Shown here: positions 1 through 64,000 of the stretch, piece after piece
Layout: the number at the start of each line of letters is the position of its first letter
Position numbering within the stretch: the first letter of the stretch is position 1
Assembly: GCF_000745265.1 (NCBI RefSeq)
Contig: NZ_JQNN01000001.1
Location: forward strand, 2,542,001-2,606,000
Length of the DNA stretch: 64,000 nt
Direction: 5' to 3'
From: Massilia sp. 9096
GTDB lineage: Bacteria; Pseudomonadota; Gammaproteobacteria; Burkholderiales; Burkholderiaceae_D
Notes under the pieces: generated by a model
What the model was told of the DNA's origin: nothing
The model's database searches: none
Seen by the model: the letters and a program-made list of their open reading frames with translations, nothing else
Program-made: the position numbers and the translations under genes

Positions 1-661
1 TGTCGTCCGGCAGCGTTACCTTCAGGTTGCGCGGATGGCCTTCGACTAATTTGGGGGTCAATCCGAGCGCTTCAACCGCACTGGCGTCGTCGGTAATCGC
101 CCTGGGGTCAGGCGCGGCCGACAGGGCCTGGCGCAGCAGCTGGTAACGGAACATTTGCGGGGTCTGGGCCAGCCACAGGCCGTTGCGCGGCACCGTGCCG
201 ACCGCCTCGCCTTCGATGCAGCGCTTGACGGTGTCGACCACCGGCAGGCCGAGCAGGCCGCCGACCGGGTGGTCGCCGGTTTCGAGAATCAGCTTTTCGA
301 TCAGCGCGGCGTCCAGGCCCGGGCGCGCGGCGTCGTGCACCAGCACCCAGTCGCCGTTCGACAGCGTGCTAGCCAGCGCGGCCAGGCCGTTGCGCACCGA
401 CTCCATGCGGGTGGCGCCGCCGCAGCGCAGCACGGTCACGCCGTGGTGCGGCGCGACCTGGTCGATATAGGGATCGTCCTGGCTGACCACGACGAAGGTA
501 TGCGCGATCAGGTCGCTCGACTGGAAGGCGTCGAGCGTGTGGCGCAGCATCGGCTTGCCGCCGATTTTCAGGTACTGCTTCGGGCTGCCCGCGCCCATGC
601 GGGCGCCGACGCCGGCGGCGGGAATCAATGCGAAATAACGTGTTGCTTGAGTGTGAGGCAT
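1..661 (-). CDS. ispD: 2-C-methyl-D-erythritol 4-phosphate cytidylyltransferase, C-terminus cut by window edge
   Basis: IspD transfers CMP from CTP to MEP, the third step of the non-mevalonate isoprenoid pathway in the cytoplasm. The 220 visible residues begin MPHTQATRYFALIPAAG and carry the nucleotide-binding loop AAGVGARMG, then KQYLKIGGKPMLRHTL, VVSQDDP, GGATRMESVRNGL and VHDAARP, all in family order. Family members are about 230-240 residues, so only a short C-terminal tail lies outside the window. The ATG at 661 is the only start just ahead of the conserved core. It lies 13 bases after the stop of the upstream secreted protein, so the two are probably co-transcribed. Confidence 0.93.
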   Translation of the reverse strand, partial: MPHTQATRYFALIPAAGVGARMGAGSPKQYLKIGGKPMLRHTLDAFQSSDLIAHTFVVVSQDDPYIDQVAPHHGVTVLRCGGATRMESVRNGLAALASTLSNGDWVLVHDAARPGLDAALIEKLILETGDHPVGGLLGLPVVDTVKRCIEGEAVGTVPRNGLWLAQTPQMFRYQLLRQALSAAPDPRAITDDASAVEALGLTPKLVEGHPRNLKVTLPDD

Positions 662-674
662 GGTGTCTGTCGGT

Positions 675-1442
675 TTATGATCGTGGGCGTCTTGTCGATC
701 CAATAAGAGACTGTACCTCACCTTGGCAAACTTTGCTGAGACGCGCGTATTCCTGCGGACTGTCGATCGCGGCCTGGCGGCGTTCGATGCCCTGCATCTC
801 GGCGCGGATGACCGGCAGCCAGGCGCCGTCGATCTCGCGCTGCAGCATCGCCCTGCCCCGCCCGGCGCGCGCGACCACTGCCCTGCCCTGGACGCGAGGC
901 GCCAGTCTGGCGCGCACCGTTTCTTCCACGTTCGGCAGCGCCTCCAGGTACGACTTGAGATGACGCATTTCATGCGCGAGCAGCTCGCTGTAGGCGCAGG
1001 TGCCGGGCGCGAATTCGCGCCCGATGTAGACCACGATCGGCTCGTATGTCAGCGTCACGGCCACGCGCGGCAGCACGCACTCCAGGCCGGCTTGCGGATC
1101 CTGCAGCAGTTCGCCGTCGACCTGCACCGTGACGTGCGACTCGGTATGGGTCAGGCCCAGCACCAGGCCGCGCACGACGTGCGGACGCTTCATGCGCGTG
1201 AGCGTGCGGTAGGACAGGCTGTTGTCGATGCGCCAGCCATTGCCCTGGGTCGTGAAGCGCGCGCCGGCGCCGCCGGCGGCAGCCTTGCAGCGCGCCTCGA
1301 AGCCGGAAGCCGGGTCTGCGGCTGCGGCCGCCGACCCGGCCGGGATGGCCGCCGCCGCGCCAGACGGCGCGGCAGCCAGGGCGAGCGCGAGCGCGCACGC
1401 GCCTGCGAGGGCGCGCGCGCGCGCGGTCGCCGGCGCGGTCAT
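675..1442 (-). CDS. secreted protein with HExxH motif (putative zinc metalloprotease-like)
   Basis: 255 residues with a very Ala-rich N-terminal signal peptide (about residues 1-32). The later part carries HEMRH (His157-Glu158, His161), an HExxH-type zinc-binding motif, inside a predicted helix (SELLAHEMRHLKSYLEALP). This resembles small periplasmic DUF922-like proteins, but I cannot assign a family firmly and no substrate is known. The ATG directly follows the TAA of the Nudix gene, so translation is probably coupled. A role in envelope proteolysis is only inferred from the motif and the signal peptide. Confidence 0.7.
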   Translation of the reverse strand: MTAPATARARALAGACALALALAAAPSGAAAAIPAGSAAAAADPASGFEARCKAAAGGAGARFTTQGNGWRIDNSLSYRTLTRMKRPHVVRGLVLGLTHTESHVTVQVDGELLQDPQAGLECVLPRVAVTLTYEPIVVYIGREFAPGTCAYSELLAHEMRHLKSYLEALPNVEETVRARLAPRVQGRAVVARAGRGRAMLQREIDGAWLPVIRAEMQGIERRQAAIDSPQEYARLSKVCQGEVQSLIGSTRRPRS

Positions 1443-2000
1443 TTACTCGGGCTGCCAGGCGCCCGACGTGAATTTCTCGAGCCAGAAGATGCCGATCACG
1501 GTCTTGACGTCGGTGATCTCGCCACGCTTGACCATCTGCAGCAGTTCGGGAACGGTGGCGGTGAAGGTATCGAGGAACTCGCCTTCGTCCAGCTGCGCTT
1601 CGCCCTCGTGCAGGCCGCGCGCCAGGAACAGGTCGAGGTGCTCGTCCGAATAGGCGATCGCGTTGTGGATGGTGGTGACGAAGTGCCACTCGCTGGCGGT
1701 GTAGCCGGTTTCTTCCAGCAGCTCGCGCTTGCCGCAGGCCAGCGATTCTTCGCCCGGATCGATCTTCCCGGCCGGGAACTCGATGAAGACCTTTTCGTTC
1801 GGATAGCGGAACTGGCGCTCGAGCAGCACACGGCCATCGTCGAGCAGCGGCAGGATCACCACGGCGCCCGGATGGCGGATGTATTCGCGGAAGGTCTCCT
1901 TGCCGTCGGGCAGGCGCACGCGGTCGCGTTCGAGTTTGAGGAATTTCCCTTCGTAGACGACGTCGCCGTCGATGCGGGTTTCTCTCAGGTGGGAATCCAT
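1443..2000 (-). CDS. Nudix hydrolase, ADP-ribose pyrophosphatase type (NudF-like)
   Basis: 185 residues. The Nudix box is complete: Gly78, Glu84, then Arg92-Glu93-x2-Glu96-Glu97-x-Gly99, which binds the metal and diphosphate. The N-terminal strands (VVYEGKFLKLERDRVRLPDG) and the EFPAGKIDPGEE stretch fit the ADP-ribose/NDP-sugar pyrophosphatase branch, which cleaves ADP-ribose to AMP and ribose 5-phosphate. An upstream ATG is possible, but ATG 2000 has GGAG five bases before it and matches the family start. It is first in a tight three-gene minus-strand run with the HExxH protein and ispD. Confidence 0.88.
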   Translation of the reverse strand: MDSHLRETRIDGDVVYEGKFLKLERDRVRLPDGKETFREYIRHPGAVVILPLLDDGRVLLERQFRYPNEKVFIEFPAGKIDPGEESLACGKRELLEETGYTASEWHFVTTIHNAIAYSDEHLDLFLARGLHEGEAQLDEGEFLDTFTATVPELLQMVKRGEITDVKTVIGIFWLEKFTSGAWQPE

Positions 2001-2062
2001 GGTTGCTCCGGTCAAATACTTCGTTAATCGATTCACCGCACCGGAGTACGGAAAGCACGTTT

Positions 2063-2227
2063 CGGCCCCCGGCATTCGTTTGCCACCAACGAAACGGGGG
2101 CCGCGAAAACCGTAGCGAGCGGCCGCAGTGGTGGTCGAGAAGCGCAGCCGTACTTACGGTACGGCCGGTCCGCCGTAGCGGAGCATCGCAGACCGCCAAT
2201 GCAACGCGCAGTAGGTTTGCGCGGCGC
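2063..2227. repeat. long imperfect palindromic intergenic element
   Basis: The non-coding gap holds stacked inverted repeats. CGGCCCCC (2063-2070) pairs with GGGGGCCG (2096-2103), with an inner TTCGTT/AACGAA. GCCGTAC (2147-2153) pairs with GTACGGC (2159-2165) around the loop TTACG. The outer arms (from 2101 rightward and from 2227 leftward) also pair imperfectly, e.g. GCGAAAACC against GGTTTGCGC. There is no T-run, so it is not a normal terminator. It may be a REP-like genomic repeat or a long hairpin between DUF2818 and the Nudix gene. Confidence 0.5.
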
Positions 2228-2228
2228 C

Positions 2229-2558
2229 CTACCGTCTCAGGTATCGCAGGACGAAACCCGGGAATGCGAATACGACGAATACGCAGGCCGTGATCGCATA
2301 GAACTCCCAGGTCTGGGGGAAAACGTTTCCGATCCGGGATTCCAGCAGATAGGCGAGTCCGCCGACGACGAAGTATAAGACAAACAACTCGAGAAGGCGC
2401 ACGACGAAGTGCTTCGTGTGCGGCCTTTCCTGCGTGTCGCTGCCTGGCTTTGCACCAGGCAGCGGGACGAATCCAAACACGCTCTCGTTCAGGAACGGCA
2501 GGTTGGCGAGCGCCAGTGCGACGGCGATCACCAACCAGCTTGCCAGGGAGACATCCAC
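2229..2558 (-). CDS. DUF2818 membrane protein downstream of nuoN
   Basis: 109 residues with three hydrophobic segments (about 5-20, 50-70, 83-103) around a short polar stretch (GAKPGSDTQERPHTKHF). It matches the DUF2818 family, which in Burkholderiales usually sits directly after nuoN. The start is 4 bases past the nuoN stop, so it is the last gene of the complex I operon. A role in complex I assembly is a reasonable guess from position only; no catalytic residues are visible. Confidence 0.8.
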   Translation of the reverse strand: MDVSLASWLVIAVALALANLPFLNESVFGFVPLPGAKPGSDTQERPHTKHFVVRLLELFVLYFVVGGLAYLLESRIGNVFPQTWEFYAITACVFVVFAFPGFVLRYLRR

Positions 2559-2562
2559 CGGA

Positions 2563-4086
2563 TTACGAACCCAGGGTGGCCTTCATGGCGTTCAGGCAAC
2601 CGGCCAGCAGCGAGCCCGGCAGCACGCCCAGCAGGACGACCAGGATGCCGTTCAGCGACAGCACCACGCGCATGTCCATCGGCGCCGAGATCGGCGAGAC
2701 GTCGGTGGCGTCGTCGAACCAGATCGTCTTGACGACGCGCAGGTAGTAGAACGCGCCGACCAGCGAAGCCATCACGGCGACGATCGCCAGCCATACCTGG
2801 CCGGTGTTCATCACGGCGTCCAGCACGGCCCACTTGGCCATGAAGCCCATCATCGGCGGCACGCCGGCCAGCGAGAACATCAGCACGGTCATGACGATCG
2901 CGTACCACGGGCTGCGGCGGGCCAGGCCCTTGAAGTCCGAGATTTCCTCGGCTTCGAAGCCGGAGCGCGCCAGCATCATGATCAGGCCGAAGCTGCCCAG
3001 CGTGGTCAGCACGTAGGTGATGACGTAGTACATCGAGGCGCTGTAGGCGACCGCGGCGTTGGCGGCATTGGCGGCGTCACGCGCGCCGACCACGCCGGCC
3101 ATCATGCCGAGCAGGACGAAGCCGAGCTGGGCGATGGTCGAGTAGGCCAGCATGCGCTTCAGGTTGGTCTGGGCGATCGCGGTCAGGTTACCGATGACCA
3201 GCGACAGCACGGCCAGGGCCAGCAGCATCTGCTGCCAGTCGAACGCCATCGGCAGCAGGCCTTCGACCAGGATGCGCAGCATCATGGCGAACGACGCGAG
3301 CTTCGGCGCGGCGCCCAGCAGCAGCGTGACCGCGGTCGGCGCGCCCTGGTACACGTCCGGCACCCACATGTGGAACGGCACCGCGCCCAGCTTGAAGGCC
3401 ATGCCGGCAACCACGAACACCAGGCCGAACACCAGGATGGTGTGGTTGGCGGCGTTGGCCGAGACCAGTTTGTAGATGGTGGTGATGTCGAGCGAGCCGG
3501 TGGCGCCGTAGATCATCGAGATACCGTACAGCATGAAGCCCGACGCCAGCGAACCCAGGATGAAGTACTTCATCGAGGCTTCGGTCGAGATCGCGTGGTC
3601 GCGGCGCATCGCCACCAGGGCATACAGCGACAGCGACATCAGTTCCAGGCCCAGGTAGATCGGCAGCATGTTGTTACCACTGATCATGATCATCTGGCCC
3701 AGCGTGGTGAACAGGGCGAGCACGTAGAACTCGCCGCCCATGTTACCGGACATCATGCCGCGCTCGCCGGCGTACTGGCGCGAGTAGACCAGCGTGATGC
3801 CGACCGCCAGGTAGGTGAACAGCTTGAGCAGGTTGGCCATCGGGTCCGACACGAACATGTTGTAGAACGTGTAGGTCGTGGTGCCGGCGGCGAAGTCGCC
3901 GTAGGTGATCACTGCGCAGCCGACCAGGGTCAGCAGCGACAGGATGTAGGTCAGGGTCCGCTGCCCTTCCTTCAAAAACATGTCGACCAGCAGGATGGCG
4001 CACGAGGCGACCACCAGGAAGATTTCAGCGGACACGGGCGCCATGTTCATGGCGGCCGTGGCAGTGGTGTTAAGCATTGGATTCAT
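2563..4086 (-). CDS. nuoN: NADH-quinone oxidoreductase subunit N
   Basis: 507 residues, about 14 transmembrane helices, one of the three antiporter-like proton-pumping subunits of complex I in the inner membrane. Typical core: ISGNNMLPIYLGLELMSL, the lysine-bearing stretch FKLGAVPFHMWVPDVYQGAP, and NLKRMLAYSTIAQLGF. Last nuo gene of the operon, 24 bases after nuoM. A second in-frame ATG lies three codons downstream of the chosen start; the choice changes little. Confidence 0.96.
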   Translation of the reverse strand: MNPMLNTTATAAMNMAPVSAEIFLVVASCAILLVDMFLKEGQRTLTYILSLLTLVGCAVITYGDFAAGTTTYTFYNMFVSDPMANLLKLFTYLAVGITLVYSRQYAGERGMMSGNMGGEFYVLALFTTLGQMIMISGNNMLPIYLGLELMSLSLYALVAMRRDHAISTEASMKYFILGSLASGFMLYGISMIYGATGSLDITTIYKLVSANAANHTILVFGLVFVVAGMAFKLGAVPFHMWVPDVYQGAPTAVTLLLGAAPKLASFAMMLRILVEGLLPMAFDWQQMLLALAVLSLVIGNLTAIAQTNLKRMLAYSTIAQLGFVLLGMMAGVVGARDAANAANAAVAYSASMYYVITYVLTTLGSFGLIMMLARSGFEAEEISDFKGLARRSPWYAIVMTVLMFSLAGVPPMMGFMAKWAVLDAVMNTGQVWLAIVAVMASLVGAFYYLRVVKTIWFDDATDVSPISAPMDMRVVLSLNGILVVLLGVLPGSLLAGCLNAMKATLGS

Positions 4087-4110
4087 ATCGTCTTGTAGGT
4101 CCGCTTCTTC

Positions 4111-5634
4111 TTAGTGGCCCAGGGTCGCTACCGCTTGCGCCGGCAGCTTGCTGACGGACACGTGCTGCAGCAGGTCGGCCACCGAGGTCTGCATGGTGTC
4201 GGTGAACGGCGCCGGATACAGGCCCATGTAGATGGTCAGGATGGCCAGCACGCCCAGCATGAAGAACTCGCGGCCGTTCAGGTCCAGCAGTTCGCGCACG
4301 TGGCTGTTGCCCATCTTGCCGAACACGACGCGCTTGACCATCCACAGCGAGTACGCCGCGCCCAGGATCAGGGCGGTCGCGGCCAGCAGGCCGATCCAGA
4401 AATGGTATTGCACCGCGCCCAGGATGACCATGAACTCGCCGACGAAACCGGAGGTGGCCGGCAGGCCGCAGTTGGCCATCGCGAACAGCACCGAGAACGC
4501 GGCGAACTTGGGCATGCGGTTGACCACACCACCGTAATCGGCGATCTGGCGCGAGTGCATGCGGTCATACAGCACGCCGATGCACAGGAACATCGCGCCC
4601 GACACGAAGCCGTGCGAGATCATCTGGACGATACCGCCCTGCACGCCGATCTCGTTGAAGATGAAGAAGCCCAGCGTCACGAAGCCCATGTGGGCGACCG
4701 ACGAGTACGCCACCAGTTTCTTCATGTCGGCCTGCACCATCGCCACCAGGCCGATGTAGATCACGGCGATCAGCGAGAAGGTGATGATCATCGGCGCCAG
4801 GTAGTGCGAGGCGTCCGGGGCGATCGGCAGCGAGAAGCGCAGGAAGCCGTAGCCGCCCAGTTTCAGCATGATCGCAGCCAGCACGACCGAACCGCCGGTC
4901 GGCGCCTCGACGTGGGCGTCCGGCAGCCAGGTGTGCACCGGCCACATCGGCACTTTCACGCCGAAGGCCATCAGGAAGGCCAGGAAGATCAGGACCTGTT
5001 CGGTCATGTTCAACGGCAGCTTCTGCCAGGCCATGATGTCGAAGGTGCCACCCGACTTGTTGTACAGGTAGATGATCGCGACCAGGGTCAGCAGCGAGCC
5101 CAGGAAGGTGTACAGGAAGAACTTGAACGATGCGTACACGCGGTTCGGGCCGCCGAACACGCCGATGATGATGAACATCGGGATCAGCGTGGCTTCGAAG
5201 AAGAAGTAGAACAGCAGGCCGTCGAGCGACGCGAACACGCCGATCATCAGGCCCGACAGCAGCAGGAAGGAACCCATGTACTGGGCCACGCGTTCCTGGA
5301 TCACTTCCCAGGCCGAGATCACGACGATGACCGTGATGAAGGCGGTCAGCGGCACGAACCACAGGCTAAGGCCGTCGATGCCGAGGAAGTACTCGATGTT
5401 GAAGCGGGCGATCCACGGTGCGCGCTCGACGAACTGGGCGCCGTGCGCGCTGTTGCTGAACTGCGTGAACAGCGGGATGGTCGGCAGGAAGCTGACCACG
5501 GAACCGACCAGGGCCAGCATGCGGGTGAAGCCCGCACGGCTGTCGCGACCGACCGCGAGGACCAGGACGCCGAACAGGATCGGCAACCAGATCGACAGGC
5601 TCAGGTACGGAGGAAATGTAGAAATAGACTGCAT
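4111..5634 (-). CDS. nuoM: NADH-quinone oxidoreductase subunit M
   Basis: 507 residues, antiporter-like membrane subunit of complex I. Landmarks: the helix with Glu in VISAWEVIQERV, FFFEATLIPMFIIIGVFGG, the proton-channel region VKVPMWPVHTWLPDAHVEAP, and DMKKLVAYSSVAHMGFVTLG. Full length for the family. It lies between nuoL (16-base gap) and nuoN. Confidence 0.97.
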   Translation of the reverse strand: MQSISTFPPYLSLSIWLPILFGVLVLAVGRDSRAGFTRMLALVGSVVSFLPTIPLFTQFSNSAHGAQFVERAPWIARFNIEYFLGIDGLSLWFVPLTAFITVIVVISAWEVIQERVAQYMGSFLLLSGLMIGVFASLDGLLFYFFFEATLIPMFIIIGVFGGPNRVYASFKFFLYTFLGSLLTLVAIIYLYNKSGGTFDIMAWQKLPLNMTEQVLIFLAFLMAFGVKVPMWPVHTWLPDAHVEAPTGGSVVLAAIMLKLGGYGFLRFSLPIAPDASHYLAPMIITFSLIAVIYIGLVAMVQADMKKLVAYSSVAHMGFVTLGFFIFNEIGVQGGIVQMISHGFVSGAMFLCIGVLYDRMHSRQIADYGGVVNRMPKFAAFSVLFAMANCGLPATSGFVGEFMVILGAVQYHFWIGLLAATALILGAAYSLWMVKRVVFGKMGNSHVRELLDLNGREFFMLGVLAILTIYMGLYPAPFTDTMQTSVADLLQHVSVSKLPAQAVATLGH

Positions 5635-5650
5635 CTTGTTTTTCTCTCTT

Positions 5651-7816
5651 TTAAGCGCGCCAGAACGGGAAGAAGTACAGCAGCGTACCCGGCACGCCCA
5701 GGATCATCACGAACGCATAGTGGTAGATGTAACCAGTCTGGAACGTACGGGTGATGGTCGAGAACCAACCCACCAGCTTGGCCGAACCGTTCACGATGCC
5801 TTCGATCAGGCCGCGGTCGCCGACTTGCCACAGGCCCTTGCCCAGCATGCGGGCGCCGCCGGCGAACACGACTTCGTTGAACTTGTCCATGTAGTACTTG
5901 TTATCCAACAGCGTGTGGATCGGCTTGAGGGCCTTGTAGAAGGCCGCCGGCACGCGCGGATTGATCATGTAGCAGTAGAACGCGGCGACCACGCCGGCCA
6001 GCGCCAGGAGGAACGGCAGCGAGGTGAAGGCGTGGACGCCCATGCCGCCGGCGCCGCCGAATTCGTGCGCCAGTTCTTCCATTGCCGGGTGCTTTTCCAG
6101 GTCGATGAAGATCACGTTCTTGAAGAAGTCGCCGTACAGCATCGGCTTGATCGCGAAGAAACCGATGATCACCGACGGGATCGCCAGCAGCACCAGCGGC
6201 AGGGTCACCACCCACGGCGACTCGTGCGGCTTCTGGCCCGGGGCCAGGCCGTGGTGGCCGTGATCGTCTTCCTCTTCCTCATGGTGTGCATCGGCGTCGT
6301 GCAGCGCGTGCGCGTCGTGGTCATGCGCGGCAACCACCTGCTGGTGCGCGTCATGGGCGTGCGCCGCGGCGTCGTGCGGCGTCGCCGGGCGGGCGTCGTG
6401 CGCGTGAGCGTGCTCATGGGCGTGGTCGTGCGCCAGGCCGAAGCGCTCCTTGCCGTGGAACACCAGGAAGTACATGCGGAACGAGTAGAAGGCGGTCACG
6501 AACACGCCGGCGATGACGGCGAAGTAGGCGAAGCCCGAGCCCCACAGGTGCGATGCGTGCACCGCTTCGATGATCGAGTCCTTCGAGTAGAAGCCCGAGA
6601 AGAACGGGGTGCCGATCAGGGCCAGCGAACCGAGCAGCGAGGTGATCCAGGTGATCGGCATGTACTTGCGCAGGCCGCCCATGTTGCGCATGTCCTGGTC
6701 GTGGTGCATGCCGATGATGACCGAACCCGCGCCCAGGAACAGCAGCGCCTTGAAGAAGGCGTGGGTCATCAGGTGGAACACGGCGGCGTTGTAGGCCGAG
6801 GCGCCCAGTGCGACGGTCATGTAGCCCAGCTGCGACAGCGTCGAGTAAGCCACGACGCGCTTGATGTCGTTCTGGATGATGCCCAGGAAGCCCATGAACA
6901 GCGCGGTGATCGAGCCGATGACCAGGATGAACGACAGCGCGGTGTCCGACAGCTCGAACAGCGGCGACATGCGCGACACCATGAAGATGCCAGCGGTAAC
7001 CATGGTCGCGGCGTGGATCAGCGCCGAGATCGGGGTCGGGCCTTCCATCGAGTCCGGCAGCCAGACGTGCAGCGGGAACTGCGCCGACTTGCCCATCGCG
7101 CCGATGAACAGGCAGATGCAGGCGGCGGTCAGCAGCGGCCAGCCGGTGGCCGGCACGGTCATGCCGACCAGCTGGGCCTTGTGCGCGAACACTTGTTGGT
7201 AGTCCATCGTGCCGGTCGCGGCCAGAAGCAGGCCGATGCCGAGGATGAAGCCGAAGTCGCCGACGCGGTTGACCAGGAAGGCCTTCATGTTGGCGAAGAT
7301 CGCGGTCGGACGCGTGTACCAGAAGCCGATCAGCAGATACGAGACCAGGCCCACCGCTTCCCAGCCGAAGAACAGCTGCAGGAAGTTGTTGGACATGACC
7401 AGCATCAGCATCGAGAACGTGAACAGCGAGATGTACGAGAAGAAGCGGTCGTAGCCGTCGTCCTCGGCCATGTAGCCGATCGTGTAGATGTGCACCATCA
7501 GCGACACCGAGGTCACCACGCACATCATCATCGCGGAGAGGGCGTCGATCTGGAAGCCGACCGCCATTTTCAGCGTGCCGACCGTCATCCAGGTGTAGAC
7601 GTCGCCGTTGTAGGTGGCGCCGTCGAGCACCTGGTTCAGCGTCATGATCGAGATGACCATGGCGATGAAGACGCCGGCGATGGTCGCCGCGGTCGAGACC
7701 TTGCGGCCGACCACGTCGCCGAAGAACTTGGTGCCCAGCAGACCGGCGATCGCCGAGCCCGCCAGCGGCGCCAGTGGCACCGCCAGCAAGAGGTTAGGGT
7801 TAATTTGCCCCGCCAT
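5651..7816 (-). CDS. nuoL: NADH-quinone oxidoreductase subunit L with His-rich loop
   Basis: 721 residues, the largest antiporter-like subunit, carrying the long lateral C-terminal helix of complex I. Core motifs: FFGWEAVGLVSYLLIGFWY, GKSAQFPLHVWLPDSMEGPTP, NDIKRVVAYSTLSQLGYM. About 100 residues longer than the E. coli protein. The extra length is mostly an insertion at about residues 459-524 after FHGKERFG, with 19 histidines plus Asp/Glu runs (HHEEEEDDHGHH). Such a loop could bind Zn or Ni; that is inference. The 44-base gap to nuoK is one of the widest in the operon. Confidence 0.96.
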   Translation of the reverse strand: MAGQINPNLLLAVPLAPLAGSAIAGLLGTKFFGDVVGRKVSTAATIAGVFIAMVISIMTLNQVLDGATYNGDVYTWMTVGTLKMAVGFQIDALSAMMMCVVTSVSLMVHIYTIGYMAEDDGYDRFFSYISLFTFSMLMLVMSNNFLQLFFGWEAVGLVSYLLIGFWYTRPTAIFANMKAFLVNRVGDFGFILGIGLLLAATGTMDYQQVFAHKAQLVGMTVPATGWPLLTAACICLFIGAMGKSAQFPLHVWLPDSMEGPTPISALIHAATMVTAGIFMVSRMSPLFELSDTALSFILVIGSITALFMGFLGIIQNDIKRVVAYSTLSQLGYMTVALGASAYNAAVFHLMTHAFFKALLFLGAGSVIIGMHHDQDMRNMGGLRKYMPITWITSLLGSLALIGTPFFSGFYSKDSIIEAVHASHLWGSGFAYFAVIAGVFVTAFYSFRMYFLVFHGKERFGLAHDHAHEHAHAHDARPATPHDAAAHAHDAHQQVVAAHDHDAHALHDADAHHEEEEDDHGHHGLAPGQKPHESPWVVTLPLVLLAIPSVIIGFFAIKPMLYGDFFKNVIFIDLEKHPAMEELAHEFGGAGGMGVHAFTSLPFLLALAGVVAAFYCYMINPRVPAAFYKALKPIHTLLDNKYYMDKFNEVVFAGGARMLGKGLWQVGDRGLIEGIVNGSAKLVGWFSTITRTFQTGYIYHYAFVMILGVPGTLLYFFPFWRA

Positions 7817-7860
7817 ATTGAACCTTATGCATTAATGTTGGAGTTGACAGAACAAACCGC

Positions 7861-8169
7861 TTAGCCCTTCAGGCTGTCGAGGTCTTCCACGTTGATCGTG
7901 TCCAGGTTACGGAACAGGACCACCAGGATCGCCAGGCCGATCGCCGATTCGGCGGCCGCGACAGTCAGGATGAAGAACACGAAGATCTGCCCTGCCGCGT
8001 CGCCCAGGTAATGGGAAAACGCCACAAAGTTCAGGTTCACTGCCAGCAGCATCAGTTCGATGGCCATCAGCAGGATGATGATGTTCTTCCGGTTCAGGAA
8101 AATACCGACCACGGAGATCGCGAACAGGATCGCGCCCAGGATCAGGTAGTGAGCGAGCGACAGAGTCAC
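7861..8169 (-). CDS. nuoK: NADH-quinone oxidoreductase subunit K
   Basis: 102 residues with three transmembrane helices, the usual size. Conserved membrane glutamates lie in [15 protein letters not shown] and [15 protein letters not shown], part of the proton path linking the quinone site to the antiporter subunits. Its start overlaps the end of nuoJ by 4 bases, which implies translational coupling. Confidence 0.96.
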
Positions 8170-8834
8170 GGAGCCTCCTTGGTGGTGTTGGCGGCGGCAG
8201 CGGCGGCGGCAGCGATGGCTGCGTCGTCGATGGCCTTCTGGTTCACCGCATCCATCTTGACGATGCGCAGGCGGTCGTTACGCTTCACACGGACGGCGTC
8301 GCCCGGGTTGATCGCCTTGCTGTCCTTGCGCTTGCGCAGGGTCAGCGCCACGGCGGCGATGATCGCGACCAGCAGGATGATGCCGGCGATCTCGAAACCG
8401 TAGATGTACTGGGTGTAGATCAGCTTGCCCAGCTCCTTGGTGCCGCCGATGTGGCCGACGGCCGCTTCGGACGGCGCGTCGCCGTGGCCGAGGAAACCGC
8501 GCCACAGGACGGCGGCCATCTCCAGCACGATCAGCGCGCCGATGGCGGCCGAGATCGGCAGGTAGCCCCAGAAGCCTTCGCGCATGCGGTCGATGTTGAT
8601 GTCAAGCATCATCACGACGAACAGGAACAGCACCATCACGGCGCCGACGTAGACCAGCACCAGCACGATGGCCAGGAACTCGGCCCGCAGCAGCATCCAG
8701 ATGCCGGCGGCGTTGAAGAACGCGAGCACCAGGAACAACGCGGCGTGGACCGGGTTCTTGGCGGTAATGACGCGCAACCCGGACAGCACCATGATGGCCG
8801 AGAAGACGTAGAACAGAACAGTTGTGAATTCCAT
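8166..8834 (-). CDS. nuoJ: NADH-quinone oxidoreductase subunit J
   Basis: 222 residues. Five transmembrane helices occupy roughly residues 1-165 ([51 protein letters not shown]). The soluble tail ends in an unusual alanine run ([20 protein letters not shown]). It overlaps nuoK by 4 bases. Confidence 0.95.
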
Positions 8835-8870
8835 GACTAACGCAGGAGCCCCTCTTTTAATTTTGCTTTA

Positions 8871-9359
8871 TTAGCGGTACTTGGCATCCGCTTCGCGTGC
8901 CGCGGCGATCTCGTTTTCGTAGCGATCGCCCACCGCCAGCAGCATTTCCTTGGTGTAGTACAGGTCGCCGCGTTTTTCGCCGTGGTATTCCAGCACCTGG
9001 GTCTCGACGATCGAATCGACCGGGCACGACTCTTCGCAGAAACCGCAGAAGATGCACTTGGTCAGGTCGATGTCGTAGCGCGTGGTGCGGCGGGTGCCGT
9101 CCTCGCGCTGCGCCGATTCGATCGTGATCGCCATCGCCGGGCACACGGCTTCGCACAGCTTGCAGGCGATGCAGCGCTCTTCCCCGTTGGGGTAGCGGCG
9201 CAGCGCGTGCAGGCCACGGAAGCGCGGCGAGATCGGGGTCTTTTCTTCCGGATACTGGACCGTGATCTTGCGCTTGAACGCGTATTTGCCGGTCAGGGCC
9301 AGGCCCTTGAACAGCTCGGTCAGCATCAAGCTGCCGAAGATCTCTTTTACTCGTGTCAT
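8871..9359 (-). CDS. nuoI: NADH-quinone oxidoreductase subunit I, two [4Fe-4S] clusters
   Basis: 162 residues. Two ferredoxin motifs, [12 protein letters not shown] and [12 protein letters not shown], ligate clusters N6a and N6b that pass electrons towards NuoB. I chose the ATG at 9359 ([11 protein letters not shown]): it gives the 162-residue length usual in Burkholderiales, whereas a start at 9392 would run into nuoH. AAGGA lies 11 bases upstream. Confidence 0.95.
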
Positions 9360-9373
9360 TTTGATGTACGTCC

Positions 9374-10459
9374 TTACTTCCAGATGTTCCAAGGCGACTG
9401 CATCACGCCTGCAACCAGCACCAGCCAGATCAGGGTCACCGGGATGAAGACTTTCCAGCCCAGGCGCATGATCTGGTCATAGCGGTAACGCGGGAAGGTG
9501 CCACGGATCCAGATGAACAGCGACTGGATCAGGAAGACCTTGGCGAACAGCCAGAAGAAGCCGCCGAAACCGCCACCGAATTCCAGGAACTTGAACGGCG
9601 CTTCCCAGCCGCCCAGGAACATGATCGCGGCCAGCGTGCCGATCAGGATCATGTTGGCGTACTCGGCCAGCATGAACATGGCGTACGACATGCCCGAGTA
9701 CTCGACCATGTGGCCGGCCACGATTTCCGATTCACCCTCCACCACGTCGAACGGGTGGCGGTTGCACTCGGCCAGGCCGGAGATGATGTAGATCACGAAC
9801 AGCGGCAGCAGCGGCAGCCAGTTCCACGACAGGATGTTGACGCCGTGCTCGGCCATCATGCCGCGGGCTTGCGCGCCGACGATGTCCGAGAAGTTCAGCG
9901 AACCCGAGACCATCAGCACCACGACCATCACGAAGCCCATCGGGATCTCGTACGAGATCATCTGGGCCGACGCGCGCATCGCCCCCATGAACGAGTACTT
10001 CGAGTTGGCCGACCAGCCGGCGATGATGATGCCGTAGACTTCCATCGAGGTGATCGCCAGCAGCAGCAGCAGGCCGGCGTTGACGTTGGCCAGTGCGGCT
10101 TGCGGGCCGAACGGGATCACGGCCCAGGCGGCCAGCGCCGGCATGATCGTCATCAGCGGGCCGATGAAGAACAGGCTCGGGGTGGCTTTCGCCGGGGTCA
10201 CGATTTCCTTGAGCAGCAGCTTCAGGGCGTCCGAGATCGGCTGCAGCAGGCCGGCCGGGCCAACGCGGTTCGGGCCGACGCGGATGTGGATCCAGCCGAT
10301 CAGCTTGCGCTCCCACAGCACCAGATAGGCCACCAGGCCCATCAGCGGCAGCAGGACGACGACGATCTTGACCAGCGTCCAGACGAAGGTCCAGGCCGTC
10401 GAGCCCATCAAGCCGGCGCCGCCGGCTTCCAGATTGTCAATCATGTCAGGAATCGACAT
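9374..10459 (-). CDS. nuoH: NADH-quinone oxidoreductase subunit H
   Basis: 361 residues, 8 or 9 transmembrane helices. NuoH forms much of the quinone-binding chamber. Visible: [39 protein letters not shown], the loop [17 protein letters not shown], and [19 protein letters not shown] near the C-terminus, all typical. The start overlaps the nuoG stop by one base (TAATG). Confidence 0.97.
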
Positions 10460-12813
10460 TACGCGGCCTCCGCTGCTTGGATGGTTGCTTTGCTTACGTT
10501 GATCGAGCCGAACATGTCGCCCAGGACCGAGGTCAGTTCATGACCGGCGGCCACGCGCACGACGTTCGCCGGCAGGCGGGTGTCGATCGCGGCGACCAGG
10601 TTGACGGCGCCCTGCCCTTGCGACACGGTGACCAGGTCGCCTTCCTTGACGCCCAGCTGCTCGGCCAGCGTTGCCGGCAGGGTCGCCAGCGGCGCTTGCG
10701 CGTCGGCGGTGCGCTGCAGCGGCTCCGAACGGCGCGCCAGCGCGTCGGTGAAGTAGATCGGCACGTCGGCCAGGCGCTCGACCTGGCTGCCATTGCCATA
10801 AGACGCTGCCGAAACGGTCAGGTTGGCGACGTTGTTCAGCTTGGCCGAATGGTCGGTCACGCCCTTGCCCAGCGCTTCGTCACGGATCGACTCGGCGGTC
10901 TCGTAGTCGAAACCTTGCAGGCCCAGCAGGTTGCCCAGCACGCGCAGCACTTTCCAGGCCGGACGGGTCTCGCCCAGCGGCTTGACGGTGCCGTTGAAGC
11001 TCTGTGCGCGGCCTTCGCAGTTCACGAACGTACCGGCGGTCTCCGAGAACGGCGAGATCGGCAGCAGCACGTCGGCGTAGTCCATGCCGTGCTTGAAGGC
11101 CGACATCGCGACGACCATCTCGGCGCCTTGCAGCGCGCGAATGGCTTGCGACGGGTTGGCGGCGTCCAGTTCCGGCTCGGCGTTGAGCAGCACGTAGGCT
11201 TTCTTCGGCTGCGCGAACAGGTTGGCGGCGTTGGCGGACGTCGCGCCCACCAGGTAGCCGCCGACCGTGTTGGCCGCTTCGACGAAATAGCCGAACTTCA
11301 TGCCGGTCTGCTCGGCGATCCACTGCGCCACGGCGTGCAGCTTCGAGGCTTGCGGGTGGTTGGCGACGGCGTTGCCCAGCAGGACGGCGCCGAGCGACTC
11401 GGCGCCGTTCTCGACCGCTAGGGTCGCGGCGATCGACTTGGCGACGTCGCCCGCTTGGATGTTTTCGAAACCGGCCGGGGCGGCGATGCCTTTGGCGGCG
11501 GCGACGGCGACGGCGATTTCCGACAGCGCAGCCAGCCAGTCGCTCGGAGCGGCGATCAGGCGGTTGGCGGTCGGGATCAGGTTGTCGTCATGCGAACCGT
11601 GGACGATCGACAGCTTGGCGCCCGACTTGACGGCGGCGCGGATGCGCAGCGCGGCCAGCGGGTGGTCCTTGCGCAGGAACGAGCCGACCACCAGCACGCG
11701 CTTGAGGGTCGACAGGTCGGCGATCGGCAGGCCCAGGTGCGGTACGACCTGGCCGTCGAGGGCGAAGTCGGTCTGGCGCAGGCGGAAGTCGACGTTGTTG
11801 ACGCCAAAGCCCTTCATCGCCTTTTGCAGCAGGTACAGCTCTTCCACGGTCGAGTGGGCGGTGCCGACGGCGGCGATGCTGTCCGCGCCGTGCTCGTGGC
11901 GGATGTTGCGCAGGCCGTGGGCGACGTACTCGAGGGCGGTCTGCCAATCGGTTTCCTGCCACTGGCCGCCCTGCTTGATCATCGGGTTGATCAGGCGCGA
12001 CGCGTTGTCCAGCGACTCATACGAGAAGCGGTCCTTGTCCGACAGCCAGCACTCGTTGATGTGTTCGTTTTCCAGCGGCAGCACGCGCATGACCTTGCCG
12101 CCCTTGACTTGCACGATCAGGTTCGAGCCGAGCGAATCGTGCGGCGACACCGAGCGGCGGCGCTGCAGTTCCCACGGACGCGCCGAGAAGCGGAACGGTT
12201 TCGACGTTAACGCTCCCACCGGGCACAGGTCGATCATGTTGCCCGACACTTCCGAGTCGACGGTCTTGCCGACGAACGTCGTGATTTCCGAGTGCTCGCC
12301 GCGGCCGACCATGCCGAATTCCATCACGCCGGCCACTTCCTGGCCAAAGCGGACGCAACGGGTGCACTGGATGCAGCGCGCCATCTCTTCCATCGAGATC
12401 AGCGGACCGGCTTCCTTCGGCGTGACGACGCGCTTTTCTTCCTTGTAGCGCGATTCGCCCTTGCCGTAGCCGACCGCCAGATCCTGCAGCTGGCATTCGC
12501 CGCCCTGGTCGCAGATCGGGCAATCCAGCGGATGGTTAATCAGCAGGAATTCCATCACGGACTTCTGCGCCTGCACCGCCTTGTCGCTGTGCGAGCGCAC
12601 GATCATGCCCGGCGAAACCGGCGTGGCGCAGGCCGGCAAAGGCTTCGGCGCCTTTTCGACTTCGACCAGGCACATGCGGCAGTTCGCAGCGATCGACAAT
12701 TTCTTGTGATAGCAGAAGTGCGGGATGTAGGTTCCCAGTTTGTTTGCGGCGTCCATCACCATCGAACCTGGTGGGACTTCGACTTTCTTGCCGTCTAATT
12801 CGATTTCTACCAT
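10459..12813 (-). CDS. nuoG: NADH-quinone oxidoreductase subunit G
   Basis: 784 residues. The N-terminal ferredoxin-like domain carries the [2Fe-2S] ligands Cys34, Cys45, Cys48 and Cys62. Next come His94-x3-Cys98-x2-Cys101-x5-Cys107 (cluster N3) and [16 protein letters not shown] (N5 region). The rest is the molybdopterin-oxidoreductase-like fold without cofactor function. It belongs to the peripheral arm carrying electrons from NuoF. It starts 15 bases after nuoF. Confidence 0.96.
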
Positions 12814-12828
12814 TTGTCGGGTACCTGC

Positions 12829-14124
12829 TTAGAGGTAAGTCGGCACCAAGCAGTGCTTGTGCTCGATGTGATATTCAAATTCTTCGCGGAAGTTCTTGAT
12901 CATCGCGCGAACCGGCATCGCGGCGGCATCGCCCAGCGCGCAGATGGTGCGGCCCTGGATGTTGTCGGCGACCGAGTTCAGCATGTCCATGTCTTCCGGA
13001 CGGCCGTGGCCGTTCTCGATACGGTGCACCATGCGGTACATCCAGCCGGTGCCTTCACGGCACGGCGTGCACTGGCCGCACGATTCCTCGTAGTAGAAGT
13101 AGGACAGGCGCAGCAGCGACTTGACCATGCAGCGAGTCTCGTCCATGACGATCACGGCGCCCGAACCGAGCATCGAACCGGCTTTCGCGATCGAGTCGTA
13201 GTCCAGGTCGGTGTTCATCATGACGTCGCCGCGGATCACCGGCGCGGACGAGCCGCCCGGGATCACCGCCTTGATCTTCTTGCCGCCGCGCATACCGCCG
13301 GCCAGCTCCATCAGGGTGGCGAACGGGGTGCCGAGCGGAACTTCGTAGTTGCCCGGACGCTCGACGTCGCCCGAGATCGAGAAGATCTTGGTGCCGCCGT
13401 TGTTCGGCTTGCCGAGGGCCATGTACTCGGCCGCGCCCAGGTTCAGGATGAACGGGACGGCGGCGAAGGTCTCGGTGTTGTTGATCGTGGTCGGCTTGCC
13501 GTACAGGCCGAACGAGGCCGGGAACGGCGGCTTGAAGCGCGGCTGGCCCTTCTTGCCTTCGAGCGACTCCAGCAGCGCGGTTTCTTCGCCGCAGATGTAG
13601 GCGCCGTAGCCGTGGTGCGCGTGCAGCTGGAACGAGAATGCCGTACCCAGGATGTTATCGCCCAGGAAGCCGGCGGCGCGCGCCTCTTCCAGCGCCTCTT
13701 CGAAGCGCAGGTAGTCCTGGAAGATCTCGCCGTGGATGTAGTTGTAGCCCACGGTGATGCCCATCGCGTAGGCGCCGATGGCCATGCCTTCGATCAGCGC
13801 GTGCGGGTTGTAGCGGATGATGTCGCGGTCCTTGAACGTGCCCGGCTCGCCTTCGTCGGTGTTGCAGACGAGGTATTTCTGGCCCGGGTACTGGCGCGGC
13901 ATGAAGCTCCACTTCAGGCCGGTCGGAAAACCGGCGCCGCCGCGGCCGCGCAGGCCCGACGTTTTCAGGTCGGCGATGACGGCTTCCGGCGCGATGCCCT
14001 CTTCCAGGATCTTGCGCAGGGCCGAGTAGCCGCCGCGCTTGACGTAGTCGGCCAGGTGCCAGTTTTCGCCGTTCAGGTCCTTCAGGATCAGCGGCTTGAT
14101 GTGACGGTCGTGCAGACTGGTCAT
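12829..14124 (-). CDS. nuoF: NADH-quinone oxidoreductase subunit F (NADH and FMN binding)
   Basis: 431 residues from the ATG at 14124, which overlaps the nuoE stop (ATGA); the frame stays open upstream but that part is inside nuoE. The NADH/FMN site is [15 protein letters not shown], and the [4Fe-4S] N3 cluster site is [15 protein letters not shown] near the C-terminus. NuoF is the entry point for electrons from NADH. Confidence 0.97.
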
Positions 14125-14597
14125 TTGTTGAGTTCCTCCAGCAGGGCGTCGATCTTCTCGTCGCTCATGAACGAGCACATGCGGTGATTGTTCACCAGCA
14201 TGACCGGCGCGTCGCCGCAAGCACCCATGCATTCGCCTTCGACCAGCGTGAACTGGCCGTCTTCGGTGGTGCCGCGGTAATCGATGCCCAATGCATCCTT
14301 GATGCGCTGGCCGGCGCGCTCGCCGCCCGACAGGGCGCACGGCAGGTTGGTGCACACGGTGATCTTGTGCTTGCCGACCGGCTTGATGTTGTACATGTTG
14401 TAGAAGGTGGCCACTTCCTGCACGGCGATCGCGGGCATGCCGATGTAGTCGGCGACTTCCTGCATCGTCTCAGGCGACAGCCATCCCTTTTCGACTTGCG
14501 CGTGGGCCAGCGCGGCCATCACGGCCGATTGGCGCTGGTCGGCCGGGTACTTGGCCAGTTCGCGGTCGATTTTTTTTAAGCACTGCTCAGATAACAT
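14121..14597 (-). CDS. nuoE: NADH-quinone oxidoreductase subunit E
   Basis: 158 residues, thioredoxin-like [2Fe-2S] protein (cluster N1a). Ligands lie in [11 protein letters not shown] and [11 protein letters not shown]. The N-terminal helical part reads [19 protein letters not shown], as usual. Translationally coupled to nuoF by a 4-base overlap. Confidence 0.96.
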
Positions 14598-14627
14598 AAT
14601 CTCTTCTGCCTTTCAGACTTTTCAGGC

Positions 14628-15881
14628 TCAGCGGTCGATCGAGCCGAACACGATGTCCTGGGTACCAATGATCGTGACGGCGTCGGCGATCATGTGGCCG
14701 CGCGCCATCTCGTCCAGGCTCTGCAGGTGCACGTAGTCCGGGGTGCGCAGCTTCAGGCGGTACGGCTTGTTGGCGCCGTCCGACACGATGTACACGCCGA
14801 ATTCGCCCTTCGGATGCTCGATGGCGGCATACGCCTCGCCCTTCGGCACCGGGAAGCCTTCGGTGAACAGCTTGAAGTGGTGGATCAGCGATTCCATGTT
14901 GGTCTTCATGTCCAGGCGCGACGGCGGAGCGACCTTGTGGTTGCTGGTCATGACCGGACCCGGATTCGCGCGCAGCCAGGTAATGCACTGCTTGATGATG
15001 CGGTTCGCTTCGCGCAGTTCCTGCACGCGCACCAGGTAGCGGTCGTAGGAGTCGCCGTTGGTACCGACCGGGATGTCGAACTCGACCTTGTCATAGGCCG
15101 CGTACGGCTGCTTCTTGCGCAGGTCCCAGGCGATGCCCGAGCCGCGCAGCATCGGGCCGGTGAAGCCCATGCCCAGCGCGTCTTCCGGCGACACCACGCC
15201 GATGCCGACGGTACGCTGCTTCCAGATGCGGTTGTCGGTCAGCAGGGTCTCGTATTCGTCGACGTAGCCGTCGAAGCGCTGGGTGAAGCCGTCGATGAAG
15301 TCGAGCACCGAACCCTGGCGGATTTCGTTGAGCTCGTCCACGGCGCGCTGGCTGCGCACCAGCGAGGGCTTGTGCTTCGGCATGACGTCCGGCAGATCGC
15401 GGTACACGCCGCCCGGGCGGTAGTAGGCCGCGTGCATGCGCGCGCCCGACACCGCTTCGTACACGTCGAACAGGTCTTCGCGGTCGCGGAAAGCGTACAG
15501 GAACGGGCCCATGGCGCCGATGTCCAGCGCGTGCGCACCCAGCCACATCAGGTGGTTCAGGATGCGCGTGATCTCGTCGAACATGGTGCGGATGTACTGC
15601 GCGCGGATCGGCACTTCGATCCCGAGCAGGCGCTCGATGGCCAGCACGTAACCGTGCTCGTTGCACATCATCGAGACGTAGTCGAGGCGGTCCATGTACG
15701 GCACCGACTGCAGGTAGGTGCGGGTTTCCGCCAGCTTTTCGGTACCGCGGTGCAGCAGGCCGATGTGCGGGTCGGCGCGCTGGATGACCTCGCCATCCAG
15801 CTCCAGCACCAGGCGCAGCACGCCGTGCGCTGCCGGGTGCTGCGGACCAAAGTTCAGGGTGTAATTCTTAAGCTCAGCCAT
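14628..15881 (-). CDS. nuoD: NADH-quinone oxidoreductase subunit D
   Basis: 417 residues from ATG 15881 ([20 protein letters not shown]). NuoD is homologous to the [NiFe]-hydrogenase large subunit and lines the quinone site with NuoB and NuoH; His in GPQHPAAHG is part of that site. The ATG overlaps the nuoC stop by one base. NuoC and NuoD are separate, unlike in E. coli where they are fused. Confidence 0.97.
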
Positions 15882-16474
15882 TATTTCATCCCGTAGGTTT
15901 CTTCGCGGATCACGCGCGGAATGTTCTCGCGCGGTTCGATCGTCACCGGTTGGTAGATCACGCGCTTCTGCTCGGGGTCGTAGCGCATCTCGACATAGCC
16001 CGAAATCGGGAAGTCCTTGCGGAACGGATGGCCGATGAAGCCGTAGTCGGTGAGGATGCGGCGCAGGTCGCCGTGGCCTTCGAACAGGATGCCGAACAGG
16101 TCGAACGCCTCGCGCTCGAACCAGTTGGCGCTGCGCCAGATGCCTGTAATCGATTGCACCAATGGCATTTCGTCGTCCGGGCAGAACACGCGCACGCGCA
16201 CGCGCCAGTTGTGCGTCACCGACAGCAGGTGCGTCACGACGGCGAAACGCAAGCCGTCCCATTCGCCTTCGCCATACGACGCGTAGTCCACGCCGCACAG
16301 GTCGATCATCTCTTCGAAACGCAGGCTGGGGTCGTCGCGCAGACTCTGCATGGAGGCCAGGTAATCGGCCGCCTTCACCACTACCGTGACTTCGCCCAGC
16401 GCCGAGGTAATGGCGGCGCCCTCGCCCAGCACGTTCTTCAGGGCGAGTTCAAGGGCTTCGATCTTAGTCGTCAT
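15881..16474 (-). CDS. nuoC: NADH-quinone oxidoreductase subunit C
   Basis: 197 residues, 30-kDa-type subunit of the peripheral arm. The signature is [29 protein letters not shown] split as [12 protein letters not shown] and [19 protein letters not shown]. The N-terminal third is variable. Stop overlaps the nuoD start. Confidence 0.96.
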
Positions 16475-16492
16475 TTTTTTGTAAGGCCTGGA

Positions 16493-16969
16493 TTAACGCG
16501 CGATAGTGTAGGTGCGCTTGATCTTGTTCTGCAGCTGGATGATGCCGTAGAGCAGAGCCTCGGCGGTCGGCGGGCAGCCCGGGACGTAGACGTCGACCGG
16601 CACGATGCGGTCGCAGCCGCGCACGACCGAGTAGGAGTAGTGATAGTAGCCGCCGCCGTTGGCGCAGGAACCCATCGAGATCACCCAGCGCGGCTCGGCC
16701 ATCTGGTCGTAGACCTTGCGCAGCGCCGGCGCCATCTTGTTGCACAGGGTGCCGGCCACGATCATCACGTCGGACTGGCGCGGCGACGGGCGGAACACCA
16801 CGCCGAAGCGGTCGAGGTCGTAGCGTGCGGCGCCCGCGTGCATCATCTCGACGGCGCAGCAGGCCAGGCCGAACGTCATCGGCCACATCGAGCCGGTACG
16901 CGCCCAGTTGACCAGCTTGTCGGCTGTGGTGGTTACAAAACCTTCGTTTAAAACGCCTTCAATAGACAT
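16493..16969 (-). CDS. nuoB: NADH-quinone oxidoreductase subunit B, cluster N2
   Basis: 158 residues. The four N2 ligands are the tandem cysteines in [10 protein letters not shown], the cysteine in [16 protein letters not shown], and the one in [15 protein letters not shown]2 is the final iron-sulfur cluster before quinone. Three bases separate it from nuoA. Confidence 0.97.
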
Positions 16970-16972
16970 GGC

Positions 16973-17332
16973 TCATTCCCAATCAAGGGCACCTTTCTTC
17001 CAGATGTACCAGAAACCAACGATGAATTCGGCAATGAACACCATCATCGTCAGGAACGCACCAAAGCCCAGTTCGCGCATGGAGACGCCCCAGGGGAAGA
17101 AGAATGCCGTTTCCAGATCAAACAAAATAAACAGGATCGCGACCAGGTAATACCGGACGTCGAACTTCATGCGCGCATCTTCGAAGGCTTCGAAGCCGCA
17201 TTCATACGGTGAGAGCTTGGCAGGGTCGGGGCGGTGCGGACCGACGACGCGGCCGAGGACCTGCGAAGAGACACCGACGATGGTGCCGATCAGCAGGAAA
17301 AGTAGGACGGGGAAGTAATTCTCGAGGTTCAC
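16973..17332 (-). CDS. nuoA: NADH-quinone oxidoreductase subunit A, GTG start
   Basis: 119 residues, three transmembrane helices, first gene of the complex I operon. Conserved centre: [20 protein letters not shown] and [13 protein letters not shown] set the start at GTG 17332 ([10 protein letters not shown]): it gives the standard 119 residues and has AAGG seven bases upstream. The longer frame from 17398 adds 22 residues with no family support. I could not identify a convincing -35/-10 in the gap to the terminator at 17486. Confidence 0.94.
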
Positions 17333-17485
17333 GATGAAGCCTTTGTTGAACGATCGGTTGATAAAACACTGCAGGGGCCGCAGTACCGCATCGTGCAATC
17401 CTGGCTCGGTGCCAACACCAGGATCGTACGACTCGAAAGTCCGACAAACCTGTGACGGCTTACCAGACGTCCGAAAGATCCTCGT

Positions 17486-17533
17486 AAAAAAACCAGCTAG
17501 GCCTGCAAGCGAAAGCTCTTGCGCCCTAGCTGG
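17486..17533 (-). terminator. intrinsic terminator between tRNA-Leu and nuoA
   Basis: The stem CCAGCTAGG (17493-17501) pairs with CCTAGCTGG (17525-17533), with an inner GCAAG/CTTGC stem. On the minus strand it is followed by seven T. It should end the secG-tRNA transcript and separate it from the nuo operon. Confidence 0.85.
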
Positions 17534-17544
17534 CTTCAGTATCT

Positions 17545-17629
17545 TGGTGCCGACGGCGAGACTCGAACTCGCACAGCTTGCGCCACTACCCCCTCAAGAT
17601 AGCGTGTCTACCAATTTCACCACGTCGGC
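17545..17629 (-). tRNA. tRNA-Leu, anticodon GAG
   Basis: 85 bases including an encoded CCA. The acceptor stem is GCCGACG/CGTCGGC. The anticodon stem CTATC/GGTAG encloses the loop TTGAGGG with anticodon GAG, reading CUC/CUU. A long variable arm marks a class II tRNA, and the T-arm reads GTTCGAGTC. It lies between secG and nuoA as in other Burkholderiales. Confidence 0.95.
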
Positions 17630-17796
17630 TGGAGACCAGTATTTTACCCTGCCTTAGCAGCATTTTTCAATGCTCAAATTGACCTTGGCTAAGGAAAATA
17701 TGCTTTTTTTCTCAACTTTAAAAAACTGTATTTACCACAAGGCGGGTTGAGATGCCGCCGGACGGGTGATGACAGCCAGCACCCATCATGTTACGC

Positions 17797-17820
17797 CTTC
17801 CTGCAGTCGCCTGCAGGAAG
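17797..17820. other. perfect 10-bp hairpin after secG
   Basis: CTTCCTGCAG, loop TCGC, CTGCAGGAAG, 19 bases past the secG stop. There is no T-run, so it may be a processing or stability hairpin between secG and the tRNA rather than a terminator. Confidence 0.6.
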
Positions 17821-17838
17821 GTACTGCCCGTCAATAAA

Positions 17839-18276
17839 TCACTTCGCAGGCGCGGCCGGAGCGGCCGGGGCTGCCGCCGGCGCGGCCGGCACGTCTTGCG
17901 GCACCGGTGCGACCGGCGCCGATTGCACCGGCGCGGTCGGCACCGCGCTGCCGGCGCCGCTCGACGGCAGCGCCGGACCCTTGGCCGCAGGAACAGTAAC
18001 GCGATCCATCACGCCGCCGCCGACGCTGGCGTGCGGACGGCTGGTGCCGAAATAGGCCAGGCCCAGGGTCGAGGCAAAGAACACGGCGGCGGCGACCGCC
18101 GTCGACTTCGACAGGAAGTTCGAGGAGCCGCTGGCGCCGAACAGGCTGCCGGACGCGCCGGAACCGAAGGCGGCGCCCATGTCGGCACCCTTGCCGTGCT
18201 GCACCAGCACCAGGCCGATGATGGCCAGTGCGGACACCACCTGTACGACGACGATCAGATTGAACAGCATGTTCAT
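17839..18276 (-). CDS. secG: preprotein translocase subunit SecG
   Basis: 145 residues. Two transmembrane helices (about 3-22 and 55-78) with the typical loop VQHGKGADMGAAFGSGAS. SecG supports the SecYE channel during ATP-driven protein export. The tail (about 100-145) is rich in Ala and Pro (PAAPAAAPAAPAAPAK) and makes the protein about a third longer than E. coli SecG. It follows tpiA by 44 bases. Confidence 0.94.
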   Translation of the reverse strand: MNMLFNLIVVVQVVSALAIIGLVLVQHGKGADMGAAFGSGASGSLFGASGSSNFLSKSTAVAAAVFFASTLGLAYFGTSRPHASVGGGVMDRVTVPAAKGPALPSSGAGSAVPTAPVQSAPVAPVPQDVPAAPAAAPAAPAAPAK

Positions 18277-18320
18277 TGTTATCTATTCCATTCCAAGGTT
18301 TAACTACGTTGCAAATCTAT

Positions 18321-19067
18321 TCAAGCCGCTTTGATGATCCCGAGGAAGTCCCCGGCTTTCAATGCCGCCCCGCCGATCAGGCCGCCGTCGATGTCCGGCT
18401 GCGCCAGCAGCGCCCCGGCATTATCCGGTTTCATGCTGCCGCCGTACAGGATCGGCACGACTTGCGCCGCCTGGGCGTTGCGCACGCGGATCTGCGCGCG
18501 CAGGTGCGCGTGGACTTCCTGCGCCGTCTCCGGCGTCGCGTTCTTGCCGGTGCCGATCGCCCAGACGGGCTCGTAGGCCACGACCAGCTTTTCGAGCGCC
18601 GCCGGATCGAGCTTTTCCAGGACCGCGCCGAGCATCTCGCCGACCACCTGCATGGTCTCGCCCGCGTCGCGCTGGGCCAGCGTTTCGCCAACGCAGACGA
18701 TCGGGGTCATGCCCTCGGCCAGTACCGCCAGCGCCTTCTTCGCCACCAGCTCGCTGGTTTCGCGGTGGTAGGCGCGGCGCTCGGAATGGCCGACGATCAC
18801 GTAACGGCAGGCGAACTCGGCCAGCATGGCCGCGCATACCTCACCGGTGTAGGGACCGCATTCGTGCATCGAGACATCCTGTGCGCCCCACGCGACCGCG
18901 GTGCCGCTCAGCGCATCCTGGCATTGCTGCAGGTACGGCGCCGGCACGCACACCGCGCAAGCCGCCTCGGCGCCGTCGAGTCCGGCAACGATCCCATTCA
19001 ACAATTCCGCATTGGCCGCTCGGCTGCCATTCATCTTCCAATTGCCTATGATGAGTTTGGCACGCAT
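18321..19067 (-). CDS. tpiA: triosephosphate isomerase
   Basis: 248 residues from ATG 19067 ([14 protein letters not shown]), with GAGG five bases upstream. It interconverts dihydroxyacetone phosphate and glyceraldehyde 3-phosphate. Catalytic residues: Lys in GNWKMNG, His in VIVGHSERR, Glu in [13 protein letters not shown]; the phosphate loop is [11 protein letters not shown] start 60 bases further up would add a tail with no family match. Confidence 0.96.
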
Positions 19068-19178
19068 CAGAACCTCACGGTCAAATAACCCGCTATTGTA
19101 GCGGTCGTTGAAAAACCGGTCAAACAATGCTTGACCATCAGCATTTTTTCATAGTCGATCATCGTGTCTCCCCTGCCC

Positions 19179-20165
19179 TCATGCGTCGGCCACGGCAAGC
19201 ACGATCTTGCCGACGTGCTCGCTGCTTTCCATCAGCGTGTGCGCAGCGGCCGCCTGATCCAGCGGGAACACCTTGTGGATCACCGGCTTGATCTTGCCGG
19301 CCTCGATCAGCGGCCACACCTGCTCGCGCAGCTCGCGTGCGATGCGCGCCTTGAACGCCACCGGGCGCGGGCGCAGCGTCGAACCGCTGATCGAAAGGCG
19401 CCGGCGCAGTACCTGGCCGAGGTCGATCTGGGCCTTGGCCCCGCCCAGCAGCGCGATGATGGCAATGCGGCCGTCGTCGGCCAGGCAGTCGATCTCGCGC
19501 GCCACGTAGTCGCCGCCGACCATGTCGAGCACTACATTGACACCGTTCCCGCCGGTGAGTTCCTTGACGACCGCAACGAAGTCCTCGCTCTTGTAATTGA
19601 TCGCGCGCTCGGCGCCCAGGTCTTCGCAGGCGCGGCACTTGTCCGGCGTGCCGGCGGTGGCGAACACGCGATGGCCCAGGGCGTGGGCGATCTGGATCGC
19701 CGTCACGCCGATGCCCGAGCTGCCGCCCTGCACCAGCAGGCTTTCGCCTTCGCCTAGCGCCGCGCGCTGGAACACGTTGCCCCACACCGTGAAGAACGTT
19801 TCCGGCAGCGACGCCGCCTCGACCGCGCTCAGGCCTTTCGGCACCGGCAGGCATTGTTCGAGCGGCGCCGCGCAGTACTCGGCGTAGCCGCCGCCCTGCA
19901 CCAGGGCGCAGACCAGGTCGCCTTTCTTGAAACCGCTGTCGCCGAGGTCGCCGTCGACGATTTCGCCGGCCACTTCCAGGCCGGGCAGGTCGGACGCGCC
20001 CGGCGGCACAGGGTACTGGCCGAGACGCTGGAACACGTCGGGCCGGTTGACCCCGGCCGCGAGGACGTGGATCAGGATTTCGCCGTCTTTCAGGACCGGC
20101 ATGGGACGTTCGCAGGGTTGCAGCACCTCGGGTTTGCCGGGCTGCGTGATTTCGATAGCGCGCAT
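19179..20165 (-). CDS. zinc-independent NAD(P)H quinone oxidoreductase, PIG3-type MDR family
   Basis: 328 residues. An N-terminal GroES-like domain (VLAAGVNRPDVFQRLGQYPVPPG) is followed by a Rossmann domain with LLVQGGSSGIGVTAIQIAHALG. The zinc ligands of alcohol dehydrogenases are absent, as expected for quinone reductases of the Qor/PIG3 branch, which reduce quinones with NADPH in the cytoplasm. It sits upstream of tpiA on the same strand with a 111-base gap, so it may have its own transcript. Confidence 0.88.
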   Translation of the reverse strand: MRAIEITQPGKPEVLQPCERPMPVLKDGEILIHVLAAGVNRPDVFQRLGQYPVPPGASDLPGLEVAGEIVDGDLGDSGFKKGDLVCALVQGGGYAEYCAAPLEQCLPVPKGLSAVEAASLPETFFTVWGNVFQRAALGEGESLLVQGGSSGIGVTAIQIAHALGHRVFATAGTPDKCRACEDLGAERAINYKSEDFVAVVKELTGGNGVNVVLDMVGGDYVAREIDCLADDGRIAIIALLGGAKAQIDLGQVLRRRLSISGSTLRPRPVAFKARIARELREQVWPLIEAGKIKPVIHKVFPLDQAAAAHTLMESSEHVGKIVLAVADA

Positions 20166-20446
20166 GGTGTGGTTGGTGGGCTAGTTAAAATTGTGTCAAT
20201 TGTACGCCATCACCAGAACGTCACCAAGCGAGCCCATGATTAGAAATTGCTGATAACGCTAACAAGGCGCAACTTAATGCTAGAAGGCAGCCGTAATGCA
20301 TCACGAGTTAGCCTAGCTCAACCATTCGGTCCGAACCTGTCTTGTCCTTATGCTCCAGCCCACCTAGATTGGCACAGCGGCCTCATGCAAACCGCATCGC
20401 GCTTCCCGCGCCATGCCATGCGACCGCTTCACAAAAGGAGCGAGAC

Positions 20447-21877
20447 ATGAAGTTGAGCCTTCCTGCCCTGCTGGACGCCGGGCGCCGTTTCACTGCCGGA
20501 CCGCGCAGGTCCACGACGCCGTCCCGTCCGGCCAGCCCGCGCCAGGCACGCCGCGGCTTCTTCCTGGCCGGCCTGACGCTGGCCACGGCGATGGCCTTGC
20601 ACCCGCCGGTCGTTCGCGCACAAGCGGCGCAAGACTGGAGCACCGAGCGCTGGGTCGGCACCTGGGGTGCGGGTCCCGGCGGCCCGCCGCTGCCGGCCAA
20701 CACCCATGTCTTCACCAACCAGACGGTGCGCCTGATCGTGCACACCAGCGTCGGCGGCAACCGCGTGCGCATCCGCCTGTCGAACGAGTTCGGTTCGACC
20801 GCGCTGACGATCGGTGGCGCCCACGTCGCGCTGCGCGCCACAGGGGTCGGCAACGGCGCCAACATCCAGGCCGGCACCGACCGTCCGCTGACTTTCAGCG
20901 GGCGCACCTCGATCACGGTGCCGCCCGGCGCGCCGGTGCTGTCCGATCCGGTCGACCTGGAGGTGGCGCCGCTGTCCGACCTGGCGATCAGCCTGTACCT
21001 GCCGGGCGCGGTCGGCGCGACCACCATCCACGGCACCGCCAGCCAGACCAACTACGTCTCGCTGGCCGGCGACTTCACCGGGGCGGCGACCTTCCCGCTT
21101 GACCGCACCATCCTGTCGTGGCCGTTCCTGACCGAAGTCGACGTCAGCGGCGGCCAGGCCGGCGGCAGCACGGCCATCGTCACGCTGGGCGACTCGATCA
21201 CCGACGGCACCCGCAGCACGCCCGACACCAACAACCGCTGGCCCGACTGGCTGGCGCGGCGCCTGCAGATCACGCTCGATCCGGTCGGCGGCATCAACAG
21301 CCGCATCGGCGTGGTCAACCGCGGCATCAGCGGCAACCGCCTGCTGACCAATCCGCCGGAAGGCTCGCTGGCCGGACGCAGCGCGCTCGAGCGCTTCGAT
21401 CGCGACGTGCTGGCCACCGCCGGGGTGCGATACATGACGGTACTGGTGGGCATCAACGACATCGGCAACAGCTCGGCCACCGCCCCGCTCACGCTGGATG
21501 ACCTGATCGCCGGCTACCGCCAGCTGATCGCGCGCGCGCACGCGAAAGGCATCGCGGTCTACGGCGCCACGCTGACGCCGTTCGAGGGCGCCGGCTATTA
21601 CTCGGCCGATAAAGAGGTGATCCGCCAGGGCGTCAACAACTGGATCCGTTCCGGCGACGAGTTCGACGGCGTGATCGACTTCGACCGCGTCACGCGCGAT
21701 CCGAGCCATCCGACCCGCTTCCTGCCGGCCTACGACAGCGGCGACCACCTGCACCCCAACGACCTGGGCTACCAGGCCATGGGCAATGCGGTGCCGCTGG
21801 AGCTGTTCCGCTCGCTCGGTCCGGTGTACCTGAAGTCGACGGCCCAGGTGCGCGCCGAGGCGCAGACCGGCAAGTGA
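20447..21877 (+). CDS. secreted SGNH/GDSL hydrolase
   Basis: 476 residues. ATG 20447 has AAAAGGAG seven bases upstream; an earlier in-frame start lacks one. The long N-region contains RRGFFLAGLTLATAMAL, a possible Tat-type signal ending near PVVRAQA. An N-terminal beta domain (about 60-230) precedes the SGNH core: nucleophile Ser in TLGDSITDGT (about 246), Gly in NRGISGNRLL, Asn in VGINDIGNS (about 334), and the Asp/His pair in SGDHLHPNDLGY (about 432). All four blocks are intact, so it is probably an active esterase of the cell exterior. The substrate is unknown. Confidence 0.87.
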   Translation: MKLSLPALLDAGRRFTAGPRRSTTPSRPASPRQARRGFFLAGLTLATAMALHPPVVRAQAAQDWSTERWVGTWGAGPGGPPLPANTHVFTNQTVRLIVHTSVGGNRVRIRLSNEFGSTALTIGGAHVALRATGVGNGANIQAGTDRPLTFSGRTSITVPPGAPVLSDPVDLEVAPLSDLAISLYLPGAVGATTIHGTASQTNYVSLAGDFTGAATFPLDRTILSWPFLTEVDVSGGQAGGSTAIVTLGDSITDGTRSTPDTNNRWPDWLARRLQITLDPVGGINSRIGVVNRGISGNRLLTNPPEGSLAGRSALERFDRDVLATAGVRYMTVLVGINDIGNSSATAPLTLDDLIAGYRQLIARAHAKGIAVYGATLTPFEGAGYYSADKEVIRQGVNNWIRSGDEFDGVIDFDRVTRDPSHPTRFLPAYDSGDHLHPNDLGYQAMGNAVPLELFRSLGPVYLKSTAQVRAEAQTGK

Positions 21878-21893
21878 TGCGCAAGCGACAGGC

Positions 21894-21926
21894 AAATAAA
21901 AAGCGCCAGCCGGGGAGGCTGGCGCT
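21894..21926 (-). terminator. intrinsic terminator for the KGG gene
   Basis: AGCGCCAGCC (21902-21911), loop GGGGA, GGCTGGCGCT (21917-21926). On the minus strand it is followed by TTTTTATTTG. It lies between two converging genes. Confidence 0.8.
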
Positions 21927-22003
21927 CGACAGCAGCGCTGTGGACCTGCATCGGCCTGCCGCGTCTTGCGGTGGGCACCGGTCCGTGGCGATCGACGGAT
22001 CGA

Positions 22004-22321
22004 TCAGCGCTTGTTGTCGTTCTTGTGGCTCTGCGAGCCGGCCTTGGCGTGCTGCTCCGGCGAGCCGCCGCGGGTGCTGTTACCGCTCTGCTGGTTGCCG
22101 CCGCCTTCGGACTGGTTGTTGCCGTCGTTCTTGTGGCTCATCGAGCCGGCACGACGTGCTTCTTCCGAGTTGAACTCGTGGGCGTTGCCCGAAGCGTGTG
22201 CGGCCTTGCCGCCTTCGGAAGCGATCTCGCGCTGCTTCTGCGGATCCATCGATGCGAAACCGCGGTTGCTGGTGTCGCCGCTCTGGTTGTTGCCTTTGTT
22301 ACCGCCTTGGTTCGATGCCAT
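22004..22321 (-). CDS. KGG-repeat stress-induced protein (YciG/Con-10 type)
   Basis: 105 residues, very hydrophilic, rich in Gly, Asn, Ser and Gln. The clear unit is GFASMDPQKQREIASEGGKA, followed by weaker repeats (FNSEEARRAGSMSHKND and SPEQHAKAGSQSHKND). The family is induced by general stress in enterobacteria and resembles fungal conidiation proteins; the molecular role is unknown. AGGAGG lies six bases before the ATG, an unusually strong ribosome site. Confidence 0.85.
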   Translation of the reverse strand: MASNQGGNKGNNQSGDTSNRGFASMDPQKQREIASEGGKAAHASGNAHEFNSEEARRAGSMSHKNDGNNQSEGGGNQQSGNSTRGGSPEQHAKAGSQSHKNDNKR

Positions 22322-22500
22322 GATAGCCTCCTAATTGTTGGGATGAAACAGCCGATTTGCATCAGCTGAGGACTTCATCGTAGTCATGAATCGACGGGCT
22401 GAACAGAATGATACGGCCATTGGTTTGTAGGACTATACCTTCGGCACCTGTCAGCAACTTCTGGTCAACAGAATGTAATTCTTTGTTCAATAACTCCCTG

Positions 22501-23115
22501 TCATGGTGCAATGGCGCCGCTGCGGGACTGGGTCGGCAGCGCCATGCCGGACTTCCAGTTACGCGACAAGGCCTGGGCTTCGTCGATCTGCTCTTCGGTC
22601 ATCTGGCGCGCCAGCGCGGTGCGCTGCTGGACCGCATTTTTGTGTCCATTCGCGGCGGCCAGATTCCACAACATGTAGGCGATGACCACATCCTGCGGCA
22701 CCCCAGCCACGTGATTGCGGTACATCAGGCCGAGTGCGTACTGCGCGTCCGGATGGCCCTGCTCGGCCGCCTTGCGGAACCACTGCACCGCCAGCTTCTC
22801 GTCCTGGGGCACCGAATTACCGGTGTAGTACATCGCGCCGACCACGTACTCGGCATCGGCCTTACCCTGCTGGGCGGCCTTGTAGTGCCAGGCAAACGCC
22901 TGCTTGTAGTCGCGCGGCACGCCGCGTCCCATGTAGTACATCAGGCCGAGCAGGTGCTCGGCGTCGGCGTTGCCGGCGCGCGCCAGCGGCGTGATTTCCT
23001 TCAGCGCGAGCGCATAGTTGCGCGCGTTGTAGGCGTTGGCGCCTTCGGTGAAGCCTGCCTGCGCGCTGCCGTGCACGGCCAGCGCAGCCAGGATCGCAAT
23101 CGTCAATTTTTTCAT
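22501..23115 (-). CDS. Sel1-repeat periplasmic protein
   Basis: 204 residues from ATG 23115 (MKKLTIAILAALAVHGSAQA, a signal peptide). At least three Sel1-like repeats follow: ADAEHLLGLMYYMGRGVPRD, ADAEYVVGAMYYTGNSVPQD and PDAQYALGLMYRNHVAGVPQ. Such solenoids mediate protein contacts. It lies 25 bases downstream of the DUF2807 gene on the same strand, so the two exported proteins likely form one operon. Confidence 0.86.
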   Translation of the reverse strand: MKKLTIAILAALAVHGSAQAGFTEGANAYNARNYALALKEITPLARAGNADAEHLLGLMYYMGRGVPRDYKQAFAWHYKAAQQGKADAEYVVGAMYYTGNSVPQDEKLAVQWFRKAAEQGHPDAQYALGLMYRNHVAGVPQDVVIAYMLWNLAAANGHKNAVQQRTALARQMTEEQIDEAQALSRNWKSGMALPTQSRSGAIAP

Positions 23116-23140
23116 CGTCGTCGTACGCTTGCGTCCCCGG

Positions 23141-23899
23141 TTACTGCCAGCTGACCTTGCCCAGCCCGTCGACCGCGACCTTGCGGTTGAGCGGCTTGCC
23201 ATACACCGTCACCGAGCCCATGCCGGACAGGCTCAGGTTGGCGTTCTGGCGCGCCGTCACGTGCGCGTTGCCCAGGCCGGACAGGTCGATGTTGACGCTC
23301 TCGACCTGCAGCTGGCGTGCTTCCAGGCTGCCGAGTCCACCCAGGTCTGCCTTCAGCCAGTGCGCGCGCCCGCTCAGCGAGATCAGGCCGGCGCCCTGCA
23401 GGTTGAGCTTGATCCCTTCGGCGTCCATGCCCTGCAGCTGCATGCTGCCCACGCCGCCCAGGTTGACCGTCACCATGCGGTAGCTGCTGTCCACGCGCAT
23501 CGAGCCGGCGCCGTCCAGGGTCAGCTCGAGCGCGTCGCCGGAAAAGCCAGCGATGTCGGTCGTGCCCAGGCTGTCGGAGATTACTTCGCGCAGCGCCGGC
23601 AGGGTCAGCTCGACGCGCAGCGCGCCCAGGCGTCCGTGGGCGCGCCCCTCGGGTTCGATGCTGAGCGTGTCGCCGCGCTGCTCGGTGACGGTGTTGCCGA
23701 AGAAGCGCGGATCGCCGGTCAGCAGCAGCGCGGCCGCCCTGCCCTGGCGGATGCGCAAGTCGACCGGTCCGTCCACGTGCACGCGCGTGACGCGCCCGTC
23801 GATCGGGCGCGCCTGGTCGTCCGCCGCGCCCGCCCGTGCGGCGCCGGACCCGCCGCACAGCATCACGCAGGCCAGGCCGATCGATAGGGTCTTGTTCAT
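23141..23899 (-). CDS. DUF2807 (GIN-domain) exported protein
   Basis: 252 residues. Signal peptide MNKTLSIGLACVMLCGGSGAARA, then a repetitive beta structure with many GxGSxxL turns (LDGAGSMRVDSS, LGGVGSMQLQG, LGGLGSLEA, LSGMGSVTVYG) typical of the DUF2807 adhesin-like fold. ATG 23899 has GGAG upstream and begins the signal peptide; a start 36 bases earlier would put charged residues ahead of it. Function unknown. Confidence 0.84.
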   Translation of the reverse strand: MNKTLSIGLACVMLCGGSGAARAGAADDQARPIDGRVTRVHVDGPVDLRIRQGRAAALLLTGDPRFFGNTVTEQRGDTLSIEPEGRAHGRLGALRVELTLPALREVISDSLGTTDIAGFSGDALELTLDGAGSMRVDSSYRMVTVNLGGVGSMQLQGMDAEGIKLNLQGAGLISLSGRAHWLKADLGGLGSLEARQLQVESVNIDLSGLGNAHVTARQNANLSLSGMGSVTVYGKPLNRKVAVDGLGKVSWQ

Positions 23900-23990
23900 C
23901 CGCTTCTCCCGATGTGTTGTTTCTACTTTAGCCATGTCGACAGATTAAGACCCGAGACCGCGCCGGCCCAGCGGATTGCGACGAACTGCG

Positions 23991-24027
23991 AAAAACGCCA
24001 GCCCAGCGACACGATTGCGGGGCTGGC
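23991..24027 (-). terminator. intrinsic terminator with no gene feeding it
   Basis: GCCAGCCC (23997-24004) pairs with GGGCTGGC (24020-24027) and is followed on the minus strand by GTTTTTC. No minus-strand gene lies just upstream of it; the DNA there holds decayed plus-strand genes. It may be left over from a deleted gene. Confidence 0.55.
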
Positions 24028-24151
24028 ATGCAGGCGTATCGACTACCAAACCAAAAACGATACTGTTTTATATTGCAATAAGTTAATATTAACATTGCCA
24101 CCAAGCCCTAACGACGGCAATCTTCGTCATCGCATCCTATAAAGGTTTTCC

Positions 24152-24336
24152 ATGCGCCTGCTCCACCTGCCAGCCCTGCTGGCGGGCAGGTGCCGGGGTG
24201 GATCGAGGGCGTGACGTCCGCCGACATCCAGCGCACCGCCGCTACCTACCTGGTGCTAGCCAACCGCACCGTGATCGACCGCAAGCCGGCAGCCAAGCCG
24301 GCCGCCCCGGCTGCGCCTGCCACCGACAAGACATGA
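24152..24336 (+). pseudogene. remnant of a first M16-type peptidase gene
   Basis: The ATG opens a short leucine-rich leader (MRLLHLPALLAG). Then the frame breaks, and a shifted frame encodes what looks like the C-terminal end of an M16 peptidase (VTSADIQRTAATYLVLANRT) followed by an Ala/Pro/Lys tail and a stop at 24336. The whole catalytic middle is missing, so this is a deletion-plus-frameshift remnant. It lies 11 bases before a second damaged copy, which matches the usual tandem arrangement of two M16 genes. Confidence 0.7.
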
Positions 24337-24347
24337 GGAGCGCACCG

Positions 24348-25435
24348 GTGAACAAACTGCTGCTGACGATGGCCTTCGCCGCGCTGTGCGCGCATGGCGC
24401 CCATGCCGCCGACACCCCGGCGCAAGCCAACCGGCCAGCATGCCCGACTACGCCAAGGACAAGCCGTTGCCGGTGCCGCAGATCGCCAAGAAAAAGCTGG
24501 CCAGCGGCCTCGAAGTCTGGGTCCCGCCGCGCACCGGCGTGCTGCGCGTGGACATGGTGCTGGCGGTGCGCGACGCCGGTCTGGGCGCCGATGATCACTC
24601 CCGCCCGGGTTCGCCAACCTGCTGGCCGAAGTCGCGCTCACCGCGGCCTTCCCGGCCAAGGACCGCGCCGACCGCGGAGTCGATTGGAGCGACCGGCGAG
24701 GAGCTGCTGCGCAGCGAGCACGCGCGCCGCTTCCGCCCGGAACGCGCGCTGCTGGTGATCACCGGCCGCATCGGCGAAGCCGAGGCGATGCGCCTGGCCC
24801 AGCAAGCCATCGGGGAATGGAAAGCCAGCGGCCCGGCCGCCGCCGGCGCGCCGAGAGTCGCGGCCGCCGCGAAACCGGTGCGCCGGCGGCTCGAGCGCGC
24901 CGGCAGCGTACAGTCGACCGTCCGCGTCGGCGGTCCCGGTATCCCCGCCGCTGCCGGCGAGCAGATTCCGCTGCGCCTGGCCAGCACCATCCTCGGCGGC
25001 GGCTTCTCGAGCCGCGTCAACCTCAAGCTGCGCGAGGAAAAGGACTACACCTACGGCGCATCGGCCGGGGCGACGCTGCTGCGCGAAGGCGGCAACGTGG
25101 CCGGCGGCGCCGATGTGCGCAACGAAGTGACCGGCGCGACGCTGGCCGACTACCTGGCCGAATACAAGCGCTACGTCGCTGGCAGCTACCTGCTGCGCAA
25201 CCAGATGCTGGGCGAAGTGGCTGGCACGCTGGCGAGTAACTGGCTGGTCGGACTGCCGGCCGAATTCCTCGGCCAGTACGTGCCGCTGATCGAGAAAGTG
25301 ACGCCCGAACAGGTGCGGGCGGTGGCGAAGAAATACCTCGCGCCGGAAAACCAGAGCATCGTCGCGGTCGGCGATGCGAAGGCGGTGGGTGAGCAGCTGA
25401 AGCCGTTCGGCGCGTTCACGGTCACCGAGCAGTAA
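24348..25435 (+). pseudogene. second M16 (insulinase-like) peptidase gene, frameshifted and deleted
   Basis: GTG 24348 has GAGGAG upstream and a signal peptide (VNKLLLTMAFAALCAHGAHA). The frame is then lost near 24440. A second frame encodes PDYAKDKPLPVPQIAKKKLA and GLEVWVPPRTGVLRVDMVL, then breaks again near 24600. The last frame is a good M16 C-terminal domain (ASTILGGGFSSRVNLKLRE, KDYTYGASAG). The zinc-binding HxxEH segment is absent, so no active protease can be made. The intact downstream reading suggests fairly recent decay. Confidence 0.78.
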
Positions 25436-25439
25436 ATAC

Positions 25440-25463
25440 GGCGCCGTTGCGGCGCGGCGTTTT
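25440..25463 (+). terminator. terminator-like hairpin after the M16 pseudogene
   Basis: GCGCCG, loop TTGC, GGCGC, then GGCGTTTT, directly after the stop at 25435. A second weak hairpin with a short T stretch lies at about 25470-25500. Confidence 0.5.
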
Positions 25464-25704
25464 AACCACGATTCCGGGCTCCCACCCCGGGATTCTTTTG
25501 TTGTTCGCAGCCTTGTATTTACATTTATTTATTTGGCAATACTGACGAATGACATCGCAGCTTTATCTAATCTGGTCACGCAATTTGCTGAAAATCCACA
25601 TATTACAAAATCATCCTCAAATTTATATTTCCTTAATAAAACTTGTATTGATATGTTGAAAGTTTTAGTAAAGTAAATACTTTAAATTATCAAATGTTGC
25701 CTAT

Positions 25705-25734
25705 TTGACTTTTACAAAAATGCAATGCTAGTAT
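25705..25734 (+). promoter_or_regulatory. candidate sigma-70 promoter for the acyltransferase gene
   Basis: TTGACT (25705-25710), an 18-base spacer, then TAGTAT (25729-25734). It lies in an AT-rich stretch (about 25500-25740) that contrasts with the GC-rich surroundings. About 85 bases separate it from the chosen start codon. Nothing else was seen in this gap. Confidence 0.5.
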
Positions 25735-25820
25735 CGATGAGCTAGAGTAAAAACGCCTTGTCGGCCGGTACAAAACGATCGACGAACTTGCAGCCGACTT
25801 CTCATCACCAGGACATCACC

Positions 25821-26978
25821 TTGAAAATCGATATCGCTATTGCCGGCCGTATTTCAATGCTGCGTACGTTGTTGATCCTCACGGTCGTGTTCCTGCATAC
25901 AGTCAACGAGCCGAATATCGCGAAAGTCGATTTGTCCGACTTCTGGACGGTCTTCACCTGCATTTTCCAGGACCGCTTGGGACGTTTCGCGGTCCCGACG
26001 CTGACCATGATCTCGGCCTTCCTGCTGTTCAGCTCCGGATTGGACCTGGCGCCAGTCAAGCTCTACAAAAAGAAAAGCATGACCCTCGTAGTGCCGTTCT
26101 TCTTCTTTAACATGCTGTACTTTGCTGCGCAATACGTGCTGGAATACGCTACAGGGTGGAGCATGTTCTACGAAGCGACCCACAAAAGCCATGCTGAATT
26201 CATCAACGCCCTGATTGCTTACGACAATGTCCCATTCAACGGCGCACTGCATTTCTTACGTGACCTGTTTGTGCTGGTGTTGTTGACGCCGGTGTTCGGC
26301 TTGTTCCTGCGCCGTGCGCCGATCGTTGGCTTTGCGCTGGTGTGCGCAGTCTTCCTGGGTGACCTCGACGGCCACCTGGTCAATCGCGACACAATGGCGG
26401 TCATGTTCTACCTGGGCGGCTGGGCTGCGGTCGGCAAGTGGGAGATCACCCGCTTTGATCGCTTTGCCACGCCAGCGATCGTGGTGCTGATCGGTGCCTG
26501 CACGGCCGCAGTGTTCTTGCGCGTCGACAACATGGTGATTTACCTGCTGTCGCCGGTGCTGGTGTGGGTCGCCTTCTCGCACCTGATCGGCAGCGCGCTC
26601 GGCAATTGGGCCGCAAGGAACAGCCGGTACAGCTTCTTCGTGTTCCTGGCCCACACGCCGGTATTGCACGTCCTGAAGATGCTGGCCGCGAAATCGCCGG
26701 TCCCAGTGCCGCCGCTGCTTTACTCGCTGCTGGCCACGGCGCTCGTCGCAGTCGTGCTGGTCGCGGCTTACCAGTCCGCCATGAAGACGATGCCGACGCT
26801 GTTCAACCTGATGATCGGCGCGCGCGCGAAAGGCACGGTCGTGGTCGAGCGCCGTCGCCGTCCGCGTCCTGCCCATGCACCGGTCTACAGCGACGCGCTG
26901 CGCCTGGCGCTGTCGGGAGGAATGGCGCAGGCCGAGGCGCATGGCCTGGCCGGCGCCGAAGGCGTTGTCCGCGGCTGA
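25821..26978 (+). CDS. acyltransferase 3 family membrane protein
   Basis: 385 residues, about ten transmembrane helices. Begins RISMLRTLLILTVVFLHTVN, the usual first helix with catalytic-type His (VVFLH), then DRLGRFAVPTLTMISAFLLF. These proteins O-acylate surface polysaccharides or periplasmic glucans; the substrate here is unknown. I chose TTG 25821 because AGGA lies eight bases upstream and it sits just before the conserved helix; ATG at about 25857 is an alternative. The C-terminal 45 residues are basic and cytoplasmic (VVVERRRRPRPAHAP). Confidence 0.8.
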   Translation: MKIDIAIAGRISMLRTLLILTVVFLHTVNEPNIAKVDLSDFWTVFTCIFQDRLGRFAVPTLTMISAFLLFSSGLDLAPVKLYKKKSMTLVVPFFFFNMLYFAAQYVLEYATGWSMFYEATHKSHAEFINALIAYDNVPFNGALHFLRDLFVLVLLTPVFGLFLRRAPIVGFALVCAVFLGDLDGHLVNRDTMAVMFYLGGWAAVGKWEITRFDRFATPAIVVLIGACTAAVFLRVDNMVIYLLSPVLVWVAFSHLIGSALGNWAARNSRYSFFVFLAHTPVLHVLKMLAAKSPVPVPPLLYSLLATALVAVVLVAAYQSAMKTMPTLFNLMIGARAKGTVVVERRRRPRPAHAPVYSDALRLALSGGMAQAEAHGLAGAEGVVRG

Positions 26979-27002
26979 GCGGAACGGCCCACTTACCCCG
27001 GT

Positions 27003-27191
27003 TTACTTCCTGGCCGACTGCTTCGAGCCGCCGCCCGAGGACTGCTTGGCCTCGCCCTTCTCGGCGCGCTGCTTGTTGACGATGCGCGAGGCGACTTCTT
27101 CCTCGCGGCCGGGATAGCGGTGTTCTTTCTTGAATTCGGTTTCGAGCTTCTCGTACTCGGCTTCGCGCTTCGGGCTGGCTCCGCGGGGCAT
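27003..27191 (-). CDS. small highly charged protein
   Basis: 62 residues, almost all charged or polar: MPRGASPKREAEYEKLETEF, then HRYPGREEEVASRIVNKQRA. GGAGG sits six bases before ATG 27191, which supports this start over a longer frame. Similar small proteins are common in Proteobacteria and are often labelled plasmid stabilization protein without proof. Likely helical; function unknown. Confidence 0.7.
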   Translation of the reverse strand: MPRGASPKREAEYEKLETEFKKEHRYPGREEEVASRIVNKQRAEKGEAKQSSGGGSKQSARK

Positions 27192-27241
27192 GATGACCTC
27201 CAATCGTGGTTGACGTTGGAACCAGATTAGCCCGGTACGGC

Positions 27242-27278
27242 TGCGCTGTTCGTGCGCTGCTGCACGCAGAACAGCGCA
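27242..27278. other. strong hairpin after the stressosome operon
   Basis: TGCGCTGTTC pairs with GAACAGCGCA, with an inner GTGC/GCAC stem around GCTGCT. It lies 32 bases past the stop of the last kinase gene. There is no T-run, so it may act as a 3-prime stability hairpin. Confidence 0.5.
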
Positions 27279-27309
27279 CGATCCGCACACGATGCGCGAC
27301 CGGGCGCGC

Positions 27310-29205
27310 TCAGCCGCGCAGCGCGTCTTCCAGATCGCCGAGTTCGGCCGGCTTGACCAGGTGGGCGTCGAAGCCCGCCTCGCGCGCCTTGCGCCGGTCT
27401 TCCGGCGAACCGTAGCCGGTGTGCGCGACCAGGCGGATCGCGTTCAGCTGCGGATGCTGCTTGAGCATGCGCGCCAGTTCGTAGCCGTCCACGCCCGGCA
27501 GGCCGATGTCGAGCACGATCACGTCCGGCCGGCGCTCGAGCGCCATGTCGATCAGGCGGCTGGCGTCGGCGGTGGTGTGGGCGTCGTAGCCCATCTCGGC
27601 CAGCAGGAAGGCCATCATCTCCATCGCGTCGACGTTGTCGTCCACCAGCAGCACGCGGCGCCCGCCGCTGCCGGAAGGCGGCGCGGCTTGCTCGACCGGC
27701 GCGTACGCCGCCTGCTGCGGCGCCGACGTGCGCAGCACCGGCAGTTCGACCGTGAAGGTGGAACCCAGGCCGATGCCGGGGCTTGTGGCGGCCAGGCGCC
27801 CCCCGTGCATCTCGAGCAGGCGCGAGACCAGCGACAGGCCGATGCCGAGGCCTTCCGGCGCACGGTCGGGCGGCACCGCGGCCTGGGCGAACATGCCGAA
27901 GATGCGCGACAGGTTGTCTTCGGTGATGCCGATGCCGTTGTCCTGCACCGCGATGCGCACCTGCTCGCCGTCGAGCTTCACTTCGACCCGGATGTGGCCG
28001 CCCTTGGGCGTGAACTTGGCGGCGTTGTGCAGCAGGTTGCCCATCGATTGCGCCAGGCGCACCGGGTCGCCCATCACCCAGATCTGCTGCTCGGGTTCGA
28101 CCACTTCCAGCGTGTGCTCGCGCGCCGCGATCAGCGGCGCCGCGGTTTCCACCGCCTGGGCGATCACGCCCTTCATGTCGACTTCTTCATGGCGCAGCAC
28201 GATCTTGCCTTCCGAGATGCGCGCCACGTCGAGCAGGTCGTCGACCAGGTGCGCCAGGTGGTCGACCTGGCGCGTGATCACGTCGCGCGCGCGCGCCTGG
28301 CGCTCGGCCGCGCCCTCCCCCGCGGCGCCCAGCAGCGCGGCCGCGTTGCGGATCGGCGAGAGCGGGTTGCGCAGCTCGTGCGCGAGCGTGGCCAGGAATT
28401 CGTTCTTGTTGACGTCGGCCGCGCGCAGCAGCGCCTCCATCTCCTTGCGGCGCGTGATGTCGCTGGTGACGCGCGCCACCCGGTACACCTCGTTGCGGCC
28501 GTCGCGCACCGGGAACAGGCGGTCGCGCACCCAGCGCTGGGTGCCGTCCGGCAGGTTGAGGCGGAATTCGGCCTCGTAATGCGGCTCGGTCTGGACCGCC
28601 TCCCACAGCCGCGCCACGTGGGCGCGGTCGTCCATGTGCACCGCGTCCAGCCAGCTGCCCGGTGCGCGCTCGAGCGACGCGGGCTCGCGGCCCCAGATGG
28701 TGGCATAGGCCGGGCTGACGTATTCGAGCGCGCGCGCCGGCACCGAGAACATCCAGAACACGTCCTCGATGTTGTCGGTCAGCTGACGAAAGCGCTCTTC
28801 GCTGTCGCGCAGCGCGCTCTGGGTCTGGCGCATGCGCAGCAGCGCGTTGACGTTGGCGATCAGCTCGTCGGCCTCGATCGGCGCCGCCAGGTAGTTGTCG
28901 GCGCCGCCTTCCAGGCCGCGGATCTTGTCGGCGCGGCCGGTCAGCGCGGCCGAGGTCTGCAGCACCAGCACCAGCGAACTGTCCGGATCGGACTTGATGC
29001 GCCGGCACACTTCGATGCCGTTGATGTCCGGGAGCTTCACGTCGAGCAGCACCAGCGCCACGCCGCCGCGCTTGACGGTGGCCAGCGCATCGGTGCCGTT
29101 GGTCGCCTCGATCACCTCGAAGCCCGCGCTCTTGAGGATGCGCGTCTTGGCGTAGCGGGCGCCGTCATTGTCGTCGACGTTCAGGATCAGGTGGGAAGTG
29201 GTCAT
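27310..29205 (-). CDS. hybrid sensor kinase: receiver-PAS-HisKA-HATPase-receiver
   Basis: 631 residues, no membrane segments. An N-terminal receiver (phospho-Asp in LVLLDVKLPDING, about residue 55) is followed by a PAS domain (about 130-255), HisKA with LAHELRNPLSPIRN (His about 277), HATPase (DNGIGI, GLGIGLSLV), and a second receiver (VIVLDIGLPGVDG, about 564). Both receivers keep acidic and Asp residues. The ATG overlaps the previous gene by 4 bases, making it the last gene of the stressosome operon. It probably relays stressosome status by phosphotransfer instead of through a sigma factor. Confidence 0.88.
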   Translation of the reverse strand: MTTSHLILNVDDNDGARYAKTRILKSAGFEVIEATNGTDALATVKRGGVALVLLDVKLPDINGIEVCRRIKSDPDSSLVLVLQTSAALTGRADKIRGLEGGADNYLAAPIEADELIANVNALLRMRQTQSALRDSEERFRQLTDNIEDVFWMFSVPARALEYVSPAYATIWGREPASLERAPGSWLDAVHMDDRAHVARLWEAVQTEPHYEAEFRLNLPDGTQRWVRDRLFPVRDGRNEVYRVARVTSDITRRKEMEALLRAADVNKNEFLATLAHELRNPLSPIRNAAALLGAAGEGAAERQARARDVITRQVDHLAHLVDDLLDVARISEGKIVLRHEEVDMKGVIAQAVETAAPLIAAREHTLEVVEPEQQIWVMGDPVRLAQSMGNLLHNAAKFTPKGGHIRVEVKLDGEQVRIAVQDNGIGITEDNLSRIFGMFAQAAVPPDRAPEGLGIGLSLVSRLLEMHGGRLAATSPGIGLGSTFTVELPVLRTSAPQQAAYAPVEQAAPPSGSGGRRVLLVDDNVDAMEMMAFLLAEMGYDAHTTADASRLIDMALERRPDVIVLDIGLPGVDGYELARMLKQHPQLNAIRLVAHTGYGSPEDRRKAREAGFDAHLVKPAELGDLEDALRG

Positions 29206-30524
29206 GTGGGTTCCATCGTAAAACTGCGTGGCAGGACCAGCGAAAAGGTCGAGCCCGCGCCCAGCTCACTGCTCACTTCGATGCGCCCGCCGAGCAGCTC
29301 GGCCAGCTTGCGGCACAGCGGCAGGCCCAGGCCGGTGCCCTTGCTGCGGCGCTGCAGCGGATGTTCGATCTGGCTGAATTCCTCGAAGATCAGCTGCAGG
29401 TTGTCGGCGCTGATGCCGATCCCGGTGTCGGCCACCGAAAAGGTGATGGACACGGGGTCCTGGAAGGCCGAGACCGTGACCGCCCCCTGCTCGGTGAACT
29501 TGAGCGCGTTCGAGATGAAGTTGCGCAGCACCTGCGAAATCTTGCCTTCGTCCGACTCGAACGGCGCCTCGATGCCGCCGGTATCGAACACCAGCTCGAC
29601 GCGGGCGTCGTCGACCAGCGGCCGCAGCATGCCCTTGAGCGCGCGAAACAGGTTCTCGACCAGCACCGGCGCGAGCAGCACCTCGACCTTGCCGGCCTCG
29701 ATCTTGGCCAGGTCGAGCAGGTCGTTGACCAGCTCGGACAAATCGGTGGCGGCGGCGTCGATGAAGCGCACCTGGCGCTCCTGCTCCTGCGTCAGGTCGC
29801 CGTCCATGCGGTCCAGCAGCAGCTTGGCCAGCGCGCGGATCGACGACAAGGGCGTCCTCAGCTCGTGGCTGGTGTTGGACAGGAAGCGCGACTTCATTTC
29901 GTCGGCCTTGCGCAGGCGCTCGGCCTTGTCCTCGATCTCGGCGTACAGCGCGACGATGCCGCGGTTGGTGTCTTCGAGTTCGCGCGTCAGCGCCACCAGG
30001 TCGTCCTGGCGCTCGCGCAGCTCGGCCAGGGCCGAGGCCAGCTCGCGGTTCTGCTGGTGCACCTCGAGATAGGTGTTGGCCACCGGGCTGTCCTTGGCCA
30101 GCTGGCCTGACAACTCGGCCAGGCGCGCCGGCCCGACCCAGGATTGCGACGGCAGCCATTTGCGCATGGTCACCAGGGTCGCGCCCTGCCCGGCCTCGGC
30201 GCCCTGTTCGACCTCGCAGTCGTCCATCAGGCGGTAGGCGGTCACCAGCGCGTCGTCGGCCAGCGCGCCGCGCGCGTCCGGGCGCGCGCCGATCGCCACT
30301 TCGAGCAGCTGGCGTCCGCCGACCGTGCACACGCAGAAGGCGGCGCGCGCCCCGAAGCCGAGCTGGCACACCGCGCGCGCCACTTCCGAGACCGCGGTGG
30401 CGACGCGCACCTGGTCCTGCTGCGAGAACCCGAGCAGCTGCGCGATCTGGCGCGCGCGCTGGCGCACCAGCACCACGTCCTGCTCGTTGCCCAGGCTGAC
30501 GTTCAGCAGACGCTGCGGGCTCAT
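29202..30524 (-). CDS. histidine kinase with N-terminal RsbT-like ATPase domain
   Basis: 440 residues. The first 135 resemble the anti-sigma-type ATPase fold (VRQRARQIAQLLGFSQQDQV, VATAVSEVARAVCQLGFGAR). A coiled-coil linker (about 165-210, ELREREDD-like LAELRERQDDLVALTRELED) leads to HisKA (SNTSHELRTPLSSIRALAKL, His about 220) and HATPase (NALKFTEQGAV, DTGIGIS, GTGLGLPLCRKLAELLGG). Start ATG 30524 overlaps the preceding stop; a longer frame has no support. The RsbT-like part suggests it docks to the stressosome, so this may be the output kinase. Confidence 0.87.
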   Translation of the reverse strand: MSPQRLLNVSLGNEQDVVLVRQRARQIAQLLGFSQQDQVRVATAVSEVARAVCQLGFGARAAFCVCTVGGRQLLEVAIGARPDARGALADDALVTAYRLMDDCEVEQGAEAGQGATLVTMRKWLPSQSWVGPARLAELSGQLAKDSPVANTYLEVHQQNRELASALAELRERQDDLVALTRELEDTNRGIVALYAEIEDKAERLRKADEMKSRFLSNTSHELRTPLSSIRALAKLLLDRMDGDLTQEQERQVRFIDAAATDLSELVNDLLDLAKIEAGKVEVLLAPVLVENLFRALKGMLRPLVDDARVELVFDTGGIEAPFESDEGKISQVLRNFISNALKFTEQGAVTVSAFQDPVSITFSVADTGIGISADNLQLIFEEFSQIEHPLQRRSKGTGLGLPLCRKLAELLGGRIEVSSELGAGSTFSLVLPRSFTMEPT

Positions 30525-31567
30525 CGTGATTCTCCCTTCCTGCGCGCGACCAGCACCATGGCGTCGTCGCGGCGGCGGATGAAGTCGCGCATCAGGATGC
30601 CGGCGACGATGGCGGGTGTGCGCGCCAGCAGGCCCGGGTAGTCGCCCAGATCCCACTGCGTGTGCAGCCCGTCCGAATGCATGACGCACAGCGCTCCCGG
30701 CGGGAAATCCACCGCGAACTCCTGCACCTTGCGCATATTGTTGCCGACAATGCCGTTGTGCGATACCAGCGCACGGCGAACGCCGTGGTCGACCACCAGC
30801 CCGGCCACGTTGCCGATCCCGGCGAAGCGCAGTTGGTCGCCGGCATAGGTCACGCGCGCCAGCGACAGCGCCGCGCCGCGCGTGGTGCGCATGGCTTCGT
30901 GGGCGCGCTGCATCAGGTCGGACGGCTCGGCGTGCGGAAAGCGCTCGATCGAGGCGATCGCGGCGGCGGCGGCCTTGGCGGCGTCGGGGCCGTGGCCGAG
31001 GCCGTCGACGGCGAGCAGCGTCGCGCCGTCCAGGCCGCAGCTGACCGCCCAGCCGTCACCGCAGGCATTCTCGCCGGCCAGCGGCACGCACAGGGCGCCG
31101 ACTTCGACGCCGCACGGCGCGGGCGGGGTCGGGCCTTTCCACAGGCGCATGAAGAAGGCGGCGCCGCGGCCGCGCAGCGACCAGACGTCGAATTCGTCCG
31201 ACTGGCGGCGCAGTGCGCCCAGGCCGGTGCCGGCCGTGCCGGCGGTCGAGACGCCGTCCTGCAGGCTGGTGGCCAGGTCGGCGATGCCGGGACCGGCGTC
31301 GACCGCAAGCACGTCGATGCCGGGCACGCTCGCGCCCGACTGCGCGCCGGACTGGGCCTGCATCACGTACAGCGTGCCTTCGTCGGCGTGCTTGAGGATG
31401 TTGGTGCCGGCCTCGGTAATGACGATCGCCAGGCGGCCGGCCTGGACTTCGGTGAAGCCGAGTTCGTCGGCCAGCTTCTGGCCGGCGCGGCGCGCGGCCG
31501 CGACGTCGCTCGCATGCTTGATCGGGAAGGTGAGCTGCGGCGCCAGCGAGGTGATCAGCGTTTCCAT
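30521..31567 (-). CDS. RsbT-like kinase domain fused to PP2C phosphatase (RsbX-like)
   Basis: 348 residues. Residues 1-140 form an HATPase domain (LAIVITEAGTNILKHADEGT, VDAGPGIADL). Residues about 150-348 form a SpoIIE/RsbX-type PP2C phosphatase with metal residues in LLAVDGLGHGPDA, MHSDGLHTQWDL and RRRDDAMVLVARR. RsbX resets the stressosome by dephosphorylating RsbR and RsbS. It overlaps rsbT by 13 bases and the downstream kinase gene by 4, so expression is coupled. Confidence 0.88.
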   Translation of the reverse strand: METLITSLAPQLTFPIKHASDVAAARRAGQKLADELGFTEVQAGRLAIVITEAGTNILKHADEGTLYVMQAQSGAQSGASVPGIDVLAVDAGPGIADLATSLQDGVSTAGTAGTGLGALRRQSDEFDVWSLRGRGAAFFMRLWKGPTPPAPCGVEVGALCVPLAGENACGDGWAVSCGLDGATLLAVDGLGHGPDAAKAAAAAIASIERFPHAEPSDLMQRAHEAMRTTRGAALSLARVTYAGDQLRFAGIGNVAGLVVDHGVRRALVSHNGIVGNNMRKVQEFAVDFPPGALCVMHSDGLHTQWDLGDYPGLLARTPAIVAGILMRDFIRRRDDAMVLVARRKGESR

Positions 31568-32022
31568 TTGACGATCGAGACCGCGGTCCCCTCTCCAACC
31601 CGGGTTTCGATCATGAACTCGTCAGCCAGGCGCTTCGACCCGCTCAGGCCCAGGCCGAGGCCGCCGCCGGTGGTGTAGCCGTCGCGCAGCGCCATCTGGA
31701 TGTCGGGGATGCCCGGACCGCTGTCGACGAAGACCAGGCCGACGCCCTTGCGCAGTCCGTCGTCGAGCGCGTCCAGGTAGACGTCGCCGCCGCCGCCGTA
31801 CTTGATGGTGTTGCGCGCCAGTTCGCTCGCCGCCGTCACCAGCTTGGTCTGGTCGACCAGCGACAGCGCGATCCCGACCGCGCGCTCGCGCACGTGGCGG
31901 CGCACGGCGACCACGTCCTCGTCCGTGCGCACCGGCATCGTCTGGCGAGCGGTGCGCTGCTCCCGGTGCTGCTCGAGCAGCTCGGCATAGAACGGCTGTT
32001 CGGTGTTGAGAGCGGCGCTCAT
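31555..32022 (-). CDS. rsbT: RsbT, stressosome switch serine/threonine kinase
   Basis: 155 residues, a GHKL anti-sigma-type kinase: VTAASELARNTIKYGGGG (N-box), FVDSGPGIPD, TGGGLGLGLSGSKRLADEF. In Bacillus, RsbT phosphorylates RsbS and RsbR, then leaves the complex to act on its target. ATG 32022 overlaps the rsbS stop (TGATG); a TTG one codon earlier is possible. Confidence 0.92.
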   Translation of the reverse strand: MSAALNTEQPFYAELLEQHREQRTARQTMPVRTDEDVVAVRRHVRERAVGIALSLVDQTKLVTAASELARNTIKYGGGGDVYLDALDDGLRKGVGLVFVDSGPGIPDIQMALRDGYTTGGGLGLGLSGSKRLADEFMIETRVGEGTAVSIVKWKR

Positions 32023-32378
32023 CAAAGCTCTGACTTTCCTAACAGGGCCATGCCCTTCTCGACGTTCAACGCGGTTTTCACGCCGTCCAGGGTCAGGCCC
32101 AGCTCGACGAGCGTGATGGCGACCGCCGGCTGCATGCCGACCACCACGGTCTGGGCGTCCAGCACGCGCGCCATCGCGGCGGTATTGCTGATCATGCGGC
32201 CGATGAAAGAATCGACCAGGTCCAGCGCCGAGATGTCGATCAGGACGCCACGCGCGTTATCGCGCACGATGCGCTCGGTAAGGTCGTCCTGCAGCGTCAT
32301 CGCCAGGCGGTCGTGCATGTCGACCTGGATCGTCACCAGCAGCAGCTTGCCCATGCGCAGAATCGGGATGCGTTCCAT
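32022..32378 (-). CDS. rsbS: RsbS, single-domain STAS stressosome protein
   Basis: 118 residues, STAS domain alone. The phosphorylatable serine is Ser57 in LIDISALDLVDSFIGRMIS, equivalent to Ser59 of Bacillus RsbS. It forms the stressosome core with RsbR and holds RsbT. Seven bases downstream of rsbR. Confidence 0.92.
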   Translation of the reverse strand: MERIPILRMGKLLLVTIQVDMHDRLAMTLQDDLTERIVRDNARGVLIDISALDLVDSFIGRMISNTAAMARVLDAQTVVVGMQPAVAITLVELGLTLDGVKTALNVEKGMALLGKSEL

Positions 32379-32385
32379 GGTGCGC

Positions 32386-33246
32386 TCAGTCCTTGCGCAT
32401 CACCGAGGTGCCGGTGCGCGCCAGCGCAACGACGAAGGCGTCGGCCAGCGTCGCCTTGGTGGTCACGTCTTCCAGGTTCACGCCCAGGTGCACGATGGTC
32501 TGCGCGATCTGCGGGCGGATGCCGCTGATGATGCAGTCGGCGCCCATCAGGCGCGCGGCGGCGATGGTCTTCATCAGGTGCTGGGCGACCAGGGTGTCGA
32601 CGGTCGGCACGCCGGTGATGTCGATGATGGCGATCGAGGCGCCGGTGTCGACGATCTTTTGCAGCACGTTCTCCATCACCACCTGGGTGCGCGCGGAATC
32701 GAGCGTGCCGATCAGCGGCAGCGCCAGGATGCCGTCCCACAGCTTGACGACCGGGGTCGACAGCTCGAGCAGTTCCTGCTGCTGGCGCACGATCACCTGG
32801 TCGCGCGCGCGCTGGAACACTTCGATGGTGTACAGGCCGAGCTTGTCGAGCAGCGTGCTGACGGTCCAGGACGCGGCGGCCAGGCCTTCGGGATCGCCGG
32901 CAAATCCACGGCTGAGCTGCGCGAACAGCGGCTGCTTCAGCGAAAACACGAAGGTCGCGGTCTCGCTCGGGGTCGAGCCGGCCTTGGCGCGCGAGGTCGA
33001 GATGTCGTCCAGCAGGTCGCGCACTTCGTCCCACGAGCGGTGCTCGACGTTTTGCAGCTCGCCGCCGCGGGTCGCGCCGGCGAACGCGGTCAGGAACTTC
33101 TGGCAGTGGCGGCGCAGCTGCTCCTTCGTGACCACGTTGGTACGGACCGTCAACGCCTCCAGCTGGGCCATCCACTCCGCGCCGATCGTGGCTTCGTTAT
33201 CCTGGATGAGCTGGCTGATGCGGGTCGAATAGTCCTGTGTGGTCAT
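32386..33246 (-). CDS. rsbR: RsbR, stressosome sensor and scaffold
   Basis: 286 residues. The N-terminal 165 are a helical sensor domain with no haem-globin or PAS motif that I can see. The C-terminal STAS domain carries both expected phosphothreonines: Thr218 in DITGVPTVDTLVAQHLM and Thr250 in GIRPQIAQTIVHLGV. These equal Thr171 and Thr205 of Bacillus RsbRA. ATG 33246 with AAGGA nine bases upstream is preferred over a start 72 bases earlier. First gene of the six-gene operon; no sigma-B homologue lies nearby. Confidence 0.92.
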   Translation of the reverse strand: MTTQDYSTRISQLIQDNEATIGAEWMAQLEALTVRTNVVTKEQLRRHCQKFLTAFAGATRGGELQNVEHRSWDEVRDLLDDISTSRAKAGSTPSETATFVFSLKQPLFAQLSRGFAGDPEGLAAASWTVSTLLDKLGLYTIEVFQRARDQVIVRQQQELLELSTPVVKLWDGILALPLIGTLDSARTQVVMENVLQKIVDTGASIAIIDITGVPTVDTLVAQHLMKTIAAARLMGADCIISGIRPQIAQTIVHLGVNLEDVTTKATLADAFVVALARTGTSVMRKD

Positions 33247-33397
33247 CTGTCGTAGTCCTTGATATTGGTGAGAGATTGTGCGCGCATTGTGAATACATGC
33301 AATCGTACAAATAACCAACTATATCATTCCTTGCCCGTGTTACACGACACGTTTGCATGCACCAGCGCATTAAACTCCATACAGGCTGGAGGAATGG

Positions 33398-33544
33398 ATG
33401 AGCACCGTCAGGATTGATCAAATTTGGTCGTTCATCGTACGGCAAAATCCTGATGCACGTCACAATTTGCGCATTTTTACCACGAGTGGCAGCGGGACAC
33501 TTGCGTGGCAATGTTGCATGGAGGAATCACTCATACACAAATAA
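33398..33544 (+). CDS. possible 48-residue protein of unknown function
   Basis: Begins MSTVRIDQIWSFIVRQNPDA and ends in CCMEESLIHK. GGAGG sits five bases before the ATG, a much better site than chance frames show here. Tandem cysteines lie near the end. No family recognised. The 508-base gap between rsbR and the GH31 gene otherwise shows only a weak ATGTA/TACAT palindrome near 33667-33683. Confidence 0.4.
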   Translation: MSTVRIDQIWSFIVRQNPDARHNLRIFTTSGSGTLAWQCCMEESLIHK

Positions 33545-33754
33545 AATAGTGTCGTAGCTTTACGTTCTGCAGTCTTCCTGAATACACACTCGACCGCCAA
33601 AACGTCCGCGGTCTTACAGACGTACGCCGGCTCTCGGCCAGCCCAAAATGTAGTCCAATTACACAATGTAGTTGAGTTACATCGGCACAGGTGCCAGAAT
33701 GTTACTTTTAGCAACACCAAAGGAAAAGCGGCCATTGCGCCGCCCTGGAGACCC

Positions 33755-36259
33755 ATGCCCCGCCCTACTCATTCGCCCCGCATTGCCGCGCTCGCGCTGG
33801 CCGTTGCGACGCTGTTCGCCCCCTGCGCCCACGCCCAGCAGGCCGCTTCTTCAACCCCGACCGCCACCGCTTCCGGCCTGGAAGTGCGCCAGGGCCCCGT
33901 CACCTTGCGCGTAGTCGCGCTCACCGACGACATCCTGCGCGTGACGCTCGCCCCCGGCGGCGCGTTCCCAGAGGACGCCAGCTGGGCCGTGCCGCATGGC
34001 GTACGCGCGCAGCGGGCGCAGGTGACGCCCACGGCGCACGGCTTCGCCACCCGCGCGCTGCGCGTCGAGCTGCAGGATGGCCGCCTGGTGGTCAGCGACA
34101 TGGCCGGCAAGATCGTCTCGGCCGATGCGGCACCGGTCAGCCTCGACGGCCACGCGTTCACGCTGAAAAAAAGCATGCCGCAGTCGGAACACTACTTCGG
34201 CCTGGGCGACAAGACCGGCGGCATGGACCGGCGCGGCAAGACCTTCGTCGACTGGAACACCGACGCCTTCGGCTTCACCTCGAGCGACGACCCGATCTAC
34301 AAATCGATCCCGTTCTTCATCGGCGTCGGCGGCGACGGCGGCAGCTACGGCATCTTCCTCGACAATACGCGCCGCAGCTGGTTCGACTTCGGCCACCGCA
34401 TTGATGGCGTGCTGGCCTTCGGCGCCCCCGACGGCCCGATCGACTACTACCTGATCCATGGCCCCTCCACCGCCGAGGTGGTGCGCCGCTACACCGACCT
34501 GACCGGCAAGGCGCCGCTGGCCCCGCGCTGGGCGCTGGGCTACCAGCAGTCGCGCTACAGCTACATGACGGCCGACGAGACGCGCCAGGTGGCCGCGAAA
34601 CTGCGCGCCGAGAAGATCCCGACCGACGTCATGTGGCTCGACATCGACTGGCAGGACCGCAACCGCCCATTCACGGCGAACCCCAAGACCTTCCCCGACA
34701 TGCCGGGCCTGGTGCGCGATCTGGGCAAGCAAGGCATCAAGCTGGTCACGATCACCGACCTGCACGTGGCGGCCGCGCCGAACCAGGGCTATGCGCCTTA
34801 CGACAGCGGCATCAAGGGCGACCAGTTCGTCAAGAACCCGGACGGCTCGACCTACGTGGCGCCGGTGTGGCCGGGCGACTCGGTGTTCCCGGACTTCACC
34901 CAGGCCAGCACGCGCGACTGGTACGGCACGCTGTTCGCCGACCAGGTCAAGATGGGCATCGCGGGCGTCTGGAACGACATGAACGAGCCGGCCATCTTCG
35001 GCACGCCGACCAAGACCATGCCGCTCACGACGCGGCACCGCATCGCCTCCGACGATTTCGCCAAGCGCACCGCCGACCACGCCGAGATCCACAACGTCTA
35101 CGGCATGCAGAACACGCGCGCCACCTACGACGGCCTGCGCAAGCTGGCGCCGAACGAGCGTGCCTTCGTGATGACGCGCGCCAGCTACGCCGGCGGCCAG
35201 CGCTACTCGGTCACCTGGACCGGCGACAACAGCGCCACCTGGGATCACCTCAAGCTGTCGATCCAGCAGCTCATCAACCTGGGCCTGTCGGGCTTTTCGT
35301 ATGGCGCGGCCGACGTCAGCGGCTTCAAGGGCGGCCCCAGCCCCGACCTGCTGACGCGCTGGTTCGAGATCGGCGCTTTCTACCCGGTGTTCCGCGACCA
35401 CAGCGCCAAGGGCACGCCGCGCGTCGAACCCTGGGTCGACGGTCCGCAGCATACGGCGATCCGCCGCCGCTTCGTCGAAGAGCGCTACAAGCTGATGCCC
35501 TACCTGTACGCGCTGGCCGAGCAGAACGCGCGCACCGGCGACCCGATCCTGCGCCCGGTGTTCTACGACTATCCGGATGCGATCGCATCGAGCTGCGACG
35601 AATCGTGGACCTTCACGCTGGGCCGCGCGCTGCTGGTCTCGCCGCCGCCGAGCCCCGAGTCGCCGCAGCCGTACAAGACCTGCCTGCCGGCCGGCGGCTG
35701 GTACGACTACTGGACCGGCCTGCCCGCCGGCCGCGCGCAGCAGCAGACCGCGGGCGTGTTCCAGTCGGCCACCGACGCGACCGGCGAAAAGCACAGCCGC
35801 GAAGACGTGGTCGACGAGACCCCGCGCCTGGACCACCTGCCGGTGTACGTCCGCGCCGGCACCATCCTGCCGCGCCAGGCCGTGGTGCAATCGACCGCCG
35901 AAACCCCGCGCGGCCCGCTCCAGCTGGACGTCTACCCGGGCCCGGACTGCAGCGGCGACATCTACCTCGACGACGGCCATTCGATGGGCTACGAACGCGG
36001 GGAATTCCTGCGCCAGCCGGTGCGCTGCACGGTCACCGCGGACGGCGTGACGCTCGACTTCGGCAAGCGCGAAGGCAGCTTCAAGCCGTGGTGGAAGCAG
36101 GTGGCGGTGACGGTTCATGGCTGGCAGGGCAAGGGCACGGTCCGTAGCGGCGCCAGCGCGAGCGCGGTCGAGAGCCAGCTGAATGCGAAGGCGCGCACCC
36201 TGCGCTTCACGCTGGACGATGACGGCTCGGCGGCTTCGATCGCTGTCCGTCGCAACTAA
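33755..36259 (+). CDS. secreted GH31 alpha-glucosidase/xylosidase
   Basis: 834 residues with a signal peptide ending near PCAHAQQA. N-terminal beta-sandwich, then the catalytic barrel with nucleophile Asp in GVWNDMNEPAIFG (about residue 408) and acid/base Asp in VTWTGDNSATWDHL (about 489); GASYGAADVSG-type stretch FSYGAADVSGFKGGPSPDLL follows. C-terminal beta domains include a DUF5110-like end (LDVYPGPDCSGDIYLDDGHS). It hydrolyses terminal alpha-glycosidic bonds, likely in periplasm or outside. GGAG lies upstream of the ATG. Probably monocistronic. Confidence 0.92.
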   Translation: MPRPTHSPRIAALALAVATLFAPCAHAQQAASSTPTATASGLEVRQGPVTLRVVALTDDILRVTLAPGGAFPEDASWAVPHGVRAQRAQVTPTAHGFATRALRVELQDGRLVVSDMAGKIVSADAAPVSLDGHAFTLKKSMPQSEHYFGLGDKTGGMDRRGKTFVDWNTDAFGFTSSDDPIYKSIPFFIGVGGDGGSYGIFLDNTRRSWFDFGHRIDGVLAFGAPDGPIDYYLIHGPSTAEVVRRYTDLTGKAPLAPRWALGYQQSRYSYMTADETRQVAAKLRAEKIPTDVMWLDIDWQDRNRPFTANPKTFPDMPGLVRDLGKQGIKLVTITDLHVAAAPNQGYAPYDSGIKGDQFVKNPDGSTYVAPVWPGDSVFPDFTQASTRDWYGTLFADQVKMGIAGVWNDMNEPAIFGTPTKTMPLTTRHRIASDDFAKRTADHAEIHNVYGMQNTRATYDGLRKLAPNERAFVMTRASYAGGQRYSVTWTGDNSATWDHLKLSIQQLINLGLSGFSYGAADVSGFKGGPSPDLLTRWFEIGAFYPVFRDHSAKGTPRVEPWVDGPQHTAIRRRFVEERYKLMPYLYALAEQNARTGDPILRPVFYDYPDAIASSCDESWTFTLGRALLVSPPPSPESPQPYKTCLPAGGWYDYWTGLPAGRAQQQTAGVFQSATDATGEKHSREDVVDETPRLDHLPVYVRAGTILPRQAVVQSTAETPRGPLQLDVYPGPDCSGDIYLDDGHSMGYERGEFLRQPVRCTVTADGVTLDFGKREGSFKPWWKQVAVTVHGWQGKGTVRSGASASAVESQLNAKARTLRFTLDDDGSAASIAVRRN

Positions 36260-36313
36260 GCTGTAAGGTCGTCCGGCGCAAGCGCGGCCCCAAGCCCACC
36301 AGCGCCCCGCAAT

Positions 36314-36349
36314 AAAAAAACCGCCAGGCTCACGCACTGGCGGTTTTTT
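36314..36349. terminator. bidirectional intrinsic terminator after GH31 gene
   Basis: CCGCCAG (36321-36327) and CTGGCGG (36337-36343), preceded by seven A and followed by six T. It works on both strands. Confidence 0.9.
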
Positions 36350-36410
36350 CATCCTCGCACGCACTCACACGCGCGAGGCTCAGTCAGCGATTATTGCGCA
36401 GCAGCTTCCT

Positions 36411-36459
36411 GGCCGAATACGGAACTAAAGCTACGTCTGCAACCGACCCATTGCAGACG
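36411..36459 (+). repeat. intergenic palindromic repeat, copy A
   Basis: GGCCG start, then GTCTGCAA (36435-36442), CCGACCCA loop, TTGCAGAC (36451-36458). Leftmost recognised member of the family described in the findings; it lies upstream of crcB. Confidence 0.6.
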
Positions 36460-36605
36460 TTAAAGCTGATGACTGCACGCAGAGATTATCGCCCCATTCC
36501 CGTAAGGCTCGAACAGATCGAGCGTCGTCGTTTCACACGAAGATCCTAAAGGCCTCGGAACCTACCGTGCTAAGCTGATACTTGACTTTCCAACATGAGG
36601 CATTG

Positions 36606-36992
36606 ATGGGGATTTCTTCCGTATTCGCGGTCGCCAGCGGTGCGGCGTTGGGCGCGCTCTTGCGATGGTGGATCAGTGTCATCATGAATTCACTATTTCC
36701 GGCTATCCCGCCTGGCACCCTGTTGGTGAATCTGGCCGGCGCCTATGTTATCGGCATGGCCATCCCCTGGTTTACCAATACTTCTTCGCTTCCGCCCGAA
36801 ATCAGGCTGTTCGTCGTCACTGGGTTCCTCGGCGGCCTAACGACCATGTCTAGTTTCGCTGGCGAAGTCGTTACCCTATTGCGTGCCGGACGCCTGACGA
36901 TGGGTGCTGTTGCTGTGCTGCTGCACGTTGGAGGTTCGATCGCGATGTGTGCCTTGGGCATGGCCTGTACTGGCCTGCTCATGCGCCGCTAG
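36606..36992 (+). CDS. crcB: fluoride channel CrcB/Fluc
   Basis: 128 residues, four transmembrane helices. Conserved GALLRWWISV, PPGTLLVNLAGAYVIG and TGFLGGLTTMSSFAGE define the Fluc fold, a dimeric fluoride export channel in the inner membrane. ATG 36606 has GAGG six bases upstream. Its stop overlaps, on the opposite strand, the end of the DUF190 gene by 4 bases. I found no convincing fluoride aptamer ahead of this gene. Confidence 0.93.
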   Translation: MGISSVFAVASGAALGALLRWWISVIMNSLFPAIPPGTLLVNLAGAYVIGMAIPWFTNTSSLPPEIRLFVVTGFLGGLTTMSSFAGEVVTLLRAGRLTMGAVAVLLHVGGSIAMCALGMACTGLLMRR

Positions 36993-37366
36993 TCAGGCGC
37001 TCCCGGCGCCGTTGCCGTCGCGCCCAGGAGCGGCAATTCGCAACGCACTAACACAACCTGTGTCCCGTTCAGCTCTGCGTGGTGTGTAGCGAGGAATGCG
37101 CGTAGTGCCGACTCCGTATCGATTAGTTCAACACACTGAGGATGGCGCGCTGCGGTCCCGTCGACGTGTAGATGGGATGGCTTATCACCCGGCAAGTAGC
37201 CGCCGTCCACTTGGAATAGCAAGGCCTGACGCATGCCCGCTCGGCGTGCCTGGTCCAGAAGATGATGCGCAAGCTGCGGTGCGCTGAAATGGTGCCATAG
37301 CCGCGTGGCACGCGCACGGGCCGACATCGGGATATACATACGCAAGACGGCAAATTCGGTCATCAT
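36989..37366 (-). CDS. DUF190 family protein in fluoride cluster
   Basis: 125 residues, PII-like small fold. LRMYIPMSARAR, LLDQARRAGMRQALLFQVDG and ALRAFLATHHAELNGTQVVL fit DUF190, which often accompanies crcB genes. ATG 37366 has AGGAG nine bases upstream; a GTG two codons earlier abuts the clcF stop. Co-transcribed with clcF. It may regulate or bind nucleotide; unproven. Confidence 0.82.
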   Translation of the reverse strand: MMTEFAVLRMYIPMSARARATRLWHHFSAPQLAHHLLDQARRAGMRQALLFQVDGGYLPGDKPSHLHVDGTAARHPQCVELIDTESALRAFLATHHAELNGTQVVLVRCELPLLGATATAPGAPD

Positions 37367-37372
37367 GCCCAC

Positions 37373-38689
37373 TTACTCCTTCGGTAGTACCGACGCGCGA
37401 TGGGTACGGGAGCGTGCCCGATAGGCCGGCAATTCGGACAATCGTAGCCCATCGGGCAAATCCCGATGGTGCTTAGCGCGTCCGATACGCTGAGCACGGT
37501 AGATGCCGGTATGCCCCGAAAACAGGTAGCTGACCACGCAGGCCAAGGCCGCATAGGGTGCTATGTTCCCGCCGAACAGCTCGATCGCCATGACGGTAGA
37601 CGCCAGCGGCACGTTGGCTGCGCCGGCAAAGACGGCCACGAAGCCCAGCCCAGCCAGCAGCGGGAATGGTAAGTGCAGCAACGGCGCCAACGCGTTGCCG
37701 AGCGTCGCGCCAATATAAAACAGCGGCGTTACCTCGCCGCCCTTGAACCCGGTGCCTAGGGATACGACGGTAAAAACCAGCTTGCCGATGGCATCGCCGA
37801 AGCCGAGCTGTTGCTGAAACGACTGGACGATAACTGGGATGCCTAAGCCAATGTAGCGCTGGGTTCCCAGTAGGTAGACAGCCAGCGCGACCACGCTGCC
37901 ACCCAGCAGCGGCCGTAAAGGGCCGTAGGACACATGGCGCTTGGCCAGGTCGCCCATTCTATGGGTGAGCTTCGCAAACAGCATTCCTGCAAGGCCGAAC
38001 GCAATGCCAGCAGCGATCACTCCAGCCAGACCGGCAGCGTCCACGGCAGGGATCGTGGAAAGTATGTAATGCGTATGCTGGATGCCCCACCATAGCCCGA
38101 CCCGGTCGGCAACGATCGCCGCGACAATGCATGGCAGGATCGCGTCATAGCGCATGCGGCCGATCGCCAGCACCTCAAGGCCGAAGATTGCGCCGGCAAC
38201 CGGCGTACCAAACACGGCCGCGAACCCGGCGCTCATGCCCGCCATGACCAGCACCCGACGCGATTCGCGGTCAAGCCGGAGGATGTAGGAGACTTGGTCG
38301 GACAAGGTCGCACCCATTTGCACCGCCGTGCCTTCGCGCCCGACCGAAGCGCCAAACAAATGCGAAATGATGGTTCCACCCAGCACCAGCGGCGCCATTC
38401 GCAACGGGATCGTTTGGCGCGGATCGTGGATCTCATCGATGATCAGGTTATTGCCCGCTTCGACGCTCTTGCCAAAGCGGTCATACACCCACCCAACGGC
38501 GAATCCAGCCAACGGCAGTAGCCAGATGATGCGCGGCGCCGCAATGCGCACCTCGGTGACCCGATCTAGCGCAGACAGGAAGAAAGCGGATGCCGAGCCT
38601 GCAAGCACGGCAGCCACGATGGCAAGAATGAGCCACTTGCCCATGTAAGGCAGCAACTCGACTTGTTCGGGATAAGGGGTATTTTTCAT
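37373..38689 (-). CDS. CLC-F type fluoride/proton antiporter
   Basis: 438 residues, CLC fold. The usual GSGIP anion motif is replaced by GNNLI (residues 79-83), and the gating glutamate is Glu119 in GREGTAVQMG; LGTGFKGGEVTPLFYIGA is also typical. These are marks of the CLC-F branch, which expels fluoride in exchange for protons. A fluoride riboswitch lies in its 5-prime leader and DUF190 follows directly. Codon use is less GC-biased than in the core genes, hinting at transfer. Confidence 0.9.
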   Translation of the reverse strand: MKNTPYPEQVELLPYMGKWLILAIVAAVLAGSASAFFLSALDRVTEVRIAAPRIIWLLPLAGFAVGWVYDRFGKSVEAGNNLIIDEIHDPRQTIPLRMAPLVLGGTIISHLFGASVGREGTAVQMGATLSDQVSYILRLDRESRRVLVMAGMSAGFAAVFGTPVAGAIFGLEVLAIGRMRYDAILPCIVAAIVADRVGLWWGIQHTHYILSTIPAVDAAGLAGVIAAGIAFGLAGMLFAKLTHRMGDLAKRHVSYGPLRPLLGGSVVALAVYLLGTQRYIGLGIPVIVQSFQQQLGFGDAIGKLVFTVVSLGTGFKGGEVTPLFYIGATLGNALAPLLHLPFPLLAGLGFVAVFAGAANVPLASTVMAIELFGGNIAPYAALACVVSYLFSGHTGIYRAQRIGRAKHHRDLPDGLRLSELPAYRARSRTHRASVLPKE

Positions 38690-38731
38690 CGGTCCAGTGA
38701 GTAAACCCAGCTGGTCCGGTTCGAGGCGTGT

Positions 38732-38805
38732 GCCTACCTTCCCGGCCGGGAAAGGTAGGCATCATCAGCTCGGGATTGAGCGGTTACGGGAGGAATGCCA
38801 TCTCC
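38732..38805 (-). promoter_or_regulatory. fluoride riboswitch (crcB motif) upstream of the CLC-F gene
   Basis: On the minus strand the leader reads GGAGATGGCATTCCTCC (38805-38789), then CGTAACCGCTC, then GAGCTGATGATGCC (about 38772-38759), the conserved aptamer parts in the right order. The last aptamer bases overlap the first arm of a long hairpin, GCCTACCTT with AAGGTAGGC around CCGGCCGG (38760-38732). The overlap suggests a switch between the two folds. No T-run follows, so control may be at translation or by Rho. Confidence 0.88.
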
Positions 38806-38950
38806 GTCTGGAGTAGATCATACCAAGCTTCTGGCACTTGGCCAATCAGGACTGGCAACGCCGTTAGACTGATCGTTGATTATTGTTTTTGGACTCCGGG
38901 ATATGGGCGGCTCAACTCTTCACGCACAAACATTCGTCTTCAAAGACCGC

Positions 38951-39002
38951 TTTTGGCCGGTTGCGGGCCTACGGCGACGTCCGTTTCCGACCCAAAGCGG
39001 AC
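38951..39002 (+). repeat. intergenic palindromic repeat, copy B
   Basis: TTTTGGCCGGTTGCGGGCC, then GTCCGTTT (38979-38986), CCGACCC, AAAGCGGAC. It ends eight bases from the stop of the DUF6968-like gene. Confidence 0.7.
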
Positions 39003-39009
39003 TATTCGC

Positions 39010-39345
39010 TCAGCTAAATTTGGCTGCTCCAAAGAAAGCAGCATGCGAGGACCAGCCCCAAGCGCTACGGTCGACTGGATAAACAAGATGCGCGTTGTCC
39101 TCAAGCATATGACCGAGCCTGTTCCCGATCAGTCGCATAGCAATAGACAACGCCTGAAACGATCCTTCACCTACGATGTCTGGATAACGCCCATCAACAC
39201 CCTCTAGGCACGCTGGGCATGCCCATGTTTGATCGTCAACCACATATGGCGCACCAATCTTCGCTTCAATCATCACCTCGGACCCGTCCGAGCGGAGCCA
39301 TAGAATGGACACCGTGGCGATAAACACCGGCGTTTCTGTACGCAT
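39010..39345 (-). CDS. DUF6968-like small protein
   Basis: 111 residues: ILWLRSDGSEVMIEAKIGAP, then WACPACLEGVDGRYPDIVGE and SFQALSIAMRLIGNRLGHML. This pattern (strand, Trp-x-Cys-Pro, then a Q-A-L helix) fits DUF6968-like proteins of unknown role. AAGGA lies five bases before ATG 39345. It lies between repeat copies B and C. Base composition is lower in GC than the core genome. Confidence 0.6.
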   Translation of the reverse strand: MRTETPVFIATVSILWLRSDGSEVMIEAKIGAPYVVDDQTWACPACLEGVDGRYPDIVGEGSFQALSIAMRLIGNRLGHMLEDNAHLVYPVDRSAWGWSSHAAFFGAAKFS

Positions 39346-39390
39346 TGCGTTCCTTACGTGACATGTGAGGCGAGCAGCATTCGTCCGCTC

Positions 39391-39440
39391 CTGGCCGGTT
39401 GCAGACTTATTGCAACGGCCGCTACCGACCCGAAGCGGTC
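39391..39440 (+). repeat. intergenic palindromic repeat, copy C
   Basis: CTGGCCGGTTGCAGAC, then GGCCGCTACCGACCCGAAGC and GGTC. Imperfect hairpin arm compared with copy K. Confidence 0.65.
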
Positions 39441-39548
39441 ATAGCGTCAAAGATGAGTCGATTCTTCACTGGCAAGTAAAAGTCGGCTCCGTAAAGATCG
39501 CTCGTCCTGTTGACTGCCGTGTCCCGTCTTGCCGGATGCTTCGCACGG

Positions 39549-40100
39549 TTAGTCACACTGGGTTGGCACCAGGGCGGTTGATGCATGCAATAACACCTCG
39601 TGTAACTTGTGCCGGTAATGCGTTACCTCAGCCTTAGTGCTGTAGACGTGTACCACATAGTTCTGCCAGCAAGAAACATCGCTCTTGCCTTGTTTCTGAC
39701 CGACCAGTGTCACCGTCACGCTGCCCTGAACGGAACTTTTCACGCACTCGTATAACACGAGATCACCCAGGCGCTCCGTGCTACGTTCGACCGATTGGCC
39801 CTCGCATTCCAAAGTAGCCAATTGACGCGGCGATTTTGGCCCTTCACCATCATCGCCATCACCAACGTTGTACGAGACAAAAAATGAGATCTTTGATCGG
39901 TCAGGATTACTGCCGAAATCGCAGGTGGTACTGCCGTAGACGAGGACGACGCCGTGATCAAGTCCGGGTGGCGAGGTTGTACATGGGCGAGCGCCCGTCG
40001 GGATGATTAGCGAAAGGCTGTATCCGGATTGGTTGCGATAAACGCCTGCGGCTGTCGCATAAATCGGCAGTACAAGAAACAAAAAGCAAAATCGGTGCAT
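39549..40100 (-). CDS. exported hypothetical protein
   Basis: 183 residues. Signal peptide MHRFCFLFLVLPIYATAAG, then a soluble domain with four or five cysteines (CTTSPPG, STTCDFGS, LECEGQS, YECVKSS, VSCWQNY). No family recognised. ATG 40100 has AAGGA six bases upstream; earlier in-frame ATGs lack one. Probably periplasmic with disulfides. Confidence 0.55.
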   Translation of the reverse strand: MHRFCFLFLVLPIYATAAGVYRNQSGYSLSLIIPTGARPCTTSPPGLDHGVVLVYGSTTCDFGSNPDRSKISFFVSYNVGDGDDGEGPKSPRQLATLECEGQSVERSTERLGDLVLYECVKSSVQGSVTVTLVGQKQGKSDVSCWQNYVVHVYSTKAEVTHYRHKLHEVLLHASTALVPTQCD

Positions 40101-40227
40101 CTTCATTCCTTGTACATTCATCGAGCACTTGAATTAAAGCTACGAATAAGCGGGAGCGCCGAGCGTAGAGAATTCTCAAACCGACAACACTACGATAACT
40201 CTGAAATTGACGAGGCGACGTCTGCTC

Positions 40228-40248
40228 TTGGCCGATAGCGGACTTATC
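40228..40248 (+). repeat. fragment of the palindromic repeat, copy D
   Basis: CTTGGCCGATAGCGGACTTA only. The rest of the 40101-40789 gap (about 690 bases) shows no gene with a ribosome site or family match, and nothing else I can name. Confidence 0.45.
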
Positions 40249-40789
40249 TGGACCAGCCTTTTGAAAAAACTCCGAGTGTTTCGGCTTCGCTCTAACTAAG
40301 GTAGGGGTTGCGAAGCGGCGCGCTCAGCACATACTGCTCCACTCTTTGCGTGGGGGATCGTGTACTCATGAGTGAGTCCTCAAAGTTACGGCATTGCGCT
40401 GCCAGAACGTAAAGGCCTCAGAAAGCAGGTTCTCGAAGTGACTTGAAAATCTGAAGGTTGAAACAGGTGACCGAAATTGTATGGGCACTATCGGCACTTT
40501 TCTTTGCTAGGTCAGGCTTCAAAGGCTTGTTAGTTCAACGCGCCGAATTATTGTCGGCGTAGCGAATGATAAAATTATAGATCGCCTTGAAGGGCACGAG
40601 CTGAGCACGGAAATCTTGCACAAGTATGTCTTTTGTGTACCGCAAAAATTCTTTCATCTTGGCCCTTTCGGCAATTTGTACTTTCATTGGAATGTATTAG
40701 TTAATCTATGGCGCCAATCGAGAACGTCATGTATAGAACCTCATCTCTTGGCCGATCCAGGCTTACAGCCCACTTTTGTGGCTTGGGCA

Positions 40790-41416
40790 CTAAACCTCAG
40801 TTTGCTCTGCAATTTCTAAAGCGTCATCGACTTCGATGCCGAGATAGCGAACTGTACTCTCGAGCTTAGTATGCCCGAGAAGCAGTTGCACGGCACGAAG
40901 ATTTTTCGTTCGCCTGTAGATCAGAGTCGCTTTTGTTCTGCGCATCGAATGTGTTCCATAAGCGGTCGCGTCCAAGCCGATCGATTCCACCCATCTGGTA
41001 ACGATTCGCGCGTACTGGCGAGTAGACAGGTGTGGCGACTCGCTCACTCGGCTTGGGAATAGGTGCTGGCTTCCGGACAGCTAGCGCCGATCGATCCAGG
41101 CAAGCACCGACTGCCGGGTTTGCTCCGTAATTTCGAACTGAACAGGCCGGCCGGTCTTACGCTGCATGACGATCGCGCGGTGAAAGATGCTTCGCCCCTG
41201 CGCGATGTCCTTGACGCGCAAACTGACGAGGTCGCAGCCGCGCAACTTGCTATCGATAGCGAGGTTGAACAGCGCGAGGTCTCGCACCTGCGCGGCCAAC
41301 TGTAGACGAATGCGAATCGCCCAAATTTCCCGTAACTTCAATGGCAGCTTTTGCCCTACAAGACGTCCCTTGTTCCAGGGCCCTACACTTTTGGCTTTGC
41401 TAGAGATCGAGTCCAT
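40790..41416 (-). pseudogene. tyrosine recombinase gene interrupted by an in-frame amber codon
   Basis: The intact protein would be 208 residues. ATG 41416 (MDSISSKAKSVGPWNKGRL) has GGAGG five bases upstream. N-terminal half: LALFNLAIDSKLRGCDLVSL (first catalytic Arg region). TAG at 41083-41081 follows VLAWIDRR. The same frame continues with LSGSQHLFPSRVSESPHLS and the catalytic GTHSMRRTKATLIYRRTK (HxxR), LLGHTKLESTVRYLG (His and nucleophile Tyr). One substitution would explain the loss. This short integrase type occurs singly in many Proteobacteria. Confidence 0.85.
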
Positions 41417-41527
41417 GAGGCCTCCGTGGTTGTGGAAACCCATTGTGGGCACCTAGTGACCCAGAAACCCTTAACGCAGCCTTTGCTTGCCTTGGAAGCA
41501 ACCACGGTCGTACACTGAGCTGTATCG

Positions 41528-41556
41528 ATCGGCCGAGTTCGGCCAGAAGCGGACGT
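41528..41556 (-). repeat. fragment of the palindromic repeat, copy F
   Basis: On the minus strand ACGTCCGCTTCTGGCCGAAC then TCGGCC, matching the end of copy J in reverse orientation to copies A-D. Confidence 0.55.
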
Positions 41557-41629
41557 GCAATGGTGCAGTTGCCAATATTTCGTCCTCGGTGCCAGGAGCA
41601 TCTTCTTCAAAAATGGTTTGGCTAACGCT

Positions 41630-41791
41630 ATGAAAAAGACTTGGCAACAGCTAGTAAAGGAATCGTTCACTAAATCGCGTGACGAACGATATGCAGAGAT
41701 GTCCAGGAACGAACGAGTCGGCTATTGGATCTTCGGTCTCGTTGTAGTTGGGATAGTGTGCTTACTCTGGCTGTCTCGGTCCCAGACTTGA
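41630..41791 (+). CDS. possible small membrane protein
   Basis: 53 residues: a charged start (MKKTWQQLVKESFTKSRDER) then one transmembrane helix (VGYWIFGLVVVGIVCLLWLS). No clear ribosome site, no family recognised. It could be real because of the well-formed helix and positive N-terminal side. Confidence 0.4.
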   Translation: MKKTWQQLVKESFTKSRDERYAEMSRNERVGYWIFGLVVVGIVCLLWLSRSQT

Positions 41792-41894
41792 CCGTCCGCT
41801 TAGGGTCGATAGCTGGCGCTCTACTTGAGCGCTTATTAACGAAAGTTCCAGTATCTGGCTTACTCATCAATGTAAGCGAACAGGCGAGTTGTGA

Positions 41895-42287
41895 ATGAAG
41901 TTCAAAAGATACATAGCGATCGCGGTTCCTGTCGCGGTATGGTTGTATGGATGATCATACGACATCCCGATTTACATTACCAATCATTCCGGTCAAGCGC
42001 TCCAGAATGTCACAGTGTCCGGCTCTAACTTCCAGCGACAAGTTGCTTTGATCCCTGCGGGAGAGACCACAACTGTGTATGTCGATCCCAAAGGGGAGGT
42101 CGGGGCTGCAATCGCATTCGACATGGGACAGAAAAGATTTTCCTATGCCAAGGAGGGCTATTTTGAACCCGATGATTGGGAAGTTGTAATTGTCGTGGAT
42201 ACTGCAGGGAAAGCCTCAGTACATGGTTATCTCGCTAGCATATTTCCACAAATTTTTGGACGATGGCACTGGGCAAAAACAGGGTAG
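41895..42287 (+). pseudogene. small lipoprotein gene with stop codon at the lipobox cysteine
   Basis: ATG 41895 starts MKFKRYIAIAVPVAVWLYG, a lipoprotein-type signal, then TGA (41952-41954). The same frame continues SYDIPIYITNHSGQALQNVT and on to residue 130 with no further stop. The stop stands exactly where the lipid-modified Cys (TGC or TGT) of a lipobox LYGC would be. So a single base change has removed both the protein and its anchor. Downstream part could be re-initiated at GTG 42015. Function unknown. Confidence 0.65.
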
Positions 42288-42385
42288 AAGCCGTTAGCAA
42301 AGGCGTCCTCGCTAGTCACTACTATCATGGTGCGAAAATAAAGTTCCACGCGACCTTACATCCTTAGTGTTACCGCCGACATACC

Positions 42386-42447
42386 CGGTCTGTGATGGGT
42401 CGGTTGCGGACGTACACGTAGGTCTGCAACCGGCCAGAAGCGGACCT
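42386..42447 (-). repeat. intergenic palindromic repeat, copy E (reverse orientation)
   Basis: On the minus strand GGTCCGCTTCTGGCCGGTTG, CAGACCTACG, TGTACGTCCGCAACCGACCC. Opposite to copies A-D. The rest of the 42288-42752 gap has no supported gene. Confidence 0.65.
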
Positions 42448-42752
42448 TCATCAAGTCTTCATTCGCTGTCAGACAACGCTCTCGATGTATCCGACAGCGA
42501 CCTCGACATTGCATTGGGCGTTGCTCTGCCGGAGAATACAAGCGTGGTGGCGAAAGGTTGCTGTCGAGCCGGAGGGTCTTCGTCGTCGCGTCCGATTAGC
42601 TTGCCTGCGATGGTATGTCCTATATGCCGTCTGATCTTCTCCGCACGACTGCATCCGGTTGAAGTGCAAAAATCGCTCCCTCGGCTACAAGCAATTCTTG
42701 ATTTACATCCAACCGGACGCATTTAACTAGCTTATTTGCGCCGTCAAGCGCA

Positions 42753-44036
42753 TCAACGCCCTTGGTCGACAAACCGGTTCGCGGTAGCGGCGGTCGGGTC
42801 GTTCGGTAGCGCGGCAGGTGCATTCTCGATGAAGCGAATAATGGCATCACGGGTCATCGCCTGACCTCTAGGATTACCCCATAAGATATGTCCAACGCCT
42901 AGAATCCGCTGGCTGCGCTTGATGGAATAGGTGCCGAAATACTCCATTGCAAGCCCTCGCGGAATATAGCTGCATTCTCCCAGCAGCAGCATCACTGGCG
43001 CCTTCATCTTGCGCAAATCGGGCGTCGGTGCGGCCAAGGCATCGCGGTTGATGGCGACGTTGGCCTTCAAATTAAAGGGCTCAGCCTTGAAGCTATTGAG
43101 CAAGGTCGTATCGCCCTTGCAAAATCCTGGCGCTATCAAGAGGCGCTGCACGTCGGCCGTATAGAGGTTGATGAGCTCTTCCTGTTTTACGAATCGATTT
43201 TCGCGCGGCAGAAAATTCGCTAGGAGCGCGCGCGGCGCGGCGACTTTCGCAATCACCGCACGGCTTGGTGTTTCGCTAGCATCCGGAGCGAGGGTGGTTT
43301 TTTCGGACATCGATTTCGCTGTCGATTCAGTGCTTCCCGGCAGGCGTCCCGGCTCGGAGAGGATTACGTGGGTGACATGCTTGCGGATTTCCTCTTCTGA
43401 CAGTGCGGACGTCACCAGTGTCGCCCCGTACGACTGCCCAATAAGGACGGTTGGCTTATCAACGCGAGCAAGTACGGCGGCCAAATCCCTGACATTGTTC
43501 TCGTGCGTATAGGTCGTCGGATCGCCAAGTGGCGAGCGCCCGGCGCCGAACTGGTCGTAAATGACAACGTCGAAACCGGCATGCGCGAAACTTGCAAAAA
43601 AGTTACGATCAAAATCGCGCAAATATGCGCCAGGCCCGCCATGCGCAAACACCAAGGCCATGTGACGGTCGTTCGCCGGGGCCGCCGAGTAGCGGTAGAC
43701 GGCGACGTGACGGCCATCGTGCGTAGCCCACAATTGAACGGATTTGTCGGCGGCCAGGGCGGGCAATGAGGAGGACGCCAGCGGTACCAACACGATGACC
43801 AGAGGCACCAATGCGAGAAGCAGTCCCATTCCGCTCCAGATGACCGCGCGCCTCGTACCCTGCCGTATACGGGGCCACAAGAATATACCCGCGATGGCCA
43901 CGGACATAAGGAAAGCTGGATAGCCGCCAGCAATTCCGCCGCTTATCCACAACGTGAGAAGGAAGATCATCCATACCGTGGCCACTTGTAAGGGAACGAT
44001 CAGAAAGCGGATGATTTTTTGGGAGAGGCTTTTCAT
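42753..44036 (-). CDS. membrane-anchored alpha/beta hydrolase, prolyl-iminopeptidase-like
   Basis: 427 residues. Three or so hydrophobic segments in the first 95 residues, then an alpha/beta hydrolase domain: oxyanion motif VFAHGGPGAYL, nucleophile Ser in VLIGQSYGATLVTSAL, and His in LGVGHILWGNP. HGGPG is typical of proline iminopeptidases and related hydrolases. ATG 44036 is chosen because it begins the signal-like helix; an ATG nine codons earlier is possible and neither has a good ribosome site. Substrate unknown. Confidence 0.78.
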   Translation of the reverse strand: MKSLSQKIIRFLIVPLQVATVWMIFLLTLWISGGIAGGYPAFLMSVAIAGIFLWPRIRQGTRRAVIWSGMGLLLALVPLVIVLVPLASSSLPALAADKSVQLWATHDGRHVAVYRYSAAPANDRHMALVFAHGGPGAYLRDFDRNFFASFAHAGFDVVIYDQFGAGRSPLGDPTTYTHENNVRDLAAVLARVDKPTVLIGQSYGATLVTSALSEEEIRKHVTHVILSEPGRLPGSTESTAKSMSEKTTLAPDASETPSRAVIAKVAAPRALLANFLPRENRFVKQEELINLYTADVQRLLIAPGFCKGDTTLLNSFKAEPFNLKANVAINRDALAAPTPDLRKMKAPVMLLLGECSYIPRGLAMEYFGTYSIKRSQRILGVGHILWGNPRGQAMTRDAIIRFIENAPAALPNDPTAATANRFVDQGR

Positions 44037-44215
44037 TATCGAGGATAGTAAATGCGAAGTCATGCACTGTAGCCGGCAGCTTCCATCTGGAAACTATCTT
44101 TGAGACGAACTGCGTAATCTCTGGATTGAATTGCACGTTCGCGCTCTTGCACGAGCGTGCCGCCGGGTCGGCGCGATAGGCACCTTTGGAAAGTTGAAAC
44201 AGAAACTGACGTCCC

Positions 44216-44371
44216 TCAAGGCGAACGCATTCCTGCCGCATGCATCAGCAGGCGCAGTACCGTGGCCACGCCGGCTAGCGACGCGACACTGGCAAGCCAT
44301 ATACCGACGAGCCAGGCGAGTCTTCGAACGAAAGCGTACCCGCTCCATCGGTCAATGATAAGTCTGCGCAT
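44216..44371 (-). CDS. DUF2474 small subunit of cyanide-insensitive bd oxidase
   Basis: 51 residues, one transmembrane helix: VRRLAWLVGIWLASVASLAG then VATVLRLLMHAAGM. This matches DUF2474, a small protein found after cydAB of the CIO type, comparable to CydX. The ATG lies inside the last 20 bases of cydB in another frame, so its translation is coupled. Confidence 0.8.
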   Translation of the reverse strand: MRRLIIDRWSGYAFVRRLAWLVGIWLASVASLAGVATVLRLLMHAAGMRSP

Positions 44372-45359
44372 GACCAATTTTCCCTTTGAACACATGGTAG
44401 CTCCACGCTGTATAGCCAAGAATGAGCGGCAGGATCGGCAATGCGCCAACAAGCGCGAATCCCTGGCTTTGCGGGGGCGCGGCCGCCTGCCAAAGCGTCA
44501 ATGCGCCTGGCACAGCGTCCGGCCACAGGCTGATCGCCAGGCCGCTGTAACCGAGAAAGATTATCGCCAGCGTGAACAGGAAAGGACTGGTGTCGTTATC
44601 CTTACGTGTCGAGATGAAAAGGCCCGCGGTGATCGCCAGAACCAGTACGGGGACGGGCAGGAACCACCACAGGTTCTGGAAGCTGAACCATCGCGTGGCG
44701 ATCGCTTCCTTGAGCAGCGGCGTCCATACGCTGACGACACCGATGCAAAGCAGCAGCAGCGCTACGAGCACGCGTCCGATACCACGCATTTTGTGCTGGA
44801 GCGTTCCCTCCGTCTTCATGATGAGCCAGGTGGCACCAAGCAGCGCGTAGGTAACGACGAGGGCAGCTCCCGTGAACAAGGGGAACGGCGCCATCCAGTC
44901 GAAGGCGCCGCCCGCGAACGCGCGTCCGCGCACAGGAATGCCCGCGATGTATGTGCCCAAGATCACGCCTTGGAAGAACGTAGCCACCAGTGACCCGCCA
45001 ATAAAGGCCTTGTCCCAGATGTGCCGTTTATGGTCGTGGGCCTTGAAGCGAAATTCGAAAGCCACACCACGAAATACTAGGCCAAGTAGCATCAACATGA
45101 TCGGCAGGTAGAGCGCGCTTAGGATGATGGAGTACGCAAGCGGGAACGCCGCATATAGACCAGCTCCGCCCAGCACCAGCCAGGTTTCGTTGCCGTCCCA
45201 GACCGGTGCCACGGTGTTCATCATGATGTCGCGTTCGCCTTTCGAAGGGGCGAACGGAAACAGAATGCCGATGCCAAGATCGAATCCGTCCATGACGATA
45301 TACATCATGACCCCAAAGGTGATGACCAACGCCCATACGATAGAAAGATCAATACCCAT
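44352..45359 (-). CDS. cydB: cytochrome bd-type quinol oxidase subunit II (CIO type)
   Basis: 335 residues, eight transmembrane helices. Begins MGIDLSIVWALVITFGVMMY with VMDGFDLGIGILFPF, and WDGNETWLVLGGAGLYAAFP follows, typical of CydB/CioB. With CydA it oxidises quinol and reduces oxygen without pumping protons; CIO forms resist cyanide and sulfide. Two bases separate it from cydA. Confidence 0.94.
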   Translation of the reverse strand: MGIDLSIVWALVITFGVMMYIVMDGFDLGIGILFPFAPSKGERDIMMNTVAPVWDGNETWLVLGGAGLYAAFPLAYSIILSALYLPIMLMLLGLVFRGVAFEFRFKAHDHKRHIWDKAFIGGSLVATFFQGVILGTYIAGIPVRGRAFAGGAFDWMAPFPLFTGAALVVTYALLGATWLIMKTEGTLQHKMRGIGRVLVALLLLCIGVVSVWTPLLKEAIATRWFSFQNLWWFLPVPVLVLAITAGLFISTRKDNDTSPFLFTLAIIFLGYSGLAISLWPDAVPGALTLWQAAAPPQSQGFALVGALPILPLILGYTAWSYHVFKGKIGHAQTYH

Positions 45360-45361
45360 GC

Positions 45362-46798
45362 TCAGACGCCTCCGTTCGCGGTCGCGTTGAACCCAGCGTC
45401 GACGGCAAGCGCGGCGGAAATTGGCCGCGCCGATGTTACAGCCGTACCTGGCCCTCCGGGGTCTGTGCCATCACCCTCGCCCGTTACCGGTCCCTTTCGC
45501 ACCAGGCGAAGCATGTAGCCGAACCCAGCACCAAAGACGCTGAAGTAGACGATGACGAACAGCGCCAGCGTTGTCGCAAGCGCGTCCACCGGATGCGCAG
45601 ATGCAGCGTCAGCTGTGCGCATCAGTCCATACACGACCCAAGGCTGGCGTCCAGCTTCGGTCGTGATCCACCCGGCCAATATCGCGAGCACGCCGGACGG
45701 TCCCATCGCGACGCACAGCTTGAGAAAGGGCCGACACCGGTACAGCTTGTCGCCGCGCCGTAGGAACGCTGCCCATAGCACGGTGCCCATCATGAGAAAA
45801 CCCAGACCGGCCATCGTGCGGAACGACCAGAACACCAGCGGCGAATACGGCCGGTCCGCTGGCGCGAACGACCGCAGGGCCGGGATTTGCTGATTCAGGC
45901 TGTGGGTGAGGATCAGACTGCCCAAGTACGGCAGCTCAAGTTTGCAACCCGTGGTTTCGCGTGCCATGTCAGGACAGCCGACGAGGATGAGCGGCGATGC
46001 CTCTCCTGGGTGATTGTCCCAGTGACCTTCAATAGCGGCGATCTTGGCCGGCTGGTATTTCAGCGTATTCAGACCGTGCGCGTCGCCAATGGCCACTTGA
46101 AGCGGGGCCGCGACAAGCGCGATCCACATTGCCATCGACAACATCTTGCGTACGGCCGGCTCGTCGCGGCCGCGGAGCAGATGCCAAGCGGCCGATGCGG
46201 CGACGAAGAATGCGGTCGCAAGGAATGCGGCGGTCGCCATATGCGCGAGGCGGTAGGGAAACGATGGGTTGAAGATCACTGCAACCCAGTCAACCGGCAC
46301 AACATGACCGTTCTGGATCTCGATCCCTTGCGGCGTTTGCATCCAGCTATTCGAGGCCAGAATCCAGAAAGTCGATACCAGCGTGCCGATGGCAACCATG
46401 AGGGTCGAGAAAAAGTGCAATCCCGGCCCGACCCTGTTCAGCCCAAACAGCATTACCCCCAAGAACCCGGCTTCGAGGAAGAAGGCGGTCAGCACTTCGT
46501 ACGCTAGCAAGGGTCCAGTGACCGGACCGGCGAAGTCGGAAAAGCCGCTCCAGTTGGTTCCGAACTGGTAGGCCATGACGAGGCCGGAGACAACGCCCAT
46601 GCCGAAATCGACGGCAAAGATACGTGACCAGAAGTGATAAAGATCGCGGTAGACGCGCTCTCCGGTCTTGAGCCACGCCCCTTCCAATATTGCCAGGTAA
46701 GCAGCCAAGCCTATGCTGATGGCGGGGAAAATGATGTGGAACGAGACAGTGAACGCAAACTGGATGCGTGCAAGCTGTAATGCGTTGAATGTGAACAT
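45362..46798 (-). CDS. cydA: cytochrome bd-type quinol oxidase subunit I (CIO type)
   Basis: 478 residues. Haem ligand His21 in FAFTVSFHIIFPAISIG; conserved GWITTEAGRQPWVVYGLMRT near the C-terminus. The Q-loop is short, as in CIO-type enzymes. ATG 46798 has AGGAG five bases upstream. It is transcribed from a sigma-54-like promoter at 46912-46927, divergent from fisR. Confidence 0.94.
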   Translation of the reverse strand: MFTFNALQLARIQFAFTVSFHIIFPAISIGLAAYLAILEGAWLKTGERVYRDLYHFWSRIFAVDFGMGVVSGLVMAYQFGTNWSGFSDFAGPVTGPLLAYEVLTAFFLEAGFLGVMLFGLNRVGPGLHFFSTLMVAIGTLVSTFWILASNSWMQTPQGIEIQNGHVVPVDWVAVIFNPSFPYRLAHMATAAFLATAFFVAASAAWHLLRGRDEPAVRKMLSMAMWIALVAAPLQVAIGDAHGLNTLKYQPAKIAAIEGHWDNHPGEASPLILVGCPDMARETTGCKLELPYLGSLILTHSLNQQIPALRSFAPADRPYSPLVFWSFRTMAGLGFLMMGTVLWAAFLRRGDKLYRCRPFLKLCVAMGPSGVLAILAGWITTEAGRQPWVVYGLMRTADAASAHPVDALATTLALFVIVYFSVFGAGFGYMLRLVRKGPVTGEGDGTDPGGPGTAVTSARPISAALAVDAGFNATANGGV

Positions 46799-46814
46799 GG
46801 CGGCTCCTGTCGGC

Positions 46815-46880
46815 TCAGTCGTTCGCTGGTGTAGGCGCTGCATTGGGAGGGCACGGAGGTCGTTTCTGGAGAAAGCTCAT
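46815..46880 (-). CDS. possible 21-residue leader peptide of the cyd operon
   Basis: MSFLQKRPPCPPNAAPTPAND. AAGGA lies seven bases before the ATG, and the stop is 16 bases before cydA. Pro-rich (6 of 21) with one Cys. A leader that stalls ribosomes could tune cydA translation; this is inference and needs ribosome data. Confidence 0.35.
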   Translation of the reverse strand: MSFLQKRPPCPPNAAPTPAND

Positions 46881-46911
46881 TTTGATTTCCTTGTATTGGC
46901 ACTTACTTCAT

Positions 46912-46927
46912 TACAAGAATCGTGCCA
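46912..46927 (-). promoter_or_regulatory. sigma-54 promoter of cydAB
   Basis: Minus strand TGGCACGATTCTTGTA: -24 box TGGCACG, four bases, -12 box TTGTA. It shares TTCTTGTAATGAAGTAAG with the pdo promoter at 51861-51883. About 115 bases upstream of cydA. Confidence 0.8.
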
Positions 46928-47020
46928 ATTACAAAGTCACTACCAAGCCTTTGATTTCATTGAAGAACGACTTGTTACAGGGAACTGAGTCTGCCAACCA
47001 TGAGCATATGCCGCGTCTGC

Positions 47021-47048
47021 GGCAGTGACAAACTGCCACTTGGCAGCG
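47021..47048. promoter_or_regulatory. FisR-type upstream activating element of cyd/fisR
   Basis: GGCAGTGACAAACTGCC then ACTTGGCAGCG, containing the palindrome CTGCCA-CT-TGGCAG. A close copy lies upstream of pdo (51978-52005). It is 94 bases from the cyd -24 box and 49 bases before fisR, so it may also give autoregulation. Confidence 0.7.
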
Positions 47049-47096
47049 TTCTGCCATACGCGCACAATGCGAACATCGACTGCGTATCCTATCTAT

Positions 47097-48449
47097 ATGA
47101 ACCAACACTCTAAGGCCCTCGACAGCGCCGATTTGCATGCACTGCTGTCCTACCTGGAGCACGATGCTGTCCCCAGCATAGTGATGAGTACCGAGTACGA
47201 AATCCTGGCCGCGAACACTGCCTACCGTCGACAGTTCGCGTCTGACGGCAAGCCCTATCTCGGCCACAAGTGCTATGCGGTCTCGCACCACTATGACGTG
47301 CCATGCGACCAGGCAGGTGAGCATTGCCCCCTGCGCGTGGCCCGCGCTAGCGGCACGGCCGAGCGCGTGCTGCATGTGCATCACACGCCACGGGGTCCCG
47401 AGCATGTCGACGTCGAACTGCGCCCGATCCTCGACGCACAGGCAAAGGTGATCGGTTTCGTCGAACGGCTGGAAACAGTGCGCCAGGCCTCGGCTCAGGC
47501 GAACGACCAGGGCCTGGTCGGCTCGTCGCCGGCGTTCAACCGGGCGCTGGGCGACCTGCGCCGCGTCGCCGGTTCGGACTTGCCGGTACTGCTGCTGGGC
47601 CCCTCGGGCACGGGCAAGGAATTGTTCGCGCGGGCTGTCCACGAAGGCAGCGCACGCGCCAACAAGCCCTTCGTCGTAGTCGATTGCTCGGGCCTGACCG
47701 ACACCCTGTTCGAAAGCGAGTTGTTCGGCTACGAACGCGGCGCGTTCACGGGAGCACAGTCGCGCAAGGCTGGCCTCATCGAGACAGCGAAAGGCGGCAC
47801 CTTGTTCCTGGACGAGATTGGCGACGTGCCGCTGTCGATGCAGGTCAAGCTGCTGCGCCTGATCGAATCCGGCACCTACCGGCGGGTCGGCGGTCTGGAC
47901 ATGATCCAGGCCGATTTCCGCCTGGTGGCGGCCACGCACAAGCCCTTGCTGGAAATGGCAAGCAAGGGCCAGTTCCGCGAAGACCTGTACTACCGCATCA
48001 GCGCCTTTCCGATCCGCTTGCCGGCGCTGCGCGACCGGCGCGAGGACATCGCCTTGCTGGTAGAGTCCTTGCTGGCGCGCGGGGCGGGTGCCGCACGCAA
48101 ACCGATGCGCGTCTCGACGCAGGCGTTGTTGATGCTTGCCGACCATGACTGGCCGGGCAATATCCGCGAACTGCGAAATGTGCTGGAGCGCGCGCGGCTA
48201 TTCGCCGACGATGGCGAAATCCGCCCGGAACATCTGCGCCTGGACACCATCCACGTCGCGTTGGCAAGACCCGCGTCGCCGGCCTTGCTGGATGACGCCG
48301 CGTTCATCGCCTATGTCGGCGCCTTCCAGGGGTCCCGCAAGGCCCTGGCGGCGGCGCTGGGCATAAGCGAACGCTCGCTGTATCGCCGCCTGGACGCGTG
48401 CAAGACAACATTGCCCTGGCGCCCCGGCTCGGTCAGGCCAGAATCTTGA
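47097..48449 (+). CDS. fisR: FisR, sulfane-sulfur-sensing sigma-54 activator
   Basis: 450 residues. An N-terminal sensor domain has Cys59, Cys70 and Cys77 ([26 protein letters not shown]); the spacing 11 and 7 equals that of Cys53/64/71 in FisR of Cupriavidus. The AAA+ domain has Walker A GPSGTGKE, the sigma-54 loop [16 protein letters not shown], and [19 protein letters not shown] Fis-type helix-turn-helix closes it ([20 protein letters not shown]). FisR turns on sqr and pdo when polysulfide reacts with the cysteines. Its 3-prime end overlaps the tauE end by 17 bases on the other strand. Confidence 0.9.
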
Positions 48450-49230
48450 CGGCCAGCCCGGCCGCGACGGCCAGGCACACGATGGCGAACGCCGCCTTCA
48501 GATGGCGCGGCGGCCAGCGCGACGCCAGCCGCCCGCCGCCCAGCACCCCCAGCACAGTCCCCGCACCGAACGGTACGCCGACCCCGAGGTCGAAATGCCC
48601 TCCATGCACGCTGACGGCGACGCCGGCGAACGAGATCAGCGTGATGACGGCAAGCGAGGTGGCCACGGTGGCGCGCATGTCCAGGTCGGTGAAACGCTGC
48701 AGCGCCGGCACCACGACGAATCCCCCGCCCACACCCAGCAGCCCCGATAACAGGCCGGCAGCAGCGCCCATAACTGACAGCCGGCCGGCGCAGCCGGTCG
48801 TCCAGGCGAGTCGGCCCGTATGCGGGTCGCACCGGCACGCGCGGCGCACCGCAGCGATGTCGCCATCGCGCTTTGCCGCCGTCGCGTCCCGCAAGCCCTT
48901 AGCGGCGACCAGGGCCAGGACCGCGGCGAACACCAGCGTCAACAAACGCGTGTCGAGCCGGGCGGCCAGCCATACACCGGCGGGACTGGCGGCGATGCCG
49001 ATCGCCGCGACCAGCATGGCGGCGCGGTAGCGCACGATCCCGGTGCGCAGTCCGAACCAGGCGCCCAGCGCGGCGCCGGCGCCAACCGCGAGCAAGGCGA
49101 CGGGACCGGCCGCGACCACGGTCATGCGCTGGCCGAATACCAGCAGCGGCACGGCCAGGATACCGCCGCCGGCGCCGGTCAATCCCATGATGACGCCGAC
49201 GACGGCGCCGAGTAGAAGGCTCAATAGCAT
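48433..49230 (-). CDS. TauE/SafE family sulfite/anion exporter
   Basis: 265 residues, about eight transmembrane helices with the two repeat motifs [17 protein letters not shown] and [19 protein letters not shown]. TauE proteins are thought to export sulfite or sulfoacetate. ATG 49230 has AAGGA seven bases upstream. A longer upstream frame lies within sqr and is discarded. Last gene of the pdo-sqr-tauE run; it likely removes sulfite made by persulfide oxidation. Confidence 0.87.
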
Positions 49231-49268
49231 GTTTGGTTCCTTTGCGAATGCGTCGATGCCATTGCGCC

Positions 49269-50933
49269 TCAAGCGTCGATAGCCGGACTGGCCATCCACT
49301 CGCGTCCCTTGAGCATGCCGTGCCAGTAGAGCGGCGGCAGGATGCGCTCCTTGAGCAGCCAAGCCAGGCGCGAGGGCTTGCGGCCGTCGAGCAGCCAGCG
49401 CGGAAAGCTCGGCGCCAGTTTGCCGCCGTAGCGGAACTCGGCGAGCACGATCCTGCCGCGCTCGACCGTCAACGGGCACGAACCGTAGCCATCGTAATGC
49501 GCGGCGCGCGCGTGTCGGCCAAGGTTGGCGAGCAGGTTGTGGGCGACGACCGGGGCCTGCTTGCGCGCGGCCGCCGCGGTTTTGGCGTTCGGCGCGTTGA
49601 TGACGTCGCCGAGGCCGAACACGTTGGGATAGCGCTTGCTGTGCAGCGTCGCCGGATCGACGTCGAGCCAGCCCGCAGAATCTGCGAGAGGACTGGCGCG
49701 GATGAAGTCCGGCGCACGTTGCGGCGGCACGGCGTGCAGCATGTCGAAGCGCACCTCGTCGTGGCGCTCGCCGTCGGGGGTCGCGACGGCGAAGGTGGCG
49801 CTGCGGCTGGCACCGTCGACCGCGACCAGGCGCCGGCCGAAGCGCAGGTCGATGCCGTAGGCGCGCACATACTCCATCAATGCCGGCACGTAGTCGGCCA
49901 CGCCGAACAGGACCGCACCGGCCGAATGGAACTGCACGTCGGCCTTGCCGAGGACGCTGCGCCGGCGCCAGGCGTCGCAGGACAGATACATCGCTTTTTG
50001 CGGCGCCCCCGCGCATTTGATCGGCATCGGCGGCTGGGTGAACAGGGCGGTGCCGCCCTGGAAGCGTTCGACCAGCTCGGCCGTGTAGGGGGCAAGCTTA
50101 TAGTCGTAGTTGGACGTGACGCCGTTGCTTCCGAGGGCCGCGCGCAGGCCGTCGACGGCGTCCCAGTCCAGGGTCAGTCCCGGACATACCACCAGTTGGT
50201 CATATCCGACGAACTGGCCGTTGTCGAGCACGACCGCATTGTGGTCTGGATCGAAACACACGACCTTGGCCTTGATGCGGCGCACCCCGGCCGGGATCAC
50301 CGTGTCCATCGGACGCATCGTCTGCGCCGGATGAAACACGCCGGCGCCCACCATAGTCCAGCCGGGCTGGTAGTAATGGGTGTCGGCGGGATCGACGATG
50401 GCGATGTCGAGCGCGGCATCGCGCGCCAGCAGGCTCGCCGCTACCGCGATACCCGCGGCGCCAGCCCCGCTGATCAGCACCTGATGCGACGACGAGATCA
50501 AGGCTTCGCGCCACGGGCCCGGGGCCGCGATACGCGGCAGCAGCGTGGCCAGGTCGTGCCCGGCGCGCGCGGCGCGGGCGAGGATCTCCTGCGGCGGCAT
50601 GGCCTGGCCACAGGTCAACGCCCACAGCGAGGCACTGCGTTTGCCGCTACGGCAGTAGGCGAGCACCGGGCCATGCAGATCGTCCAGCAGACTGCCGAAC
50701 GCCGTCACGAGCTGGTCGTTCAAGCCATTCGGCTCGACCGGTAAATAAAACGTGCGGATGCCGGCGGTCAGCGCGCTCGCCTGGATGTCGCGGTAGTCCG
50801 GCTGGTCCGCGGCTTCGCCATCCGGGCGGTTGCAGATGATTGCGTCGTAGCCGGCGGCGGCGATCGCGGCGACGTCAGCCGGATGAATTTGCGGCGAGAC
50901 CGAAAATTTTCCGGTCAGATGGGTAATGCGCAT
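49269..50933 (-). CDS. sqr: TIGR01244/DUF442 sulfurtransferase domain fused to sulfide:quinone oxidoreductase
   Basis: 554 residues. Residues 1-130 are a phosphatase-like/rhodanese-like domain with catalytic Cys94 in VLAYCRSGKRSAS. Residues about 150-554 are a type II SQR: FAD fold LISGAGAAGIAVAASLL, then cysteines in LVVCPGLTLDWD (about 250) and PPMPIKCAGAPQKAMYLS (about 306), and VFGLGDVINAPNAKT. SQR oxidises sulfide to sulfane sulfur at the membrane; the fused domain could pass it on. ATG 50933 has GGAG six bases upstream. 25 bases after pdo. Confidence 0.9.
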   Translation of the reverse strand: MRITHLTGKFSVSPQIHPADVAAIAAAGYDAIICNRPDGEAADQPDYRDIQASALTAGIRTFYLPVEPNGLNDQLVTAFGSLLDDLHGPVLAYCRSGKRSASLWALTCGQAMPPQEILARAARAGHDLATLLPRIAAPGPWREALISSSHQVLISGAGAAGIAVAASLLARDAALDIAIVDPADTHYYQPGWTMVGAGVFHPAQTMRPMDTVIPAGVRRIKAKVVCFDPDHNAVVLDNGQFVGYDQLVVCPGLTLDWDAVDGLRAALGSNGVTSNYDYKLAPYTAELVERFQGGTALFTQPPMPIKCAGAPQKAMYLSCDAWRRRSVLGKADVQFHSAGAVLFGVADYVPALMEYVRAYGIDLRFGRRLVAVDGASRSATFAVATPDGERHDEVRFDMLHAVPPQRAPDFIRASPLADSAGWLDVDPATLHSKRYPNVFGLGDVINAPNAKTAAAARKQAPVVAHNLLANLGRHARAAHYDGYGSCPLTVERGRIVLAEFRYGGKLAPSFPRWLLDGRKPSRLAWLLKERILPPLYWHGMLKGREWMASPAIDA

Positions 50934-50958
50934 GGATGGCTCCAGATCGTGGCTCGGG

Positions 50959-51834
50959 TCAGATTGCATTGATTGGGATCTTCAGGTAGCGGATGCCGTT
51001 CTCCTCCACCGGCGGTAGCGCGCCGGCGCGCATGTTGACCTGTACCGCGGGCAGCATCAGCACGGGCATCGGCAGCGAAGCGTCGCGCTTTGTGCGCATG
51101 TCGACGAACTGGTCCACACTGGTGCCGTCGCGCACATGGATGTTGCAGGCGCGCGCTTCGGCGACCGTGGTGACGTACTGCAGCTCGCGACCGCCCGGCT
51201 GATAGTCGTGGCACATGTAAAGGCGCGTTGCGTCGGGCAGTTCGAGCAACTGGCGGATCGACGTGAACAGGATGCGTGCATCGCCGCCAGGGAAGTCGCA
51301 GCGTGCGGTGCCGTGGTCGGGCATGAACATCGTGTCGCCCACGAAGGCAGCTACGTCATCGCCTTCTTGAAACACGTAAGTGACGCATGCCGGTGTATGT
51401 CCCGGTGTATGCAGGACCTGGGCCTGCAAGCCACCCACCGTGAAACATTCACCGTCGCGAAACAGGTGGTCGAACTGGCGGCCGTCCGGCACGAATTCGG
51501 GCTCCGCATGGAACAGGATCCCGAATACGTTCTGGACACTGCGGATGTGTTCGCCAATCGCAATACGCCCGCCGAGACGTTGCTTCAAATACGGCGCGGC
51601 GGAAAAATGGTCGGCATGAGCATGGGTTTCCAGTATCCATTCCACCCAACCGTCGAGCGCCTGAACGCGCTCGACGATCCGGTCGGCACTGGCCGTGGTT
51701 GTACGCCCGGACTTGGGATCGAAATCGAGCACGCTGTCGATGATCGCGCACGCCTTACTGTGCGTGTCCATCACGATATAGCTTACCGTGGACGTGGTCG
51801 AATCGAACAAACCTTCGATATGTAGATTATTCAT
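50959..51834 (-). CDS. pdo: persulfide dioxygenase, metallo-beta-lactamase fold
   Basis: 291 residues. Metal motif THAHADH (His71, His73, Asp75, His76), then LHTPGHTPACVTY and GDTMFMPDHGTARCDFPGGD. This fits the Blh/PDO2 branch related to ETHE1, which oxidises glutathione persulfide to sulfite with one Fe(II). First gene of the pdo-sqr-tauE operon behind a sigma-54 promoter. Its product sulfite needs an exporter, and two candidates (TauE, YeiH) lie nearby. Confidence 0.9.
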   Translation of the reverse strand: MNNLHIEGLFDSTTSTVSYIVMDTHSKACAIIDSVLDFDPKSGRTTTASADRIVERVQALDGWVEWILETHAHADHFSAAPYLKQRLGGRIAIGEHIRSVQNVFGILFHAEPEFVPDGRQFDHLFRDGECFTVGGLQAQVLHTPGHTPACVTYVFQEGDDVAAFVGDTMFMPDHGTARCDFPGGDARILFTSIRQLLELPDATRLYMCHDYQPGGRELQYVTTVAEARACNIHVRDGTSVDQFVDMRTKRDASLPMPVLMLPAVQVNMRAGALPPVEENGIRYLKIPINAI

Positions 51835-51867
51835 GGGTCTTTTGAAAAATGAGCACCCTTACTTCAT

Positions 51868-51883
51868 TACAAGAACCATGCCA
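51868..51883 (-). promoter_or_regulatory. sigma-54 promoter of pdo-sqr-tauE
   Basis: Minus strand TGGCATGGTTCTTGTA: -24 box TGGCATG, -12 box TTGTA, then AATGAAGTAAG as in the cyd promoter. About 35-50 bases before the pdo start. Confidence 0.78.
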
Positions 51884-51977
51884 GTTTGCGATCTTGCGAT
51901 AACCCTCTGAGGGAAAAAGGAATTTTCTTCTTAAGGCGATTTCGGCCGTCCAGATGTCTCCGATCTGCCATATGCAT

Positions 51978-52005
51978 GGCAGTGCCAAAGTGCCGGATGG
52001 CAGCG
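51978..52005. promoter_or_regulatory. FisR-type upstream activating element of pdo
   Basis: GGCAGTGCCAAAGTGCC then GGATGGCAGCG, next to the palindrome CTGCCATATGCATGGCAG (51965-51982). It is 95 bases from the -24 box, the same distance as at cyd. Confidence 0.7.
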
Positions 52006-52135
52006 CTTGATTCATACAAACAGCCGATGCCATTTAAGGTTTCGCGCCGACGCCTGGACGACCGGATCGCTCAAAGATGATCCGCTGGCCGCTTGCGTAA
52101 TGAGCAACGCATGCCGATCCAGCGACAGCCGCGGA

Positions 52136-52912
52136 CTATTTGGTCCAACCCCAGGCCGCAAAGATCGCGGCGCCGCGTGGCGATTGCAGGAAGTCGACGA
52201 AGGCCTTGGCTAAAGGGTTCGCGGCGCCGTTCGTCGTTAAAGCGACGGCAGTATCGCGGTAAATGGCGTAATCGGACTCGATCGGCACAACGTCGGCAAG
52301 CTTCGGATTGGCGACTTGCCAGATATTCCAGATAAGCCAGGCGTCGATATCGGTGTGGCTGGTCCAGGTGTCGCGCGCGACGGCGCTATTGGCGGCGTAG
52401 CTGGCGATGTTGGCTCTCACCTTCTGGACAGTCTCAAGGTTCCCCTTGCGCCCGGCCATGTCTTCCCACACCCCGTTCTGGCCAGCGCCATTGACGACCA
52501 GAATTCGAAGTCCTGGACGCATCAGGTCAGCGACACCGTGGATATGCTGCGGGTTGCCGTGCCGAACTAGGATAGACAGAGGGCGCAGGTACAAGGGCGT
52601 GACGCTGGTGGCTTGGATGCGCCCATCCATCGCGACCGAAAAATCCGTCATCATCGTTTCCGATCCGCTGTAGATCAGGTCGGCATCCTGCTTGGCACGT
52701 TCGATCCAATTCGGCGTCGGCCCGGCAGTCACCGTCACTTTGACGCCATGTTCCTGTTCGAACACCGCCGCTGCTTCCTTCATCGCCGGAGCAGGACCGC
52801 CAGGTCCATATACCAAGAGAGACGGTTGCGCTGTAGCCAAACCAGCGCTGGCGGCCAATAGGGCTGTGGCCGCGAGCCGCCCAACGGTCTTCGTGGTGGT
52901 GCGTAATTTCAT
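52136..52912 (-). CDS. AcfC-like periplasmic substrate-binding protein
   Basis: 258 residues. Signal peptide to about residue 28 (LLAASAGLATA). The mature part has LLVYGPGGPAPAMKEAAAVF, VTAGPTPNWIERAKQDADLI and YSGSETMMTDF, as in AcfC (COG4588), a ModA-like binding protein with no ABC partner nearby. The ligand may be sulfate or another small oxyanion; unproven. A 58-base gap separates it from yeiH upstream. Confidence 0.78.
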   Translation of the reverse strand: MKLRTTTKTVGRLAATALLAASAGLATAQPSLLVYGPGGPAPAMKEAAAVFEQEHGVKVTVTAGPTPNWIERAKQDADLIYSGSETMMTDFSVAMDGRIQATSVTPLYLRPLSILVRHGNPQHIHGVADLMRPGLRILVVNGAGQNGVWEDMAGRKGNLETVQKVRANIASYAANSAVARDTWTSHTDIDAWLIWNIWQVANPKLADVVPIESDYAIYRDTAVALTTNGAANPLAKAFVDFLQSPRGAAIFAAWGWTK

Positions 52913-52970
52913 GTTGAGTTACCTTTCATGTAGGGGTTAAGGGAGAACGATCTCTGCTTAGCAGCGTGCA

Positions 52971-53990
52971 TTAGACGCCCAGTAGCTTGATCAATCCAAG
53001 ACTGACGAGGCCAAGCCCGATCAGGGACACCACGACCACGGACGCCACCTTGCCGCCAGCGCGCAGCACGGCGCAGGCATCGACACCGAGGCCAAGTGCA
53101 GCCATCGACATGATCGTGAGGAAACTGGCGGCGTCGTGGGCGGGCGCCAGCAGTGGTGCGGGAACCCAGCCCAACGAACGCAGGCATAGCAGCAGAAGAA
53201 ATCCGACAATGAACCAGGGCACCAAATGCGAAAACTTTGGACGCGCACTAGCGCTGCCCCGGCCAAATACTGACAGCAGCAGGACCACCGGCCCCAGCAT
53301 CAGTACGCGCACCAGTTTTACTAGCGTGCCGATATGGACACTAGTGGCCGAGACCGAGGCGGTCGCCGCCAACACTTGCGGCACCGCATACACCGTCAGT
53401 CCTGCGAACACGCCGTATTCCTTTGGCGTCAGCGACAGCATCCCCGACAGCAGCGGCAGTCCCAACACCACGGGCACGCCGAGCACGGAGGTGAAGGCGA
53501 TCGACGCGGTCACGTCCTTGCTGTCGGCATCGATGACTGGGGCGACTGCGGCAATCGCCGAATTTCCGCAAATCGAATTGCCGCATGCGATTAACAGCGC
53601 CATTTTGCTCGGCAGGCCAACGCTGCGGCCTATTCCATAGCTGAAGACAATCGCAACGACGACTACAACGGCGATGCCGGCGATGAGTCCTAGCCCATTG
53701 GCAAGCAAGGTATTCGCGCTGATTGATGCACCCAATAACACGACTGCAATTTCAAGTAAAAGCTTGGCGCCGACGTGGATGCCTAGTTCGAATTTCGGGT
53801 CAAGTCGGCGCAACGTACGAATGCTTGTACCAAGCAGAATCGCAAGGACTAGGCTTTCCAGCCAAGGGCGGCCGAGCCAACGGATTTCGATTTCCTCTAG
53901 CCCATAGGCAAATAGGGTAACTGCAGCGCACAAGAGCATCCCGGGAACTACACTGCCCGTTCCGCCAAAATATTTATTTGAATTTTTCAT
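52971..53990 (-). CDS. yeiH: YeiH family putative sulfate/sulfite exporter
   Basis: 339 residues, about ten transmembrane helices. Signature GNSICGNSAIAAVAPVIDAD and VYAVPQVLAATASVS of the UPF0324/YeiH family. It is divergent from a LysR gene, the same layout as yeiE-yeiH of E. coli, where YeiE responds to sulfite. Together with the sulfide genes this suggests export of oxidised sulfur. Confidence 0.85.
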   Translation of the reverse strand: MKNSNKYFGGTGSVVPGMLLCAAVTLFAYGLEEIEIRWLGRPWLESLVLAILLGTSIRTLRRLDPKFELGIHVGAKLLLEIAVVLLGASISANTLLANGLGLIAGIAVVVVVAIVFSYGIGRSVGLPSKMALLIACGNSICGNSAIAAVAPVIDADSKDVTASIAFTSVLGVPVVLGLPLLSGMLSLTPKEYGVFAGLTVYAVPQVLAATASVSATSVHIGTLVKLVRVLMLGPVVLLLSVFGRGSASARPKFSHLVPWFIVGFLLLLCLRSLGWVPAPLLAPAHDAASFLTIMSMAALGLGVDACAVLRAGGKVASVVVVSLIGLGLVSLGLIKLLGV

Positions 53991-54085
53991 ATCGATATAC
54001 GTTTATGTAATAAACAGATTATTACTTACCGAGATCGTTCGGTCCATCTTATAATTATTGATAAACCATTCGTGATAAATGAACA

Positions 54086-54973
54086 ATGACATTAGAGCAG
54101 CTAAGGGTGTTCATCGAAGTCGCGCAGCGCCAGCATCTGACGCAAGCCGCTTCCGCGCTTTCTCTTACACCGTCGGCGGTGAGCGCTTCGATCAAGGCGC
54201 TCGAAGAGCGCTACGGAACTGCCCTGTTCCATCGCGTCGGACGACGAATCGAAACAAGCGAGGCAGGCCGTATTTTCCTGACTGAGGCACGTCGCACCGT
54301 GGCTAGTGCACGTGCGGCCGAGACAACGCTGGCGGAACTCGGCACGCTAAAGCGTGGCGCGCTGGCGATCTACGCGAGCCAAACCATCGCAAGCTACTGG
54401 TTGCCTCCCTTGCTGGTGCGCTTCCGTCAAACCTGGCCGGGCATTGACCTGCAGGTTGAAATGGACAATACCGAGAGTGTTGCGCGGTCGGTCCTGCAAG
54501 GTACGGCCGACATCGGCTTCGTGGAGGGCGACATCGGCGAAATACCGCTGGCGAAAAAAATCGTTGGCGAGGACAAGCTGGTCGTGGTGGTCGCCCCAGA
54601 CCACCCCTGGGCTGACGGCAGGCCACTTGGGCCAGCCGACCTCACGAGCGTCCAATGGATCATGCGCGAGGCAGGATCTGGCACGCGTTCAGCGTTCGAG
54701 GCCGCATTCGGCGCACTCGGCATTCCGATTGCTGAGCTGCAGGTCGCGCTCAGCCTGCCTTCGAACGAAGCGGTACGCAGCGCCGTCATGACCGGGCCGT
54801 TCGCGACGGCCATGTCTGAGCTAGTCGTGGCGCCGCAGCTCGAGGTGGGACGACTCGCATTGGCCGCATTCCAGCTACCGACTCGCGCCTTTTCGATGCT
54901 TCGCCACCCGGAACGCCATCGCAGCCGAGCTAGCTTAGCATTCGAGCAGCTCGTGCATTCGCATGCCGTTTAA
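54086..54973 (+). CDS. LysR-type regulator (YeiE/CbbR-like)
   Basis: 295 residues. N-terminal winged helix (MTLEQLRVFIEVAQRQHLTQ, AASALSLTPSAVSASIKALE) and a periplasmic-binding-like sensor domain (YASQTIASYWLPPLLVRFRQ, ADIGFVEGDI). Divergent from yeiH with 95 bases between, an AT-rich gap suited to a shared operator, though no clear T-N11-A site was picked out. Confidence 0.85.
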   Translation: MTLEQLRVFIEVAQRQHLTQAASALSLTPSAVSASIKALEERYGTALFHRVGRRIETSEAGRIFLTEARRTVASARAAETTLAELGTLKRGALAIYASQTIASYWLPPLLVRFRQTWPGIDLQVEMDNTESVARSVLQGTADIGFVEGDIGEIPLAKKIVGEDKLVVVVAPDHPWADGRPLGPADLTSVQWIMREAGSGTRSAFEAAFGALGIPIAELQVALSLPSNEAVRSAVMTGPFATAMSELVVAPQLEVGRLALAAFQLPTRAFSMLRHPERHRSRASLAFEQLVHSHAV

Positions 54974-55296
54974 AACTGGACATGCAGTTGGCACACTGCA
55001 GAGTCTTGCCTGATGGCAGACAGATCGAACATCGCATCTAACCAAGGGCAGAGATAACACACTTTGGCCTTCCCCCATCGTCACGGACACTTCCGTTAGG
55101 CGCATTTTAGATTTTCAAACTGTACCGGGCTGATGTAGCCGATAGTGGAATGACGCCGGCGTGGATTGTAGAACCTTTCGATATAGTCGAACACATCGGC
55201 ACGTAAATCATCCCTGGTCCGGTAGTGCTTTTTGCTTAAGCGCTCAGTCTTGAGCGTCGAGAAGAAACTCTCCATTGCAGCGTTGACGCTCCTATG

Positions 55297-56358
55297 TCAA
55301 GAAGTCTTCGCTGCCGATGCCAAATCTACAAGAATCAGTGGGTAGAGCTCTCGCACAATATATCGCTTCAGGCACCGATGGATTTCCTTGCTCGACATGC
55401 CTTCGGCAGTGCGACGTTCGACGTATGCGCGGGTTCGAGGTTCGCTTCGCATTCGCACCATGGCGATAGTCCACAGTGCATTGTTTGCCTGTCTGTCGCC
55501 GCCACGGTTCAGTCGGTGACGTATTGTTTTGCCAGAGGATGCTGGTAGCGGATTCACGCCACACAGTGCGGCGAGTGCTGCCTCGCTATGCAAGCGTTCA
55601 GGATTGTCGCCAGCGACTGCGATGAGTGTGGCTGCGGTCTGTGGTCCGATACCAAACTGCTCACGCAGCCGTGGCGCCGCCTGGCTTGTCAGTTTCTCTA
55701 GAGAGCTGTCAAGCTCCTTTAGTTCGGCCGCGAGCGCTAACCAGCGCTTCGCTAGCAGACGCAGTGTCGTGGTCAATGTCTCCAGTTGTGTGCTCGTCCC
55801 CAAGTTCCGCAAATGTGCGCATGCCGCAACGCATTGTTCTGCCTTTGCTTTCCAAAGTCGTTCACGAATTTCCTGCGGAGCGCTGACTAGGATTGCCCTC
55901 AACTGATTGATGGCCTGGGTCTTGGCCTTGACTGCGCTTCGTCTCGCAACAGAAACGATGCGCATCGCTTCAGCAGCTCCGCAATGCGACTTGGGGATAG
56001 CAGTGGCGTCCCCAGAAAGCACGGATCGTGCAGCACTTTCTGCATCGGCCGGATCAGATTTTCCTTTCAGCCGTCGCTTGCTGCGGTCCGGGCGATTGAC
56101 CTCTAAAACTTCGATACCTTGCTCGCGTAAAACGCGGGCAAGGCCTGCACCATAAGTTCCAGTACCTTCGACTCCAGCGCGTGTAACGCGGCCCAGGGAG
56201 CGTGCCCAAGCTAACAATTTCTGGTAACCGCTTGCAGTCGTCGGCGTCACTAAAGTTCCGATCAACTTTCCTGCATCATTTATTACCGCGCCAACATGCG
56301 TATCCAAGTGTGTATCGACGCCGAGAATCACCTCGTTTTGCATTGATTGGTTATCCAA
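55297..56358 (-). CDS. IS110-family DEDD transposase
   Basis: 353 residues. N-terminal RuvC-like DEDD domain (VILGVDTHLDTHVGAVIND, GVEGTGTYGAGLARVL, KSDPADAESAA) and a C-terminal Transposase_20 domain with the serine region (ALCGVNPLPASSGKTIRHRL, NRGGDRQANNALW). TTG 56358 has AGGAG five bases upstream and is preferred over ATG 56343. This family cuts and joins DNA with a bridge RNA as guide. All motifs look intact, so it may still be active. Confidence 0.93.
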   Translation of the reverse strand: MDNQSMQNEVILGVDTHLDTHVGAVINDAGKLIGTLVTPTTASGYQKLLAWARSLGRVTRAGVEGTGTYGAGLARVLREQGIEVLEVNRPDRSKRRLKGKSDPADAESAARSVLSGDATAIPKSHCGAAEAMRIVSVARRSAVKAKTQAINQLRAILVSAPQEIRERLWKAKAEQCVAACAHLRNLGTSTQLETLTTTLRLLAKRWLALAAELKELDSSLEKLTSQAAPRLREQFGIGPQTAATLIAVAGDNPERLHSEAALAALCGVNPLPASSGKTIRHRLNRGGDRQANNALWTIAMVRMRSEPRTRAYVERRTAEGMSSKEIHRCLKRYIVRELYPLILVDLASAAKTS

Positions 56359-56394
56359 ATCGTCTCCTTGTTCAAGGTAGGCGCATTACCAATC

Positions 56395-56570
56395 CCATTT
56401 GCTGGACAGGACACTCACGGTGCAGAACAAAGCTCCTATTAGGTCACAGGCATCTGGCCCGGTAACGCTCGGGGAACGCTCTGACCAAACCGACAGGTCA
56501 ACGCAAAGGCAACAGGCCAATCCCAGCACGGGTCAGATTTGGCAGGCGTTCTCGACCATAATAGACTGAG
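56395..56570 (-). ncRNA. candidate IS110 bridge RNA
   Basis: In the leader of the transposase, four guide-like segments occur in the expected order on the minus strand. TGCTGGGA (56528-56521) equals the left target. GCGTTG (56504-56499) is complementary to CAACGC of the right target. ATAGGAGC (56439-56432) equals the left donor end (55295-55288). TGAGTG (56417-56412) is complementary to CACTCA of the right donor end. CTGACC (56536-56531) and GGTCAG (56486-56481) would close the target-binding loop. The exact RNA ends are not known. Confidence 0.72.
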
Positions 56571-57239
56571 TGTCCCAGCAATTACCGCGTCGACTCATGC
56601 TGCAAACGATGCCGTGAGACTCGAGCAAGCGCTGGAAATCCTCACTCGTGTATTGCGAGCCCTGGTCGGAGTGATGCACCACTGCGCGAGGACGACCGCG
56701 TCGGAAAATTGCCATTAGCAGAGCATCCATCACCAGTTGTGCCGTCATCGTCGGCTGCATCGACCAGCCCACCACACGCCGCGAATACAGGTCGAGGACA
56801 ACAGCGACAAACAGCCAGCCTTCGCCAGTCCACACATAAGTAAAGTCGGCCGCCCATTTCTGGTTCGGCCCTGTCGCTTCAAACTGCCGGTCCAACAGAT
56901 TCGGCGCGATGGCGTGGACTGGCGAATCGAGCTGTCCTGGCGCACGACGTCGCTTGTGGCGGGCCTTGATGCCGGCCGCTTTCATCAGTCGCGCTACGCG
57001 GTTCTCGCTGCAGGACAAACCGGCGTCGATAAGGTCTCGCACTACCCGCGGTGAACCATATGTGCCATCGCTGGCATCAAAGCTGTGCTTGATTGCCTTG
57101 AGAAGCTGGGCATTCTCGCGTTCATGCGCACTTGCAGGCCGTCCAAGCCAGTCGTAAAAACCGCTGCTCGATACGCCGAGTAGACGGCACATCATTCGCG
57201 TTGGCCAGATGGTTCGATATTTGACGATGAAGCCGTACT

Positions 57240-57527
57240 TCACTTGAGGTCGGCTGCGAAGTAGCCGAGCGCCTTTTTTAATATGTCGCGCTCCGTCTTG
57301 ACCTTCGCCAGCTCGCGTCGCATACGCTCGTATTCCTGGGCCGACACTTTCTCGCTCCGGACGGCGACCTCTGCATCGACGTCAGCATCTCTGCACCACC
57401 GTCCCAGCAAATTGGCGCCAATGCCAAGGTCACGGGCTATCGCCGCCTTGCTCGCACCAGGCTGGCCTACCAGCTTGACTGCTTCGCGCTTAAACTCTTC
57501 TGAAAATACTCGTCTTTCACGTGCCAT
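57240..57527 (-). CDS. IS3-family transposase OrfA
   Basis: 95 residues. Helix-turn-helix (FSEEFKREAVKLVGQPGASK, AIARDLGIGANLLGRWCR) and a leucine-zipper-like C-terminus (YERMRRELAKVKTERDILKK). The slippery AAAAAAG (57279-57273) near its end would allow the -1 frameshift that fuses OrfA to OrfB. OrfA itself is intact. Confidence 0.9.
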   Translation of the reverse strand: MARERRVFSEEFKREAVKLVGQPGASKAAIARDLGIGANLLGRWCRDADVDAEVAVRSEKVSAQEYERMRRELAKVKTERDILKKALGYFAADLK

Positions 57528-57555
57528 GTAATACCTCCGATAGGGACATCATACC

Positions 57556-57564
57556 TATCGAAAG
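57556..57564. repeat. 9-bp target duplication, left copy
   Basis: TATCGAAAG, repeated exactly at 58608-58616 on the other side of the IS903-type element. Confidence 0.9.
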
Positions 57565-58607
57565 GGCTTTGTTGCACAAATAAGCTGAGTGCGTAATACC
57601 CCAAACCCCGGACGGATTTATGGCATGGCCACCGTCATCGGTGTACCCAGGTGGGTGAAGCGATTCAGAATGGCAGCACGTACCTGCAGCTCAGCTACCT
57701 GACGATCGAAGTCGCGTGCCATCACGCGTTCTCCCAGTAACTTAAAGCATCGCATTTTCGTCTCGACCAGACTGCGTCGGTGATAGCCACTCCACTTCTT
57801 CCAGATCGCCCGGCCCAAGCGGCGCGTAGCGTGGAAGATGGCGTTTCGGGCCTCGGCGCCAGGACGTCGATCCTTCCACAGCTTGGCATTCTTGCGCGTT
57901 GGGATTATGGCGTGCGCACCACGGCGCGCAATGGCTTCATGACACCCTTTGGTGTCATAGGCGCCGTCTCCACTGACGCTTGCGATGGATTCGCCCAGGT
58001 CGATTTGTTCCAGCAGACCGGCCATCATGGGCGCATCGCCAGTGGCGTTATCGGTCACTTCGATGGCACGGATTTCTAGCGTAGTGGCATCAATACCCAA
58101 GTGGACCTTGCGCCATTGGCGGCGATAGTCAGCCCCATGCTTTTTGGTTTTCCACTCACCTTCGCCCAGCATCTTGATGCCGGTGCTATCAACAAGAAGG
58201 TGTAATCCGGTTGTCGTCGGCTGCGCGCTGATCGTCACTGCAAGATGCTTTTGACGACGGCTGACGGTGCTGAAGTCGGGTACCTGCCAGTCCAGACCCG
58301 CAAGCTTGAGCAGGCTTTGCGCCATCCCCATCGCCTGGCGTAACGCCAGGTTGAACAAGCTTTTGATGGTCAAGCAAAACTGGATTGCTGCCTCACTGTA
58401 CTTTTTGCTGCGCCCACGCTTGCCGCTGGGCTTGCCGTGCCAACACATGTTTGGGTCCAGCCAGATCAGCAGCGAACCGCGTCTCTTGAGGGCCTCGTTG
58501 TACTGTTTCCAGTTGGTCGTTCGATACTTCGGCTTGACAGGTGCGCTCATGTCGTAAGTTTACCCACCCTCGCCATGTGCTGCTCGCGAGGTTTGTGCAA
58601 CAAAGCC
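57565..58607 (-). mobile_element. IS5-family, IS903-group element
   Basis: 1043 bases. Terminal inverted repeats GGCTTTGTTGCACAAA (57565-57580) and TTTGTGCAACAAAGCC (58592-58607), perfect over 16 bases. The 9-base duplication TATCGAAAG on both sides is the IS903-group length. It landed inside the left end of the IS3 element, between its terminal repeat and orfA. The perfect ends suggest a recent insertion. Confidence 0.95.
57618..58550 (-). CDS. IS5-family transposase (IS903 group)
   Basis: 310 residues. DDE domain: HLLVDSTGIKMLGEGEW (first Asp), SVSGDGAYDTKGCHEAI (second Asp), and YHRRSLVETKMRCFKLLGER (Glu, Y-2-R-3-E type). Full length and intact. Confidence 0.95.
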   Translation of the reverse strand: MSAPVKPKYRTTNWKQYNEALKRRGSLLIWLDPNMCWHGKPSGKRGRSKKYSEAAIQFCLTIKSLFNLALRQAMGMAQSLLKLAGLDWQVPDFSTVSRRQKHLAVTISAQPTTTGLHLLVDSTGIKMLGEGEWKTKKHGADYRRQWRKVHLGIDATTLEIRAIEVTDNATGDAPMMAGLLEQIDLGESIASVSGDGAYDTKGCHEAIARRGAHAIIPTRKNAKLWKDRRPGAEARNAIFHATRRLGRAIWKKWSGYHRRSLVETKMRCFKLLGERVMARDFDRQVAELQVRAAILNRFTHLGTPMTVAMP

Positions 58608-58641
58608 TATCGAAAGTGTCCGTCGTGGTGGGGGAAGGCCA

Positions 58642-58822
58642 TATCGATCGCAACAGTGGTGTCCCGAACGTGTAAGACCTCAGCCTCAGTGAGCGGCGAG
58701 CCCTTCTGTTTTTCTGCAGCCCCTAGCATCGCGTGCAACGGATTAAGGTAGACCCTGACGGTCTTTGCATCCGAGTTTGCCCCTTCGTTCCTCTTCCGTC
58801 CAAACCATCCGAATACACCCAT
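58642..58822 (-). pseudogene. small gene truncated by the IS3 element
   Basis: MGVFGWFGRKRNEGANSDAK, then VRVYLNPLHAMLGAAEKQKG and SPLTEAEVLHVRDTTVAID before the IS3 end. The NPLHAMLxAAE...PLTxxEVLxVRD pattern recurs in small hypothetical proteins of Gammaproteobacteria and Burkholderiales that run on for another 40-50 residues. The 3-prime part is not found at the other end of the IS. Confidence 0.65.
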
Positions 58823-58847
58823 GCGTGCTCCAGTTAGATGTCTGCTC

Positions 58848-58899
58848 CTGGCCGGTTGCAGACCTACAGCTACTTCCGCTACCGACCCTAACCGGTCGT
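58848..58899 (+). repeat. intergenic palindromic repeat, copy H
   Basis: CCTGGCCGGTTGCAGACCTA then CAGCTACTTCCGCTACCGAC and CCTAACCGGTC. It lies 26 bases upstream of the truncated gene start. The next 500 bases (58900-59399) hold overlapping short frames with protein-like patches (e.g. SVATDGSSSWALIQEYTLTD) that shift frame, perhaps a decayed gene; no call made. Confidence 0.65.
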
Positions 58900-59399
58900 T
58901 CAGCTACTTTGATCCATCGTCGAGCTTCCCTGTCTCGCAATATTGCGCCTGCCAAAGCATCGTCGATGCTCTGTCCGGGCCAAATTCGTGGCGATGTAGG
59001 TGCCGCACATCGCACACAACGCGCAGTGTTACCATTTCGTTCTGCTTTAAAAACAGCATCGCCCCGATGAGTGTCCCATCGTCGGATGACGAATGCGCAG
59101 CACATTTATCCAGGCGCGAACTCCGACTGGATTGATGAGTGAATCTGTAAGCGTGTATTCCTGGATCAGTGCCCATGAAGAGCTGCCGTCTGTTGCAACT
59201 GAAATGGATTTTCCGTATCCGCACAGGGCTCATTTTTTCCTGCAGAGTCCTTAAATAGAGTACCACTCCGGGATTGGGTTCTCATTATCGAAAATGATCC
59301 ATTTGACTGCCGGCCGTAGATGATTCGTGTGCGGAACGAACATGCACGATGCCAAACTCATCGCGAGAACAAGTAGCGATGCTACGTGTAGGGTGGGAA

Positions 59400-59924
59400 T
59401 TATTTGGCGCAGCTTATCGTTACCTGCTTGTTGTACCCCTCTAAGACAGCACCGTAAACCTCACGGTACCTCTGAAGTTGATCGGACGAAGGTTCTTTGG
59501 GTAACGATGCTTTATATGCCGTGCGCGCTGCTGGCGAAAAGTATGCCGTGATCTTAGAACTGGCACTTTCCAAACGTAAAAGTGCCGCTGAGGTTTCGAG
59601 ATCGTTGAAACGAAGATGAGTAAAATCACTGCTCATGTCGTCTCGGATTGCCTTGACCTCGTCACATTCCTTCGCTCGTTCACTACGTACAATTGCCTCA
59701 TTCTTTACAGATTGAGCACGTAAGTCCTTTTCAGCGTCAAGTTGAGCTCTTAAACGAGTGATATCTGCCTGTGACTTTAACTCTATTTCTCGGATTTGCT
59801 TTTGAGTCTGTGCCTTAAGGCTTTCAATACTACTTTTCGCTCCGTTAGTTAAGTACGCAGTAACGATTGTCCCGCATACAGTGACAATGCTGCAAATGAT
59901 CGGAACCCAGTTAATCTTTGCCAT
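59400..59924 (-). CDS. hypothetical membrane-anchored coiled-coil protein
   Basis: 174 residues. One N-terminal transmembrane helix (MAKINWVPIICSIVTVCGTI), then a long charged coiled coil (about 28-80: SLKAQTQKQIREIELKSQAD, LRAQLDAEKDLRAQ) and a helical C-terminal domain. GGAAG lies just upstream of ATG 59924. No family recognised. GC content is well below that of the core genome. Confidence 0.6.
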   Translation of the reverse strand: MAKINWVPIICSIVTVCGTIVTAYLTNGAKSSIESLKAQTQKQIREIELKSQADITRLRAQLDAEKDLRAQSVKNEAIVRSERAKECDEVKAIRDDMSSDFTHLRFNDLETSAALLRLESASSKITAYFSPAARTAYKASLPKEPSSDQLQRYREVYGAVLEGYNKQVTISCAK

Positions 59925-59950
59925 CGCTTCCTTTGGTAGAGTGAATTGAA

Positions 59951-60118
59951 TTAACGTCGTCGATTCAGGTAGTAGTAAGAGGCATTCAGCCCGTAGTGAC
60001 CGTCTACCGATACGAACAGCCAATATGCGCGCTCACAACCAGCTATTATTCGCTGCATCGCCGTGATGAGTTCTTTCGCCAGCGAGATCACTGCCGGCGT
60101 CGCTCCATCAAAATCCAT
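59951..60118 (-). CDS. small hypothetical protein, possibly a fragment
   Basis: 55 residues: MDFDGATPAVISLAKELITA, MQRIIAGCERAYWLFVSVDG, HYGLNASYYYLNRRR. AGGAG lies eight bases before ATG 60118. The RAYWxFxxxxxxxGxNxSY stretch resembles parts of immunity-type proteins, which are usually longer. Could be a remnant. Confidence 0.45.
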   Translation of the reverse strand: MDFDGATPAVISLAKELITAMQRIIAGCERAYWLFVSVDGHYGLNASYYYLNRRR

Positions 60119-60150
60119 GCCCGGTTCTCCTGGAAGGTTGCCGACGACTG

Positions 60151-60252
60151 CTTCTGGCCGATTTCGGCCGGTCAAGCCAGCATAGCAGATTGCTTGGCTG
60201 GAAAATTCACGGACTGTCACGAAAGGCCGGACCCGACCCAAAGCTGACCTTC
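60151..60252 (+). repeat. intergenic palindromic repeat, copy I (long form)
   Basis: CTTCTGGCCGATTTCGGCCG start, then AGCATAGCAGATTGC, GTCACGAAAGGCCGG and ACCCGACCCAAAGCTGAC. It keeps an extra middle part (about 45 bases) shared with copies J and L. Confidence 0.7.
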
Positions 60253-60300
60253 GTATTTGCTGCCGAAATCAGGCCAACGTAGAGGACGAACGCTGAAAAT

Positions 60301-61026
60301 CTATTTGAGGTCTACTGTAGCGAAATCGTGCAGTTGTTGGACAATTGAGCCGATCGCTTTGTCCGTGAAATCCACGAAAGGAATAAGGCATCCGGGGACG
60401 AGTTTGAAGTTATAGATCCAACTTGAAGCGAGTTGAGTCGGATTGCCTGAAACGTCAGACGGGAGATCGACTGCACCGGGGCCAGTTGCAGCATATTGCT
60501 TCCGCGGAAGTATGCCTCGATGAGCCAAATAGTTTCTGAAATTTGAAAGTTCCGCATACTGTGGATCGCTCAAGATATCTTTCATCGCATTGACTATTGC
60601 AGTGCTACCATGTTTTGCTTTCATCTTTGCGAAGATCTTTTCTGGAGTTACCCGTAGATCCTTATCTAGAGCTATTGGATAATCCGATGGGAACGCCTGA
60701 GAAACACATGCATAAGTCGCGAAAAATGCGCATTCAATAGCCGATAGAGCCGCAGTAAAAAACGAGAACATCTCGTGATCTTGCAGAAAGCGCAATTCTA
60801 GACTAGCTGCACTATTAGCCAGTAGCTCATCAAATCTCGCGCTGCTCTTATGCGTCGCGATAGCGCGATACCCTGTAGCATTCCAAGCTGCCGCGAACAT
60901 AAACCAATTTGAGCTTGGATTCTGCGCATAATTAGCCATTTTCGCATTAACGGAATCGAACTCCAAGTGGGGGAAATTTTCAGGGAGATTGAGATCGCCG
61001 AGAGTCTTACTGAATTTCTGAACCAT
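60301..61026 (-). CDS. HEPN-like hypothetical protein
   Basis: 241 residues, mostly helical. Contains FRNYLAHRG (Arg164, His169), an RX4H-type motif as in HEPN ribonucleases and toxins, plus the helix LSAIECAFFATYACVSQAF. No family can be named. Downstream of the HNH and unknown genes with a 75-base gap. ATG 61026 has no strong ribosome site. Confidence 0.55.
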   Translation of the reverse strand: MVQKFSKTLGDLNLPENFPHLEFDSVNAKMANYAQNPSSNWFMFAAAWNATGYRAIATHKSSARFDELLANSAASLELRFLQDHEMFSFFTAALSAIECAFFATYACVSQAFPSDYPIALDKDLRVTPEKIFAKMKAKHGSTAIVNAMKDILSDPQYAELSNFRNYLAHRGILPRKQYAATGPGAVDLPSDVSGNPTQLASSWIYNFKLVPGCLIPFVDFTDKAIGSIVQQLHDFATVDLK

Positions 61027-61101
61027 AAAATCAGGTCATTCTCGTTCTAATTGATTTTTTCGAGCTCATCTTAATGTTCTAAACATCACGCCCGCAAGGC
61101 G

Positions 61102-61821
61102 TTATTCATTTGCATTGAGGTCCTCAGGAACTTCTTGACGGTCACTGTTGCCCCCTTTAACAGAGTCCTCTGTAGATTGGGTAGCGAATATTCCGTTTCG
61201 TCGAAGATGTTCCTCAGCTTGTTTCGTTAGTTCTTCCCTAATCTCAATATGAATTTCAATTATTTCCTCTGCAACATCTTTGTTGTACACCGGAAGTATG
61301 CTACTACCATGGGGAAGTAGGGAAAAGTTATCATCTCCTCCAAAAAGTGGTGCTTGCATCGATGCTGCAAAATCACTTGAAAGGTGGGCACTTTCGGTCA
61401 ATGCAGGGTACCAACGGCGCATTCTTTCGCTTAAGTGCCTAATGTTAGGCGCCCAGTTTGTACTTCTTCTTCCATCCAATATGTGCTTCAGTTGCGCAGT
61501 GCCCTCAAGCTCTTGGCGCAGCAAACAAATAGCTGAGGAATAGAAACCTTGCATAGCTAGGGACACAATAACAGGGCCAGTCATGTTTACTGTAGAGAAG
61601 GTCGCCTCCCATTCGCGCTGCACAGGATCGGTTCGAACCATTTGATACGTCACGCCTTCTCTAATTTCGGGAATGCTCATGTTGTTTAGCATTAAATCAA
61701 GAAATTCCCCGAGACGCTTTGAAACTTCATTATTTTTCTTTAATAATGCCGTAAGATCAGTGCTTGACTTCGCATTAATCTTTTCCGACGTAATCACAAT
61801 GAATTGGTCCCAGTTTCGCAT
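61102..61821 (-). CDS. hypothetical protein, partner of HNH gene
   Basis: 239 residues from ATG 61821, with AAGGTG six bases upstream; a GTG three codons earlier is possible. Helical: LLKKNNEVSKRLGEFLDLML, VIVSLAMQGFYSSAICLLRQ, ELEGTAQLKHILDGRR. Acidic, polar C-terminus. No family recognised, though the helical AMxGFYSSAxxLLRQELEG pattern recalls abortive-infection-like helical proteins. The gene begins 10 bases after the HNH stop, so they are co-transcribed. Confidence 0.6.
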   Translation of the reverse strand: MRNWDQFIVITSEKINAKSSTDLTALLKKNNEVSKRLGEFLDLMLNNMSIPEIREGVTYQMVRTDPVQREWEATFSTVNMTGPVIVSLAMQGFYSSAICLLRQELEGTAQLKHILDGRRSTNWAPNIRHLSERMRRWYPALTESAHLSSDFAASMQAPLFGGDDNFSLLPHGSSILPVYNKDVAEEIIEIHIEIREELTKQAEEHLRRNGIFATQSTEDSVKGGNSDRQEVPEDLNANE

Positions 61822-61831
61822 CTGTATCACC

Positions 61832-63049
61832 TTAGTTTATTTCGGGGAGGTCGGCGTCTGCCACAACGTTTGCTGGCATATCTTGCATATTAAGGGCGAC
61901 TAGTTTTGGAAAAATCCAATTGTTAGGTGGTGTGGCAATCTCAAATTTGCCGAACCCTGATGACCTAGTAATTACGCGTACACCGCCAAATCCCAGTGTG
62001 CCTTGTGTGGCATAACAATACTCGAATAGCAAGATGTCTTCGGTGCCGTCGCCCGTAAAGTCTGCGCGGGCAACTTCGATCAACTGCTGGCCCATTCCGT
62101 CGGGCTCCTCAACGCGAAACATGTTCTGACGTATTCGTTTGACCACTAATGTTCCATCATCCACTTTGCTTTGATACGTAGCGTCCGGTTCAGCGGCCTT
62201 TTCAAGTTCCCCGACACAGGGAAACATCGAAAAAGGTAACAGGTCCAGGTCCATTATGCTTACTCTTGGTTGAGAGATAAAACTCTGCGAAGGCGTCTTT
62301 GCAGCCTGAAGCGACTTTAGAAGGCCGCATTGATGCTCAAACCACGTCGACATTTTAATGTCGAAGGTCGAGTACGCGGAATAACCATCATTGATTGCGT
62401 CGTCGTACTCCCTGCAAGTGCGTACATCCCGCGTTTCATCTACTTCATTGGTCAAGGTTACGCCGTCAATGTGATCGTTATCTCCCAAGCGAATAGGACG
62501 ATTGCGAAGTGCTTCAATCTCAGCCTTAGCGATGAATCGCACCTCAGTCATGTCCGCGAACTGCATACTCTCGACGAGTTCAAATATCTGCTCTGGCTGG
62601 TCTAAGTGCTCCTCCAATATCTTTGAGACTTCCTCCGCTGACAGGTCCCCCCTCTCCAGACACTGCTGAAGTAAGATAATCGCTTTGCCACGAATTTTTC
62701 GCTTTTCCAGTAAAACTAGATGGGCTTTGATTTCTTTGACTTTGCTTGACGCAATACCTAGAAAAAAGTGCGTGCGTGCCTCGTCAAGAATGAGGGAGCC
62801 CTTCTGCAGATTCGGGCCGGGGGAACATGGCAAAAGGTTGCCATACCCGAAGATGTCGAAATCGTCGACCAGGTTAAAGTCTCGTTTTATCTTCGCAAAC
62901 TCGGTGGGATCGTTAGCCAAGGATTCAGCAATAACATGATCTATGTGAAAGCTACTGATGTCTAGGAACTCGCGAGTGTACGCACACTTTTTTTCATGGG
63001 CGAGCCAAATAGCCTCTCGCTGGGCTGCACTAAATTTTTGGGTCGACAT
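61832..63049 (-). CDS. HNH endonuclease-like protein with C-terminal repeat-type domain
   Basis: 405 residues. N-terminal HNH fold: CAYTREFL, then SSFHIDHVIAESLAN (His35, Asp37, His38), FGYGNLLPCSPGPNLQKGS (Asn71, Asn80), a usual beta-beta-alpha metal nuclease. Middle is helical. Near the C-terminus, VARADFTGDGTEDILLFEY is an Asp-rich FG-GAP/VCBS-like calcium loop. The nuclease plus two unknown helical partners suggests a defence or toxin-type module. No typical family name can be given. Confidence 0.7.
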   Translation of the reverse strand: MSTQKFSAAQREAIWLAHEKKCAYTREFLDISSFHIDHVIAESLANDPTEFAKIKRDFNLVDDFDIFGYGNLLPCSPGPNLQKGSLILDEARTHFFLGIASSKVKEIKAHLVLLEKRKIRGKAIILLQQCLERGDLSAEEVSKILEEHLDQPEQIFELVESMQFADMTEVRFIAKAEIEALRNRPIRLGDNDHIDGVTLTNEVDETRDVRTCREYDDAINDGYSAYSTFDIKMSTWFEHQCGLLKSLQAAKTPSQSFISQPRVSIMDLDLLPFSMFPCVGELEKAAEPDATYQSKVDDGTLVVKRIRQNMFRVEEPDGMGQQLIEVARADFTGDGTEDILLFEYCYATQGTLGFGGVRVITRSSGFGKFEIATPPNNWIFPKLVALNMQDMPANVVADADLPEIN

Positions 63050-63144
63050 CTGGTTTGGTACCTATCTGGAAGGTGATCGCGCACCACGGAGCGGTCAAGT
63101 CCGTATAAATAACATAAAAAATTGCGGCCGCCACGCAACGTCGG

Positions 63145-63246
63145 CTCTTGGCCGAACCCGGCCGTTCAGCTCAGGATAGCAGGTTGCCATCCAGGAAAAG
63201 TCACGAACCGTCACGACCGGCAGCAACCGACCCGAAGCGGACGTAG
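63145..63246 (+). repeat. intergenic palindromic repeat, copy J (long form)
   Basis: CTCTTGGCCGAACCCGGCCG, GGATAGCAGGTTGCC, GTCACGACCGGCAGC, AACCGACCCGAAGCGGACGT. Lies between the HNH gene and the next gene. Confidence 0.7.
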
Positions 63247-63260
63247 CACAGATGCCCAAT

Positions 63261-63473
63261 TTAGGGCTTGAACGGATCGATCCAGCCGGGTCGAAGTCCT
63301 GCCTCGTATTCTTTGCGTACGAAGGCGAGTGATTCTTCACATCCCATTTCTGCCTCGATAGCGCCTACGCAGCCCCAGCAATCTCCGCCGCAATTGCCTG
63401 AAAGCTGATCTTCTGGGTTGTCGAGTAAACGTCCGCAGATCAGGCAGTATTCCTGCTTTTTGCTGTTCGTCAT
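63261..63473 (-). CDS. small cysteine-rich hypothetical protein
   Basis: 70 residues: MTNSKKQEYCLICGRLLDNP, then LSGNCGGDCWGCVGAIEAEM. A CxxC and a CxxxCxxC cluster suggest a small zinc-binding fold. ATG 63473 has GAGGA nine bases upstream. Similar short proteins occur in Xanthomonadaceae and Oxalobacteraceae without known function. Confidence 0.6.
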   Translation of the reverse strand: MTNSKKQEYCLICGRLLDNPEDQLSGNCGGDCWGCVGAIEAEMGCEESLAFVRKEYEAGLRPGWIDPFKP

Positions 63474-63499
63474 AGGCACGATTCCTCAACGTTCGGTCT

Positions 63500-63549
63500 T
63501 GGCCGGTAGCAGACCTATAGCTACGTCCGCTACCGACCCGAAGCGGACC
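63500..63549 (+). repeat. intergenic palindromic repeat, copy K (best copy)
   Basis: TTGGCCGGTAGCAGACCTAT, then AGCTAC, GTCCGCT (63526-63532), ACCGACCCGA, AGCGGAC (63543-63549). Perfect 7-bp hairpin. Also CGGTAGC pairs with GCTACCG. Confidence 0.75.
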
Positions 63550-63567
63550 TTGCTGAAGAGTGCAAAC

Positions 63568-63921
63568 TCAGCGAACGGCCGCTTCGACGTTCGCCTTTAG
63601 TTCTGATGGCAACAGGTCAAATCCTGACGCACGTACTCCCACCCAGTTGACGCCGACGAGAAGGTCATCACGTTCAAGCCCCGGTAACCATCGCTCGCAA
63701 AAGCTATCCCAATCAATTGCAACGGGTTTAAAACCAGTAAATTGTGGAGCTATCGAAATTAGGTGAAGTGCTCGGGACTCCGATGACCAAAATGGCATAG
63801 CCCTCTTGCCATCTGTGCCAACCGGAGCTGGAAATCCATTTCCATCCTTAACGGCCCATACCGTTCTCGTCTGCGCGACCTCCGTGCAAAACGCTGCCAG
63901 CTGAATTGCTGATGTGCTCAT
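63568..63921 (-). CDS. DUF2750 family protein
   Basis: 117 residues: VWAVKDGNGFPAPVGTDGKR, AMPFWSSESRALHLI, then WLPGLERDDLLVGVNW and GVRASGFDLLPSELKANV. The pattern (ExxxxVWxVxDxxGFPAP, RAMPFWSxxSRA, WLPGLExD, VGxNWxGxRAxGxD) matches DUF2750, a family with no proven function. ATG 63921 lies just before the first helix. Confidence 0.82.
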   Translation of the reverse strand: MSTSAIQLAAFCTEVAQTRTVWAVKDGNGFPAPVGTDGKRAMPFWSSESRALHLISIAPQFTGFKPVAIDWDSFCERWLPGLERDDLLVGVNWVGVRASGFDLLPSELKANVEAAVR

Positions 63922-63955
63922 CGTCCCACCCATTGCTCAATCTCGTTACGTCCGC

Positions 63956-64000
63956 TCCTGGCCGATCTCAGCCGTTCGGGTGAGCATATCAGGTTGCCTA
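63956..64000 (+). repeat. intergenic palindromic repeat, copy L, cut by window end
   Basis: TCCTGGCCGATCTCAGCCGT, then GAGCATATCAGGTTGCC, the beginning of the long form seen in copies I and J. Confidence 0.6.

Follow-up and report, generated by a model that had tools for sequence, protein, structure and literature searches.

The window, i.e., the whole 64,000-nucleotide stretch of Massilia sp. 9096 that was analyzed, contains on its minus strand an intact IS110-type element, which we regard with a probability of about 0.94 as an ISEc21/IS621-type insertion sequence of the IS110 group, the leader of which encodes a bridge RNA (seekRNA) that directs insertion. The bridge RNA or seekRNA mechanism was published in 2024 (PMC11208160, PMC11187229). 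An earlier note on the letters of the window had proposed a leader-encoded bridge RNA that matches the target and ends of its own element, and this proposal is supported by the fold of the leader, the relation between guides and targets among relatives, empty insertion sites, and a second copy in the same genome. The coordinates of the features are summarized in Table 1.

Table 1. Features of the IS110-group element and its host IS3 in the window.
Feature	Positions	Strand	Basis
IS110-group insertion sequence, about 1287 bp including one core dinucleotide per end	55285..56572	minus	empty-site comparison, second copy
DEDD recombinase (transposase), 353 aa, TTG start	55297..56358	minus	Pfam, alignment to 8wt6
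Predicted bridge RNA (seekRNA), two internal loops	56389..56551	minus	covariance model R1, covariation
Target-loop closing helix, 5' strand AAUC-U-GAC	56532..56539	minus	alignment columns 38-45 vs 89-95
Target-loop closing helix, 3' strand GUC-GGUU	56488..56494	minus	same alignment columns
Left target guide (LTG), UGCUGGGA (DNA TGCTGGGA)	56521..56528	minus	8/8 with LT; changes with target in relatives
Right target guide (RTG), GCGUUG	56499..56504	minus	6/6 with RT CAACGC; tracks target across relatives
Left donor guide (LDG), AUAGGAGC	56432..56439	minus	matches right end (RE) ATAGGAGC (55288-55295); nearly invariant in relatives
Right donor guide (RDG), UGAGUG	56412..56417	minus	complementary to left end (LE) CACTCA; nearly invariant
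Left end/right donor (RD), CACTCA, with core CA	56567..56572	minus	sequence match
Right end/left donor (LD), ATAGGAGCGT	55286..55295	minus	sequence match
-35-like TTGACA at right end	55295..55300	minus	half of predicted circle-junction promoter
-10-like TATTAT at left end	56558..56563	minus	18 bp from TTGACA when ends joined
Left target (LT), TGCTGGGA, within the Cys-Trp-Asp codons of IS3 orfB	56573..56580	minus	sequence match, empty sites
Right target (RT), CAACGC (core CA at 55284-55285)	55280..55285	minus	sequence match, empty sites
Host IS3-type orfB 5' part (rve domain), interrupted after Asn-Cys-Trp at 56573	56533..57243	minus	Pfam
Host IS3 orfB 3' part	55064..55285	minus	221-225 nt at 99.6-100% identity with the three intact copies
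Host IS3-type orfA	57240..57527	minus	Pfam HTH_Tnp_1 1.4e-11

The element, its insertion site, and the segments of its leader

The placement of an IS110 element at these ends was borne out by both Pfam domains of the recombinase, DEDD_Tnp_IS110 (PF01548, 4e-22) and Transposase_20 (PF02371, 5.7e-21), and by three empty sites. In a distant alignment with IS621 (8wt6, E 6.5e-11), read by eye, the recombinase has D, E, D, D, and S opposite D11, E60, D102, D105, and S241, which were reported as the essential residues of IS621 (PMC11208158), and the protein thus combines a DEDD RuvC-like domain with a Tnp domain that has the catalytic Ser. The 5' open reading frame of the host orfB (rve, 6.2e-31; HTH_21, 1.5e-17) continues into the element, and the gene is broken after the codons for Gly-Asn-Cys-Trp. 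The flanks of three uninterrupted copies of the host IS3 in the genome are 99.6-100% identical up to the junction, and since these three empty sites read TGCTGGGACAACGC, both ends and the CA core are right; the comparison revealed no target duplication on insertion and a shared core dinucleotide. The motif TGYTGGGAYAAYGC is uninterrupted exactly three times in the 5.7-Mb genome, each time at the end of one of its nine rve-domain matches, and a looser target pattern returned the same three sites. The surroundings form a cluster of insertion sequences, with a DDE_Tnp_1 transposase gene, which we take to be IS5-like, directly upstream of the host IS3 (57618-58550), and a Cons_hypoth698 (PF03601) gene with a divergent LysR-type regulator adjoining the cluster (52971-54973).

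The genome has two copies of the element, identical over 1287 bases at the rounding of the tool. The second copy, on the 156-kb contig 2, lies inside a different IS3 gene, and its target is TGCTGGGA-TA-ATGC, with the core T taken from the left junction and no empty copy of that IS3 found in the genome; a search with flanks of 700 + 300 nt (blastn, default megablast, E 1e-5) returned no shared match between the two host IS3 genes. Both differences from the target in the window, TGCTGGGA-CA-ACGC, are C-to-T, and both can pair by wobble because a G of the unchanged right guide stands opposite. The earlier note had named copies in unrelated targets with an unchanged loop as an observation that would speak against a guide; the second copy was found in an equivalent target with the guide loop unchanged.

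Regarding the leader, all four segments that had been proposed are present on the minus strand at the positions and in the order first read, namely, the guides for the left target, right target, left donor, and right donor. The longest words shared by the leader with LT, RT, LD, and RD are 8, 6, 8, and 6 nt (sum 28), and in 4000 dinucleotide shuffles of the 200-nt leader, the first 14 nt of which were left out, equally long words were present in 104, 1374, 30, and 1759 shuffles, respectively. The two 6-nt matches alone are, therefore, no evidence, and the sum of 28 was reached in 9/4000 shuffles (p about 0.002 before counting the order). The assertion that such matches are unlikely by chance thus holds for their sum, but is weaker than was implied because both 6-nt matches are ordinary, and the single-copy argument from the window leader is suggestive, not decisive. 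The donor matches had been described as lying next to the CA core; the LD and RD matches themselves were confirmed, but that of LD does not end at the core, ATAGGAGC being followed by GT in the element and by TT in the RNA before CA.

Fold, guides, and targets among relatives

Relatives were collected by a protein search (78 loci), from whole-genome sets, in which 6/199, 3/399, and 3/398 genomes had matches, from 14 plasmid records taken out of a set of 40 and one further ISEc21-family record, and by a DNA pattern, giving 113 loci when filtered. Viral contigs contained no relative by protein and five pattern matches. The plasmids come from Beta- and Gammaproteobacteria, and the other loci include genome records labelled Acidobacteriota and Spirochaetota. 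A further protein search found 2214 proteins at E up to 1e-100 among 7998 scored; one relative among the 120 matches listed is named 'IS110 family RNA-guided transposase', and current annotation, therefore, already files such proteins as RNA-guided. A donor-loop pattern was passed by 66 of the 113 loci, with one row each, and failed by 47 (truncated, partial, distant, or non-element); duplicates (L081, L087, L091, and L032) and L020, in which no left end was found, were then omitted to give a final set of 61.

A script for IS3-type motifs (Asn-Cys-Trp-Asp before and Asn-x-x-x-Glu after the element; a motif test, not a profile search) found them on both sides of 46 of the 61 elements, on the left only in six (the right side being missing in four and non-matching in L052 and L105), on the right only in five (L004, L016, L021, L045, and L098), and on neither side or unknown in four. 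Flank translations read by eye revealed IS3 on the left of L103 and identified the right match of L021 as a coincidence. By motif and eye, 57/61 elements have IS3-family transposase sequence on at least one side, at the Asn-Cys-Trp-Asp-Asn codons, including four with IS3 sequence on the right only or with a damaged motif. Outside IS3 genes are L010, L015, and L021, with the left flank TGCTGGGA, and L100, with TGTGTGGA; the right halves of their targets match less well, at 3, 4, and 5 of 6 bases in L010, L021, and L100, respectively. Since these exceptions retain the left target, recognition is suggested to be of sequence, not of the gene.

L016, L045, and L098 have IS3 sequence on the right, but their left flanks differ from the target and contain ATAGGA, like the right end of the element (background of 0.3% per 16-nt window). 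We do not claim that these flanks arose by guided recombination at donor-like sites, given that ATAGGA is spaced 9, 12, and 12 from the core, not 10; they might be adjacent deletions at such sites. In L103, four additional bases, GCGT, which are those that close the right end of the element, stand between the target TGTTGGGA and the core.

An alignment of 59 distinct leaders (A1) was folded by RNAalifold into two internal loops with 39 pairs, 32 of which were counted, the seven omitted pairs being inside the donor loop, between guide regions, and nearly invariant. The 32-pair fold is paired in 96.8% of cells and has 133 double-change cells vs 31.7 ± 4.6 in shuffles (0/500 as high); slid versions of the fold pair at 33-43%, a comparison that favors the fold because the structure was derived from the same alignment. 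The helix that had been proposed to close the target loop, CTGACC/GGTCAG, did not survive this analysis: its letters are present, yet 49.4% of cells pair vs 49.1% in its shuffles. The loop is closed instead by AAUC-U-GAC/GUC-GGUU, in which 99.5% of cells are paired and three pairs have double changes, nested in an outer GAACGC/GCGUUC helix.

A covariance model had been suggested as a check, and it recovered the two-loop fold. R1, which was built from 33 leaders excluding the window copy and its twin, but including their nearest relatives, matches the window leader with 174.8 bits (E 5.2e-40). Matches were also obtained just upstream of the genes in the ISEc21-like L084, L085, L086, L092, and L093 (E-values among the five of 3.1e-9, 1.2e-7, 8.9e-7, 1.6e-6, and 5e-5) and in the leader of L106, annotated 'ISEc21 family' (E 0.0063), these E-values being rough; neither L067 nor any of the viral loci L109-L113 was listed with an R1 match at E up to 1. 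Covariation and the model thus indicate a structured RNA encoded in the long left end, upstream of the gene, with LTG, RTG, LDG, and RDG in this order in two internal loops and matching the target and donor. In single-sequence folding, the leader was not more stable than shuffles (z -0.76). Rfam 15 (55000-57600 of the window, E up to 5) returned no bridge RNA family, only a sub-threshold match to the unrelated family IRES_Bip (15.6 bits, cut-off 40); the bridge RNA class seems absent from Rfam 15, or too divergent for it.

Guides were compared with flanks in 60 rows (L103 omitted), 55 of which have both flanks. All 8 bases of LTG agree with the left flank in 42 rows, 7 agree in 13, and 6 or fewer in five, such that 7-8 of 8 agree in 55/60. 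RTG, two of the six bases of which are the core and fixed on the right by the selection pattern, pairs with wobble allowed at 6/6 in 39 of 55 rows, 5 in 13, 4 in one (L021), and 3 in two (L010 and L033). The core CA at the right end in 55/55 rows was discarded as evidence because the search pattern itself required GTCA there. With the core excluded, the summed identity between own guides and targets across all 55 two-flank elements was 586 vs 553.7 ± 4.65 with targets reshuffled (0/20000), and without the three TAC guides it was 551 vs 534.8 ± 4.02 (4/20000), statistics that ignore kinship; L016, L045, and L098 were omitted from a first shuffle and restored in this final one. Without the TAC guides, the signal is carried by RTG (11/20000), and LTG alone is not significant (1367/20000).

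Guide and target have changed together in L028 (AGTTACGA/AGTTACGA), L043 (AGCTACGA/AGCTACGA), and, with one mismatch, L082 (TGCTACGA/TGCTATGA). The clearest case is the pair L028 and L043, sister elements in Ser-Tyr-Asp IS3 genes, the guides of which differ at one synonymous base, as do their targets (AGTTACGA and AGCTACGA). A quick recombinase tree of 54 rows placed TAC guides on two separate branches, with three guide-class changes in all, one of which is the split from ISEc21; the test of the TAC codon omits L016, L045, L098, L100, and L103. Independent tree pairs agreed in 2/2, about 2.9/4, and about 1.5/5, with none opposite, and are too few to reach 0.05. A single position of the right guide, taken by itself in a 2 x 2 test, did not reach significance either (p 0.067). 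The guide thus covaries with the target among relatives, with few independent changes. Donor guides and ends hardly vary, and the donor loop consequently rests on position and homology; the two variants, L022 and L047, are not cleanly compensatory, and covariation of the donor guide was dropped because the consensus guide suits the left end of L022 at least as well as the guide of L022 itself.

Proposed mechanism and alternative explanations

By homology to ISEc21 (PMC11187229) and IS621 (PMC11208160), the most likely role of the leader RNA is to form a bridge between the target and the excised circle. The RNA is inferred from this homology to be made, to bind the recombinase, and to direct circle formation and insertion. 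The target loop would pair with both strands of TGCTGGGA-YA-AYGC, LTG with the bottom strand and RTG with the top strand including the core, and the donor loop would pair with both ends of the element as joined in the excised circle, after which the DEDD recombinase may exchange strands at the YA core. The element would land in and break IS3-family transposase genes because the guide reads the conserved Asn-Cys-Trp-Asp-Asn codons. A promoter formed at the circle junction, as has been reported for IS621 (PMC11208158) and ISEc21 (PMC11187229), would by the same homology drive the RNA. Joined ends would give TTGACA, 18 bp, and a yAnnnT hexamer in 55/56 elements with both ends, of which only the hexamer and the spacing are independent because most letters of TTGACA were already required by the right-end search pattern.

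It is very improbable that protein-DNA contacts choose the site and that the leader matches are target remnants or products of chance. Two of the four matches, at just 6 nt, are expected by chance, and the same guide and the same target are common to most relatives, such that common descent alone could yield the match; however, guide and target have changed together on two branches, matching to the own target exceeds reshuffling without the co-changed guides also (4/20000, ignoring kinship), the fold covaries, and the leader RNA of ISEc21 was reported to be essential and reprogrammable (PMC11187229). The location of the leader directly upstream of the gene and its hairpins would also suit an attenuator or antisense regulator of the recombinase with the same fold and a secondary role in targeting, but this is hardly credible given that those loop positions that vary do so in keeping with the insertion site and that the layout equals the published layout of IS621.

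Many host IS3 genes are related, and elements may, in principle, have reached them by being copied along with IS3 rather than by independent insertion. We give this explanation scant credence: the two host IS3 genes of the genome have no shared match at the default megablast setting, yet their elements are identical, three intact IS3 copies provide empty sites, host phyla differ, and four elements are outside IS3 genes.

Relation to known systems and significance

ISEc21 was reported to target IS3 genes at the codons around the second catalytic Asp, and its RNA co-purifies with its transposase, is needed for transposition, and is reprogrammable (PMC11187229). The present element resembles it in the upstream leader RNA, with the same covariance model matching L106 and five related loci, in targeting a block of codons in IS3-family transposase genes, and in a recombinase that is 44% identical. 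In contrast to the codons of the second Asp in ISEc21, the target is Asn-Cys-Trp-Asp-Asn, about 28-30 codons later (counted in L106 and L085), the guides are unlike, and the two groups separate fully on the recombinase tree. The right flanks of L106, L085, and L092 encode QGSHY, QGSQY, and QGSQF, and the Asn-Cys-Trp-Asp-Asn block is unoccupied in L106 and L085. One IS3 gene of L095 (E. coli plasmid NZ_CP010123.1) contains both the element and, about 100 bp upstream of it, an ISEc21-type right end (1690-1795 of the locus); a single target gene thus has members of two IS110 groups at two of its codon blocks. Another recurring end, TTGCGACGACC..TTGA.TCC, abuts the IS3 codons after the His-Ser-Asp region in L013, L017, L042, and L043 at about 1170-1200 (and, by eye, in L038); the reading frame beside it in L042 looks by eye like an IS30-type transposase, and this end may belong to a third class of elements that inserts into this part of IS3.

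With IS621, the element shares a DEDD recombinase with the same catalytic residues, the guide order LTG, RTG, LDG, and RDG, the strand assignment, and the inclusion of the core in RTG and RDG (PMC11208160, PMC11208158); it differs in a YA core vs CT, in LTG and LDG not pairing fully through the core, in its distant sequence (E 6.5e-11), and in IS3 genes as the target. The IS1111 group (ISPa11, ISKpn4, and others) also comprises RNA-guided DEDD recombinases with fixed targets, but was reported to have the RNA downstream of the gene, a reversed guide order, and long subterminal repeats (PMC11187229), whereas the model match lies upstream of the gene in the present element.

In the open-licence literature searched, no title or abstract start among those listed named this target, and TGCTGGGA and IS110 occurred together in no paper; we thus found no description of the group and its preferred target, although the group is perhaps already in ISfinder. 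Both guidance by an RNA and the targeting of IS3 by an IS110 element are already known, natural redirection was reported for ISMch6 (PMC11187229), and the published mechanism is unchanged by the present finding. What is not described in the literature found is the Asn-Cys-Trp-Asp-Asn target of this group.

We see even odds for a broader reading, in which a long-lived IS110 lineage is a specialist hyperparasite of IS3 elements that uses one guide against the near-invariant Asn-Cys-Trp-Asp-Asn codons, with sub-lineages having re-aimed the guide on moving to Tyr-encoding IS3 subgroups (Ser-Tyr-Asp or Cys-Tyr-Asp). In 40/56 elements, each of the two synonymous Y positions of YAAYGC faces a G of the right guide, such that either codon pairs by Watson-Crick or wobble. 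If this reading is true, the target would be common, repeated, and dispensable, and every insertion would silence a competitor transposase. The three TAC guides and several right-guide variants form a natural series in which guide and target have co-changed within one RNA scaffold, and which is useful for learning the positions, wobbles, and cores that this subgroup tolerates. Two related IS110 groups, the present one and ISEc21, aim at two codon blocks of IS3 genes, which opens guide-directed parasitism of IS3 to direct study.
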